Part shown: positions 1 through 64,000 of the stretch, piece by piece
Layout of the letters: each line of letters starts with the position of its first letter
Numbering within the stretch: the stretch's first letter is position 1
Assembly (NCBI GenBank): GCA_963575645.1
Contig: OY754467.1
Coordinates: forward strand, 496,001-560,000
Reading direction: 5' to 3'
DNA length: 64,000 bases
Origin: Xanthostigma xanthostigma
Taxonomy: Eukaryota > Arthropoda > Insecta > Raphidioptera > Raphidiidae
Notes under the pieces: model-generated
Database searches by the model: none
What the model was told of the DNA's origin: nothing
The model's input: only the letters and a program-made list of their open reading frames with translations
Program-made: the position numbers and the translations under genes

Positions 1-803
1 GCTAGGTGTGTTCAATAATTGTTCGAATCGCGCGTCAATAATAATTACCCGCGAATCGGCCGTTTGGACATCCCTCCCGATACGTTCGGCGACGCTAGTC
101 TACGTCGTATATAGGTCAGTGGTTATAAATACGCTCAATATATACAAAACGTATCAAGGTTGGCAACACTTGGAACCCACTATATTAACGCGTAATCACT
201 GTTGCCAACTGTGGGAAAAACACCAATAAATATTTACCCGGTGTGTTTGTTAACACACGTGTATTGTGTCTGTCAGCCAACAATCAATTACCGGTCGGTT
301 GCAGTTTCCGGTCGCTTTTCGTATGTTTGAAACAAATGACAACTCGGTAACTCGATCTTTTAATAACGTTTTGTCGGTGACCGCGCCTCACGCAACCTCA
401 ATATTGAAACCAAATCGTACAATTTTGAGTTATAACCTATTTTTTGATGCAGGCAAAAAAAAAAAATTCGACAACCACCGAAAAGTACGTAGACTTAATA
501 AATTTCTCGAGCGTCTTTTGTTTTAAGTAAATTAACGAAGAGAGTTTTCATTGGTGATCGATTACTGTCAGTGGACAGCGGCACCTGTTGAATTGAAAAC
601 TCTGCCAAAGTGGCGACGAACTTTTTATTCTTGTTTTATTCTTTTTCTCTCAAGAGTTGAGTCGGGTCGTGTTTCTTTTAAAAAATACATTTGGTGTTTT
701 ACGGAAAACTGCCCTCGGAGTTTATTCATAATTGGATTATTTAAAAATTTGCATGAGACGTTTAGATAGTAAAAGATTGTATTTTAAACTATTTTATATT
801 TAA

Positions 804-1138
804 CTAGCGGTCCTGCCTGGTTTCACCCGGGTGAAAAAGAACGAATGAAGGGTGGCATGAGTACGCGCACATTCATCTTAGTTTACCGAGATGAATGCTG
901 TGTCCAAATTTCATGATGATCAGAGTTACCGTTCAAAAGTTGTTGTTGGACGGACACATTTTGAGTTACATTGATGCTACGCTCCTATTAATTGTAGTGT
1001 TATATTATATAGCCTATAGCCTTCCTCTATAAATGGGCTATCCGACAAAAAAATTTTTTTCAATTCAAACCAGTAATTCCTGAGATTAGCGCAACTAAAC
1101 AAACAAACAAACTCTTCAGCTTTATATATTAGTATAGA
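804..1138 (-). mobile_element. Helitron-like element A, copy 1
   Basis: Read on the minus strand it begins TCTATACTAATATATAAAGC and ends in a CCCGGGTG hairpin region followed by CCGCTAGT, i.e. 5' TC and 3' CTAG next to T, as expected for Helitrons. No coding capacity. Related copies lie at 2523, 17083 and 23961. Confidence 0.65.
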
Positions 1139-1317
1139 TTATTTTTATCTTGTGGTTTTCCTTAAAGAAAAAGTTTGACCACGGCCATCGCTTGATACTG
1201 ACGTCAGCCATTCGTGTATTTTGAATATTTAGTACCTATCAAAATTCCAAAATTCTTTTTTCATTAAATATTTAGATAAGGAACCATTCTTTTGAAATAA
1301 ATTCATCAATACCGATA

Positions 1318-1786
1318 TCATATATATTAATACGCTAAGGTTTAAGATGTTTGCCTCCCTTTTTAGAAAAAACCACACAATTTCTACACATAAATTATAT
1401 ATCATTTTACATATAATTGCTTGCTCTACTGACATCGACAACTAAAAAATTTATTATTGCTATTGTTTTTGTAAATTAATTAAACTCTGAACAACGTCTG
1501 CCATCTGACGGCGTAACGTTAACACTTCGATCTGTCATCTGGCATTCATATTGTAAATACTGCATACTGCCATCTGACGGGCAACGCTGAACAACGCTTT
1601 TGCTACTTGCGCCTCTATATGACAATTTTAGTAAAATATTTCTTTTACAACAAAAAGAAGAACGTTATAAGCAGTGTGCAAAATTAGAAACGAATTGAAT
1701 ACCTGCAATCATATTTAAAAAATAATTTTGTAAAGTAATAATTATTATACTTATTTAGTGCGAATAATTCGCACAGGTCCCGCTAG
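1318..1786 (+). mobile_element. Helitron-like element B, copy 1 (short form)
   Basis: Starts TCATATATATTAATACGC and ends with hairpin GTGCGAATAATTCGCAC, then a short spacer and CTAG before T. About 470 bp, non-autonomous, no protein. Confidence 0.75.
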
Positions 1787-2522
1787 TACAAAATAATGTA
1801 CCTAACGAGACCTTTGGTCGACATATTACTGTGCGTTTTTTGTATATTTTCTAAACAGAAGAATGTACTTCCAAAATGTCTTCATTGTGTGTGTTGGATT
1901 GCTTTGGAACGATTTTGATTAAACTAAATTGGTACACTGTCCGAACTTGAATTATACAATCCGGTTTGAGGACGTTTTCCGGTTCCAAATTTCCAGTTTA
2001 GCGTCTCGTCATTTTCACATTCAATTTTCGACTTTCATTGCCTGCGTAATTCCGACACTCGAGCAGTCGGGTTGAGATATGATCCCCGACAATAAAATAG
2101 TTGTGCTTGGCAACCGGAGCTGTCGGTATGCAGATGGCCAAAAAACCCGGCGTTTTTTTTTTTTGCGGTTCTGCGACGATCAAACTGAACTAACAGCAAA
2201 GAACAAGAAGAAAGGTCAAACACTCTCGCGGCACGACTGCAGCAGCAGCAGCGTTATTGCAGACGTCGTTTTCAAGGACAGCGAGTTCATTTCTTTTTTA
2301 TGCAAACTATTTTGTGCCACATCTAAAATAGAACTGCTTCGGAATTGTTGTTCATTTCTTATTGCCTGGTGAATTGATTGTAAAATCAGAGACTATACGC
2401 TTCAATAGCTAACATTATAGACGCTCGACAGCTCAGGTCATTAGCGTATCTTAAGGTTATCGAAGCAATAGATGATCGTGTTTAAAAATCAAAAGTCACC
2501 AATGCATATTTTCAGTTTATTA

Positions 2523-2856
2523 TGCCGCCCAGTGTCACCCGGGTGCAAAAGAACGAATGGGGGGAGTACATGAGTACGCACGTTCTTCTTAGTTTAAGTT
2601 TACCGAGATGAATGTTGTGTGCAAATTTCATGATGATCGGAGTTACCGTTCAAAAGTTTTTGTCGGACAAATGTTAAGATACATTTTGCAACATTTTTCA
2701 TTGATGCTCCGCTCCTATTGGTCGTAGCGTGATAATGTCTATAGCCTTCCTCGATAAATGGGCTATCCAACAAAAACAAATGTTCAATTCGAACCAGTAT
2801 AGTTTCTGGGATTAGCGCGTTCAACCAAACAAACAAACTCTTCAGCTTTATCTTTA
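2523..2856 (-). mobile_element. Helitron-like element A, copy 2, abutting another element
   Basis: Same family as 804-1138 in the same orientation, but its 3' CTAGT end has decayed. Its 5' end runs directly into the next element at ~2857. Confidence 0.55.
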
Positions 2857-3401
2857 TATATAAAAATTACGTGTCACGTTGTTTGTCCGATGTTTGTCCG
2901 CGATGAAAACTCCTAAACTACTGAACCGATTTTTAATTTGATTTGCACGCCGTGTGCAATTCGACCCAACTTGAAAGATAGGATAGCTTACATTTCAATT
3001 TATAGTCGCAATATTATTTTATTGCAAATTATTTGTCTATTCCTTGACAGTCATAATTATCTGTTGACTGGATTGAGTGAATATTCAATAGATGGCGCAA
3101 CGAACTTAACAACCATATAAGATAGCGATACCTGTTGACTGGATTGAGTGAATATTCAATAGATGGCGCAACGAACTTAACAACCATATATCTAGATCGA
3201 GGATGTAAAAAAACTGAATATCGTTTAAAACTGCTCGGCACGACGGCGCAGCCGGAGTGCTCGACATACACACATATACGCCCATGTATATTTTAAAATA
3301 GCTAGCAATTAATAAAATAGATAGATAGATAGATGTTCCAATTAAATTGTTTTATTATTTCACTTTATACGTAGCGAAGCACGTACAGGGCCGCTAGTAT
3401 A
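2857..3401 (+). mobile_element. Helentron/Helitron-like element with ...GGGCCGCTAGTA 3' end
   Basis: Begins ATATATAAAAATTACGTGTC, contains the widespread ...CTACTGAACCGATTTT... segment, and ends AGCGAAGCACGTACAGGGCC followed by GCTAGTA. It holds a 71-bp direct duplication (3061-3190) and a short GATA tract (~3318-3335). Non-coding. Confidence 0.5.
3061..3190. repeat. 71-bp tandem duplication
   Basis: The ~59-bp sequence starting CTGTTGACTGGATTGAGTGA occurs at 3061 and again at 3132, nearly identical, separated by a 12-bp linker. Confidence 0.85.
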
Positions 3402-4216
3402 TTAGTATATAGATTATCGTGGAAAAACAGACGAGGCGTGTTTGTGGTCTTATTATAAAGTTTGCTCGTCGAAATCCCCTGCACGGTTAATCTTCGGAAA
3501 GTTCATAGATAAGATTACAATAGACTCTGCGCTGGGGGAGCGCGGGAAGGAGGGCGGTGTCAGAGCGGCGAGACTCTGGGTGAAGGCGTCGCATGATACA
3601 GAACCATTTTTAATTCTTATGTTCAACATAACCTCATTTTATTACAAAATACAATTAACACCGAGTTAATATATTACAACATTACATTATCTAGTTTTTT
3701 TTTTATTATAGATACATTTTCCAGCGAATTGCTCTTTTTTTGTCGCCGTTTTTTAATTTAAAACTTATACCGTTGAAAAGTAGGTATAAGTTGCACGATT
3801 TACGTGATGACCAATTGAATTGGACTGATTTTAACGAAACTTGGAGCAACGTTTGCTAGTATCCAAACTTAGTATAGGTTATGTATCAAGTGCGTAAATT
3901 ATTAAGGGAGAGAGAGAGATTGGAGATTATAGACGCTCGGCATTTTCAACTTCTTCCTTATCCTTACTTCGTGGCAGCCATAGACCAATTAGAAAATTAA
4001 AACCTTTATTAATTTGAGGTTAAGTTGTTAAACGTATTTTTTGCACTGGCTGAGACACTTTGCGCGGGAAGTAGGCACTAAGAACTCGAAAAGGCGCGAG
4101 TAAAATCAATTGAAAATGTAAATAGAGATGAATATTATTAGTGTCGTCTGCAAGATGTCATCGCATACGATCAGTTAATGTAAAGTTTCTGTCAAAAACA
4201 TATATCTATTAATTTT
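3402..4216. other. Unassigned AT-rich stretch
   Basis: No convincing gene. It includes a purine-rich GC stretch (3530-3590) and one copy of the motif ATTATAGACGCTCGGCA (3926-3942). Confidence 0.3.
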
Positions 4217-4415
4217 AACTATATGAATCATTGTCTATCTACTCAATGTGCGGTGAGTGAACGCAACAAAGCGTATCGAAAATATATCTGCGTCTCTTTC
4301 TTCGATGTAATTCCCTGATTTCTCCGATGATAGGATTGGTTGATGCACTTACATACTTTGTCTTTTTCTGATACGTTAACATGGGCGTACCTAGCTTTTG
4401 GCCCAGGAGTGGGCA
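4217..4415 (+). repeat. Interspersed repeat L, copy 1
   Basis: About 200 bp starting ACTATATGAATCATTGTCTA and running to a CCCAGGAG segment is repeated at 53505-53728 with moderate divergence and an internal indel. Class unknown. Confidence 0.7.
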
Positions 4416-5339
4416 ATGAAACCGGGTCTCCCGTGCTTGTTTTGCCCCCCTGAGTACGCCCATGCTTAAGAAACAGTTGTGTGGTTTTAAGAAACCACGA
4501 CGCAAGTGAAACTTTTATTGGATTGTAGACACTTATCCATCACGATTAATTATAAACAACAATATTCACATGAATACACGAATAAAAACATGTAAACACT
4601 GTACAGCACTTGCCCGCATGACAGACTGACTATGTGTTATACATACTACACGGTCAGCTGATGCTAACCATGGGCGCCGCCATATTGGCCTTGGCTGCTC
4701 TACCGAGCGCCTACTCCGAGCGCCTTTCACTTTACCCCTACTCCGCGGCCGCCTGTAATGCGACATGCAACAGACGGCCAGAAAAATTCGGGGCGATAGA
4801 ATAAAAGTTTCATTGCATCTTAATGGTTCGATTGCGATTTTATTCCTATGCGCTCAGTGTATGATATGGTCAAAACTGACGTCGATAGCGAATCCGCGAA
4901 TATTAAAACACAAGTATGTAGAATGTAGAGGAAGATCAAAGGTCTTTTACGAGTAGGTAGGTATATATGATAGCTGTTTCATCCGCGCGGCGGTGCTGTT
5001 GTTCATTATTTTATTATACTTTATTCTGTGATATCATGTTGTCGGACCACGGCTGACGTAACGTTTATTTATAAAACATGCCTTCATTTCATATTACATC
5101 TACTTTTACTTACACAACAATGCGTTTGTGTGTGTTGGTTGAATGGAATTTATACCATTTATTTACGTTTCCATACTAAACTGTACGCGAAACGGTCCAG
5201 AATCTAACATTCCTTGCTATTTTTTTAAATGAAATTTCTTCATCCTTCTTTTGCACTTTACCGGTAAAGTCACACCGTTATACGAGTGTTGCAATGGACA
5301 CATCGTATACTATATAAAAATCGGCCTATAGCATTAAGC
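4416..5339. other. Unassigned stretch with GC-rich island
   Basis: 4640-4760 is GC-rich with repeated GAGCGCCT words and a GCGGCCGC; nothing coding is recognised. The remainder is AT-rich and unremarkable. Confidence 0.25.
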
Positions 5340-5414
5340 TAAGGTGGCTGGGAGGTAGAAAGACTGCCTCAGACGCAAGAGGTCGTCGGTTCGAATCCGT
5401 CGGTCCGCACCTAT
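5340..5414 (+). repeat. tRNA-derived (SINE-like) sequence
   Basis: Contains an A-box-like TGGCTGGGAGG and a canonical B box GGTTCGAATCC at tRNA spacing. The 5' acceptor strand does not pair with the 3' GGTCCGCACC, so this is a tRNA-derived SINE head or tRNA relic rather than a working tRNA gene. Confidence 0.5.
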
Positions 5415-5425
5415 ATAGGTATATA

Positions 5426-6000
5426 CAGTATGTAAACACGTAAGGTGCACATAGGGAAATTAACATTGGGAAAAATGACTGGATCAGAGTGAACCTTAAA
5501 ATCTTGTTTTTCAATTTGACAGATAATATTCTTTTGCAAAATGAATGTGTATACTACCGAAGAAAATATTCAAATGATTACTACAACATAATCGGACTTT
5601 TTTTATTAATGGGACATTAAATTCCCAAAAATACTTAAATATGGTGCGAGATCAAATATCTCCGCCTATTCGAGTTGAACCTAAAGACATTGGGTCACTG
5701 TTTTACCAACGCGCATACGTCATAGCAGTCAGACAATTTTTGAATGAAATGTTTCCAAACAGATGGAGTTGTTTTTTTGTTTTATTTTTGTACAAAAAAA
5801 TTAAAATAATGATTTATAAGAGCTTTTTATTATTAAAAAAGCCAAGTAAAATAAAAATAAATCAAAATAAAATAGAAATCCTCAAGATTACCACGATAAT
5901 TCAATAGAAACAACAATTAATGCAGTCATGGCTAACTCTGATCCAAGTATTTTTTCCCAATGCTAATTTCCCTATGTGCACCTTACGCGTTTACATTCTG
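5426..6000 (+). mobile_element. MITE J, copy 1 (~575 bp, TA target)
   Basis: Left end CAGTATGTAAACACGTAAGG and right end are ~50-bp inverted copies of each other, and TA flanks both ends (5424-5425, 6001-6002), as for Tc1/mariner-superfamily MITEs. Interior is AT-rich and non-coding. Near-identical copy at 39127-39699. Confidence 0.85.
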
Positions 6001-6768
6001 TATTTGTTTATTAATCGATCTTTGCCGCTCTCAAAATATGTGGCTGGTACAGAAAAACATTTTAGAAACACGCTCGGCTTGAAGAAAAGATTCCGTTCAG
6101 GAACTCGGATTAGTAATACCTAAATTAAAAATTGAATTTATATTTTCCCCAGTTCTCAGAATTGAAAACTGTAGCCTTGACTTTGTAAACAACAAGAATT
6201 TGACTGTCTCGGCGATAAAGGTGTCTAAACGCATAAAAAAACAAGTTCATTTCAAGATTTTTCTCAAAATAAGTATCGAAGATTGTTTCGGGAATGGGCC
6301 AATGAAACGGCTTATAAATGACATCAATGTAACAATAATGCCAAGCTATTGGTCAATTTTTCATCTCTCTTGACAGTTGACAGTCCTAGGACAAAAACAT
6401 CTATTGACTAGTGGCCTTTTAAAAACGGTTATGTCATAATTTACCGTTTACAATTTGAATACTAAAAATAAAAATAAAAATCGATTATTCTTTGTTGTTT
6501 TCAATGATTACTTTAAGGTCAAAAAATATGTAAATATTTGCTGCAATACCAAACGTGGAATCTGAAAACTTTTCATTATTTATTGCGTATAGCAAATAAG
6601 GTCACCTCGACCTTGACATTTTTTTGTTTTGTTTTTGTTTTTATTGAGTAATGACAGATGAACACAATATTTTGAAAAAAACATCAGTTCGCTTTTAATG
6701 TGGGCGATGCAATATTTAAAACGAATGTTTCATTTTGTTCAGTACTATAGCTGCTCGCGGGTACATAA
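6001..6768. other. Unassigned AT-rich stretch
   Basis: No gene, tRNA or clear transposon end was recognised. Confidence 0.3.
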
Positions 6769-7338
6769 TCATATATTTTAATACGCTAAGGTTAAAGATG
6801 TTTGCCTCCCTCTTTATAAAAAACCTCACAATTTCTCCACATAAATTATACATAATTTTACAGATAATTGCTTGCTCTACTGACATGACAACTAAAAAAT
6901 TTATTATTGCTTTTGTTTTTGTAAATTAATTAAACTACAGCAACGCTGAACAACGTCTGCCATCTAACGGCTTTAATTTTGAAACGTCAACACTTCGATC
7001 TGTCATCTGACCTTCATATTGTAAATACTGCATACTGCCATCTGACGGTTTTAATTTTTAAACAGCGAGCAACGCTGAACAGCATCACAGCAATGCTGCA
7101 TGATGCCATCTGGCTTAGCTCAACGCTTTTGCTACTTGCGCCTCTATATGACAATTTTAGTAAAATATTTCTTCGATCTGTCATCTGAGCTTCATATTGT
7201 AATACAACAAAAAGAAGAACGTTATAAGCAGTGTGCAAAATTAGAAACGAATTGAATACCTGCAAGAATATTTAAAAAATAATTTTGTAAAGTGATATAT
7301 ACTTATTTAGTGCGAATAATTTGCACAGGTCACACTAG
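6769..7338 (+). mobile_element. Helitron-like element B, copy 2 (long form)
   Basis: TC...CTAG ends with the GTGCGAATAATT(t)GCAC hairpin. About 100 bp longer than the short form because of partial internal duplication of a CATCTGACGG...AACGCTGAACAACG block. Confidence 0.75.
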
Positions 7339-8444
7339 TATTATATATTATATAGCCTGGTCATATTGTCACATTTCAGAACTGAAGGCTTTTATTAATT
7401 GTTAGAGACATTTTAAAATAAATTCAATGGTTCTTCTTTTATATGTTGAGTGCTATTATAATAATTGGAATTGTTTTTTGATATTGTCAACAGAAAAAAC
7501 AACTCTCTATAACTAAGTTTACTCAAATTACATCAATTGTCGAGCGTCATAATCTACGAAAAATTCCAGTTTATAAAACAGTAGTACGATTGAAACAATT
7601 GAAAATTTTAATTAAATAAACATGAAGTTACGTAACTAAAATGACCGAGTTAAAGATGTTCATTCATTAAGATTGCTGACAGTAATTTTATTGGATAGTT
7701 GGCAACAGTAGAAATCCGTTTATTACGACTAACTCCATAAATTTGGTTACCGTCGTCAGTGTGAATATGCGAACATTTTTGCTCAAAAAATGAGCGACGT
7801 ATAAAATAAAAATAAATGCCGTTATCGAACCTCTTAAAAGTGACATTTTCTGATACTCCTGATGATCTGTTGAAAAATGACAAATAAAATAAATAAAACA
7901 ATTAAGTTAAAAAGATTTAATTGTTTTATTTATTTTATTTTATAATGGATTTTCATCAAGTAAAGGCAGAAACTATTAGAAAAATGACAAAGCTCAGGTC
8001 GATATATAATATGAGAAAAACAGACAGACAAAAAAGTCTCATCATAATTATGGGTTCCGGAAAATATTTAATTTCTTTCTGAGCTACTTATTCTGTTTCA
8101 TATATTATACTCGCAAATTGTTCAGTTTATTTGACTCTCACTGTAACGTAACGTAATACATAACGATAATTATTATTTGTAACAATTATTCGCGGTCGTC
8201 TGGGAACTCAGACATCGCGTGGTTCACAATATATAATAAAATTTACAAAAAAAAAAAACAAAAGATTTCGTTCTCTGTCTTTAACTGATCCGCGAGAGTG
8301 TTTTGTTATTTGTGATCGTGTTTTGTTCAGTGTGACGAGACAATAGCAAATAATCAATCGAATCTTTTTAAGAAAATATTGGGTTACTGCAAATATGACA
8401 TTTTACAGAATGGAAATAAGTAATTTTTGTTTTGTTATTTTCAG
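7339..8444. other. Unassigned stretch before the 8445 exon
   Basis: AT-rich intronic or intergenic DNA. Contains TTGTCGAGCGTC..AAT (7537-7553), one of seven related motifs in the window, and a short inverted pair TTAAAAAGATTTAATTG near 7906. No gene recognised. Confidence 0.3.
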
Positions 8445-8648
8445 AGCCGAACGGTCCAAAGTACGGGTGACATTCTACCAGCAGTCGAAGCCCCAGGTGG
8501 TGAGTCCGTCGCCGGCGTCGCTCTTATCGCCCGACGGCGATCTACTTGCAGACGTCATGGCCGCAGCGACCGCACAGCCTCTCACCGCAGCCACGGCTAC
8601 CATTACAGACCCCGCCTCCAACCACATACAATACAGTAGACAAGAAAG
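8445..8648 (+). CDS. Internal (cassette-type) exon, probably of the CaaX protein gene
   Basis: The exon is flanked by TTTGTTATTTTCAG (acceptor, ends 8444) and AAAG/GTGTGA (donor, 8649). Its length of 204 nt is a multiple of three and both junctions are phase 2, so it can be skipped or included. It encodes SKVRVTFYQQSKPQVVSPSP, then Ala/Thr-rich sequence, and its phase fits the 29779 exon, 21 kb downstream. GC-rich and CpG-containing relative to its flanks. An earlier coding exon must lie upstream, probably outside the window. Assignment to the same gene rests on strand and phase only. Confidence 0.5.
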
Positions 8649-8840
8649 GTGTGAATTTCATTTGTTATTTTTTTTTTATCTTCGTCTCTCTTTCGGTCCT
8701 AAAACAACCGAACCAAATCTTACTGTCATTTCCGTTTCAAAGAGAAAAAAATGCATTTAAACTTTGTACTTACGCAAAATCTACATGCGTATACGGCTAT
8801 TATTGTAACGAAGTTAATAAAACGATTATAAAAAAAATTA

Positions 8841-9905
8841 GTTTAAAAAAAACTAAAAAACACGCTTTATATCGAACTAAAAAGTAAAAAATATTTTTTT
8901 TTAAATAAGCTTATAACAATAATGAATAAAAAATACAAGTATTATTGTGAAAAAAGCGTGGGGCGCTTTGTTCCACATTTTCGTATATCGAGCGCGCCAC
9001 GCTTTTTTCACAATAATACTTGTATTTTTTATTCTTTATTGTTTTAAGCTTATTTAAAAAAAGGTAAGAGTACGATAACTTGCTATGCAAAATATCCACT
9101 GGAAATTCACAATTATTGTTTTATATAACATATAACAGCGTTATTGGTCGTTTTAAGTGCGGAAAATTAATTTTTATAAATTAATTTAAAAAAATTAAAT
9201 ATGGTATAGTAAGTTTATTTAGAGTATATTATTTACTATAGCGATCGCTATCTTGTCTCATATAGTGATAAGAAAAGAGAAAGTTATATATACCTGTATC
9301 TATGATAAACAAAGATAGAAATATCAATTGGTTGGAATGAAATACAATTGAACGTTCAGGGCAGAGTCGTATTTGGAAATTTTAATTTATAAAACGAATT
9401 TTAAATTTAAAACTCACATTTTCATGAAGATTGAAAACCACCGCTTTTTTTGATAAAGGGGTATGCGAATTGTCTCGCAGTGAAACGGGAAGGGGCAAAT
9501 GTGGAGTTTTTAAAAAAACAATTCCGGGGTGAACGATAAACGGGTATGCGAATCTAAATACGACTCTGCTTCCATAACACAATCGAAAGCTGCATACAAA
9601 GTGAGATAGTTATACAATAATTCTACACCAGTTGCTATAACGTGTATTTGTGATTTTTGATTGGTTAGATTCAAAAAATGACAGTGAAAGACGAAAAGTA
9701 GTTCCATTTTTTTCACGTATTTTTGAGGAAATTTGTGAATATACCGCAAAGTTTTTTTTTTTGAACGTCAAAATTTAGCGTTTTCTATGACTTAAAAAAC
9801 AATTTCAAAATTTGGGTGCATAGTGTTATCGAACTGGACCCTAAAAAAAATTATTTTTTACTTTTTAGTTCGATATAAAGCGTGTTTTTTGTTTTTTTTA
9901 AACTA
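8841..9905. mobile_element. Foldback element containing a second, inner foldback
   Basis: Outer inverted arms: 8841-8904 (with AACACGCTTTATATCGAACT) and 9843-9905 (its reverse complement). Inner arms: 8905-8961 and 8996-9055, each with AATACAAGTATTATTGTG and AAAAAAGCGTGG, nearly perfect, with a ~34-nt GC-rich loop. Non-coding. Confidence 0.8.
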
Positions 9906-9976
9906 TATTTATTTTCCACTTTTAGTTCGATTTATTGTCAAAAATTTGCCGAAAAAAAAAACAATTTTTTTTTCGG

Positions 9977-10060
9977 CGTGGACGGGATTAGAACCTGCGA
10001 CCCGTGATTGCGAGAGTTGACGTCAGCGAAGACCCGTGCCTTAGACCGCACGGCTAGCTA
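9977..10060 (-). repeat. tRNA-Leu-like (SINE-type) sequence
   Basis: Minus strand reads GTGCGGTCTAAGGCACGGGT, typical of the D-arm region of Leu/Ser tRNAs, followed by the B box GGTTCTAATCCC and CACGCCG plus an A-run. The extended variable region and A-run suggest a tRNA-derived SINE. Confidence 0.5.
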
Positions 10061-10762
10061 GTGTACTTACAGAGCTGGCACATTATACCACTATATAAAC
10101 CACTTGCTGTAGTCCAAACGAGTTTACAAACATACATACTTATATACATTCATACGTACATACATACATACATGCATACAAACTTTAAATGAAACTAATA
10201 TAAAGCGTGTAATAAAATTCTGATTGTACCATAGCGAGCTTTTGTTTCTCGAGTGCGTTGTTCTTAGGTTGGAATCGTGATCCGAGGCAGTTGATCGTGT
10301 TTTATTGGTTAAAACAAACGACGTTCGTTTAAATGTCATCGACTTTGTTGTATTGTTTTTATAAAAGTCTTTGGGTAATTGCCGTTGCATATTGTAACAG
10401 ACGACGATGAAGATATCGTAACATCGAGCGAATGCTAATCGTCGTTTAACATTTTGAAAGACGCTGCCCCATAATATAAATATCTCCCGGCCCTTGCCTT
10501 CGTTCTATCGCGAACTATATCTGATATTATCTTTGCCGACGTTGAACAACGCTGATTTACTCGAAACATTTTTTGTTTAAAACATAAGACGAACGCGAGC
10601 ATGACCGATACAGGGAACGTGTACACCTTCTGGAAATATCATTAGTAATTTTTGTCTGTCCGTCTATATCTGTTTGCGGTTATAATTATTGCAGAACGAC
10701 TGAACTGATTTTGATCAAACTTGATTCCCGAGTTTCGTGTCTTCCTGGTCTTTTTATCCTTT
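10061..10762. other. Unassigned stretch with CATA microsatellite
   Basis: Short impure (CATA)n repeats at ~10130-10190; the remainder contains a decayed '...ACTGAACTGATTTTGAT...' repeat fragment (~10690-10720). No gene. Confidence 0.3.
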
Positions 10763-11010
10763 ATTGTCTGTAAAGTCGGTTTACGGACGATAGTTTTACG
10801 TGATAACGTCATAAAGAAACATTGATGAACTCTCTGACGTCACGCGAGAAGAGAGAGAAATGCGTACAAGCCGACGCTTGGGCCGATCGTACCTCTCTAT
10901 CGCTTATACCGCGCTCTCGCTTGCACGCTCAGGCTCAGGCGGAACGTGACACTTTTTCGTGCGTGCAGCCGGTGTTTCATCAATTTATAAGACGTTGTCA
11001 CGTCAAAAAA
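10763..11010 (+). mobile_element. Element E, copy 1 (~245 bp)
   Basis: Starts TGTCTGTAAAGTCGGTTTAC, contains TTTTACGTGATAACGTC, and ends with an ATAAGACGTTGTCACGTCAA-type inverted motif before an A-run. GC-rich centre with GTGCGTGCAGCCGGTGTTTC. Non-autonomous. Confidence 0.65.
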
Positions 11011-11648
11011 AGAAACGCCATTAAGCCGCGAATTATTCTATAAAGTGTGTGAAAAATGCTTTTTTAATTTTCATAATTAGGTACTCAAAATTTTATAACG
11101 TAAATGTTTTATTTTCCGCTGTGTTTCAATTTATTTTACTGACTTTAAAAGAATTCAAAAAATGCTTTCAATGATTTTATTAACACGTTTCTGACAGAAC
11201 AGAATGCATTCCACCCACGAAAGTGCTTCCGAACCTCCTCCGTAACATTGGCGATCTCTGAATACTCGACATTGTTATCAAAATAATCCATTTCTATTTT
11301 TACACCTATTTTAGTCCCACAAACATCAAAGCAGGCGTTGGATATTTACAGTTAGAAAAGAAAAGAATTCGTGATTGACACGAAGAGGCGATTTATAAGT
11401 TCTGTCACTACCAGATTACACACAGTGGCATCTCAGAGAGAGTTCTGAGGGCACAAATAAAAATTTTCGAGCATTTGTTACTTACTACAGTAGAACTCGT
11501 TTATTTTCAACCTGTCGCAATAGTGTGTTCAAGTTATCAGAAAATATTCTATATGTACGCTTACGAGTTATGACCTGTGTTGTTGAGCGTCTGTAATCAA
11601 CAATTCCTATCCGCATCACTAGACTTTGAATATGCATTTTCATTAGCT
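11011..11648. other. Unassigned AT-rich stretch
   Basis: Nothing recognised apart from TGTTGAGCGTCTGTAAT (11581-11597), a variant of the recurrent 18-mer. Confidence 0.3.
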
Positions 11649-12212
11649 TTTTTGACGTGATAACGTCTTTTAAATTGATGAATCACCAATCTTATAAATT
11701 GATAAAACACCGGCTGCATGCACAAAAAAGTGTAACGTTCCGCCTGACCCTGTGCGTGCTTTTCTCGAAAACGGCCCTAACGATTTGGATGAAATTTACT
11801 GAAAAGGGATTTTGGGGGGCAAAAAATCGTTTTAGCTAGGTCTCATCTCTCGAAAAAATCGTTTTCATACAAATTTTATCATTATAAAAATCAATTTTTT
11901 GACGTATGAAAATACTTAAATATTGTAAGTAGGTTTTGGAATTTTATATAAACAATGAAACAATTGTTTTCAAAATATTATGACAGTTAATCTTTGAGAC
12001 TTAAAATAAATACGAAAGAAAGAAAGTTAAAAAAAACAATTATATTATAGGTGGTGAGTAATTTAAATAAATAAAATTAACCTAAATTTGAAGCAAAAAA
12101 TGCAATATCATAGATTCGAATTATTATATAAATTTAGGTTATGTATTACGGAATACGTTATCACGTACAAAACTATCGTCCGTAAACCGACTTTACAGAC
12201 AACCAATTTTTT
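11649..12212 (-). mobile_element. Element E, copy 2 (long form)
   Basis: Bounded by TTTTTTGACGTGATAACGTC and GACAACCAATTTTTT. A ~400-bp interior (11764-12130) absent from short copies is shared, in reverse orientation, with 35030-35810. Non-coding. Confidence 0.6.
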
Positions 12213-12562
12213 GTAAAAGAAAAGGAAGTCCACTATGTATCTTGTCTTAGAATATTTTCTATTACAAACGAAACTCATCAAGTCTTTGACCAAAAGTTAA
12301 AATCGGTTATGTCGTTTTTTTTGCAAAGCTTCAAAGTTTCAATAGATTTCTAAATCCTTTCAACATTGTGTAAGTGCTCTCTATACATTTGTGTTTGATG
12401 GTCAGCTCTGAACTGGTTCGGAACTCCCAAAGCATGTGTCGATAAGGCAGAAGTCTTCACATCCAACTACGCGTTTAATAATTTAAATTTTCGGACTAGT
12501 CGAACTCTAGCAGTTCTGTTTCTAGAACTGCTAAAACCAGATTCTAACGGTCCTGTTCGAAG
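12213..12562. other. Unassigned stretch
   Basis: No feature recognised; contains an imperfect CTCTAGCAGTTCTG/CTAGAACTGCTA inverted repeat (~12506-12535). Confidence 0.3.
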
Positions 12563-13010
12563 AGTTATTCATGTTTTATCATGCCTAAAAACCGAACCCT
12601 AAATAGCCATTTACCGACTGGTGACAATTACTTATCATAACTCAATGAAGATTCCTACTAGCTCGAACATTGTGGAGTAATGAAAATAAACGTAACTATT
12701 TTCTGAGTCGTAACGAAATAGTAGGTAACAACAACTCCGTTGTTACCCATTGAGGCTAAAATTGAGAGGCCGAATGTTTTCGACATGGAGTTTATTCATA
12801 ACCGGCTAACCTCAAACCAAAACATTGAATCGTGCTGTTTGGTGCTGTTAGTATTGACAGTTTTTTTTATAAAGAAATAAATAGATATTTACAACATCTC
12901 ATTATAATTAAAACATGAATAACGCGCAATTGTTGAATAAAATTATGGGCGCAACTTGTAGGCTAAGTCAGCGCCATGAATGACTTAGACTACTAGTTAC
13001 GCCAATAACT
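12563..13010 (+). mobile_element. Element D, copy 1
   Basis: ~450 bp from GTTATTCATGTTTTATCATG to CTAGTTACGCCAATAACT; ~95% like copies at 38438-38910 and 48731-49192 by eye. Holds the hairpin GGTAACAACAACTCCGTTGT followed by TACC. Non-coding. Confidence 0.75.
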
Positions 13011-13972
13011 ATTCTTGATCAAGTCGCCATTAATCTTATTGTGTCGAGATTCTAACATTTACACTTACTAATACAAAAAGGAAACGTTCGAATGTTATTT
13101 GTGGGTAATCTCAGGAACTACTGAACCGATTTCTTTCACTGTTTAAAAGCCTTCATCTTCCCGAGTACCACTATGCTGGAGATACAATAAAGTGATGGAA
13201 TGAATTGAAAATCTGCCCGGTCGAATCCTGGCCGGAAAGCTAGTGTGACATAAGAACGAACAAAATTTCTTTCGCGTTTCTGTTTATATATTTTGTAAAG
13301 ACGTCTTTTGTTGTAAAATAGTGCAGTCATCTGGAATTATTATATGTCCGAGGGCAATTTCAGTGCAGTTCGAGGAATAATGGAGTAGACTGTTTGTTTA
13401 GGAAATTGCATTTCTATTTACACTGGTGCAGCTTGAATGCACGCAAGTCATTGCCCTAGCGATTTGGAAATCTTTGAAACAAAAAAAAAATAAACATGTT
13501 TACATTTTGTTGGGTATCTCGCGCGGTTTTTCAATTCAGAATCTCTTCGGGCTCATCGTTCCGCCAGCCTATTCATTCTACAGAACAGTAAATAAAATCC
13601 CCAAATGGCTTTCGTTTTGTGGACTCATTTATCGTCCCGTTTTCTGTAAGCATACTGCGTTTGAATAATTCCTCGAATAACTGAGAAACACTTCACTCTA
13701 GATGCCAAGTTTCAGACACTCGCTGTAAGGACTCCATATTTTCGTATTTTTGGTACGGAAGTCTAAAAATGCATAAATTAATTAAGCCTTCAGTTAAGGA
13801 AAAATGAACACAATATTAACTGTCACGATGGTTTCAATAAAATGTTCCTGACAAATTCTGCAATTTTCATTTCACACTTTTCTTCCACCATGCGAAACCC
13901 TGCACTTCCACCACATCGCAAATACAGATTGTTTCTCTGATAATTCCTTTTTATTACCCAGTATATTGAATA
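13011..13972. other. Unassigned stretch with a decayed repeat fragment
   Basis: 13090-13150 resembles the '...AACTACTGAACCGATTT...' segment seen in Helentron-like repeats. The rest is AT-rich with no gene recognised. Confidence 0.25.
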
Positions 13973-14444
13973 CTAGCGTGGCCTGTGCGAATTATTCGCA
14001 CTAAATAAGTATAATGATTATCACTTTACAAAATTATTTTTTAAATAATATGATTGCAGGTATTCAATTCGTTTCTAATTTTGCACACTGCTTATAACGT
14101 TCTTCTTTTTGTTGTAAAAGAAATATTTTACTAAAATTGTCATATAGAGGCGCAAGTAGCAAAAGCGTTGTTCAGCGTTGCCCGTCAGATGGCAGTATTT
14201 ACAATATGAAGGTCAGATGACAGATCGAAGTGTTAACGTTACGCCGTCAGATGGCAGACGTTGTTCAGAGTTTAATTAATTTACAAAAACAATAGCAATA
14301 ATACATTTTTTAGTTGTCGATGTCAGTAGAGCAAGCAATTATCTGTAAAATGATATATAATTTATGTGGAGAAATTGTGTGGTTTTTTCTAAAAAGGGAG
14401 GCAAATATCTTAAACCTTAGCAGTTAGCGTATTAATATATATGA
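13973..14444 (-). mobile_element. Helitron-like element B, copy 3 (short form)
   Basis: Reverse orientation: CTAG with the GTGCGAATTATTCGCAC hairpin at the left, GCGTATTAATATATATGA at the right. Non-coding. Confidence 0.75.
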
Positions 14445-15514
14445 TCAGGGCTATCTTGGCTTTATTAGTTATTTAACTGAATTTGGGAACGATTTAAAAG
14501 AAAGCTAGGTGCATACTCTATAATACTTACCATTGGAATCTGTCAAAAACTTCAAAACAAACTGATTTATTACTCTCCACTATTTCAGGATTGACTACGG
14601 TATTTGAAGTGTCGACGCAAAAAAAATTGACACCCATGACATTTTGTTAATATTAATAAGCGGTTGTCTAGCGTCTATAATTTACAATTTGAAAAGTTTA
14701 TCGGCGATTATGAAGTGAATAATCATCGATGCTTCTCCATCTTCTGCGGTATCAATGAACTGTGATAAAACGATTCGATCGGTTCTCGATCTCGGCCGAT
14801 CCGGTGTTGCTCTGCGAAGCGCATCGAGGCATTTCCTGTCGCAAGTGAGATTCCTCCGGCCGCTCATAGACGTACTGTGTGATCGGCGAAAGAAGACCGG
14901 TGGGGAAAGGGCAAGAAGTCGTTGATGTGTTCCCAAATTATCGGAATTCATAGGCGGCGCATAGCAAGGCATGCAAACAATGTATAGCTTTAAATTTTAA
15001 GGCATTATTTTGAGCCTCTAACTCGCACATTTTAATTACATTCGCTATGACCTCCCTAGCGCAACTTCTAACTGTTTTTCCCTTTTTACTTTCCATTTTG
15101 ATGATATTCAGACAACACCCCTCAACTTAGTCCGTGAACGCACACCTATGTACTGTCTGGTGTATGATTTTTTTGTACTGTTAGCAAGTGTCGCTGTGTA
15201 GTCGTACAGCTATGGCAATAGTACAATTATCGCGATACGACAATTGCGACACGTTTGGTCGACTGGACTCCCTTATTGCATAGAAGCGGTTCCAGGATCA
15301 TTACCTTTTACCAATATAAAATACATGTGCGCTCTTCTGCAATAAGGTCATAGGACTACATTCCATAGACCGGTCTTCTTTTAAAAATCCAACAGTACAG
15401 AAAACGCGTCGCTTGTCTTCGGACACCGGCGCGGACCTGTTTCGCCTATACGCCGCGTTTGAAAATTAGATCGACAACTTTGGACGGATATTTCTTTCGA
15501 GAATAAAATTGCCG
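14445..15514. other. Unassigned stretch with GC-rich open region
   Basis: Includes TTGTCTAGCGTCTATAAT (14664-14681). 14700-14980 is GC-rich and open on both strands (minus-strand frame of 96 codons, plus-strand frame with RSVLDLGRSGVALRSA); neither was recognised, and both may be a decayed transposon or an alternative first exon. Confidence 0.25.
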
Positions 15515-15605
15515 CGTATAATACGTGCCACGAATCTAAAAGGCTCGGCAGTCAGATGCGAATGCGGGCTTGCGCTTGTACAGTCTGTTGAAAGACTATA
15601 AACAC
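15515..15605 (-). mobile_element. MITE K, terminal fragment
   Basis: Matches the left ~90 bp of the element at 60831-61150 (GTGCCACGAATCTAAAAG, GCTTGCGCTTGTACAGTCTG). Confidence 0.6.
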
Positions 15606-16059
15606 TATCCGTGCGTTGTATCGAACACCCTGTATATACAGAGAACGTTAACAGGTACAATCAGTACACCTGTGACTCTGCTTTTATGTCGGATTAAATT
15701 GTTTGTTTGTCGTCTACTATAATATTATGGTGTATGGTTTCCTGTGCACTGATATAGTATGCAGTGACGCACGTGCTATCCGGGGGCCTGATATGTTAGG
15801 TTTTGTATCGTATAGAATGTAGATTCTACATTGGCCGTGTTTGATATCGTGTGCCCGTGTAGAAAGTGTTAACACTTTTGTTGTTGTACAAAAGTGTAAG
15901 ATACACTGACCCGTTTGATACGTGTCGGACTAAAAGTGTAAACACCAACAGCTGTCCCGATTCCTGAGCAAGTGTATTATAGATCAAGTGATGAATTTGA
16001 CAATACTTTTGATAAATTTCATTGAAATATATCTACACTACACTAATATACCAAACACA

Positions 16060-16644
16060 TCATAATATATATTAATACGCTAAGGTTAAGATGTTGGCCT
16101 CCCTTTTTAGAAAAAACCTCACAATTTCTCCACATAAATTATATATCATTTTACAGATAATTGCTTGCTCTACTGACATCGACAACTAAAAAATTTATAA
16201 TTGCTTTTGTTTTTGTAAATTAATTAAAATACAGCAACGCTGAACAACGTCTGCCATCTGACGGCTTTAGTTTTGAAACAACGTCAACACTTCGATGTGT
16301 CATCTGACCTTCATATTGTAAATACTGCGTACTGCCATCTGATGGCTTTAATTTTGAAACAGCGAGCAACGCTGAACAACGTCACAGCAATGCTGCATGA
16401 TGCCATCTGACGGCTTAGCTCAACGCTTTTGCTACTTGCGCCTCTATATGACAATTGTAGTAAAATATTTCTTCGATCTGTCATCTGAGCTTCATATTGT
16501 AATACAACAAAAAGAAGAACGTTATAAGCAGTGTGCAAAATTAGAAACGAATTGAATACCTGCAATCATATTTAAAAAAATAATTTTGTAAAGTGATAAT
16601 TATTATACTTATCTAGTGCGAATAATTCGCACAGGTCACTCTAG
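16060..16644 (+). mobile_element. Helitron-like element B, copy 4 (long form)
   Basis: TC start, GTGCGAATAATTCGCAC hairpin and CTAG end. The internal ~45-bp block with GCCATCTGACGGCTTTA is repeated in tandem. Confidence 0.75.
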
Positions 16645-17082
16645 TCTGAATTATTTGAAATAGAACTTCATATCCAGTCAGTTATGAAAATCGAGAACAT
16701 TCTTCTGTTTTGCGTTATGCGTCACGCGGAGCAGCTGAAACGAATTGCATTCCTGGACACCTTGTATAATTAATCTGGTTTGTGTGATCTCATCGTATTC
16801 GATACGCCAACTTATTCGATCCACCTACGAATAGCTAATTAGCCAATATATTCATGCAATAATTAACTATTCTGACATTTATGTAGTGTTTACCCTTTAA
16901 CCCCCTCCTCCTAACTAAGGTCAATTAATGTAAAATATGTCATCCTCCGTGTTGTAATTAGCATATTATTATTTTGTTTACTGCTCAAATTTTAACATTT
17001 AAAATTCTTTATTCTGGAACTAATTCTAATATGTGTTTTAGTGCAACCTCTTATACAGATCCTAATCTTCGATTATCTATAT

Positions 17083-17688
17083 CTATCTATACTAATATAT
17101 AAAGCTGAAGAGTTTGTTTGTTTGTTTGAACGCGCTAATCTCAGGAACTACTGGTTCAAATTGAAAAATTTTTTTTTGTTAGATAGCCCATTTATCGAGG
17201 AAGGCTATAGGCTATATATAATATTACGCTACGACCATTAGGAGCGGAGCTTGAAAAATGTTGCAAAATGTATCTCAAAAATAAGCTTCTATTCATGTGA
17301 AATGCACTAACTAGATATACTCATATTAGCGTTGTGATAACTCAACCTTAGGTGGATCAATCGGTAGAGCATGCGACTGTCAATATCAGGGTCGTGGGTT
17401 CGAATATATTTTTATTATTTTTTTTTTTTATTTTCTACATTGCTTTCTTCTAAGGCTTACATTTAAATTTATTTTAATTTTATTTAATTAATTTTAAACA
17501 AATTATTAGTTAAAAAAAGTTTAAATACTGCTTTTTATCGACAAAAACTTTTGAACGGTAACTCTGATCATCATGAAATTTGGACACAACATTCATCTCG
17601 GTAAACTAAGATGAATGTGTGTACTCATGTTCCTCCCTTCCCCATTCGTTCTTTTACACCCGGGTGAAACCGGACGGGACCGCTAGTA
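17083..17688 (+). mobile_element. Helitron-like element A, copy 3, with tRNA-Lys-like cassette
   Basis: 5' TCTATACTAATATATAAAGC, 3' CCCGGGTG hairpin then CCGCTAG/T. The middle carries a tRNA-like cassette (17350-17412) and a T-rich tail that the short copies lack. Confidence 0.7.
17350..17412 (+). pseudogene. tRNA-Lys-derived segment inside Helitron A
   Basis: ATCGGTAGAGCATGCGACTG followed by TCAATATCAGGGTCGTGGGTTCGAA (split here) resembles the D-arm-to-T-arm part of tRNA-Lys, with B box GGTTCGAA. The acceptor stem is lost and the anticodon is changed, so it is a relic. Confidence 0.55.
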
Positions 17689-18256
17689 TAATATAATCGA
17701 AGATTATTTATCCATGCTCAAATGGCCACTACCAATTTATAAAAGAGCAGCATAACCTCAATCCGTAATTTCGGTCCCTTGTGGGTTTTACTTTGGCGGC
17801 CAAGGGTGTACTCCGAATTTCTGTCTGTCGTTTGGTCCCAGCATGACTTGAGAACGCCTGGACCGATCTTTTGATGAAATTCAACACCTACATGATTTAT
17901 TGGGTGAAGTTGTAGAGGAATAAAGATAAGATTTCTGTTAACGCGATCGAAAGACTAGTACCCGGATAAAAAAACATTTTGTGAATACGTAAATAAGAAT
18001 AAACACTATTTGTGCAGCCCTGATTATGTTCGTCATTTGTTCGTCGTTCGACCAACTGGCTCTGGCGGCCGGGTGCAGCACTAATTGACAACAAGTGTAC
18101 TATTAATTGAGTTAATTCATTGCTCTTGTTAATTATATTATTAGTTGCTTCGTGCTCTCGCATATGGTGACTTGAGTGCTCGTCTTAAAAGGCAAAGCAA
18201 ACGTTTTATGTAACACTCACATTTGCTCTTCTGCAGTGACGGAGGGACTGATAATA
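17689..18256. other. Unassigned stretch
   Basis: AT-rich, with a fragment near 17820-17900 resembling decayed repeat DNA. No gene recognised. Confidence 0.25.
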
Positions 18257-18852
18257 TCACATATATTAATACGCTAAGGTTAAAGATATTTGCCTCCCTT
18301 TTTAGAAAAAACCACACAATTTCTCCACATAAATTATAGTATATCATTTTACAGATAATTGCTTGCTCTACTGACATCGACAACTAAAAAAATTATTATT
18401 GCTTTTGTTTTTGTATATTAATTAAAATACAGCAACGCTGAACAACGTCTGCCATTAAACGGCTTTAATTTTGAAACAACGTCAACACTTCGATCTGTCA
18501 TTTGACCTTCATATTGTAATACAACAGACACAATACTGCATACTGCCATCTGACGGTTTTAATTTTGGAACAGCGAGCAACGCTGAACAACGTCACAGCA
18601 ATGCTGCATGATGCCATTTGGATTAGCTCAACGCTTTTGCTACTTGCGCCTCTATATGACAATTTTAGTAAAATATTTCTTCGATCTGTCATCTGAGCTT
18701 CATATTGTAATACAACAAAAAGAAGAACGTTATAAGCAGTGTGCAAAATTAGAAACGAATTGAATACCTGCAAACATATTTAAAAAATAATTTTTGTAAA
18801 GTGATAATTATTATGCTTATTTAGTGCGAATAATTCGCACAGGTCACACTAG
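18257..18852 (+). mobile_element. Helitron-like element B, copy 5 (long form)
   Basis: TC start, GTGCGAATAATTCGCAC hairpin, CTAG end at 18852. Same internal duplication as copies at 6769 and 16060. Confidence 0.75.
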
Positions 18853-18892
18853 TAAAGAAAAAATAATACAAAAATACAGTCAACCAACCTGA

Positions 18893-18955
18893 GATTCAAA
18901 CCCAAAACCTTACGGTTATGAGACAGGCTAGTCATTATCGCTCGAAATTACTGTA
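18893..18955 (-). repeat. tRNA-Met-like relic
   Basis: Minus strand reads CTGTCTCATAACCGTAAGG then TTTTGGGTTTGAATCTCAGG: a CAT anticodon context and a B-box-like GGTTTGAATC. Left acceptor arm not recognisable. Adjacent to the Helitron B end. Confidence 0.35.
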
Positions 18956-19565
18956 TATACCAGTTTTCGCGTCCATCCATTAATTTGAAAAAAAAAAAAA
19001 CATTAAACTATTAAAATTAATTGATTACTCAATTGAAATAAAATTGTTAAAGTGTATTATCATCGGATAATGTTATTTAAGTAACTGAGACTGTTCAGTT
19101 AATCATAATATAGCCTAGCTTTTGTTTTGATTGCTATGTGCTGTTAAAACATGAACCTCAAATGTAAACACAGAGCAAGTGTCTGTTGTCTGACTCTGAG
19201 CAGAATGACGCCATGTTGGTCTGTGGGCGTTTGTTCAAGTCGTCCACTGCTTCCTGATTGGTTCTTGCTCATACCCAGCAGCGGACCTAGCAAGGAAAAT
19301 AGCCCCAGTTCTAATTTTAAAACCTGGCTTGTGAGCAAGCAGGCGAACCCGCAGTGACGTCATTTCCAGCTTCGTACCCGGCCAGCAGAACTCCACACAG
19401 CGTTTCTAGCCTCGTGTGCAGACATCCTCTAGTAAAATGGACAGTGCCCTCACTAAAATTTCGTTGCACGTCGCTGTCTGTTAGCTATTAAAAACGCCGG
19501 GTGCGTTTTGCAATAATGTTGTTGCAATAATGTGTTGCGCACATTGTATGATAGAAATATATATA
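18956..19565. other. Unassigned stretch
   Basis: 19140-19440 is moderately GC-rich. About 75 bp (19235-19310, GATTGGTTCTTGCTCA...) recurs in diverged form at 53425-53490. No gene recognised. Confidence 0.3.
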
Positions 19566-20052
19566 CAGTGTAACCTCTTTATAACGAATCTCAAGGGACC
19601 AAGCATTTTCTTCGTTATAAAGAGTTTTTGTTTTATGGAGGGAAGAAAGAAAAATAACCAAATTTCACCTAATTAATTTATTCCAAACACATATAATCTG
19701 TTAACTTTGCCTGACGTTTTTAGCTATGCCAATATTTGTTTAGTATTTTATTAAGTATCTTATGCATGTCTTAAGATGTGGTGGAATCATCTTCATTAAA
19801 CAATAGGAATTTTTCGATAAGTTTAGCGGAATCGAGTACTTGTTGAATAGTTAGTGATGATTCAGAATCGTCCTCTTTACGTCTGTACATATTTGCTGAC
19901 GCCTAAATATGAGCATATTTCTTCGTAATAGAGAACGGCTGTTGCGCTATAAAGAGGGTATTAATGTATGGGTTTTCAACCAAACTGTAAAGATTTCTAC
20001 GTTATAGGGAGTTTTTCGTTATAACGAAGGACGTTATAAAGAGGTTACACTG
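19566..20052. mobile_element. Pogo/Tigger-type DNA transposon relic F, copy 1
   Basis: Terminal inverted repeats CAGTGTAACCTCTTTATAAC flanked by TA on both sides. The minus strand at 19878-19771 still encodes a fragment beginning EDDSESSLTIQQVLDSAKLI and ending FNEDDSTTS-stop, like the C terminus of Tigger/jerky-type transposases. The DDE core is deleted. Confidence 0.8.
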
Positions 20053-20784
20053 TATTTATATATGTGTGTGTTAAGATGATCTGGTGGCCCAGTTAGAGAA
20101 CTATACGGGGCTGAAGGCAGGGGACGGCGCCATGTTTGCGAGGAGCGCCGTGAATCGATCTGTTGCCCCATGACCTCTGTGCGCTTCCCCACCCACGGGC
20201 TCTCCATGCCCCTGTCCGCAGGCGCGCTACGTCATCCGCGCCGCCGTTACTCCAGAACTCTCGGACTGTTTTTCCGTCGAGACGATTCTCTTGTTCTGCT
20301 TACGAACGAACCGAGTATCCGTATCTCATGCGGCGCTATATTCTAACGGTCAATTTACAGTATACTGTTGATTTTTTTTTGTCGCTTTCCAACTTTTAAC
20401 ATCACGCGAGCTAAAATTACAGAGAGAAATTCAAATTAATTTCATATTTATTTATTTTATACTTTTATTTATTTTTTTACACACGTCCTAAACCCATACT
20501 CCTGCCCTAGCAGTTGGGCAGGATTATTCCAACTTCAAAATTTATAAAATAAATGTAACACTACTATTTTGGAATTAATAAAATAAATTTTAACACTGAC
20601 CATGCAGACAGAATAACGCCAGCTACCCACACAAGAATTCTGAGATTTTGGATAAAAATTTTGTATCATACCAATTTCGTAACTGAAGAAATTAATATCG
20701 GAATTCCGGAATTGACAAGATTAAAAAATTGCAAATTTATGCCTAATTTACCGATCGGAAAGTAGATGAGAAATTAATAATTTT
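20053..20784. other. GC-rich stretch then AT-rich DNA, unassigned
   Basis: 20090-20340 is GC-rich with several CpGs and could be a promoter or noncoding exon. 20400-20780 is AT-rich with nothing recognised. Confidence 0.25.
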
Positions 20785-21382
20785 ACCATTCCAACCCACA
20801 AGTGGGGAATGGTACTAGTTTAGGTCAAAAATCACTTTACAAAAATTTTACAATATCTTTCCGTTTTGAGGTTCCCCGAATCCAAAAAACATATTTTTGA
20901 AAAAACTCTGTGCGTCTGTTAGTCTGTGAACACGATACAGGTCAAACGGATGAGCAGATTGAAACCAAATTTTGGGAGGATGTTTGGTATGCGAATATGA
21001 AGAGCCCTATTGTTTTTGGGGAAAATCGGCGCATGCGCAGAAGAGATATATGCTATAACGGTGTTTTTTATATAATAATAACAGCTTATTATTATACCTA
21101 TTTATTTTTTCAAGATAGTTTCGTTAAAAAAATTTTTATTAACTTTATAGCTTCGGAAATATTTTGAAAATAAAAAAAAATCAGCCGCTCTTTTGTTTTA
21201 TGGATCTGTCAGAAATAAACTAGTTCGGCATGCTTTGATTATGTAGGTAACCATGGCAACGAATAGCAAATTATTATATTGAATACTAGCCATTACCCGC
21301 GTCACCTCACACGATATCAGAAATTTTATTTTCTTTATTACAATCAAATGTCAACATTTTTGAAGTTGGTTTGGTCCCGTCG
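20785..21382 (+). mobile_element. Interspersed repeat I, copy 1 (~600 bp)
   Basis: Starts with a small hairpin (ACCATTCC...GGAATGGT) and ends near TTGGTTTGGTCCCGTCG. Highly similar copy at 56371-56997. No coding capacity; class uncertain. Confidence 0.75.
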
Positions 21383-22255
21383 CTCAATTGGCTGGAATTT
21401 TTTTTAAATGATATCACTCCGCTCTGGCGACGAAACGTTTCGATCTTTCTCGACGTGCTGTCAGCGATTATATTTTTCGAGATTCACGAACAGCGCGAAA
21501 CAGAATCGCCGGCGATGCTGTTTTGTTTCGTTCGTTCGATTCCGTTCGACAGGCGGCCTCGCCTTCCGATTCTCTCGCAGAGAGATATAGCACAGCATTT
21601 ATTGCGATGTGCAGAACACGGTAGTGGAGCCCCACGCGTTGGACCATGTCACCGGGAGGTCGCCCTCCCAACATTTTGTAGCACGTTGATCGCAACAATC
21701 AGTGCGTCCTGTTTGAAAATATTAGTCGGTTGATATTTTTATTAAACTTATAGTAAATAGAATGAAGTGAAAACTTTAAAGTTATTTTTTTAGTGTGATT
21801 TTTGTGTTTATAGCTGGTGTAAGTTTTATGGGTGTAGATAGGACAGTGGAACATTATTATATACTGTGGTTTCGGCACGGCCAACTAACCTATTTAAATT
21901 GAACTCGGAAATAGAACGAATTTATCTCAGTTATAAAAATTGTCGCTTAAACAAAACTGTTTTCAATTTAGAATTGATATACCTATGTAATAATATGAGT
22001 AGCGTCAGAAATTCAGAACGAATTGAAGGAAATTGTTTTCTTAAACACTGAGAAAAAACATTATTTCTACCTATTGGATCGTATAGACACAAAGAATGTT
22101 GACTCAAACATTTTTTTTCAGTGTAGGCAACGAATCAGAGGTGGCCCACGGTGTGCGATATTTTAAAAATTGTCGACATTATCAATGTTTAAGAAAATAT
22201 CTATAATAAAAAATTATATCGAAACATTTAGTTTACACACTTGTGTGTGCGTCTG
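21383..22255. other. GC-rich then AT-rich unassigned stretch
   Basis: 21390-21700 is CpG-rich and open in two overlapping plus frames and one minus frame, none recognised. The rest is AT-rich. Confidence 0.25.
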
Positions 22256-22312
22256 TTGTCGAGCGTCTATAATATCGGTCTGTCTATAATATAGACAGAC
22301 CGATATTATAGA
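22256..22312. repeat. 18-mer motif running into a perfect 24-bp hairpin
   Basis: TTGTCGAGCGTCTATAAT (22256-22273) overlaps an inverted repeat whose arms (22264-22312) read GTCTATAATATCGGTCTGTC / its reverse complement with almost no loop. Confidence 0.8.
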
Positions 22313-22342
22313 CTTTTTCTCTTTACACCGAATGTATATAGA

Positions 22343-22600
22343 CCAGGGGCGGGCAAATATTTTGATCGTCGGGCCATATTGATGATGAAAATTTGACCGC
22401 GGGTCAAAAAAAAGGTCCTTCCGCAACAAACATTTGGAGAACAAAAAAAAAGGTCCTTAAGTCCTTAAAAAAAAGATTCTTTCATTTCCGCAACAATAAG
22501 GGCTTTTTTCGTCTGTTGTGGCCCTTGCTATCTATTTTTCGGGCGGCTAGTAGGCTATTAAAGAGAGAGAGAGAACGTGAAGCAAGTCGCGAATCCAGCA
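22343..22600. mobile_element. Possible hAT-type MITE end
   Basis: CCAGGGGCGGGCAAATATTT followed by GGGCCATATTGA resembles the CAGGGGTGGGCAAA termini of animal hAT elements. No matching right terminus was located, so this is tentative. GA microsatellite at ~22560-22576. Confidence 0.3.
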
Positions 22601-22660
22601 CGTGATTTCTGAGCTAATTCGCTGAACAAACCATAAGAGAACAGTACCTAATATTATATC

Positions 22661-23405
22661 AATAAATAAAATTATCGACCAATTTTTCAGACAAATATAT
22701 TAACAAAAAATAATAATTAATACATTAACGTTTAGGTCCGAATTTGGACTGATCTAAAAAGTATAAAAATTGATTAATAATTCGTTTCTAATTGTTTTTT
22801 GAAGAAAATTCGCTTCAAGTTCTGAAGAAGTTTCAAATCCGAACCGAAACGTCTATGTATTAATTATTATTTTTTGTTAATATATTTGCCTGAAAAATTG
22901 GTCGATAATTTTATTTATTCAACACGCGTGAGTAATATGTAATTTCGGGGCCCTGCTAAACGTGGGAGAAATAATATATTACTTCACTATATAGTGTAAT
23001 AATGAATTTTCTGGCGTGGGAGAAATAATGTATTACTTCACTAGTGTAATAATGAATTTTCTGGACCAATAGAAACTCAGTAGCAAGCCCAAGCGCTAAA
23101 TAATGAAAAAAACTGCAAGTAGCTTCTGGACCAATAGGAACGTGGTAGGCGGTATTGTATACTTACATATATGAAAACAGCATCGCAATTCAGCGAAATC
23201 ATGGCAATCTTGTGTATACACTGACGGTGGTACGTCAATCAATGAAGTGATTTATTATTTTTCCCTCTTTTATCAGGGCCCCGATTACATTATTACTCCT
23301 GCTAGTTGAATAAAGTATTATGTGCGACTATTGATCGAAGGAGAATATTCCACTCGCGTGTGTTTTTATTGAAGAGTTCTAATCAGATGTTAATCAAAGA
23401 TTTGA
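22661..23405. mobile_element. Foldback element G, copy 1, split by element H
   Basis: Long inverted arms start ATAAATAAAATTATCGACCA and end TGGTCGATAATTTTATTTAT at ~22918. The right margin (GAAGAGTTCTAATCAG...) reappears only at ~23366, after element H. The intact copy is at 26804-27157. Confidence 0.75.
22919..23365. mobile_element. Element H, copy 1, nested in G
   Basis: Begins CAACACGCGTGAGTAATATG and ends CACTCGCGTGTGTTTTTA; inverted sub-terminal blocks carry CGGGGCCCTG / CAGGGCCCCG. Non-coding. Inverted second copy at 54541-55046. Confidence 0.75.
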
Positions 23406-23960
23406 GCAATATTATATATTAGAAATTTTTTTATCGACATTTTTTCGTTTCCAAACATATATCGTACATTTACCAGGGCGTAAATCATGTAAAAAGGGAA
23501 AAATGCTTAAAACGATCATTTATGATTATGACATTTCTATTCGTCACCTTTAATAGTTCACCCAAACTACTGAAACAGTTTCAAGGTCTTGGATGAATTG
23601 AAGCCCTTGTATGTTTAGTTTGAACGCATCGTTAACATTGAAGCATTTGTATTTATGTGTCAGTAAAACGTGTTAATAAAAAATCAAAGGCGATCTGTGT
23701 GGAATGAAGTAATTTCTAAAAATAATTATGTACAGTATGTTCACTCGATATATATTTGTCAAACATACGCTGCATTTATATAATCCGTATTGGGAATGGT
23801 TGGCTTTACCTTATTCATTAAATGTTGCAACATCGCCGGTAAACAAATGCATAAATAAACAAAATAAAACATTTGCAATAACATTTTTTACATCTGCTTA
23901 TTTGGTTTTGTTTATCTATTTCTTTATTGTTCGGAATACCAGCAGCGCCGATCGCGCCAA
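23406..23960. other. Unassigned AT-rich stretch
   Basis: No feature recognised. Confidence 0.3.
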
Positions 23961-24661
23961 TCTATACTAATATATAAAGCTGAAGAGTTTGTTTGTTTGG
24001 TTGAACGCACTAATCTCAGAAACTATTGGTTCGAATAGATTTTTTTTGTTGGATAGCCTATTTATCATAGGCTATATAATATCACGCTACGACCAATTGG
24101 AGCGGAACATCAATGAAAAATGTTGCAAGGTGTATCTCAAAATTAGACCGTCCGACAAATATTATCAGGTGGAATGTCTTTACTAAATATTGCAATATTA
24201 GCACGGTACGTTCACAAGCCCGGATAGCTCAGTTGGTAGAACGCAAGACTCTTAATGCCGGGGTCTTGGGTTCAAGCCCCACGTCGGCGAATATATTTTT
24301 ATTTATTTTTTTCTATACATTGTTTTCTTCTAAGGCTTACATTTCAATTTTTTAAAATTTTATTACGACTAATTAAAATTAAATAAATCTAATTAATAGC
24401 TCATTTGAAAACTGTTACAACTATAATAGGTACCTGTATAAAAATAATTTTTCTACAGTGTTTTCGATTAAATATAATATATTATATTAAAAGAAATTTA
24501 TTACTTAAAAAAAGTATAAATACTGCGTTTTAACGACAAAAACTTTTGAACGGTAACTCCGATCATTATGAAGTTTAGACACACCATTAGATAATCTCGG
24601 TAAACTAAGATGAATGTGCGTACTCATGTCCCTTCCTTCCCCATTCGTGGGACCGCTAGTA
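23961..24661 (+). mobile_element. Helitron-like element A, copy 4, with tRNA-Lys cassette
   Basis: 5' TCTATACTAATATATAAAGC and 3' GGGACCGCTAG/T. The interior carries the same tRNA-Lys-like cassette and following T-rich region as the copy at 17083. Confidence 0.7.
24218..24290 (+). pseudogene. tRNA-Lys(CTT)-like pseudogene inside Helitron A
   Basis: 73 nt, full tRNA length. It starts GCCCGGATAGCTCAGTTGGT, has CTCTTAA in the anticodon-loop position (CTT) and GGGTTCAAGCCCC in the T arm. Anticodon-stem pairs are broken and the 3' acceptor strand has lost a base, so it is unlikely to be functional. A and B boxes remain. Confidence 0.7.
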
Positions 24662-25110
24662 TCGGTATAAATGGATCACTTGTGGAATCACGTCAGTGTC
24701 TGTATGTCTGTCGCAATCATTTGTTATGTAATATTTCATCTTTGAACCCAGAACTTCTTTTGTAAAACGACTTATTTAATCCGTCCATTCTTCTGTGTTC
24801 GTCGTATGTATTGCTCTAAAAGAAGGTATCACTGCCGATCACGCACACATTGCACCTTCCTGTGCCGCTCGAGCGTCTCGTAAATCACGAGTCAATCAAA
24901 ATTCATTCTTAAGAAACGATGCGACCACCTGATATGGGATCCCCGTCGTATTTGCGCCGCGTCTATATAACATATCCGTCGACGAATAAAATCCGTTCGC
25001 AGAGATCCGTCGGCGTTCGTGCGATAGAAAGGTGTCTTGAGGCGAGTTGTCGACAGTGCCGTCTCTGTCCGTTGCAAAACATCCACTGGAGAATGCAGAA
25101 ATTAAACTAA
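24662..25110. other. Unassigned stretch with possible TATA promoter
   Basis: 24890-25080 is GC-rich; CTATATAAC at ~24962 precedes CpG-rich sequence, which could be a promoter with a noncoding first exon. No transcript evidence. Confidence 0.25.
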
Positions 25111-25316
25111 GTATATGTCACCGTAAAATTGTAAATATCATTAGGTTGTAATCTGTCTCGCGAGATTGTGAACTGTCGAAAGATTGTGAACCTCAACGTA
25201 ATAATAATACATTAAATTGTAAGCAGTACGTTGAGGTTCACAATCTTTCGACAGTTCACAATCTCGCGAGACAGATTACAACCTAACGGTATTTACAATT
25301 TTACGGTGACATATAC
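25111..25316. mobile_element. Foldback: ~90-bp arms, 26-nt spacer
   Basis: Left arm 25111-25200 (GTATATGTCACCGTAAAATT...) and right arm 25227-25316 are near-perfect inverted copies containing TCGCGAGATTGTGAACTGTC. Non-coding. Confidence 0.85.
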
Positions 25317-26803
25317 ACAAAATATCATTTTTGAAATCTGTTAGAAAATACAGAATACTTTTCGAAAAATTCGATGGTGATTTTACGGTCATAGAATTTT
25401 TATATTGGCCTTTTTGGCTGTCTAGTTAAACACAAAGTATAGGTGGATTCGATTGACGACATTTAAAATTTAGAGACAAATATTTTCGACGCAATTTCGC
25501 GCGTATAAGAAAGCTACATTCTGCCGTATAACTTCGAACGGTGATGCAATTATTTACAAGTACGTGTGTCCTGAGCGTTGTGCGCGTGCGCGAGTTGAAG
25601 GCGTCGCGATGCCGAATTTAGCGAAGCTTACAGTGTGGCGTCGTCGACGTCGTGTGTATAACAAAACAAACGAATTGCTCCGTGTGGATTTTGTTTTTTT
25701 TTAATTACGTTTTAGTTAAAAGTGCCGCCAATCTGATCAGTCAAAATTATTTCTGCGGGAAAAGTGAATACCATTGAATTTTCTGTAATTTTATTTTATA
25801 TAACCTTCAAATATAGACGTTTTTTTTTTTGTTGTGAAAAATTGTGTTAAAAATATTTGAAGCCGGGAATGACTTAGCTCGTGCATCAGGTAGTAGTTTG
25901 TTTTTCGATGCAATTACAAGAGACAGTACTGCCTGTGAAACATCACTAACTAAATTAGTTCACCAGTGCCTGTTCTTAACAAAAACCGAAAGTGAAAAAT
26001 TTGATACGAATCCTTTTGCCTTTGTAACCGTAGTTCAACGAATATTAATGCGTTTTAAAGAAAAATGCTTTGAGAAATAACTGCGAAACGTTTCCGCGTC
26101 AGAATTCTATTTCCGTCAACTTTTTCGTCGGTGACGATACGTCAAATAACATTTCATTAAATTATTTTAGGTTATAAAAACATCTTTCCGTGAATTATTT
26201 TGTTTGCCATTTGCAACTTTCATTGATATATTTCTGTTCGATTGTTAATGCGTTTTTGTTTTACGATTTTCATTTGGTTTATTTAGTTCCAATTTCGGTT
26301 TGAAACCTGTGACCTAATGACCTACTTTTGCAACTACTGACGTACCTCGAGTTTATACGACCATGGCAGTACTGTCTTTTTTATTACATTTCAAAATGAA
26401 TTACTGGATGGACCCACACCGGCAAATGAAAAATAATGCGGACTTTTTTGCTCATCTTAATTTTAAAATCACTTCATAGATAGTCAAAACGTCAGATTTT
26501 TTTTAAAACTCGTTACCAACCATCCTGTACAATCGATATGATTATTGATTGGTTCTGTAAGATGTGAAGTAAGCTAAGCGACATTTTTTTTCAAAAACCG
26601 TATTAAAAAATTGACGTATAAAAATTAATAAAATATTTAAAATAAGGGAATTCGAAGCTTACCATTGTACCGAATTAGATTGGGCTTTTAGAATAGCCGA
26701 GTTTATAGGGATGACTCCTTTATTACAAGCCCCCAGTTACCAGGTTTTAATCCGAGATCTGGCGAAAGAAACAAATTGATTTTCAGCTTAGTGTTAAAAA
26801 TAA
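25317..26803. other. Unassigned stretch; possible first-exon region
   Basis: 25540-25690 is CpG-rich with an ATG at 25609 opening a 31-codon frame (MPNLAKLTVWRRRRRV...). A 78-codon frame at 25844-26080 (MLKIFEAGNDLARASGSSLF...) has balanced composition but no recognisable family. Both could belong to the CaaX gene's 5' region or be chance. Confidence 0.25.
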
Positions 26804-27157
26804 TAACTCTTCAATAAATAAAATTATCGACCAATTTTTCAGACAATATATTAACAAACAATATAAAATTAATACATTAACGTTTCAATCCGGATTTGGA
26901 CCTTCTTCAGAATTGATCTAAAAATATAAAAATAATTAATATTTAAATAATTATTTTTTCATTATTTTGAATTTCATAATTAATTTTGAAAAATTCTTTA
27001 AAAAGCGAATTATATTTAAATATTAATTATTTTTATATTTTTAGATCAATTCTGAAGAAGGTCCAAATCCGGATTGAAACGTTAATGTATTAATTTTATA
27101 TTGTTTGTTAATATATTGTCTGAAAAATTGGTCGATAATTTTATTTATTGAAGAGTT
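26804..27157. mobile_element. Foldback element G, copy 2 (intact)
   Basis: AACTCTTCAATAAATAAAAT on the left and its reverse complement on the right; arms of ~130 bp include CCAAATCCGGATTGAAACGT. Loop is a second AT-rich inverted repeat. Confidence 0.85.
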
Positions 27158-27526
27158 CTAATCAGACGTTAATCAAAGATTTAAAAATAATAACAATTTG
27201 AAAATATTAATTAGTACTAAGCACAAATAACCCTCGCTGCTGGTGGCATTAAAAAAAAAAATGAAAATTCGTTCCAATTTCCGAAACCCAAACGGCTTGC
27301 GTGTATGACGAAGCGTTATTTTCGAAAGCAGAGTTGTAATTAAAAGTGATTATGCATAAATAATTTGTATAATGCGATGGACTTTACAGGAGTGGGAAAT
27401 GTGAAATATAATTGCATTTATACACAACAAAGAATCGTAACTGTGGCGGAGCCCTGCTTAATAATTAGCCTGAACAGAAACGTCAATAACAGTCAGTAAC
27501 TGTGTCACTTGATGAGTTTTATTTTT
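27158..27526. other. Unassigned AT-rich stretch
   Basis: No feature recognised. Confidence 0.3.
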
Positions 27527-27650
27527 GACTTGATAACGTCTTATAAATTGATGAATCACCAATATTATTATAAATTGATAAAACACCGGCTGCATGTACG
27601 AAAAAGTGTAACGCGTAACGTTCCGCCTGACCCTGTGCGTGCTTTTTGCT
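27527..27650 (-). mobile_element. Element E, partial copy
   Basis: Matches the GACGTGATAACGTC-type end and GC-rich centre of family E (AACACCGGCTGCATG..., TTCCGCCTGACCCTGTGCGT); the other end is missing. Confidence 0.6.
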
Positions 27651-28046
27651 AATTTCTCGCTCAATTTAAATCAGATCGGTTTGAAACCAGTCTTAAACGA
27701 AAGTGGAGAACATTTTACATAGATTTCGTATAACAGAATTTGCCTAAACAGTTTTTTTTATACAAATTTATATAGAAAAATAGCTGTATAAATGCAATGT
27801 TGTCTAATGCATGGCGCGACGCGGTCGGTTGTCTTTGTTTGCCGTACATGGAAATTAGAAGCAAACGTATGTCTTGTCTTAATATGAAAACGGCTGCATT
27901 TTTAATGTTTAATTCAATTTTTTGACATTAGTATATTGTGAAATGCAACGCCTTCTAAGTTAAGTATTGGAATAACTAATTATTATTAGAACATAATACT
28001 TTGACAGTTGCAAACGTCACTTTTGACATTTCTTATCATTCCGACA

Positions 28047-28172
28047 CCAAGGATAAGCGGATTGAAACCAAATTTTGGGAGGTTTAGGTTATGTATTACG
28101 GAATACGTTATCACGTAAAACTATCGTCCGTAAACCGACTTTACAGACAACCAATTTTTTTTTTCTAGTCAC
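28047..28172 (-). mobile_element. Fragment of repeat I joined to an end of element E
   Basis: 28047-28082 matches the interior of repeat I (GCGGATTGAAACCAAATTTT). 28083-28172 is the right end of E (ATCGTCCGTAAACCGACTTT...GACAACCAATTTTTT). The E end supplies a T-run followed by CTAG. Confidence 0.6.
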
Positions 28173-28392
28173 AAATCGATGCAGTTGTTAAAAACAATAC
28201 GCGTCCGTCTTTAGAATTCAAATTGTTATTTCTGCCGAGTAAATCCATAAAAAAATACGCGGTCGATACGTCGAAAGATTTGTTTTTATGACATAAAACA
28301 ACATATAGGCTCGCAGACGTCTCGTTAGAAAAGCGCCGAAAGTCAACATTTTATAAATAACAGTTGACTCTAATTTCTAATGAGCGGTTTTC

Positions 28393-28520
28393 AGTGAAAA
28401 TGAACGATTTATTGTGAAAATGAACGATTTATTGTGAAAATGAACGATTTATTGTGAAAATGAACGATTTATTGTGAAAATGAACGATTTATTGTGAAAA
28501 TGAACGATTTATAGTGAGAA
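28393..28520. repeat. 20-bp minisatellite, ~6 units
   Basis: Unit TGAACGATTTATTGTGAAAA repeats in register at 28401, 28421, 28441, 28461, 28481 and 28501 with almost no divergence until the last unit. Confidence 0.95.
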
Positions 28521-28529
28521 TGAACGGCA

Positions 28530-28785
28530 CGTCGTCGTGAAAAAGACCTGTCGTCTGTGCATGCCGGATTTGTTTCCCGACGACTTGCATTTGTCTAATC
28601 GTTCGTTTGCGTGATTCAACTGTTTTGAAAAGTGAACACGCGTTCAAATTTAACAAGTGAATAATTTATTTAAACATTATATCGTTCTATTTGTAATAAC
28701 GCGCCACGTGACTGTCGAATAGACGCGCACGCGCGAGAGACATTAACAATTTATTAGCAACGTTTTCAATGATCGGAAGTTGAAT
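28530..28785 (+). promoter_or_regulatory. Putative CpG-rich promoter/5' UTR of alternative first exon
   Basis: CpG-dense DNA precedes the ATG at 28786, with GCCACGTGAC (E-box) near 28705 and GACGCGCACGCGCG near 28735. No clear TATA box at a fixed distance. Inferred from position only. Confidence 0.35.
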
Positions 28786-28889
28786 ATGCCGAGCATGGCG
28801 ACAACTCACGGTGGAGTATTGTACTACGTCGTCAAGGTGCCGAAGGAGCCTCCGCCCCCGCCGCCACCGTTAGAAGCTAATCAACGATG
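28786..28889 (+). CDS. Alternative first coding exon of the CaaX protein gene
   Basis: The exon opens with ATG at 28786 (a second ATG at 28795 has a G at +4) and encodes MPSMATTHGGVLYYVVKVPK followed by a run of prolines. It ends CGA TG before a GTACGG donor (28890). That is phase 2, which matches the acceptor at 29778; joining gives a 181-residue protein. Without splicing the frame stops shortly after (TAA at about 28904-28906). The exon sits just downstream of a CpG-rich stretch with a CACGTG E-box (~28705) and a 20-bp minisatellite, consistent with its own promoter. Confidence 0.6.
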
Positions 28890-29139
28890 GTACGGTTTGA
28901 ATTAATTGGAGCTAGAAGTATGGAACGGTCGCGCGATTTTTTCTCGATCGGATCAGAAAATGTACCGAGTTGAAGTCAATTTCGTTTCATATTTTTGTTT
29001 TTAATTTAATTTTTTTGTTTTTGTGTGTTTTTGTATGACACCTAGAGATGAAAACATATTTCCAAACATTTTAGATTGTACGCAAATCTATTCCAAGATT
29101 GTTCATTGCTTTGTTTTAAATTTACTCAATAATATATTA

Positions 29140-29605
29140 CTAGCGTGACCTGTGCGAATTATTCGCACTAAATAAGTATAATAATTATCACTTTACAAAA
29201 TTATTTTTTAAATACGATTGCAGGTATTCAATTCGTTTCTAATTTTGCACACTGCTTATAACGTTCTTTTTTTTGTTGTAAAAGAAATATTTTACTAAAA
29301 TTGTCATATAGAGGCGCAAGTAGAAAAGCGTTGTTCAGCGTTGCCCGTCAGATGGCAGTATTTACAATATGAAGGTCAGATGACAGATCGAAGTGTTAAC
29401 GTTACGCCGTCAGATGGCGGACGTTGTTCAGAGTTTAATTAAATTAATTTAAAAAAACAATAGCAATAATAAATTTTTTAGTTGTCGATGTCAGTAGAGC
29501 AAGCAATTATCTGTAAAATGATATATCATTTATGTGGAGAAATTGCGTGGTTTTTTCTAAAAAGGGAGGCAAACATCTTAAACCTTAGCGTATTAATATA
29601 TATGA
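29140..29605 (-). mobile_element. Helitron-like element B, copy 6, in an intron of the CaaX gene
   Basis: CTAG plus GTGCGAATTATTCGCAC at the left, GTATTAATATATATGA at the right. It occupies about half of the 889-nt intron between 28889 and 29779. Confidence 0.75.
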
Positions 29606-29778
29606 AGAGCTCGCTTTAGGGGAACGTTGAAAGTCTTTCTCTCTTCAAATAAACTTTTTCAGAACAGCCGAGTTATTGAAGTAAATACAAGAAAAATAAC
29701 TGACTTTCAAATGTTTTTTTAGTCAATATTTCTTGTCGATGTGATCATTAATGGCGCCGTATTGTTTTCTGATTTCAG

Positions 29779-30220
29779 TACTGACAGCGGCTGGGAAAAT
29801 CCTTTCAGACCCGGCGGCGAATTGAGCAGGGAGGCCGACGAACTAATCGAACTGATAAAAGGCGGCAAGCCGATAACGCCGACTCCGGGAAGTACGGCTC
29901 CTCCGCTGCCTTCGGTCGACGAGACAGACGCGGCTAGCGGTGCTTCGTCGCCGGTCGCGACGCCCGCCAGTACGGCCGACGCCGCTTCGCCCCCGACGCA
30001 GTCGCCGAAGAAGGCGACGAATCTGAACTCAGCGGCGCCCGGCGCCGTCACCACGAAAAAGAAAGCCGGCGTCAACGGAAGTGCTCCGGTAAACAATAAA
30101 CCGAGCTCGCCCGGTGCAGTTGATGTCAAAAGAGATAATGTCGCTCCCGGCGACGCTTCGCAAATTGAACACGTTGTTCTTAAAAAGAAACCAAAGTGCA
30201 AGTGCTGTGTCATACAATAG
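29779..30220 (+). CDS. Terminal exon of a CaaX-anchored, paralemmin-like protein
   Basis: The exon follows a good acceptor (TTTTCTGATTTCAG, ending 29778) in phase 2 and runs to TAG at 30218-30220. It starts TDSGWENPFRPGG, continues with LSREADELIELIKGGKPITP, then a long Pro/Ala/Ser/Thr-rich acidic stretch that looks disordered, and ends in KKKPKCKCCVIQ. The last four residues form a CaaX box whose Gln favours farnesylation; two cysteines just upstream in a polybasic context are likely palmitoylation sites. Human paralemmin ends RCKCCSIM and has a related EVDELIHKADE segment, so a paralemmin-like membrane-cytoskeleton protein is plausible, but the paralemmin coiled coil was not found here. GC content is clearly higher than the surroundings, as expected for coding DNA. 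Confidence 0.72.
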
Positions 30221-31123
30221 ATTGTCATTTGTTCGCGTTGTACAAAAAATTATCGCTAATAATAAGAATGCCGTTGGCTTTTACATGCAGTCACACAAAA
30301 AGTATGCTTTATGTTATGGAATAACTGTAAATGGTGCCTGGTCAACAAAATGGCCGCAAACAAACAAAACACGCGCGGCCTTTTCTAAACCGCATTCACT
30401 CTGAAATAGGCTTTGTCTGAAAATTATGCCCGGTCAACAAAATGGCCTCAAACAAAACACGAGCATTCACTGCAGTTGTTTTATTTTATTTATAAAGTAG
30501 CGGTAATAAAATGACAGTTCAAAACGGAGTCCGTTAATGGAAAGAGACGGTACTGCTGGAATCGAATCTAAATTAACCGGAAAAACAATTAAGCTTCTCG
30601 AGGAGAGGGAATCTAAATTAACCGGAAAAACAATTAAGCTTCTCGAGGAGGGGCCTCGTCGTTTATGCAAGTGTATTTAGATTTGAATTTGACATTTGGT
30701 GCACGGATTACGGTTAGTTCGTCGTTCGTGGCGCTTTTGTCGTACCCACTGTATCTTTCTCAATTTTTCCGTTGACGTGAAAAAAAAAATCAAGTGCAGC
30801 ACCCGCTAGAAAGAATTCTAGTCCGGATCTGTCTGATAGACGATCAAAATGTTGCAATTGGTTTGATAAACCGTTTAATTTTCCAATCACTGAGTCATTT
30901 ACATTCTGAATGTAAGAAGTGAGGTCACAGAACGGGTCTTATTGCCGTAGTTTTTGTTGTTATTATTTTTTTTATAAATGGATGAATAAATTTCAATCGA
31001 AAGGTTTTTTCGACTGTCAGATTATTTTCTCAACAATTATAATTGTTTCTATGTTAAGATAATTGCTTCATTCATTTGATGTGCCAGAGATTAAAAAAAT
31101 ATAGTTATTCAATTTTTTTTTTA
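30221..31123 (+). other. 3' UTR/downstream region of the CaaX gene
   Basis: Candidate AATAAA signals at ~30507 and ~30985. It contains a diverged direct repeat of GGTCAACAAAATGGCC (30338 and 30431) and a 45-bp tandem duplication (30564-30650). Transcript end not determinable. Confidence 0.35.
30564..30650. repeat. 45-bp tandem duplication
   Basis: GAATCTAAATTAACCGGAAA... occurs at 30564 and 30609, essentially identical. Confidence 0.9.
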
Positions 31124-31392
31124 GAAGTGAAAACTTCTTTAGCGGCGTTGTACAATTTTTTTGTAATGGGTAAAAAATGTTAAACTCGCGTCAGGCGTCA
31201 GGTAAAGTAAGAACTGGGTGAGCGAGAAAACTCTCTAATTTATACAACGCTAGACATCTAGCGTTGAAATATCGTACCTACATGAAAATGCAATCTATGA
31301 TACAAACCATTTTGATCGAAAATTCGTCAGACGTTAATATTCAAGTTTTCACTTCTCCCGGCACTCCCGGAGTGCAAACCTTTTTTTTTTTT
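31124..31392 (+). mobile_element. Element C, copy 1
   Basis: From GAAGTGAAAACTTCTTTAGC to AAGTTTTCACTTC, then CGGCACTCCCGGAGTGCAA and a T-run. The ends GAAGTGAAAACTT / AAGTTTTCACTTC are inverted. Non-coding, ~260 bp. Confidence 0.75.
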
Positions 31393-32210
31393 GGAGTGAT
31401 TTTGAAATACTTTCGGAGGAAATGCCAGAAACTCGTTTGAATCTACAGAAATACAAAAACATGTCGGTAATTACTTATTAATTATTATAAATATCGACTC
31501 TTGTAGTTGATGAATATATTTCCTCCGTTTTTTTAATCATTCTTTGTATAAATGGCAGCTTTAAATCCCACACAGTATCTTTTTACCGAACATTTTTTTT
31601 TTCTCTTTAAAAAGCGCAGAAACATTCCAGCATAAGAAGGAAAATGCGCCATTTTTTTACATTACTTTTTTGTTATCGATATTAATACCCTTTTTATATT
31701 GGGGGTCTATTTTTTATATTTGTGTTACAAGATTTATTATTTAAGGGTACACATTTCGCAATTTATAAGATATGTGCTTTTTATTATTATTATTATTTAC
31801 ATGAATCATCCCGGATACCGTTTTCAATTGTTCGGCGGTCGCGCGATTGTCTCCGGGTACCTTCCCACCACACTAGCGTCGCGAACAACGCGCGGAACAA
31901 ATAAATTAAGTTTATTTAGGTGCCGTTTGCGGCGCTAGTGTGCCTCCGCTTATGACGAAAAGTAGACTCCACGCGCTCACTGAAAAGTTGGACATTTTTT
32001 AAAATCTGTTTTTTCAAAAAAAAAATAATTTATTGTTACCTGTGTTCGTAAGTTTGTATTCTTTTAAGTAGTACCGAGAAAAAAGAAGAAGCCGTCTGCT
32101 TTTTGTTTTATATAAAGTCAACGATTGATTATCGTTCCTTCAGTCCTGAAAAAATGAGTTTGACATACGTGCGAGATTTAAATATTTTCAGACAATATTG
32201 AATTATTTAA
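31393..32210. other. Unassigned AT-rich stretch
   Basis: A short CpG-containing patch at 31830-31980 has inverted GGCGCTAGTGTG / CACACTAGCGTC words (~31870, ~31931). No gene recognised. Confidence 0.3.
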
Positions 32211-32927
32211 TGAGCCTTTTTCCTGAGAGTAGTGCAGCGAAAGTGTCACGAGAGGCAGCACTAGTAGTAGGGACAAACATAAAATATTTACATGCCAACC
32301 AATGTTATTTACGTGATATTATTTTATTATTTAAAAATATAAATCTGAAATAAAAAAAATTTTGAACTGATAAACTTATCACTGAGAGTCATCATTTACA
32401 TATGTTATCGAAATTATTTTTAAAATTAATTAAATGAATAAAAAATGAATAGTAAATTTTTCACAGTTTATTACCATTGATTAGAATGAGATATAACCTC
32501 AATCTTTTTATTAAATTATATTCATTTATTATATTTAATTAAATTTATTTTATTACCATATATTTTTGATTCATATTTCATTTGGAAATAAATCTGAAAT
32601 TCATAATTATTTTCAATTTCTATTATTACAGTTTGAATTTATCGCTAATATTTTACTAGAGTCTGCATACTAACATGTCTATTAATTCATTTTTTTTCCA
32701 GATACTTTTAAATTACGACACGCAAGCCAACGTTTTAATGTTACTATATTGTTATCTTTTACAGTTGCAAATTTTAGTTTTGCTCCAGGAACATCATCTT
32801 CTGTTAAAAACATTTTTTTTCAAGTACACTTTAATGTGTGTTTATATGGGGATTTGACAGTGTTTGTCCCTACCGAACTACTAGCGCTACTAGTGAGTGA
32901 TTTTTCGTACTTCAGGAAAAAGGCTCA
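32211..32927. mobile_element. MITE with ~80-bp terminal inverted repeats
   Basis: Left TGAGCCTTTTTCCTGA...AGTAGGGACAAACA and right TGTTTGTCCCTAC...TCAGGAAAAAGGCTCA are inverted with some divergence. Interior is very AT-rich and non-coding. Only one copy in the window. Confidence 0.7.
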
Positions 32928-34243
32928 TTGATTGTTGTACTGTTTATTTAAAAGTTCTGAATTGTTGCAATGTTGTTTTTTCGGTAAAGAAGACGTGTAA
33001 GTAAATGTACATAGAGTTGTGTGTTTTTGGAACAATTAAATATTTTAATATAAAATAGAGTAATCTATATTTTTTATTGTTGCCGAAAAGAATGTTGCAA
33101 CAATGTTTTTTTTTAATTTGTTACAAAAGTTCGCGGTGAATTTTATTTGTTTTCTCTTTCAGTGCAGTTTGTTTTGAGTTATTCTGTAATTTTATGTAAT
33201 TTTTATACGTCGACAACGGTAGTAATAAATTTTTGTATTTACATAATTACCATTTCTTAAAATAAGTCATATTTTAATTTATGAATCGATAAGGTTATAT
33301 TAAAATGTAAATTCCGATTTTATAATGGAAAAGTATAATTTTATTTTTGTTAATTACTTTTTATATTGTATAATGAGTTAGTTAAATAGATTAATAAATT
33401 AGGCAAATATCAAACTGCACCGAGAGATAATTTTTTCTAATGGACTAATTCGAATTTTTTAAGATCATAAAGTAATTTGATTGATAAAGATAGAACCGAT
33501 TTAGCAACATTTGTGTGACTGTATGAAATTATTTAAAACGATAATAATAATAAAAATCAAAATGGCGACGGAGACTGAAGGACTCAGATATGTATTATAT
33601 TATAAAGAATCGCAATTTATTATAAATAAATATTGAATTTCATAACTTATATGCTGTCATAATACGGGGTTTTTAGAAAAGAATGTCGGAATTTGAAATT
33701 TTTGTATTTAGAAGCTGTCTTTAACTTTTAGGTTAAATTTTTATCGTTAGTGAAACCATTGACATATAAACTTCTTACGTCAATGAAATGAAACGTTATA
33801 TAACAATTAAATTTGAAATTCCGTTCTAATTTTGTGAAAATCCAGTATAACCATCATTAAAATTAGTATGTATGTGTATGTAAAAAATGTATCTATAATA
33901 ATTATTTAATATGCTTCTGTGCTTCAGAAAAATAAAAAAATCTATGAATATTTAATTACGTAAAACGATTTTTAAATCGATATGCGTAATATACATTTAT
34001 TTAAACTTCCCCTTTCGCACCCGTACGTTTACGATGGACTTGAAAACGCAGAAACCATCTTGAACGAAAGGTAAAACATAGCTGCGGACTCGAACCGATT
34101 TTGCGATCAGTTTCCACTGGTATCGACTGACAGGAACACAAACCAATAAGCATAGCTGTCGTCGTCTTTGAGTCAGAATGTTTACATACCTGTCGAGTGC
34201 CAGACCTCGCCCGTTTTCTTTTTTGCAAAAATTGCGAACTGTT
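32928..34243. other. Unassigned AT-rich stretch; tRNA-like B box
   Basis: No gene recognised. On the minus strand near 34087-34110, ATCGGTTCGAGTCCGCAGC contains a B-box-like sequence, possibly a SINE fragment. Confidence 0.25.
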
Positions 34244-34552
34244 GTTTTTGAAGTGAAAACTTCTTTAGCGGCGCTGTACACTTTTTTTGTAATGGGTAAA
34301 AAATACTCGCGTCAGGAAAAGTAAGAACTGGGTGAGACTCTCTAAGTGATAGTAATTGCCAGATACTTTTTATACAACGTTAGACGACTAGCGTTGAAAT
34401 ATCGTACATAAAAATGCAATCTATGATACAAACCATTTTATTTACAAGTGTTGCCAATAAATAAACAATGCTTCTAAATGCAAAAAATCAAGACGTTAAT
34501 ATTCAAGTTTTCACTTCTGCCGGCACTCCCGGAGTGCAACCCGTCTTTTTTT
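34244..34552 (+). mobile_element. Element C, copy 2
   Basis: GAAGTGAAAACTTCTTTAGC start, GCACTCCCGGAGTGC hairpin and T-run end; contains a short internal insertion relative to the other copies. Confidence 0.75.
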
Positions 34553-35029
34553 TAATTTTGGGTATTACGCGTACATTAAAATGTCCTGCAAATAGCAGCA
34601 CTGATAAAAAATATCAAGTACCTGGGTGACCGAGCTTCGCTCGGAAAGTTAAATAAAATACCGATATACTGTGGTAAGCTTTTATCGGACTTGTGTGGGC
34701 GCGGGGATCAAGGATAAAACACTATCAATTAGTATCAACACGGTATAAGGCAGCATTAATTATATACATATTATTAATCCTTTAACTTCTTGGTAATGTT
34801 TAAAAATATATGGTCATACTGTAAGTAGATGAAACTTTGAAGCAGTAATGAGGGTAAAGAGTAGAATTACTACACCTTGAAACAGAAGCGTATGTAGGTA
34901 CAGCAGCGTACTTTGGGTTGCCTGCATACATTTTTTCACAAAATTAATAGATTGTTTGAACGAAAGCAATGAAATTATGAACTGCCTAACAATAAAATAA
35001 TTTATGTTCTATTTCTCCTATCTTCTACA
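34553..35029. other. Unassigned stretch with transposon fragment
   Basis: GACCGAGCTTCGCTCGGAAA (34629) is a short hairpin typical of repeat ends; no whole element delimited. Confidence 0.25.
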
Positions 35030-35815
35030 TATAATAAATAATTCGAATCTATGATATTGCATCTTTCGCTTCAAATTTAGGTTAAAAAAAATTGGTTGTC
35101 TGTAAAGTCGGTTTACGGACGATAGTTTTACGTGATAACGTCATAAAGAAACATTGATGAAAAATTGCATACTTTTATGAGTTACACTTTTCGGAACGTT
35201 ACACTTTTTCGAGCTTTCAGCCGGTGTTTCATCAATTTATAAGACGTTATCACGTCAAAAATTGGTTGTCTGTAAAGTCGGTTTACGGACGATATTTTTA
35301 CGTGATAACGTATTCCGCTCGAATATCATATTTAATAATACATTACTGCGCTCTCGCTTGCACGCACAGGGTCAGGCGGAACGTTACACTTTTTCGTGCG
35401 TGCAGCTGGTGTTTCACGCTCAGGCGGAACGTTACACTTTTTCGTGCATGCAGCCGGTGTTTCATCAATTTATAAGACGTTATCACGTCAAAAATTTATT
35501 TATTAAAATTACTCACCTATAATAATAATTGTTTTTAACTTTCTTTAGTCTCACTTGGATAGTAATTAAAGATTAACTGTCATAATATTTTGAAAACAAT
35601 TGTTTCATTGTTTGTATAAAATTCCAAAACCTACTTACAATATTTAAGTATTTTCATACGTCAAAAAATTGATTTTTATAATGATAAAATTTGTAAGAAA
35701 ACGATTTTTTCGAGAAATGAGACAGCTAAAACGATTTTTTGCCCCCCAAAATCTCTTTTCAGTATATTTCATCCAAATCGTTAGGGTCGTTTTCGAGAAA
35801 ATATTTAGGGACATA
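35030..35815 (+). mobile_element. Composite of element E copies
   Basis: Two E units in tandem (35085-35256 and 35256-35495), flanked by long-form interior sequence (35030-35080, 35500-35815) that is the reverse complement of 11764-12130. Each unit has TGTCTGTAAAGTCGGTTTAC and GACGTTATCACGTC ends. Confidence 0.6.
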
Positions 35816-36810
35816 GGTAGTGTTAGCGACTACATAAGACACAACAATTATTAATAAATTATCATTCAATTTGTAATATATTTTATTTAATTCTTTCACA
35901 CTTCTTCACATCTTTTATTACAAGCGTCATCCGCTTTGTCTATTCATCGTCTGATGGCTACTGACAACCGCGTGTGTCCATGTACTTTCCGTGTTGGCTG
36001 GTTCCACGCGTCCCCTCGTGTCATTGGTCAGCTGCCTGTCACGTGGGAAGGCACAGCTACACACACAGAAATACCACAGCTTGTGTACACTGTACAGTAG
36101 GTGCACTACGCCTTTCTTACAGTAGATACAATATTAGCTCGTTTAATAATATAGGGGATAAAAACAAAACGGTGTCAGTTGTTCATATTTATTTATAAAA
36201 ATTTAAACGGCACAAAACGATAAATAATTCTTTTCTTTTTGTAAGTACAAATAAAATTATATTTATACATAGAGTACTTCTTACTGAACAACATATTAAA
36301 TACAACAATTGAGAATTTTGCAATTTTCATAAAATTACAAGTAGATGAAAAAATCAACACGAAAATATTTACTGAATACAAAATACATTTTCAAAATTTT
36401 TTACTACATATTTCACACTATTTTTTAGCCTTGAACATGGCACGCGGGACAGCAGTCTTATTTACATCTTTGCGATACACGATCGTCGCGAATGACTCGT
36501 CGATCGAATTTCAGACATCGCCGTAGTTAAATCTTATCACATTAAAAAAAAAAACGGTTTATTTAAATTTTTAATATGCGTCGTTGAATGAATTTCGCCG
36601 GATTCGTCATTTGGGCGGCAAGACTCGAGTCAGACCGCAACTTAAAAAATAGACTACTGGATCGGCCACGTGCCCACTGAAGATGATCTTATTGGCAAAA
36701 TTATAAAACAAAATCTGAACTATTTACATTAAAATTACAACGGATGTATCTCCTAAACTATAGAACGTGTTGTAGGTACGAATTTTATAAATCCTTTAAA
36801 TTATTACATA
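35816..36810. other. Unassigned AT-rich stretch
   Basis: 35930-36120 is somewhat GC-rich; 36440-36520 has CpGs. No coding exon or repeat end recognised. Confidence 0.25.
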
Positions 36811-37683
36811 GTACAGTCAATCTGGCAAAAACCTCAACAAAACCACCCAAAAAGGTGAAACTTGGTGAGTCGTTAGAGAATGATGAAAAAAAGGTTACCT
36901 GGCAATGGCCACCTGGTACCTGTTCAAATAGTCAAAAAAAAACTCAAAAATATTTTGAAATGCATTTTTATCGAAAACTATCCATTTTACAGAAAAATTT
37001 ATTGAACAAAAAATGTAGAGGGCATCGTTATCTACAATTAATGTCATTGGTGCTATGTTGTACAACAAAAAATGTGCGCAGTAGGTGGCGCTAAAGTGCC
37101 AAAAAAAAGTGTTTTTCCACTTTTTTGCCCTGAAATTTTCATTTTTCAGTTACGATTCAAATGGAAAAATTGTTCCATTTTATTTTATAAACAACTTTTA
37201 TTTCAACATTTTTTTCATACAACTTACCGTTTCAGAGCTGCAGCTTGTTGAAGTGAAAATAAGTTGTATGAAAAAAATGTTGAAATAAAAGTTGTTTATA
37301 AAATAAAAAGGAACAATTTTTCCATTTGATTCGTAACTGAAAAATGAAAATTTCAGGGCAAAAAAGTGGAAAAACACTTTTTTTGGCACTTTAGCGCCAC
37401 CTACTGCGCACATTTTTTGTTGTACAACATAGCACCAATGACATTAATTGTAGATAACGATGCCCTCTACATTTTTTGTTCAATAAATTTTTCTGTAAAA
37501 TGCATAGTTTTCGAGAAAAATGCATTTCAAAATATTTTTGAGTTTTTTTTGACTATTTGAACAGGTACCAGGTGGCCATTGCCAGGTAACCTTTTTTTCA
37601 TCATTCTCTAACGACTCACCAAGTTTCACCTTTTTGTGTGGTTTTGATACGAAATGATTTTTTTTTCACCAGATTGATTGTAC
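36811..37683. mobile_element. Giant palindrome, ~415-bp arms, 33-nt spacer
   Basis: Left arm 36811-37226, right arm 37260-37683, nearly identical inverted copies. Outer ends CAGTCAATCTGG / CCAGATTGATTG sit next to TA on each side, suggesting a Tc1/mariner-type target. The spacer contains GAGCTGCAGCTTG. Open frames within the arms are mirror products of repeat DNA, not genes. Confidence 0.9.
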
Positions 37684-38168
37684 TATACAGTAGAGAAACA
37701 AAATAACGGCTTTCATATAATTACTAACGTTTCTGAAATAATTGTAAACAAAACACTACACTCACAGAAAAATACAATTGAAATTATCGACAATAAACAA
37801 AAGCATATCGAGATATTTGCTACTAAATACTGTCAGATCTGCAAACACTTTTTACAGATTAAAAATAAAACACAGTAATAATTATTATTATACAACTAGT
37901 GTCCGACAATACTAACGATTCGAAAGAAGGAAAAAACTAATCCGATTTCAATTTTTTTTTCGTTTTTACGGTTATAAAATCGAACATCAAACGTAATGTA
38001 ACTCCGACAATTTCATAAACACTAATCGCAAGAAGGCGATTAAAAAATAAAACTAGAAAACAATTCGATTTCCGTTTGTTTCGACTCGAAGTCGGTAATT
38101 TAATTAGGGGTGTGAAAACAATAAACGACAGCGTAATATAAAACAGTTAAATGCCCGCGCTTTTAGAA
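37684..38168. other. Downstream flank of the PALB2-like gene
   Basis: AT-rich; includes the candidate minus-strand poly(A) signal ATTAAA at ~38097-38102. Nothing else recognised. Confidence 0.3.
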
Positions 38169-38379
38169 TTAATCTTCGAGTAGGTAAGCCGTGATGTGCT
38201 TCAAAGAAATGTTGTAGTTCTGATCGGCGCTCGCAACGTGCGTCCTCGAATGAAACAGCGACACGTAAGGTCCCGACGGACACTGCAATAACAGCGCCCC
38301 CGATTGCAGCGCCCAGCACAACACTCCGTTCGTGTAGCACGCCGTCAATACGCCTGCTTCGACGCTTACGCCACGCAAC
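38169..38379 (-). CDS. PALB2: PALB2-like exon 5 (last blade, stop)
   Basis: The acceptor is ATTGTTGCAG. The exon encodes SVEAGVLTACYTNGVLCWAL followed by QSGALLLQCPSG and ends LLED-TAA. The human counterpart is [20 protein letters not shown]. A candidate minus-strand poly(A) signal, ATTAAA, lies about 70 nt past the stop (near 38102-38097). Confidence 0.72.
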
Positions 38380-41300
38380 CTGCAACAATAAAGCGTTGAA
38401 AGAAGTCGTTTCCGACAATAAGAGAAAAATATGTTCATTCAACTCATGCGCGTTATTCATGTTTTATCATGCCTAAAAACCGAACCCTAAATAGCCATTT
38501 ACCGACTGGTGACAATTACTTGTCATAACTCAATGAAGATTCCTACTAGCTCGGCCATTGTGGAGTAATGAAAATAAACGTAACTATTTTCTGAGTCGTA
38601 ACGAAATAGTAGGTAACAACAACTCCCTGTTGTTACCCATTGAGGCTAAAATTGAGAGGCCGAATGTTTTCGACATGGAGTTTATTCATAACCGGCTAAC
38701 CTCAAACCAAAACATTGAATCGTGCTGTTTGGTGCTGTTAGTATTGACAGTTTTTTTTATAAAGAAATAAATAGATATTTACAACATCTCATTATAATTA
38801 AAACATGAATAACGCGCAATTGTTGAATAAAATTATGGGCGCAACTTGTAGGCTAAGTCATGACCTGTCAGCGCGATGAATGACTTAGACTACTAGTTAC
38901 GCCAATAACTAATATATTATATACATACTCGTTAAATTCTTCGGGAACTTTGTAGGTTTGTAAAGGTTTACACGCATTGTATAAACCGTTGATGGCAATC
39001 AGTCTAAGCGAACCATTCTCGGTCAACTGCAGGATGAATAAAAACCCCTGGAAAAAGACACGTCAAAATCACCGGTAAAATCTACAGCTTTCTGTTATCT
39101 AGATTTTAGACAACACAAAATTGACACAGTATGTAAACACGTAAGATGCACATAGGGAAATTAACACTGGGAAAAAATGACTGGATCAGAGTGAGCCTTG
39201 AAATCTTGTTTTTCAATCTGACAGATAATATTCTTTTGCAAAATGAATGTGTATACTACCGAAGAAAATATTCAAATGATTACAACATAATCGGACTTTT
39301 TTTATTAATGGGACATTAAATTCCCAAAAATACTTAAATATGGTGCAACATCAAATATCTCCACCTATTCGTGTTGAACCTAAAGACATTGGGTCACTGA
39401 TTTACCAACGCGCATACGTCATACCAGTCAGACAATTTTTGAATGAAATGTTTCCAAACAGATGGAGTTGTTTTTTTGTTTTATTTTTGTACAAAAAAAT
39501 TAAAATAATGATTTATAAGAACTTTTTATTATTAAAAAAGCCAAGTAAAATAAAAATAAATCAAAATAAAATAGAAATCCTCAAGATTACCACGATAAAT
39601 CAATAGAAATAACAATTAATGCAGTCATGGCTAACTCTGATCCAAGTATTTTTTCCCAATGCTAATTTCCCTATGTGCACCTTACGCGTTTACATACTGT
39701 ATACTTACTCTATCGCAAAGAGCCCAAACGCAGTTCATTTCTAAAGAGCCGGCAAGCGACATCTGCGGCGCATTTGGATTCCCGATGTCGACAGTGGTCA
39801 CGAGTCGTCCGTACGACAAATTCCACACCGATACGTGTTGATCTCCCAGACCGATGATCATTTCCGTACACTCTGTCGAACAAAAGAGAATCGCGCAATT
39901 AAAAGACGGGTTGCACTCCGGGAGTGCCGGCAAAAGTGAAAACTTGAATATTAACGTCTTACGAATTTTCGATCAAAATGGTTTGTATCATAGATTGCAT
40001 TTTTATTGTACGATATTTCAACGCTAGATGTCTAACGTTGTGTAAATAAAAGTTTTCGTCTTACGCATATCTGACGATCTGACGCGAGTTTAACATTTTT
40101 TAAAAAGTGTACAACGCCGCTAAAGAAGTTTTCACTTCAAAAGTCATCTATTCATTGTTCTGTGCAATCGTGACACGACCTCGGTGTTTTTGTTTATTTT
40201 ACCTGAAACATTTCTCAAAGACGTAACGTAATGCGTGACAGACTCGATTTCCGATACGGACGATACGGTTTGGAAATCCGTAGCCAAAGTGTATTTACGG
40301 AGCAACGTACAAGGCGGCGTTGAAAACTGGTTTCGCCAACTGATCAGAACCGACCGAGAGTTTTGCAACACCATATACTGAACGTCGTGTTCAGATCTGC
40401 AAAAAAATTGGTTATCTGTAAAGTCGGTTTACGGACGATAGTTTTACGTGATAACGTATTCCGCTCGAATATCATATTTATTAACAATACATTACTGCGC
40501 TCTCGCTTGCACGCACAGGGTCAGGCGGAACGTTACACTTTTTCGTGCATGCAGCCGGTGTTTCATCTTTTTATATTGACGTGATTCATCAATTTATAAG
40601 ACGTTATCATGTCAAAAATTAACCGTAATTTGCGAGCGCAACAATAAAATACGTTCTGAATTGTATTTTATAAATTGAAGGAAACTCACCCTTTGATATT
40701 TTCCAGCTGGATAACTTTTTTATTGAGTCCGCTTTTACTGCAGAAAAAATAGACGGTCGCAAACACGTCCGAAATGGGGCATTCCCTTTTTTCAGACTTG
40801 TGTTCCTTGGTCCAGAGTTCAACGTACGCGGTGGCGTTGTCCAAGTTCATGACCATTTGCGATTTGGCCTTTTTGTTCATGCAGCCCTTTTCCAACTTCA
40901 ATCGCTGTATATTGCCCAGTCCTATCCACATGTTCTGCGCGCCTAGCATCGTGCCCAACGGCGACTGCTTCCAGAAACTTATCAAATACTCCTGTACTAC
41001 GACTAAAATATTGTCGACGAAATGAATATCGAGAACTGGACCGTCACTTTCCGATATATCGATTTCGTGCTCTCCGGATTTTTTTTGTGTCGGCGCGACG
41101 TTCTTCTGCCGTCTCAGCTGTAACCGTTCGAGAATCGGTTGCCGCACGATCGGCATCGAATTCTTTTCGCTGAACAGCATCGACTCGGATTCTAAACATT
41201 TCCATTCGGAAAAATCGGTCCGAGATCCGAATAGACACGGCGAACTCACTTTCGGTTTAGAACACGACTTCTTCAAAAGAACTTTCTGAAACGTTTTTTT

Positions 41301-44300
41301 AGTGCCGTTATTAGTCACCAGAGGTATAAATGGTGGCGGAGAAGCTTCCGGTACTATCGTGTCCGTATTAAACAGCGACGAGGACGGGGCGGCGTTCGCG
41401 TCCGATATTACAATCAGCTGCGAATCGTCGTCGGTCTTTTCTAAAAAAGCGCTGTTTGTCTTTATGACGACCGTATCGGCAGAATATTCGCAAGGCTGGT
41501 TCAAATAATCAGAACACTTTGGCTCTAAATAACAAGGCAAAGACAGTCTTCTTTTTAAAATGCGCTTGCAATTCGACTCGATCACGCTTGAATACGATCC
41601 GCAATCGCTACTCGACGAGTAAGAACTGCACTCGCTATGACAATCGGTAGTTTTAAAATCGGGCGTTTTATCTGCACGCTCTTTGGAACTCGCAACGGCA
41701 TCGATAATAATCTGTGACTTGTCGGGATCTTCTTTTACAAAATCGCTTTTCGGCGCGGTACTCGTAACTCGACTGTTCTTTTTTGATTTTACTTCTTTGC
41801 CGTCCCATTCGATATCTCGATCGTTCACGGAAGCAGACCGTGTCCGATTGGATTTAGTCGCGTTCGGTTTCGAATCCCCTTTCCTTTTGACGCGTTGCAA
41901 AAGGGCTTCTAAATTAAGTTTCGGCAGTTTGATGCGGCTGCTACGGGTCAGCGTTTTATCTATAGCGACGATGTGTCTGGTGGTCGGCCCCAAAAACCGT
42001 TTTTCTGGAAACTTGTTTCGCGTTTCTTTCGTTTTTAATTTTCGAGGTGGTTTAAATTTATCCGTATCCATTTTTTCGATTTCGCTCGACGCTTTACTTT
42101 CCGATAATTTGTTTTCCGAACCATTCAATTTCGCAATCGCGTGTTGCGGTTCGTCTTCCGAACCGCCGTTTGTTGTTTGCGAAACGTTATTTCGACTATC
42201 TTTTATGTTTAATTTAACCGGAATTTTTAAAAAACTACGATTGCTTTTATAGATTTCGGATTTCCCGGTACTAGTTGACGCTTGCGGTTCATCCAAACCT
42301 AGCGTACACAATTCGGGTAATTTATTTATCGTTTCGGAAGACTCCCGAGTCGAAGTGACTGTTTCTGTTCCGTTATCCATAAAATCTTCATTAATTTCCA
42401 TTTCAGGCAAATTTGCATTTTCATTTTTTTTCGATTCAAAAACGACGCCGTTTTTGTTTTTTGCCGTTTCCGACTCGCGTTTTGTAGAATCGATGTCTTT
42501 ATACAACGCGATAAGATACTCTTCGGAAATCATTACTCTTTCGGCTAAATATACGGACAATTTTTGATCATATTGCGAAAATCCTCTGAAATCTCCCGGC
42601 ATCTGTACGAAGTCGTCTAAGTTAACTCGCGACTTCCGTAATGACGGCCAATTTACTGCATTTGCCGGTATAGAAATTTCTAGCTCGTCCAAAACTTCAT
42701 CTAAGATTTTCTTTCTGATCAAGGCGAAAAAAATATCGGTAAATTGAAATCCTTTACACTCCACTTTCAGAACACTGTCTCTATCAAATTCTTTTAGACT
42801 CGACCTCTGCTGAAGAGCCGTTTTTTCCTTATTAAATAAGTTTATTTTCTCAGCTATGTCCGTGTTTCTCGTTTGCACGATATACGACGAACTCGCAGCC
42901 GCACAGTTATTGTCCGAAGAACTGTTTCTTTTTTCGGTTTTGTTTAACGGTTGACTTATTTTTAGTTTATCTTTCGTTTTACTGTTACGTTTGACATTAC
43001 TATTCGTAAATCCTTTCGTTCTTAAACCGGGGCGATTTGTCACGCAGCTTTTTCTCGTTTTCAAACCGGAGTAGTGACTCATGAGCGTTTCGCTATTTAA
43101 AAAAGTATCGTTGCAAATCAAATTCTTCGGAACCATCAGATCTAGTCTCAAGTTCCTATTTCTTAGAAATTTTTTTCTTATCGTGTTTGCTTTCTTCTGT
43201 CGCAAAACCTTTAACTTATTTAATATATTCGACTGTACTTGAACTTTTTTATTATGATTTTTATCTTGATTTTTGTAAAGAAATTTTCTTTTCCTTTCGG
43301 ATTTTGAAGTTTTATTATCTTCTATTAAAACGTTAGTTTTTTGCGTTTCGTTGCAAACTTCGGATTTTGCATCAGAGCCGTTTTTCTTAACGGGCTTACC
43401 TTTATTCAAATACGACTTTTTTTCGACCGACGTCGATCTAGCCTTTTGTGAATCGATAGAATCGTTTCTTTGTTTCAATAGTTCAATATAACGAACGCGA
43501 GCCGACCTTCGATTCTGAATTACTTGCGCAGAATCTTTTTGCGACAAAGGTTTCGTATTTATTTTTAAATACGAATAGAACTCATTTTTTCTGGACGTCT
43601 CGGGGCTGGACGGTATGGCAATACGGTCCGGACTTCTCTTTTCCGCCGCTTTCGCTTCACTGCTTGCCATTGTTCCGTTGGTGAATTCAATTATTTTGTT
43701 TATCTCAAACTTCTCAGTGTTTTCTCCGTTTTTCAACTGTTCTAATAAATTAACCTCGTTACATTTCGCACTTATTTTTGACGAAACAGAAGAATTACTA
43801 TCTATAAATTCCACTATCTCGCAAGTGTACGGCTTATCGGGTTTATTCTGATCACAATTATATTCGTTTGTTTCTTTTGCAATCGGTGACTCACGTTTTG
43901 TACTTAGTTTATCCCTTAAGTGTTTATTTTCAAAACTAAAAAAATCAAGAGGCGAATCATCACAGTTAGTGACATTGTTCTCTTGCGTGGCAGTATCAAC
44001 TTCTTTTGTTTCTGAATCATCGCAGTCGATAACACCGTTTACTTTAGCGGAAGTTTCCGTTCCGTTTGTTTTTTGATCGTCGGATTTTTTTGTACTGTGT
44101 GTTTTGCAAGTTTGGTTGTTTTCCACTTCGGCAACTCCGCTCGCATTGTCCGGTTCGAGTTCAACTGCAGCTTCGGTCGGTAAAGTGATTTTTACACCGT
44201 CGAATAATTCGTACACTTGACCGTTCATTTCATCATCGATCGAGTCGCGCAACGGACTGTTATTACAAGCGTTTTCGTTCGCGACAGGCACTTCTTTCCC

Positions 44301-45374
44301 GTCACTTTTATTTATTATTTCCGTAATAAATACACATTCATCGCTATCATCGTTCGACTTATTATTACAATAGACCGAATTTGAAATTGTGGCATTTTGT
44401 ACATTATATGAATTATTTCTAATATTTTTAATCATCGTTTGGAAATTTTCGCAAAGTTTCAACTCGTATTCTCTTTTCCTTTCGTCTATTAAAATCTGTA
44501 GCCTCTCGCAATCATCTTCGTTAAAACTGGTGTAATCATCATTTAACGCGTTCTTGAAATCCACTTTCCACAGTGAAATTTTACTGCGTGGCTCGACGCA
44601 GTCAACTTCCCGTTTCTGACCCGACAGAATCATTCCTTCATCCATGCCGTCGGAAACGGCAATGGACGCCGAGTTGTCGGCCTGTTCGATTTTTTTATGC
44701 GGAATGGCTCCGGTTCTCGATTTCAAATTGACTGCAAACGGATTGATATAAAAAGTTTTCAGACGACCGACGGAACTCGTTTTAGAATTGATCTGTTGCT
44801 GTTTCGAATTGCAAGTGGAGTTCACCGGATCGTAATTATTTTGAAAGTGACTAGAACTAGCGGCGCATTCCAAACTCGAAATACCGGACGTGAATATTTT
44901 AGGTTCGGGTGAAAATTTTTCCCTTAAATTAACTTTCCGTCTGTTGTGTAAATCCGTTGTCGAATCGCAATATTTCGTTTCCACTGTGCCGGCGGCCACG
45001 GTCGCCTTTTTACGCCGCTTTTGTTTTTTATTTCTTAAACTCGAACTTTCTGAATCCGACAAACTCATATCCGATTCCATACGTTTCGCCGTCGAAGGAA
45101 ATATTTTCGACGGATCGGAACAATGCTTTTTGCGTACGTACGAGCTGTGATGGAGTGCCCTTTTTCTCGACGGTAATCTGTCCGAACTTATTTGAAAATT
45201 ACGGCGTGAAAAAATTCTAATTTCTTTATTAACACTAGGAGTACTGTCTTCCAATAAATCATTTTTTTTATACGTTCTTCGTTCGATGATATTTGATGTT
45301 TTTGGTACACAGTAATATTCTCCGCTACTGGTCTCGCATTCTGATATATGTCTCATCTGCCGAGAACTCTGCAT
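38169..45374 (-). CDS. PALB2: PALB2-like protein (partner and localizer of BRCA2), 5 exons, ~1790 aa
   Basis: In vertebrates PALB2 bridges BRCA1 and BRCA2 in the nucleus and supports RAD51-mediated homologous recombination. Here five exons (45374-40690, 40396-40203, 39872-39709, 39047-38929, 38379-38169) join with consistent phases (2,1,0,2) into 1790 residues. Residues ~1435-1790 match the human PALB2 propeller as I recall it: a VVVQ..L..FW start, then FCS.....VI.L.NIKG, IIGL....VSVWNLSYGRLV, GFLFILQ....LRLIAIN, and a last blade reading TNGVLCWALQSGALLL. A charged helix at ~285-310 (CERLQILIDERKREYELKL) resembles PALB2's N-terminal coiled coil. The long middle is Ser/Lys/Asn-rich and looks disordered. 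The ATG follows an in-frame TAA three codons upstream, and ACC precedes it. The protein is longer than human PALB2 (1186 aa). Orthology is inferred from remembered alignment, not a search; another propeller protein is the main alternative. Confidence 0.68.
38438..38910 (+). mobile_element. Element D, copy 2, in PALB2-like intron 4
   Basis: Runs from CAACTCATGCGCGTTATTCA to GTTACGCCAATAACT. It lies within the 549-nt intron 38928-38380, beginning 18 nt inside the donor; without it the intron is about 76 nt. Confidence 0.8.
38929..39047 (-). CDS. PALB2: PALB2-like exon 4 (propeller)
   Basis: A 119-nt exon, acceptor CTTTTTCCAG, donor GTATGT (38928-38923). It encodes GFLFILQLTENGSLRLIAIN, which lines up with human GLLFIVL.. 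and ..FQLIVINPKT, then a Leu/Lys stretch ending PEEFN. Phase 0 in, phase 2 out. Confidence 0.72.
39127..39699 (+). mobile_element. MITE J, copy 2, in PALB2-like intron 3
   Basis: CAGTATGTAAACACGTAAGA...CGTTTACATACTG with ~50-bp TIRs, ~97% like 5426-6000 by eye. The right end sits 9 nt from the exon 3 boundary (donor GTAAGT at 39708-39703). Right flank TA; left flank has CA instead. Confidence 0.85.
39709..39872 (-). CDS. PALB2: PALB2-like exon 3 (propeller blade with VSVWNL)
   Basis: A 164-nt exon, acceptor TTGTTCGACAG, donor GTAAGT (39708-39703). It encodes ECTEMIIGLGDQHVSVWNL, then SYGRLVTTVDI, matching the human GTTIMNNIVIWNLKTGQLL blade by position and pattern. The exon ends in phase 0. 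Confidence 0.72.
39905..40140 (-). mobile_element. Element C, copy 3, in PALB2-like intron 2
   Basis: GGTTGCACTCCGGGAGTGCC at the left and GAAGTTTTCACTTC at the right. Intron 2 (40202-39873) would be ~95 nt without it. Confidence 0.8.
40203..40396 (-). CDS. PALB2: PALB2-like exon 2 (propeller)
   Basis: A 194-nt exon preceded by TTTTTTTGCAG and followed by GTAAAA. Joined to exon 1 it completes a Gly codon and continues SEHDVQYMVLQ; the next in-frame portion ends VTSLRNVS before the split codon. It corresponds to the linker and strand region after the NIK(A/G) block of PALB2. Confidence 0.7.
40402..40619 (+). mobile_element. Element E, copy in PALB2-like intron 1
   Basis: AAAAAATTGGTTATCTGTAA through GACGTTATCATGTCAAAAATT. 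The intron (40689-40397) would be ~75 nt without it. Its A-run end, read on the minus strand, is the T-tract directly before the exon 2 GCAG. Confidence 0.75.
40690..45374 (-). CDS. PALB2: PALB2-like exon 1: long disordered region, coiled coil and start of propeller
   Basis: One 4685-nt coding exon gives residues 1-1561 plus two nucleotides of the next codon. The donor is GTGAGT (40689-40684), and the reading frame would stop immediately after it (TGA), so splicing is required. Basic clusters such as KKQKRRKK near residues 115-125 could serve as nuclear localisation signals. The propeller begins after about residue 1435. Just upstream of the ATG lies TTTTACGCTTTACAG (ending at about 45390), which reads as a good 3' splice site, so a 5'-UTR intron is likely and the promoter probably lies further right. 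Confidence 0.8.
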
Positions 45375-45390
45375 GGTATCTTACGAACTG

Positions 45391-46145
45391 TAAAGCGTAA
45401 AATAAATTATAAAAAATAAGAAGCACACGCCAATGCCAAACAAATTTTTTTCAAGTCCGGTAATATGAAACTTCCGCGCATTAAAATCTAAATTACGACA
45501 TCAAATTACTATAGGTAGCCCGCCACTGAAATTTGATATTATATTATCGAGTGTCATAAGACTGACATTAGAATTACATTGAAAATTACCCTTCATACAA
45601 CCAGAGCTCTGGGTAACTTTTAATTCAATATATGAAATATACTATTTAAATATGCCAGTACATTTTTTTTTTACAATACGTATTGTGTATTTAATTAGAT
45701 AAACACGATCAGAGCAAAAATGTACTTAAAAAACGCATTACAGTACGCTTTAAGTTGGAAGTACTTACCAGATCTCTACGTACTTAATAATATGTCAAAT
45801 AATCTTTCATTTTAGATATGTACCGTGTATTTTCCTATTATTTTAATTAAACCATATAGAAATGAAACAAGCACAGATATTCAACAACACACCATTAAAG
45901 CAAAACGAAAGACGATTATGCACAAAATTGTTGGCAAGTTGTTTTCACACATTTCTCTGTTGGCAATACTTAAATTTTCATTCTTTTAAGGAGTATGATC
46001 TGTCAATTTATTTTTGTGTTCAATCGAATTTGATTATCTTCGTGCAGTAATATACTAAATTTAGAGTTTTTATTATGAAAAAAATCACATAAGAAGCATT
46101 GTAATTAATATAAATATAGTTTTCAAAGAAAAATATATTCTTGAT
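45391..46145. promoter_or_regulatory. Upstream region of the PALB2-like gene
   Basis: AT-rich with no obvious CpG island. A likely 3' splice site sits at its left edge, so the true promoter may lie here or further right. Nothing else recognised. Confidence 0.3.
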
Positions 46146-46345
46146 TTGCAAACTGTTTCAAGACCACTGTTAAAGTGTTCGGGTATCGACGGATATTGCC
46201 GATGTGTCCAAAAATGGAGTCTTGTTGTTCTTCAATCTTCATTCACATTTCGTGTGGACTCGAGTGATAAAAGTGTAACTTTACAAAGTGTGATTTTAGT
46301 GAGATTGTATGTACGTATTTTATCCAAAAGACTTTCCAACTAAAG
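46146..46345 (+). other. Possible noncoding first exon of a plus-strand gene
   Basis: A region of more balanced composition ends ACTAAAG/GTATGTTTTTTTG, a good donor. It would start a gene running right, divergent from the PALB2-like gene. No downstream coding exon was found, so this is tentative. Confidence 0.2.
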
Positions 46346-47935
46346 GTATGTTTTTTTGCCTAAAGTGTGTTTTTTCATTAAATTAGCAATATTTTTTCAA
46401 AATCCAAGATTAAGTGCAGAAAATAACTTTCAAAATGGCCATACACAACATAGGTCGTCTATATTTTTATCATGATAAAATTTTTGTCATATCACAGGAG
46501 TTTTATATTTTTTGCATTATCATTTTAGTGACTGATATGAATTATTTTAAACGCTAACTAATATTTTGACCAGAAATAAAAACAATGTTTTCATATGGAC
46601 ATTTATAAAATATGTTGTCTGAAACTAAGAATTTATTTATATGGTGGGCATACCAAGGAATTTAATTCAAATACTAATTTGCATAGAATCGTATTGTGCT
46701 AAAGGAATCAACGCGATTTAAAAAAAAATATTCTTTAAAAATTAAAATACATTTACCTATGTGATTGATCTACTTATTGCTATTTTGAAAATACCTATCT
46801 ACAATATGCATTGGGCTATTTATAGATACGAAAGGTGTTTATAATTTATCCTCAGAATTAATTTTTCTCGAATTTCTATAGTATTCAATTCGCAATTGAA
46901 CAGTATACACGGCCAACCAAAACTGTTAGTATAGTGACGCCCATAACTATTTTATTTTCATTTTTTAAAAACATTCTTAGTTCGCATATTTTAGCTCCCT
47001 ATATTCGCGAATTTATTTAAAACGACATAACCGAAAATTTTTCGAAAATACGGGCATTTGTTTACTGCTATACCAAGCGTATCTGTGAATAACGCTTTGA
47101 AAACAATATTTTGATTATTTTAAAGCATTTTGTGTACTGGCATTTTTTTATTATAAAACGCTAATTATTAAATTTCGTGCGGAGTAGGTACCTGTATTAT
47201 TATTTTCGATAAAGATTTTTCCTCAAAAGTTTACATGATAATCTGGTTATTTTTATTTTGTGTAAAGTTCTTTCTTCGAAGGGGTATAAACTGTATGTAC
47301 CTATCAACTTTCCTTTAAAATAAAAATTAAATTCGAAAAATATCTCTCAATCAAATTACGTCATAATATTTGCAACTGGAATAATGCAGCATAATATTGT
47401 ATAGTTTATACCCTTCACTAAACACTGACTACATGACATAAAATGTGATATCCGACAGAAAGAGATAAGGCAATTGTGTTGTGTATATTTGTGAGTAAAC
47501 AAACAGTAGTTATTCTTGTCTCACGGTGGTTGTAAAGAACAAAATTGCATCGAATACTATGTATTTCAAAACGTGTAAAACACAACAATGTATATAATAA
47601 TAATGATTGTGTACCCGTGCTCTACTGCTTTCTAAAACAGTCTACAGTTAAAATACCTCAATATGGAACAGTGCTGGTTAATGAGAATTGCATTTTTTTC
47701 TTGAGACCACTTTAATTCGAATTCAAATATCCCAGTTTTCGAGTCGTAGAAGAATAGGAAAATTTCACACCCAGCTTTACTGTCTTTGATTTGAATCTGA
47801 ACAAACTTAATTTTCCAGATACATTTTAGAAAAAAAAAGAAAGACGGCTGTCACTTCAATCTTTGTTATGTTGTTGATTTGAAAATTGAAGCCAAATAAG
47901 TATCATTTTTAATATCATCACAAATATATATAGCT
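46346..47935. other. Unassigned AT-rich stretch
   Basis: No coding exon, RNA gene or repeat boundary recognised over ~1.6 kb. Confidence 0.3.
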
Positions 47936-48185
47936 AAGCACCATACATCTTATGAAAAATCTCCAATCTATGCGGGATCTTATCTTTTTAATAATTTACC
48001 AAGCCATATAAGCCAAAGTTCTAACATTAGACAATTTGAAACTGAGCTCAAAAAGTACCTCACTACAAATTGTTTTTATAGTATAAATGAATATTTAAAT
48101 TCTTAGATTTTAATTTGATTTTTGACTATTCACATCTATACTTAGTATAGCTAGGTGAAATATTAATATTATTATTATTAATATA
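47936..48185 (+). mobile_element. 5'-truncated non-LTR (LINE) 3' end
   Basis: 47936-48106 encodes the typical end of a Jockey/CR1-like reverse-transcriptase ORF: KSPIYAGSYLFNNLPSHI, then FETELKKYLTTNCFYSINEY and a TAG stop, followed by a short 3' UTR ending in (ATT)n. No RT core upstream. Confidence 0.75.
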
Positions 48186-48730
48186 GTAATAGTTTTTTTT
48201 TGCGCATTTGAAAATTGACAACACTGCGTTGATGTGTTTTTGTTATGATCTACCTCAACTTGTTTGAAAATTAACAAATGCTGGTAAAATCATCGTTTTG
48301 TTTTAAATGATTTAAAACAATTTTTCCACTCGGATGATGTACCTATTATTACGATGTGCATATTTGCATTCTTGTATGGTATCCTTCAACTATTTCTGTA
48401 AACATGAATGAATTAAAAGAATGAAACACATATACAACAAACAAAATCACGTCACGCTGACGTTTGAATGCTGCAGACACAGAGCGTACTACAAAATCTA
48501 GGGCACCGCCGCTTTTCATAGATGAATTTTATTCTAACGAACACCGGGGGCCCCGGCCATATCGGAGAGGAGCTGGGCCTGGGCACGGTCGCTCACTAAA
48601 GTCTCGTACACAACGAGTTGCGATCGTCGAAAAACATTAATTATTATTATTTTAACTTGGATAAGTTTCGCGAAAATCGGTAGCTATGGTCATTTTTATG
48701 CGATGTTCGATTGACACTATAAAAAAAAAT
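48186..48730. other. Unassigned stretch
   Basis: 48540-48600 is GC-rich (CCGGGGGCCCCGGCC palindrome). No gene recognised. Confidence 0.25.
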
Positions 48731-49192
48731 AGTTATTGGCGTAACTAGTAGTCATTCATCGCGCTGACAGGTCATGACTTAGCCTACAAGTTGCGCCCAT
48801 AATTTTATTCAACAATTGCGCGTTATTCATGTTTTAATTATAATGAGATGTTGTAAATATCTATTTATTTCTTTATAAAAAAACTGTCAATACTAACAGC
48901 ACCAAACAGCACGATTCAATGTTTTGGTTTGAGGTTAGCCGGTTATGAATAAACTCCATGTCGAAAACATTCGGCCTCTCAATTTTAGCCTCAATGGGTA
49001 ACAACGGAGTTGTTGTTACCTACTATTTCGTTACGACTCAGAAAATAGTTACGTTTATTTTCATTACTCCACAATGGCCGAGCTAGTAGGAATCTTCATT
49101 GAGTTATGACAAGTAATTGTCACCAGTCGGTAAATGGCTATTTAGGGTTCGGTTTTTAGGCATGATAAAACATGAATAACGCGCATGAGTTG
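48731..49192 (-). mobile_element. Element D, copy 3
   Basis: AGTTATTGGCGTAACTAGTA to ACGCGCATGAGTTGAATAAA. TTATTCAACAATTGCGCG at the left interior and CGCGCATGAGTTGAATAA at the right end form an inverted pair. Confidence 0.8.
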
Positions 49193-49941
49193 AATAAAAT
49201 TATTAAATTATATAAATACGGTAATTTATCGAATAAGAAGTCGAAATGATCGGTTTGTATTCACAAAAACACGAGGTTGATTTATTATTTCGATTTTTAA
49301 AATTGCAGTTCTTTTGACGCGTCACAAAACGCTGCCCGCAATGATGGTTTGAAGTGTGACGTCAGAATTGTAGTAAACACCCATATACCTATATATATAA
49401 ATAGTCGACACCACACACGCGAGAGAAAACACCAAACAACGACACCGAGCCTTATTTGCAATCGTTTGTATATTACAACAATGACGTCACAGTATAGGTA
49501 CCGAAACATGGCGGCTCGTGTTTTCGCGCCTACTAACATATGTTTAAAATTTTCAGTGCTATTATAGCTTATTAAACGATTCATTAAGCGAAATAAAAAT
49601 TCCCGTGCACTAAGAGTACCGTTGGGAACATTTCAAAATAAGAGTCAAATAATCTTTTACAGCTCGTGTTATCCAATTCACCTAGTTTATAAACTTGTCC
49701 AATGTAGGGTCAAGGACATGTCAACAAATTTTGTTTGTACACATGTCGAAATCGTGGACAACTGCCGGATTAACAAAAATAAATTAATTATAGAATGTAC
49801 TGTAGTTATGGACAGTTATCAGTTATCAATAATCGTTAAAAATAATTATATTGGCGACCAAATATGGTTTCTGTGTATAACTACAATTGCCCGGCCCGTA
49901 TTCGATCGAATTTAGTTCGGTTTGAATCTATGAATAAGATA
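49193..49941. promoter_or_regulatory. Possible promoter region
   Basis: Two TGACGTCA (CRE-like) sites at ~49358 and ~49483, a TATATATAAATAG box (~49391) between them and ACATGGCGGC (~49506). The combination looks like a promoter, but no exon can be attached. Confidence 0.25.
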
Positions 49942-50403
49942 CTAGCGTGACCTGTGCGAATTATTCGCACTAAATAAGTATAATAATTATCACTTTACAA
50001 AATTATTTTTTAAATATGATTTGCAGGTATTCAATTCGTTTCTAATTTTGCACACTGCTTATAACGTTCTTCTTTTTGTTGTAAAAGAAATATTTTACTA
50101 AAATTGTCTAATAGAGGCGCAAGTAGCAAAAGCGTTGTTAAGCGTTGCCCGTCAGATGGCAGTATGCAGTATTTACAATATGACAGATCGAAGTGTTAAC
50201 GTTACGCCGTCAGATGGCAGACGTTGTTCAGAGTTTAATTAATTTACAAAAACAATAGCAATAATAAATTTTTTAGTTGTCGATGTCAGTAGAGCAAGCA
50301 ATTATCTGTAAAATGATATATAATTTATGTGGAGAAATTGTGTGGTTTTTTTCTAAAAAGGGAGGCAAACATCTTAAACCTTAAAGCGTATTAATATATA
50401 TGA
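49942..50403 (-). mobile_element. Helitron-like element B, copy 7 (short form)
   Basis: CTAG with hairpin GTGCGAATTATTCGCAC at the left and GTATTAATATATATGA at the right. Confidence 0.75.
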
Positions 50404-51334
50404 TAACCATATTAAAAATTGTGCAGAAGGTAAAATAGAACGTGTATTGGGCATCGTGCTCCAGTGTAAAAAGTGTGTTTTGACTCCGTTGCGTTGTTAC
50501 CGCGGATTATATACCTAACATACACTTTTCAGTGTAAATTTCATTGAGTTTGTAGGTATCTACGCTACACCAATATACCAAATACACCTATTAATGCACA
50601 AGAATCGCATAGCAGCGTTTTTAGTAGCGTTGCAAATTGCAAACGAGACATGTGACGAATTGCTAATTTAAATTTTTTGTTTCATTGTTGCTTTTCTGTT
50701 TTTGTCTTTTCAAACGAAATGACGAATCACCGATTTTACGTGGGCAGGAAAGCGTTTTTGTTTTGCTTATGCGTTCTGATTGGTGTGAGAAAATCGTAAT
50801 GTTACATCCACCGGTTCATTTGTTTGACGGAATTCAATAAATCACGAGTTGCACGGAACCCGTGCAGGAAAGCCTGCAGTTTTTACGATACAGTCTATAA
50901 GAAAAACGCTGTTTTTCGGTTTGAAACAGTGACGGGGGGGGCATCTGTAATTTCGTGTAATTGCGGATTTTTCGGTACGATGTTTAACGCCTTGATGATA
51001 AAATAATCAAATGTGTTTTTGTGAAGCCATGTCCAAATTTTTACGAGAATGCATGCTTTCAAAAATGGAATTTTTGAAGGTGTATTGACTTTTTTAATTG
51101 ATAGATAAACAATTTCCCACGCTTTTTTTCCTTTATGCAGAACAATAAATGACGTGGGCAGTCTGCATCCGTGAAAAAATATTGAATGGTAATTTTCCAT
51201 TGTTTTATTGGTGAACACGAATAAAGACGCGATAGTGCTTTGTTTTTAAAATTAAAACAAAAACGGACAATTTTTGGCATTGAAAATAAACAAAAAAAAT
51301 TTGAAAAGTAGTTTGACCCTGCAGGCCATCCCTG
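50404..51334. other. Unassigned stretch
   Basis: 50560-50590 shares a short CTACACTACACTAATATACC-like segment with 16030-16056 (both next to a B copy). No gene recognised. Confidence 0.3.
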
Positions 51335-51419
51335 TAACTTCCCGCTATTTTCGAGTTCAAAACGCTCAAAAATATATCAAATATAGCAAGAAGTTTATTT
51401 TTTAGCTTTTCGAGCTCAA

Positions 51420-51985
51420 AAAAAAAACACTTTGTTTACGAAATTTTCGTTCACGATATCTCATAAACAAATGAACCGATTTTGATGCGATTTGCGGCAG
51501 TCGACGCAATTTTTTAACCTTAAAAAGTAATTTAATACAGAAAAATCGATCTCATAGGAATTTTACGAGCAATTAAAAAAAAAACACTTTTTAGAAATTT
51601 TTCGTTCACGATATCTCGTGAACAAATGAGCCGATTTTGATGCGGTTTGCTGCAATCGACGCAGTTTTTTTAACCTAAGAAAGTAAATTATTACAAAAAA
51701 ATCGATTTGACAAGAATTTTACGAGTAATTTTAAAAAATTACTTTTTTCCTAATTTTTCGTTCACGTTATCTCATGAATAAATGAACCAATTTTGATATG
51801 GTTTGCGGCGATCGAAGCAGTTTTTTTAGCTTAAGAAAGTAATTTATTACAAAAAAATCAATCTGATAACAATTTTAAGAGTCATTTTAAAAAAACACTT
51901 TTTTACAATTTTTTCGTTCACGGTTTCTCGTGAACAAATGAACCGATTTTGATGCGGTTTGCGGAAATCGACGCAGTTTGTTAAG
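51420..51985. repeat. 156-bp tandem array
   Basis: TTCGTTCACGATATCTC recurs at 51446, 51601, 51757 and 51913. Each unit carries GTTCACGATATCTCGTGAAC (inverted) and GAACCGATTTTGATGCGGTT. Confidence 0.9.
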
Positions 51986-52209
51986 GAGAAGAGCTGATTA
52001 GTTTTTGGAATTAATCGGTTTAGTAGTTTAGAAAATATTTTACAAAAACAAATTTTTAAAAATTTTTGAAACTTGTTTTTTTAAGATTTCTCAAAATTTT
52101 TTGGGCCGAATCGTTTCAAATTTTCAGGAAGTCTAAGTTCACCAAGATCACGTCAGATGCCGCAAACCGCGTTTCAATCGGACACTCCGTTCAAAAGATA
52201 TAAAAGGTT

Positions 52210-52210
<1 letters not shown>

Positions 52211-52284
<74 letters not shown>
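52211..52284. repeat. (CA)n microsatellite
   Basis: ACAT repeats lead into ~60 bp of uninterrupted AC dinucleotides. Confidence 0.99.
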
Positions 52285-52287
<3 letters not shown>

Positions 52288-52448
52288 GCCCTACGGACAT
52301 CATCGCCAAAATAGTTTCAATAGCTTCCTAGGACCTCAAAACGTCGAGATCTGGCGAAAACTCGATTTTCGAAAATCGGGGTGAAACCAATAACTTCCCG
52401 ATTTTTGAAAAAAAAATTTTTTTTTTTTTTTTTTAAAGCGGGAAGTTA

Positions 52449-53504
52449 AAAATATTGTCCAAATTAAAATTATCGTAAATCAGAGGACGCGCGTGGACCG
52501 TAATAGAAAAAGACTGCACTCTTCCCTCTCCGACGAGATAATAAATTCTTGATGGCAACGAAAAATATATTCCATAGAATAGAAATTACAGCGCTGTAAA
52601 ATTGGTCTCATTTTATTTTTAAATTACGTAATGCTTTTGCTAGAAAGTGGCAGAAAAACAACACTGCAAATTCAAAAATTCAGAATTTAGCACCAATAGA
52701 CAAGTTGAGCCACTCACCCACTCGAGGGTTAAACTTTCAGAGTTGTTTTCTTTATATAACAATAGAACGTTAGGTAGCCATTTTAAGACCCGTACGTCTT
52801 GCAGATTGTCTATTGTTATTGACTGTTGTTGCAGAAAAGCCTGCTAGATACAGTGCCATGGCGAAAACAAAAAGCGAATTTCGACCTTTTGCAATAATGC
52901 CGTTTGGATGTTTTTCGCCTCCGGTATTTCTACTAAAGAACTCTGACTGTACCAAAATTTTGTTAACCGGGTCGAAAAAAACTTCTGCTTTAGCTTTTGT
53001 CTGTACTATAACCTACGAGCGCCTATTCTCAAAGTAGTTAAACTCCAGTTAAATATAAAAAATTCAGTAGAGAAAGTTTTTTTTTTTTTTTTGAAGAGGC
53101 GGTTCGTGCGAATTACTGCACGCATTTGAGCTGTTGGAATATTTTCAACTCTTAAAGATACACTCGTTGCAGTACCATGCCTCGATAATTCTTTATTTTT
53201 TTACCTGCAGTTGCGGTTTTATAATACCTTGTTTTAGCGATTGTTCAGTTTTGACGCGAACGAGTTTGACATACCGCGTAATTTCACTAGGTTCCAAGTT
53301 TGCTGTGGCGCTAGATTTTGCGACAGTCTTTATGTGTTGACTTCACACGATGCGTGTGTTTTGAAGCTAGATTTGTAGATGGTTTTAGTGACGTTTTGTC
53401 CACGTGACAAGATGCTGTTTTGAGTTTTCTGATCGGTTCTTGCTCAAAGCCACCTGAATATCAAGAACGAAAAATAGCCCCGATTCCATTATATTTAATA
53501 ATTT
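52449..53504. other. Unassigned stretch
   Basis: Short open frames on both strands at 52640-53040 have no recognisable homology. 53425-53490 repeats 19235-19310. Confidence 0.25.
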
Positions 53505-53728
53505 ACTATATGAATCATTGTCTATCTACTCAACGTGCGGTGAGCGAAGGCAACAAAGCGTATCGAAAATATATCTGCGTCTCTTTCTTCGATGTAATTC
53601 CCTGACTTCTTCGATGTTATGATTGGTCGATGCGCTTGCATTCAATCTGAATAGAGTATCTCTGTTTCAAAAACTTTGTCTTTTTCTATGACGTTAACAT
53701 GGGCTACCCAGGCTTTTGACCCAGGAGG
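53505..53728 (+). repeat. Interspersed repeat L, copy 2
   Basis: Matches 4217-4415 (GTATCGAAAATATATCTGCG, TTCTTCGATGTAATTCCCTG) with a ~25-bp insertion. Confidence 0.7.
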
Positions 53729-54540
53729 TACAGTGGGGAGGTAATACCAAACCCTACCGTAAGATCTGAACACGACACGAGGTATTCGCTAGATGTCGTG
53801 CCAGTAGATGGTTACAGTTATTTTTCTTGGTCTGTAAAACTTTAACTGTTAACCCTGACAACTAACCAACCAGTTGGGCGGCCAATCACACCGCCGGTAC
53901 TTCTCCACAACCGTGTTTTGTTTTTGCTTGTACCTATAGTTATAGGGAGAGGCGCTGCGACGACGAATCGGGGAACTATTTTGTGCGAACCACGTGGTCA
54001 GTTTTTGTTATTTTTATGCGTTTTTCTGTGATTAATTTAAATTATCGTCTTTTTATTAATGTGTATAGTGTAGACGTTTTTTATTGGACCGCACGTGTAA
54101 CTTTTAAAATGTTTGCAGTCAAACATGTGATCGGCATTGTAATCGTGCCTCGTTTGTTTTTGGCGATGCGAGCTTGTTATAATTATTAGAAAGGTAAGGA
54201 AAAATATGGAACGGTTGTATTTAGAATATTAATCCATACTGATAGGATAACCTTGTCTGATTATAAATTTGAAGCTAGATTTATGGATAAAGTTAAATCT
54301 CTTTGTGTATAGAATTTTTTTTATTCTTTCATGGGAAATTTGGCATACCGACCGGAAATGTCAACTCCGTAACTCTTCAAATTTCTCCAGAACTGAAACA
54401 AGTTGTTTGTCTGTCTTAAACGTTTGATCCGACTTCAATGAAATTTAGTACACGTGTTTAGGGGTTCTCAACTCAAAAGATAAACTACTTTATATCCGAC
54501 TATACAGTCCCGTTGAAGTATGGCGTCCATACAAATAATA
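53729..54540 (+). other. Unassigned; possible first exon with GTAAGG donor
   Basis: 53930-54192 is of higher complexity, begins with GC-rich sequence and ends ATTAGAAAG/GTAAGGAAA, a plausible donor. The 68-codon frame within it is hydrophobic and unrecognised. 5'-UTR exon of an unseen gene is possible. Confidence 0.2.
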
Positions 54541-55046
54541 GTATATTGTGCGACTAGTTAGAGAAGGGGAAGATTCCACGAGCGTGAAATTTGTCGCACG
54601 AGCGTAGCGAGTGCGGTAATACGTGAGTGGAATATTCTCCTTCGATCAATAGTCGCACATAATACTTTATTCAACTAGCACGAGTAATATGTAATCGGGG
54701 CCCTGATAAAAGAGGGTGAAATAATAAATAACTTCATTGATTGACGTATCCACCGCCCTCGATGCACACAAGATGGCCCTGACTTTCGTTGAATTGCGAT
54801 GCTGTTTTCATATATACAAATCGCTACCGCGTTCCTATTGGTCCAGAAACTATGCTGTAATATTCATTACCGTACAGTTTCGGCTCGCTACCGCGTTCCT
54901 ATTGGTCAGGAAACTATGCAGTAATACATTATCGTACAGTTTCGGCTCATTATTAGCACTCTACGCGTCAACATTAAGTAATTTATTATCTCTCCCGAAT
55001 TTAGCAGGGCCCCGAAATTATATATTACTCACGCGTGTTGAATAAA
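54541..55046. mobile_element. Element H, copy 2
   Basis: Inverted relative to 22919-23365. Contains GAATATTCTCCTTCGATCAA, ATGTAATCGGGGCCCTGATA and ends CAGGGCCCCGAAATTATATA...CACGCGTGTTGAA. A ~50-bp direct duplication (CGCTACCGCGTTCCTATTGG) occurs at ~54822 and ~54885. Confidence 0.75.
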
Positions 55047-55982
55047 AGAATTTTTTACGGATACTGACCTAATCCCCCGTTAAAATATTTATGCGATTGA
55101 ATTTGAGGGCAAAATTGAAGATTGTGGGGGCGAAGTCGCTGGAAAAAAACTACAACAAATGAACGAAGACGCCGGTTCAGACTAGTTATTTAAATAAATA
55201 AACAATTTACATGCGTAAAAATTATAAATCGGGTGTTGTATAATTTATTAATATCCTATTATTTGTAGCTTTATCAATTTATTACATATTATGATATATT
55301 GCATAGTAAAAACTTTTACCACCGTAAATTTCAAGTGTATTTTTTTGCAGTTATCTTATCTTTGTGAATTAGTTTCAACTTTGAAAAGATTAGAACTGAT
55401 ACACAAACACTTAAAATGTTGATAACGATGTGTGAAAACGAGTGTTTTATTTAGATTTTTGAATGAAAACAACGAACAATAATCATTTTGGTGTTTTCAC
55501 CCAGTGCCAAATTCTCAGAACCGAACAGAACCGTATAAAGTCGAGTCGCGAACGCCGAATGCGTTTCCGATGCACCATCATTGTTTGTCGGACGGTGAAT
55601 AATTTTTACCCACTTACAAAGTAGCATTCTAGATCAATTCGCATAACTTTGCCCATTAACAATTGCCGATAACGGTAATCTAATCCACCGTGCGTATACC
55701 AAATTTCGTTTAAATTGGCGTCGGAAATAATTATAGCCTTTTTCCGGCTAGTGCCGGTTTTTACAATGACTATCTTGCTCGATTTTAATTAGATAAAACG
55801 TGCCCTATTTGTAACTTCGGATGCCGGCTGATAGCGTACTTCTAAATTTCGTCAAAATCGAATTTTCTCGTCTAAATATTCTAGAAAGGTCTGTTTTATG
55901 ACGGATTATAGACGCTCGACAACGTATGCCATCGGCGTCTTGATTGCCTCAAATAACGCCAAACGTCACAACAAACAATCCG
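55047..55982. other. Unassigned stretch
   Basis: AT-rich; contains ATTATAGACGCTCGACAA (55905-55922), the fullest version of the recurrent motif. No gene. Confidence 0.3.
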
Positions 55983-56064
55983 TGCGCGAGGTCGGGACTC
56001 GAACCCGCGACAGTTTTATCCAAAGGCCAGTGCGAGTTGATCGGTCGAAATCTGCAGTCGCGCG
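55983..56064 (-). repeat. tRNA-like sequence
   Basis: The minus strand starts GCGCGAC and ends TCGCGCA, which pair as an acceptor stem around a TCGCGGGTTCGAGTCCCGAC T arm. No normal D arm is visible, so this is probably a tRNA-derived repeat or relic. Confidence 0.35.
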
Positions 56065-56370
56065 ACGATAATAATTTTTCTTTCTCGATCGCACTGTAGA
56101 GTTTAGGAAAGTGCGCACTTTATACGCGAACCAAAGTTGGTAGTAAATGCCGCGGCTATGCCATATTCGGTCGGCGGCTCGTTCGGAATCGCCGTCCGGT
56201 AAAATGCAGTTCATCCAGTATAATAATTATTCGCCACACTCCACTTACCTTTTCTGACTGGCTTGGCTTACTGGGCATTATAAATGTGACAGTCGTCGCC
56301 GGCGCGTTCTCGAACTGTGCTCGGACCTAGGGCTCCACGTATCATCGCCAATATGGGGCTCGTCTCGTTT

Positions 56371-56997
56371 TACCATTCCAACACCCACAAGTGGGGAATG
56401 GTACTAGTTTAGGTCAAAAAACACTTTTAAAAAATTTTACAATATCTTTCCGTTTTGAGGTCCTCCGAATCCAAAAAACATATTTTGGAAAAAACTCTGT
56501 GCGTCTGTTTGTGAACATGATACAGGTCAAACGGATGAGCGGATTGAAACCAAATTTTGGGAGTATGTTTGGTATGCAAATATGAAGAGCCCTATTGTTT
56601 TTGGGGAAAATCGGCGCATGCGCAGAAGAAATATATGCTACAACGGTGTTTTTTATATAATAATAGTATATTTTTCATAACGGCTTATTATTCTATTTAT
56701 TTTTTCAAGAAAGTTTCGTTAAAAATTTTTTTTTCTAAACTTTATAGTTTCGGAAATATTTTGAAAATAAAAAAAAATCAGCCGGTCTTTTGTTTTATGG
56801 ATCTGTCAGAAATAAACTAGTTCGGCATGCTTTGATTTATTTTTACATGACGTGCAGGAACATATTTAGGTAACCATGGCAACGAATAGCATATTGAATA
56901 CTAGCCATTACCCGCGTCACCTCACACGATATCAGAAATTTTATTTTCTTTATTATAATCAAATGCCAACTTTTTTGATGTTGGAATGGTCCCGTCG
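56371..56997 (+). mobile_element. Interspersed repeat I, copy 2
   Basis: Near-identical to 20785-21382 (GGAAAATCGGCGCATGCGCA, ATGGATCTGTCAGAAATAAA), with a few short indels. Confidence 0.75.
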
Positions 56998-57918
56998 TAT
57001 TTGAAGAATTTTTCGGATGCTTTTTCTACAAGAAAACAATTCCGAAAAGTGTGTATTTTTCAATATAATCGAATAATCCTGCTACGGAAATACGGTTATC
57101 GCTAGACAACTTCAGCTGATTGGCTAACTGTAGTTGAATCACACCCACTGGTCCTTCAGACTTGAATCGTGCGTTAACTGTGTAGATATAACTGCTAATA
57201 TACATCTCTTTCCATAGACATGCGTCACTTAACCTACACGCGACTATAGATTCGGCGATGACGTGATCATATTTCGCGCAAAATGTCTGCATTTTCGCGG
57301 TTGAAATTGCGAGGGAAGAAATTTGGCTTATACACTAATAAAATAGCAGTTCCGTGGTTAGTCGACGGCAGTTTTAAAGGGGGGAAAAATCAAAATGAAT
57401 TTCGGTTTTGTGTAGTTATTAATTGGCAACGATATCAGGTGAACTTTTTAATAATGTTATTCTCCAGTCGCGTGCATATAGCTAAACAAGAACGTGTCGA
57501 TGCAGCGTTCTGTGTTTTGCATATGGTTGTCTCTTTTCAGACGACGTCGATTTGATTTTCCCGTCGTTATGACTGTGCGAACCGCCCGTTCTAAACCAGA
57601 CTGGATTACATATTATTATACGCCGTCGCCCGTCGCGCTCACACTGATTTAATATCGACGTCCCACTCTGTCGCGTTGTCGCGTCGCGTATTTCCATCTC
57701 GCTCCTACACACACGCTCCCCGACGTGTGTAGCGGCGTACCCTCGTTCGTTCGTATACGTGTTCGCAAATCCCGGCGCGACCTTGCTGGGCCCCCGATAC
57801 CCCCGTTCCGTTCCCGTCCCCCGCCGGTGCTCCGCTGCTGTCCTCCTCTTAATACGCCAGGTCGACCGAGCCTGGCAACAGCTCTCCGATTGTACGAGAT
57901 TTCACAGTACTGTAAACG
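56998..57918. promoter_or_regulatory. CpG-rich region, putative promoter/first exon
   Basis: 57540-57860 is the most CpG- and C-rich stretch in the window (GACCTTGCTGGGCCCCCGAT...). A frame starting at 57283 (MSAFSRLKLRGKKFGL...) reaches an ATATCAG/GTGAAC donor-like site at ~57438. Neither is recognised. Confidence 0.3.
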
Positions 57919-59110
57919 CCTAAGCTTGTAAATCACGAAACGTCGAAGCGATTTATTACTGCTTAATTTATCTGAACAAATTTCTGATTTAATCATGATG
58001 CTTCAGTGAAATACAGTGTAACCTCTTTATAACGTCCTTCGTTATAACGAAAAACTCCCTATAACGTAGAAAATTTTACAGTTTGGTTGGTTTACCTTAA
58101 AACCCATACATTAATACCCTCTTTATAGCGTAACAACCATTCTCGATTACGATGAAATATGTTCATATTTAGGCGTATTTAACAGTGTAATTGTTTTTAT
58201 ACAACAAAATGAAGATGAAGAAGATGATAAAGAGGATGATTTTTAACCATCATCAACCATTCAACAAGCACTTGATGCCGCTAAACTTATCGAAACATTC
58301 CTATTGTTTAATGAAGGTGATTCCACCACATCCCAAGAGTCAAGACTTAATACTTAATAAAATACAAAACAAATATTGGCATAGCAAAAACGCCAAGCAA
58401 AGTTAACAGACTACATGGAATAAATTAATTAGGTGAAATTTGGTTATTTTTCTTTCTTCCCTCCATATAACAAAAACTCTTTATAACGAAAAAAATGCTC
58501 GGTCCCTTGAGATTCGTTATAAAGAGGTTACACTATATACTAATGCTGTACACAATTTAATATTTCCGCTGTTAAAACCGATCGGTTATTGTGCATTTAT
58601 AGAATTGAGTTTGTAAGCAACAAAATTTTAAGCGATTTATTACTGCTTAATTTATTTGAGCAAATTTCTGATTTAATCATGATGGCTCAATGAAATATAC
58701 TAATGCTTTAATACTTCCGCTGTTAAAACCGATCGCTTATTGTGCACTTACAGAATTGAGTTTGTAAATCACGAAACGTCGAAGCGATTTATTACTGCTT
58801 AATTTATTTGAGCAAATTTCTGATTTAATCATGATGGCTCAATGAAATATACTAATGCTTTAATACTTCCGCTGTTAAAACCGATCGCTTATTGTGCACT
58901 TACAGAATTGAGTTTGTAAATCACGAAACGTCGAAGCGATTTATTACTGCTTAATTTATTTGAGCAAATTTCTGATTTAATCATGATGGCTCAATGAAAT
59001 ATACTAATTCTTTAATACTTCCGCTGTTAAAACCGACCGCGTATTGTGCATTTACAGAATTGATTTTGTAAGCAAGAAAAATATAAAGCGATTTATTACT
59101 GCTTAGTTTT
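57919..59110. repeat. 152-bp tandem array (~5 units), interrupted by element F
   Basis: Units carry GAAGCGATTTATTACTGCTT and CCGCTGTTAAAACCGATCG. Landmarks recur at 58607, 58758, 58910 and 59062 (spacing 151-152). The first unit starts near 57919 and is split by the Tigger relic at 58014-58535. Confidence 0.9.
58014..58535. mobile_element. Pogo/Tigger-type relic F, copy 2, inserted in the 152-bp array
   Basis: CAGTGTAACCTCTTTATAAC ends with TA flanks. Plus strand ~58208-58350 holds a degenerate transposase C terminus (IQQALDAAKLIETFLLFNEG) with stop codons. Confidence 0.8.
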
Positions 59111-60830
59111 TTCGAGCCAATTTCAGATTTGATTTCATAATATCGCTGCAGTTACGTATAACCCGCGTTATTTCTTTCAATTGTGTTACGGGCGTTTAAT
59201 TTCTTTCCAATAACATTTCCATAAATCCAGCTACGTGTGCGCTTTCCTATATTTCGCCGTTTTAAAGGTTGCCATGCGAAGCGCTTGAGTGCGTTTTGTG
59301 CTTCTTTTAAAAGACACCAGAAAAGAAACAAAACAATAACATTTACACCCGCGCACTGCTTTGTCTGACGTCTCTGTTGCTATCTCTTTCTTCCGCACGC
59401 GATTGTTCGCCTTTATCTATCGTTATCGCTTGTCACGTTTGCCCAATGTATTGTTGACATCGTGTTTTGACTACAGTGAACGCACATTTCTCTGCAAACA
59501 ATTTATCGGATTATTATTACGAATTATTACAAACTTCCTGACAAATAAGGAGGTTGAGCTGTTTTACGAAGATAATGAAAAAAATCTGAAATAAAGTTTT
59601 TTTAATAGATTTTTTATGACAAAATTTTCTGTAAAAAATCCAAAATCTACTGGAGATTTATAAAGTTAAAAATTAAAAAAAACTTTTACATGTAGTCTTA
59701 TGGAAAATATGTCAACCTAGCATGCAAACGGTACATTTTAATTTTTTGTAAATAACCAAATAATGTCAGCAGTTCCGAAAACTAACTATGTAAAGCATCG
59801 ATGTCTTACGCATATTTTAATATTTTTTCCAATTTAATTAGGAGACTTTTAATCATTAAAAAAATTATTAAACCTTAGCACTTTTCGATTATGGACTTTT
59901 ATTCTTGACAATTTTAACTGAATTTTCCACTTTTTTATGATTAAATTTTAATTTTTATTACTTCTAATTTCTTTTTTTAATTTTTTACTGCAAAAAATAT
60001 GTAAAATACAGATATTTACATAAATTTATTTTTACTAACCTAACTTTGTACACAAAATTCAAAAGTTAGTCCATTAAGTAAAATACTGAAATAATTAATA
60101 TTAAAAAAATATATTTATTTATGCCTTTATGACAATAATTTATTGGTATCATCGACTTATAACCTTTTGTAAAAATTTATTATGGAAAAGTTCCCATTTA
60201 GAATTCGATTTACTTTTGATTGGGACTGTTCCTCAGATTTTTTTTATAAAAAAAAATTATACATTTTATATCTGAATTTTATTTTTTAGCCAGGTATTCG
60301 TATTATTTCCACTTTTATTTTTTTATTATTATGATCGGGGAGGGGGTGTAATTATCCCCTTTACCCCGCTTATTTACGCCCTTGGCGCGACCTAAATAAC
60401 CGTGGTCCGGCCCTGTTTATGATGCAAGTGTGCAATTAAGAAGTAAGGACGCAGTTTATTATATCGGATTACAAAGTGCATAATAATTCGCTTGTACGCT
60501 AAAAGATTCGCTTCAGGTGAGTTTTTCCGGTCGAAGCGAATGTCACGCGTGTCTCGTTACATTTCCTTCAGCTGTGTCGATTGTTTGAAAAAAAAAGAAC
60601 GTAAACAGAGTAATTCCATACGGCCGAGTTTTCGCTCGTAGACATAATTATTGTTCTAACGCCTAGTTCGAAAGCAGACAGAACAGGTCCGATACGGGTT
60701 TATTTTAGGCATTCGCTCTGCATCTTCTATTATATAGAAAGTCTCTTTTTCCACGGCTGTACCTGTCTGCCCTTGTGCGCGGTGAACTGGAAAACCGCTG
60801 GACCTATTTCAATTCGGCTTGTACGAGTAT
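59111..60830. other. Unassigned AT-rich stretch
   Basis: 59220-59600 has mixed composition and a 77-codon frame with no recognised homology. 59600-60340 is very AT-rich. 60340-60800 is more balanced with no gene recognised. Confidence 0.25.
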
Positions 60831-61150
60831 TATAGTACGCGCCACGAATCTAAAAGACTCGGAAGTTAGATGCGAATGCAGGCTTGCGCTTGTACAGTCT
60901 GTTGAAACACTACAAACTCGCAACTCAACAAAACTAACATAGCAATAACAAGTTGACAATAGCGTACTCGACTGTACTTTAAAGCAGGAAAGTGACAAAG
61001 GCAACGAGCGATCACGGCCAATCACAGACGAGCGCGCGTTCCGTGCAGGTAGCTGGGAGGTGGTGGGAGTGTCAACGTTTCTAAAGTGTGCCTTTGCGAC
61101 GCTGTTTGTGACTAACTTCCGAACCTTTTAGATCCGTGGCGCGTACTATA
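60831..61150. mobile_element. MITE K (~320 bp)
   Basis: TATAGTACGCGCCACGAATC on the left and its inverted counterpart ending GGCGCGTACTATA on the right; TIRs ~38 bp extend to CGGAAGTTAG. Fragment at 15515-15605. Confidence 0.8.
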
Positions 61151-61192
61151 CTTTGGAAGTGCTTGACGCGATAATGTATGTAAATTTAAAAA

Positions 61193-61480
61193 AAAGGTTT
61201 GCACTCCGGGGACCGGGAGTGCCAGCAGAAGTAAAAACTTGAATATTAACCGTCTTACGAATTTTCGATCAAAATGGTTTGTATCATAGATTGCATTTTT
61301 TTATGTACGATATTTCAACGCTAGATGTCTAACGTTGTATAAATAAAAGTTTCCGTCTTACGCATTTTCGATCAGGATACGTGACTAATCAGGACACGTG
61401 ACCTGACGGCGAGTTTAAGATTTTTTACCCATTACAAAAAAAGTGTTCAACGCCGCTAAAGAAGTTTTCACTTCAAAAAA
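61193..61480 (-). mobile_element. Element C, copy 4
   Basis: GCACTCC...GGGAGTGC end at left (hairpin expanded), GAAGTTTTCACTTC at right. Confidence 0.75.
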
Positions 61481-61974
61481 TGTAGACGGCTACTTGTACA
61501 ACAATCGAAACCGGTAAAGTTCAAAAAGGGCATTGCTAACTCTGTAGAAAGATGCATTGTTTCGCTATGGCGATCGAATTTCAAGCGATACGGCAGAAAC
61601 GTCTGCTATACGCGGATTTTCGATGCAAATTCCGCGTAATTCGTGTTCTAAATTACTGTATGCATTTATGGAATGACGCAATCGATATCTGTGCATGTTT
61701 GTGTTGGTTGTGTGAGGCCGCGAGAGAAGATCCCCGTGCCGTGTGAAAAATAATAATATCAAACGGGCGTGCGCTGCGATGCCGCGTTGACACATTATGT
61801 GACGCGCTTGTCTAAAAATACAGCAAATTCGAAAAAAAAGGTCCGTCGTTATGTTTCGACAACAATGACCTCAGTTGGCGAGCATCTATAGGAAAAATAT
61901 CCTGCGCGAATCGATTTCTTTACGAAAAATTTGCAGGTTATGACATCGGATCAGCTGTTCATAGTCGGCCATTG
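61481..61974. other. Unassigned stretch
   Basis: 61550-61750 is of balanced composition and open on both strands; not recognised. Confidence 0.25.
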
Positions 61975-62404
61975 TAAAAAATTGGTTGTCTGTAAAGTCG
62001 GTTTACGGACGATAGTTTTACGTGATAACGTATTCCGCTCGAATATCATATTTATTAATACATAACCTAAATTTTAGTAGCTGTCAAACTATATTTTTAC
62101 CGACTAATAATTTGATCAACCAAAGCAAAATACATATTTTTAAGCAATTATAAAAGACATTTAAAAGAATGTATATATATTATATATTATTTGTTAACAA
62201 ACCGTATAATTTATCTGGCCATCTGTCAGATGTAGCTTTCGCTGGAACAGCCGAAAAAAATGTTGAACGCACACTACTCTCTGACGTCACGCGAGAAGAG
62301 AGAGACTATTGCTTATATCGCGCTCTCGCTTGCGGAACGTTACTCTTTTTCGTGCGTGCAGCCGGTGTTTAATCAATTTATAAGACGTTATCACGTCAAA
62401 AAAA
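61975..62404 (+). mobile_element. Element E, copy near right end
   Basis: AAAAAATTGGTTGTCTGTAA to AAGACGTTATCACGTCAAAA with an unrelated AT-rich middle (62090-62260). The GC-rich part has CTGACGTCACGCGAGAAGAG as in the copy at 10763. Confidence 0.65.
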
Positions 62405-63495
62405 AGAAAACACGGCGCGTTTTTTTTGTTTTGCGCGTTTGCGTTTTGTGCTATATAAAACTGATGATGAATGATTTATATTATTAAGTACTTATACTGA
62501 TGTTACCATGAATGGTTCGAAACTAACTTGCATAATAAATTACCTATTTAAACGTAGATATTTTTATGCAGTTCAAATTTAAAATGCGTTTGGAAGGTAC
62601 GAACGACCGCATACCTGGTTTCAACGGCCTTGCTAACTTTCGTAACTCATTTAAAAACAATAACCTGTCGATTGCGAAGAGAGAAAAAAAAACGAACGTA
62701 GCTGTTCGAGATTTACAACGTTTAAAGCAAATGAAGATGTATTTATTTTTGTACCTGCATTATTTCTTGAATAGTTCGTTTGAACTATTGGTCATATGCC
62801 TGTAAGTACCTTCCCACAGCACGAGCGTCGTGAACGACGGATTAAATTTCATTTATTAACGTCGCAAAAACGGTAAGCCTTTCGAGAACTTACGGCCATT
62901 TTTTTTTTTTTAGATTAGACACGAAAGATGATTGTGAACACAAAAGCATTGCGTAGACTTTAGATCCTTTTTCTTTTTGACAAAAAAAAAATTAATTTCG
63001 GCGATTAACGCGTCTACTGGACAAAACACGCGTCCGATTTTTTTTTCGCTTACGGGTATTCGGTTGTCAGTATTTTATCATTTTTTTATATTTACAATTC
63101 TTCGACATACATAATCAAGGTCAGATTATGGTTTTAATTAACTGATATGCAGTTGCAATCTTATTTTCATCTTTTTTTATATCGAACTGTTATTAAATAT
63201 GTTTGTTTATCAATTTATTGATAACAATATGGCGTACCGCAAACGGACGCGTGGCTCCTACAGAATAATACATTCTACGCCGCACCAGTAAAAAAATCAG
63301 ACTATTTTGTGAGTTATACTTCCAAAGGGTAAAATCGTTCGTCATTTCAAAATTTAAAAGTGTGTCGTCGCAAAACGTGTGATCGGGCAGTGCTGTCTCT
63401 TTTCATTACAGCGACAGACAGTGCATAAATAATTTGAACGGGATTGTATTTCGCGAGATTGAATTAACTTAGAATTAAAATGCACGATCGAGTTT
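62405..63495. other. Unassigned stretch
   Basis: A 79-codon frame at 62566-62805 ends over GTAAGT but has no recognised homology. Otherwise AT-rich. Confidence 0.25.
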
Positions 63496-63752
63496 TTGAA
63501 GTGAAAACTTCTTTAGCGGCGTTGTACACTTTTTTTGTAATGGGTAAAAAATGTTAAACTCGCGTCAGATCGTCAGATATGCGTAAGACGAAAACTTTTA
63601 TTTATACAACGTTAGACATCTAGCGTTGAAATATCGTACCTACATAAAAATGCAATCTATGATACAAACCATTTTGATCGAAAATTCGTAAGACGTTAAT
63701 ATTCAAGTTTTCACTTCTGCCGGCACTCCCGGAGTGCAACCCGTCTTTTTTT
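63496..63752 (+). mobile_element. Element C, copy 5
   Basis: GAAGTGAAAACTTCTTTAGC to GGCACTCCCGGAGTGCAACC followed by a T-run. Intact-looking copy, ~255 bp. Confidence 0.8.
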
Positions 63753-64000
63753 TTCCATCGTAGCATCGAGCAATATCGATTGATTTTTCGAACTGCCTGT
63801 ATATAATGACGGCTATGATTTAATCACCGGATTCCCGAATTAACAGCCCCACTAAACTCAATTAAGAGTCGGTTCCGTACTCTCGCCGCGCATCCGTGTC
63901 GTTTTGTTCGGAAGCACTTCCATTCTGGCCAGTGGACAAAAAGGTCCTTCTTTCGCGGTCGTCCCGTCCTTTTATTGTAGCGCTCGATTTCGAAATTTTA
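63753..64000. other. Unassigned right edge
   Basis: No feature recognised. Confidence 0.3.

Follow-up and report, generated by a model that had tools for sequence, protein, structure and literature searches.

A candidate highly divergent PALB2 (FANCN) orthologue in Xanthostigma xanthostigma (Raphidioptera)

In human cells, the PALB2 propeller binds residues 21-39 of BRCA2 and the PALB2 coiled coil binds BRCA1, according to the available portions of PMC6210650 and PMC7059202. The available text of PMC7059202 places the coiled coil at residues 9-42, and describes a long charged region followed by a C-terminal domain, a layout that is also seen in the protein described here. The origin of PALB2 was dated to just before the vertebrates in the accessible part of PMC3969565. 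The initial annotation of the present locus held that Drosophila lacks a clear counterpart, and this agrees with the accessible part of PMC6849265, in which PALB2 was found in neither Drosophila nor Aedes. In the available part of the tardigrade paper PMC6797769, PALB2 appears as a name only, in a table of gene names. We found no report of an arthropod PALB2 in the literature, judged by titles and the openings of abstracts. Because surveys put PALB2 at the base of the vertebrates or miss it in dipterans, a gene of this type in an insect is of interest. The window analyzed here is a stretch of 64,000 nucleotides from X. xanthostigma. Judged from its sequence, one gene in the window probably encodes a highly divergent PALB2 (FANCN) orthologue with a propeller of the BRCA2-binding type.

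The gene model and its surroundings

The gene consists of five exons (Table 1), and its translation yielded a protein of 1790 aa with one terminal stop and all junctions in phase. The initial annotation had proposed a phase-consistent five-exon gene, and this was borne out on the minus strand with GT-AG junctions and the same protein length. Exon 1 encodes a long charged region (residues 1 to about 1434) and then the beginning of the C-terminal domain. It is open for 1561 codons, the log10 chance of which is about -49 at the local composition. The combined share of KENSTDRQ was 61% in residues 1-1434 versus 43% in residues 1435-1790. Among the 15 AGs listed for the acceptor of exon 3, two were in frame; position 39872 is one of them and, by eye, has the better pyrimidine tract of the two. 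No second copy of the exons was found within the 64-kb window.

Table 1. Positions of the gene, its exons and related features in the 64,000-nt window
Feature	Position	Strand	Description
Gene model	45374-40690, 40396-40203, 39872-39709, 39047-38929, 38379-38169	minus	five exons, GT-AG
Exon 1	40690..45374	minus	residues 1-1561 and two bases of codon 1562; open frame, donor GTGAG
Exon 2	40203..40396	minus	194 nt, phase 2 start; acceptor TTTTTTTGCAG, donor CAG/GTAAAA
Exon 3	39709..39872	minus	164 nt, phase 1 start; acceptor TTCTCTTTTGTTCGACAG
Exon 4	38929..39047	minus	119 nt, phase 0 start, begins GFLFILQL
Exon 5	38169..38379	minus	211 nt with stop, phase 2 start
C-terminal PALB2_WD40-like domain, residues 1435-1790	38169..41072, introns included	minus	PF16756 best family, below gathering score
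KREY, residues 300-303	44466..44477	minus	earlier coiled-coil candidate; coiled coil not supported
ATTAAA, possible polyadenylation signal just past the stop	38099..38104	minus	consensus match only

Intron 3 is mostly filled by a 575-bp transposon-like element (39126-39700), with 76-nt terminal inverted repeats that are 88% complementary. A 96.7% copy of this element is located at 5425-6003, and a transposase-like frame was recognized by eye in both, with no Pfam match. Downstream of the gene, at 36808-37686, lies a foldback element roughly 880 bp long, whose nested inverted arms are 88-99% complementary. Elsewhere in the window, a 165-aa open frame on the plus strand (29723-30217) has a CCVIQ end that is CaaX-like by eye, and matched no Pfam family at E 0.1. 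Two pairs of frames are probably repeat copies, as judged by eye: those at 2603-2866 (minus) and 24080-24352 (plus) have YHATTNxSGxSMKNVA in common, and those at 7017-7271 and 18501-18779 (both minus) are near-identical (VFNSFLILHTAYNVLLFVVLQYEAQMTDRRNILLKLSYRG...). Another 27 ORFs, one of them in intron 3 and the remaining 26 taken from a list of 56, had no Pfam match at E 0.1 or 0.01, and neither tRNA genes (bacterial code) nor Rfam families at the gathering score were found in the neighbourhood.

Sequence comparison of the C-terminal domain

The C-terminal domain was compared, as seven fragments, with the 24,736 families of Pfam, in which PALB2_WD40 (PF16756) has a profile length of 347 and a gathering score of 27 bits. 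PALB2_WD40 was the top family for five of the seven fragments, with E values of 0.046 (422 aa), 0.032 (356 aa), 0.0072 (exons 3-5), 0.012 (exons 2-5), and 0.033 (exons 3-4); the other two had no match of any kind. The scores, 13.1-15.7 bits, were all under the curated cut-off. The match spanned about 110 residues, from about 1638 to 1748 of the model, corresponding to positions 196-308 of the 347 in the profile and to about 1033-1145 of human PALB2. Pfam gave no match for the exon-1 tail (residues 1370-1561) or for exons 4-5 alone, no family for exon 1 alone at E 1, and none for residues 1-420 at E 10; the NCBIfam search gave no match. Of the seven reversed or shuffled Pfam controls, six had no match and one had an unrelated match at E 0.13.

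The runners-up were close behind, with E values of 0.054-0.091 for WDR3, 0.045-0.14 for SCAP, and 0.12 for CDC20. The low Pfam scores and the closeness of the other propeller families speak for a rival reading, in which the gene encodes a WD40 protein that evolves fast and comes from another, or an undescribed, family and its resemblance to PALB2 is the general WD40 pattern, whereas the first rank of PALB2 for every fragment with a match speaks against it. A better-scoring propeller family other than PALB2, named beforehand as grounds for giving up the identification, was not seen in Pfam, where all scores lay below the curated cut-off.

The typed human PALB2 domain 1-316 maps onto positions 32-347 of the profile, and profile position 197 is therefore human N1034. 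H1639 of the insect protein was placed on this position, with HVSVWNL over NIVIWNL, and the profile match keeps the register of human PALB2. This match starts in exon 3, which contains HVSVWNLSYGRL, matched to human PALB2 NIVIWNLKTGQL. The initial annotation had described a match to human PALB2 block by block; this held in the profile for residues 1638-1748 or so, but not for the exon-1 part or for exons 4-5, which had no Pfam match.

Pairwise comparisons gave a mixed picture. With hhalign on single sequences, the score against human PALB2 was 23.07 and none of 200 shuffles scored as high (shuffle maximum 23.0), the program's own probability being 2.3% and its E value 0.02; its global mode misplaced the sequences. 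The three generic WD40 controls scored lower (GNB1 18.7, RACK1 17.2, and WDR5 16.9), which argues against a WD40 protein of another family. With Smith-Waterman, GNB1 had Z values above those of PALB2 in two of three settings (4.9 and 4.5 versus 2.9 and 3.0), which argues for one. Shuffles as good as the alignment with human PALB2 numbered 2 (global) and 10 (local) in 1000 with BLOSUM45, and 10 (local) and 20 (global) in 1000 with BLOSUM62. In a phmmer search against the PDB, human PALB2 was not among the matches at E<=10, and the best match was a nitric-oxide synthase at E 0.057. Together, the sequence comparisons weakly suggest that the C-terminal domain is PALB2-like, and by themselves are not decisive.

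Intron positions and accessory motifs

Gene structure is the strongest evidence for the PALB2 relationship. The introns within the human PALB2 domain lie after c.2748, 2834, 2996, 3113, 3201, and 3350. The available parts of PMC12805630 and PMC13187058 support the human exon limits. The two domains were aligned, blind to introns, in 27 settings (20 pairwise, 4 MAFFT, and 3 hhalign) that are not mutually independent. Window intron 3 (phase 0, before G1682) coincided with human intron 11 (phase 0, before G1068) in 23 of the 27 settings, the four misses being stiff-gap settings. The start of exon 4, GFLFILQL, thereby corresponds in position and phase to that of human exon 12, GLLFIVLS. Window intron 4 (phase 2, codon 1721) coincided with human intron 12 (phase 2, codon 1117) in 14 of the 27; its 13 misses comprised the whole BLOSUM62 set of five (one codon off in three cases), four PAM250 and three BLOSUM50 settings out of five each, and a single short alignment by hhalign. 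The two coincidences occurred together in 13 settings. With four introns placed uniformly at random, the probability of at least two coincidences was 7.5e-5 and that of at least one 0.015, both values applying to the hhalign mact 0.2 mapping alone. Window introns 1 and 2 coincided with no human PALB2 intron, and four of the six human domain introns had no counterpart in the window gene. The last exon is 211 nt long in both genes. Exon 4 has 30 nt fewer than human exon 12, and hhalign placed gaps of nine residues there. For exons 3-4, the Pfam match pairs two stretches of equal length (78 and 78), so that it is possibly ungapped, in which case window intron 3 would not coincide with human intron 11.

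The initial annotation had also proposed a coiled coil around KREY. Ungapped scoring against two PALB2 coiled coils, with shuffle controls, ranked this segment tied second in the 38-residue scan, in which the best score was reached by 38% of shuffles, outside the top five for the 26-residue core (P 0.19), and second for the 15-residue core (P 0.52). The proposal was not upheld: the segment does not rise above shuffles and lies 300 residues into the protein, versus residues 9-42 in human PALB2. No BRCA1-binding coiled coil scored above shuffles (P 0.38, 0.19, and 0.52), in scans that could miss a short motif that has diverged or an exon lying further upstream. Upstream, the minus-strand frames to 52 kb gave a best score of 21.0, a value with no shuffle control, and scanning for motifs as far as 55 kb turned up none.

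Other PALB2 motifs were taken from the available portions of PMC7059202, PMC8701324, and PMC9671498. The longer forms of ChAM gave P values of 0.21 and 0.68; the 17-residue form did reach P 0.026, yet its position, residue 1615, falls within the propeller region and is implausible. Neither MBD-II nor ETGE was above chance in the 1790-aa model. The MRG15-binding motif FxLP is an accessory motif of human PALB2 that does not define the Pfam family; no F.LP occurs in the 1790 aa, where the motif is approached by looser forms alone, for example ISIP (residue 900) and ITLP (residue 396). A candidate MRG15 site at residues 886-915 or so was dropped, as it was not among the top-ranked segments. At 17 human PALB2 variant positions, two MAFFT alignments gave four or five identical residues and five unaligned. 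Among the five human positions at which a variant disrupts the binding of BRCA2, one at most was identical and two were unaligned, in MAFFT alignments that are doubtful. Since these alignments look wrong by eye around human 1025, the comparison of BRCA2 contacts is not decisive. AlphaFold2, run on the contiguous 132-aa piece of residues 1430-1561 alone, returned an unusable, helical model with a pLDDT of 43.8.

The missing PALB2 motifs beyond the propeller fit a WD40 protein of another family, but two intron positions and phases in common with human PALB2 and a last exon of equal length do not, and we consider that reading unlikely. Very improbable is a wrong joining of exons, in which the PALB2-like exons 2-5 and exon 1 would be parts of two genes or of a different splice form: the model was built from genomic sequence and the exon-1 part of the domain fits no Pfam family, but every junction has GT-AG borders and keeps the phase, and the domain obtained by joining, 356 aa long, is close to the profile length. 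The PALB2-type C-terminal domain of the initial annotation is thus supported by the top Pfam family in five of seven fragments, the register, and the two shared introns, with scores that stay below the cut-off.

Proposed function and comparison with known systems

As a divergent PALB2, the protein would end in a predicted seven-bladed propeller, formed by the last 355 or so residues, which by analogy with human PALB2 would hold an N-terminal segment of BRCA2. By homology, the protein would most likely tether BRCA2, and this tethering would help to load RAD51 at DNA breaks. The N-terminal region of about 1430 residues, charged and probably unstructured, would anchor the complex on chromatin or DNA through sequences that would have diverged past recognition. 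A BRCA1-PALB2-BRCA2 bridge in this lineage, as put forward in the initial annotation, was not supported, since no BRCA1-binding coiled coil exceeded shuffles. We put forward only tentatively, as a rather doubtful extension, that arthropods may have a PALB2 that kept a BRCA2-binding propeller and lost the BRCA1 coiled coil, ChAM, and the MRG15 motifs, and that would localise BRCA2 without BRCA1; PALB2 would in that case be much older than the vertebrates, and lost in Diptera. If true, an arthropod PALB2 would make this an older animal gene with a dipteran loss, and would offer a natural test of the functions that PALB2 retains once the majority of its motifs have diverged.

Among known systems, generic WD40 proteins (GNB1, WDR5, RACK1, and the WDR3, SCAP, and CDC20 propellers of Pfam) have the WD40 blade pattern in common with the window protein by eye, and GNB1 has Smith-Waterman scores against the window domain comparable to those of PALB2. 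Their Pfam and hhalign scores, however, are below those of PALB2, in a comparison made by sequence. From human PALB2, the window protein differs in length (1790 versus 1186 aa), in a Pfam match under the cut-off, in a coiled coil, MBD-II, and ETGE that are not above chance, in an unconvincing ChAM, in the lack of FxLP, and in the four of six domain introns without a counterpart. Like human PALB2/FANCN (WD40 structures 2W18 and 3EU7; PF16756), it is a long protein that ends in a WD40-type domain, and the two genes agree in two intron positions with their phases and in a last exon of 211 nt.
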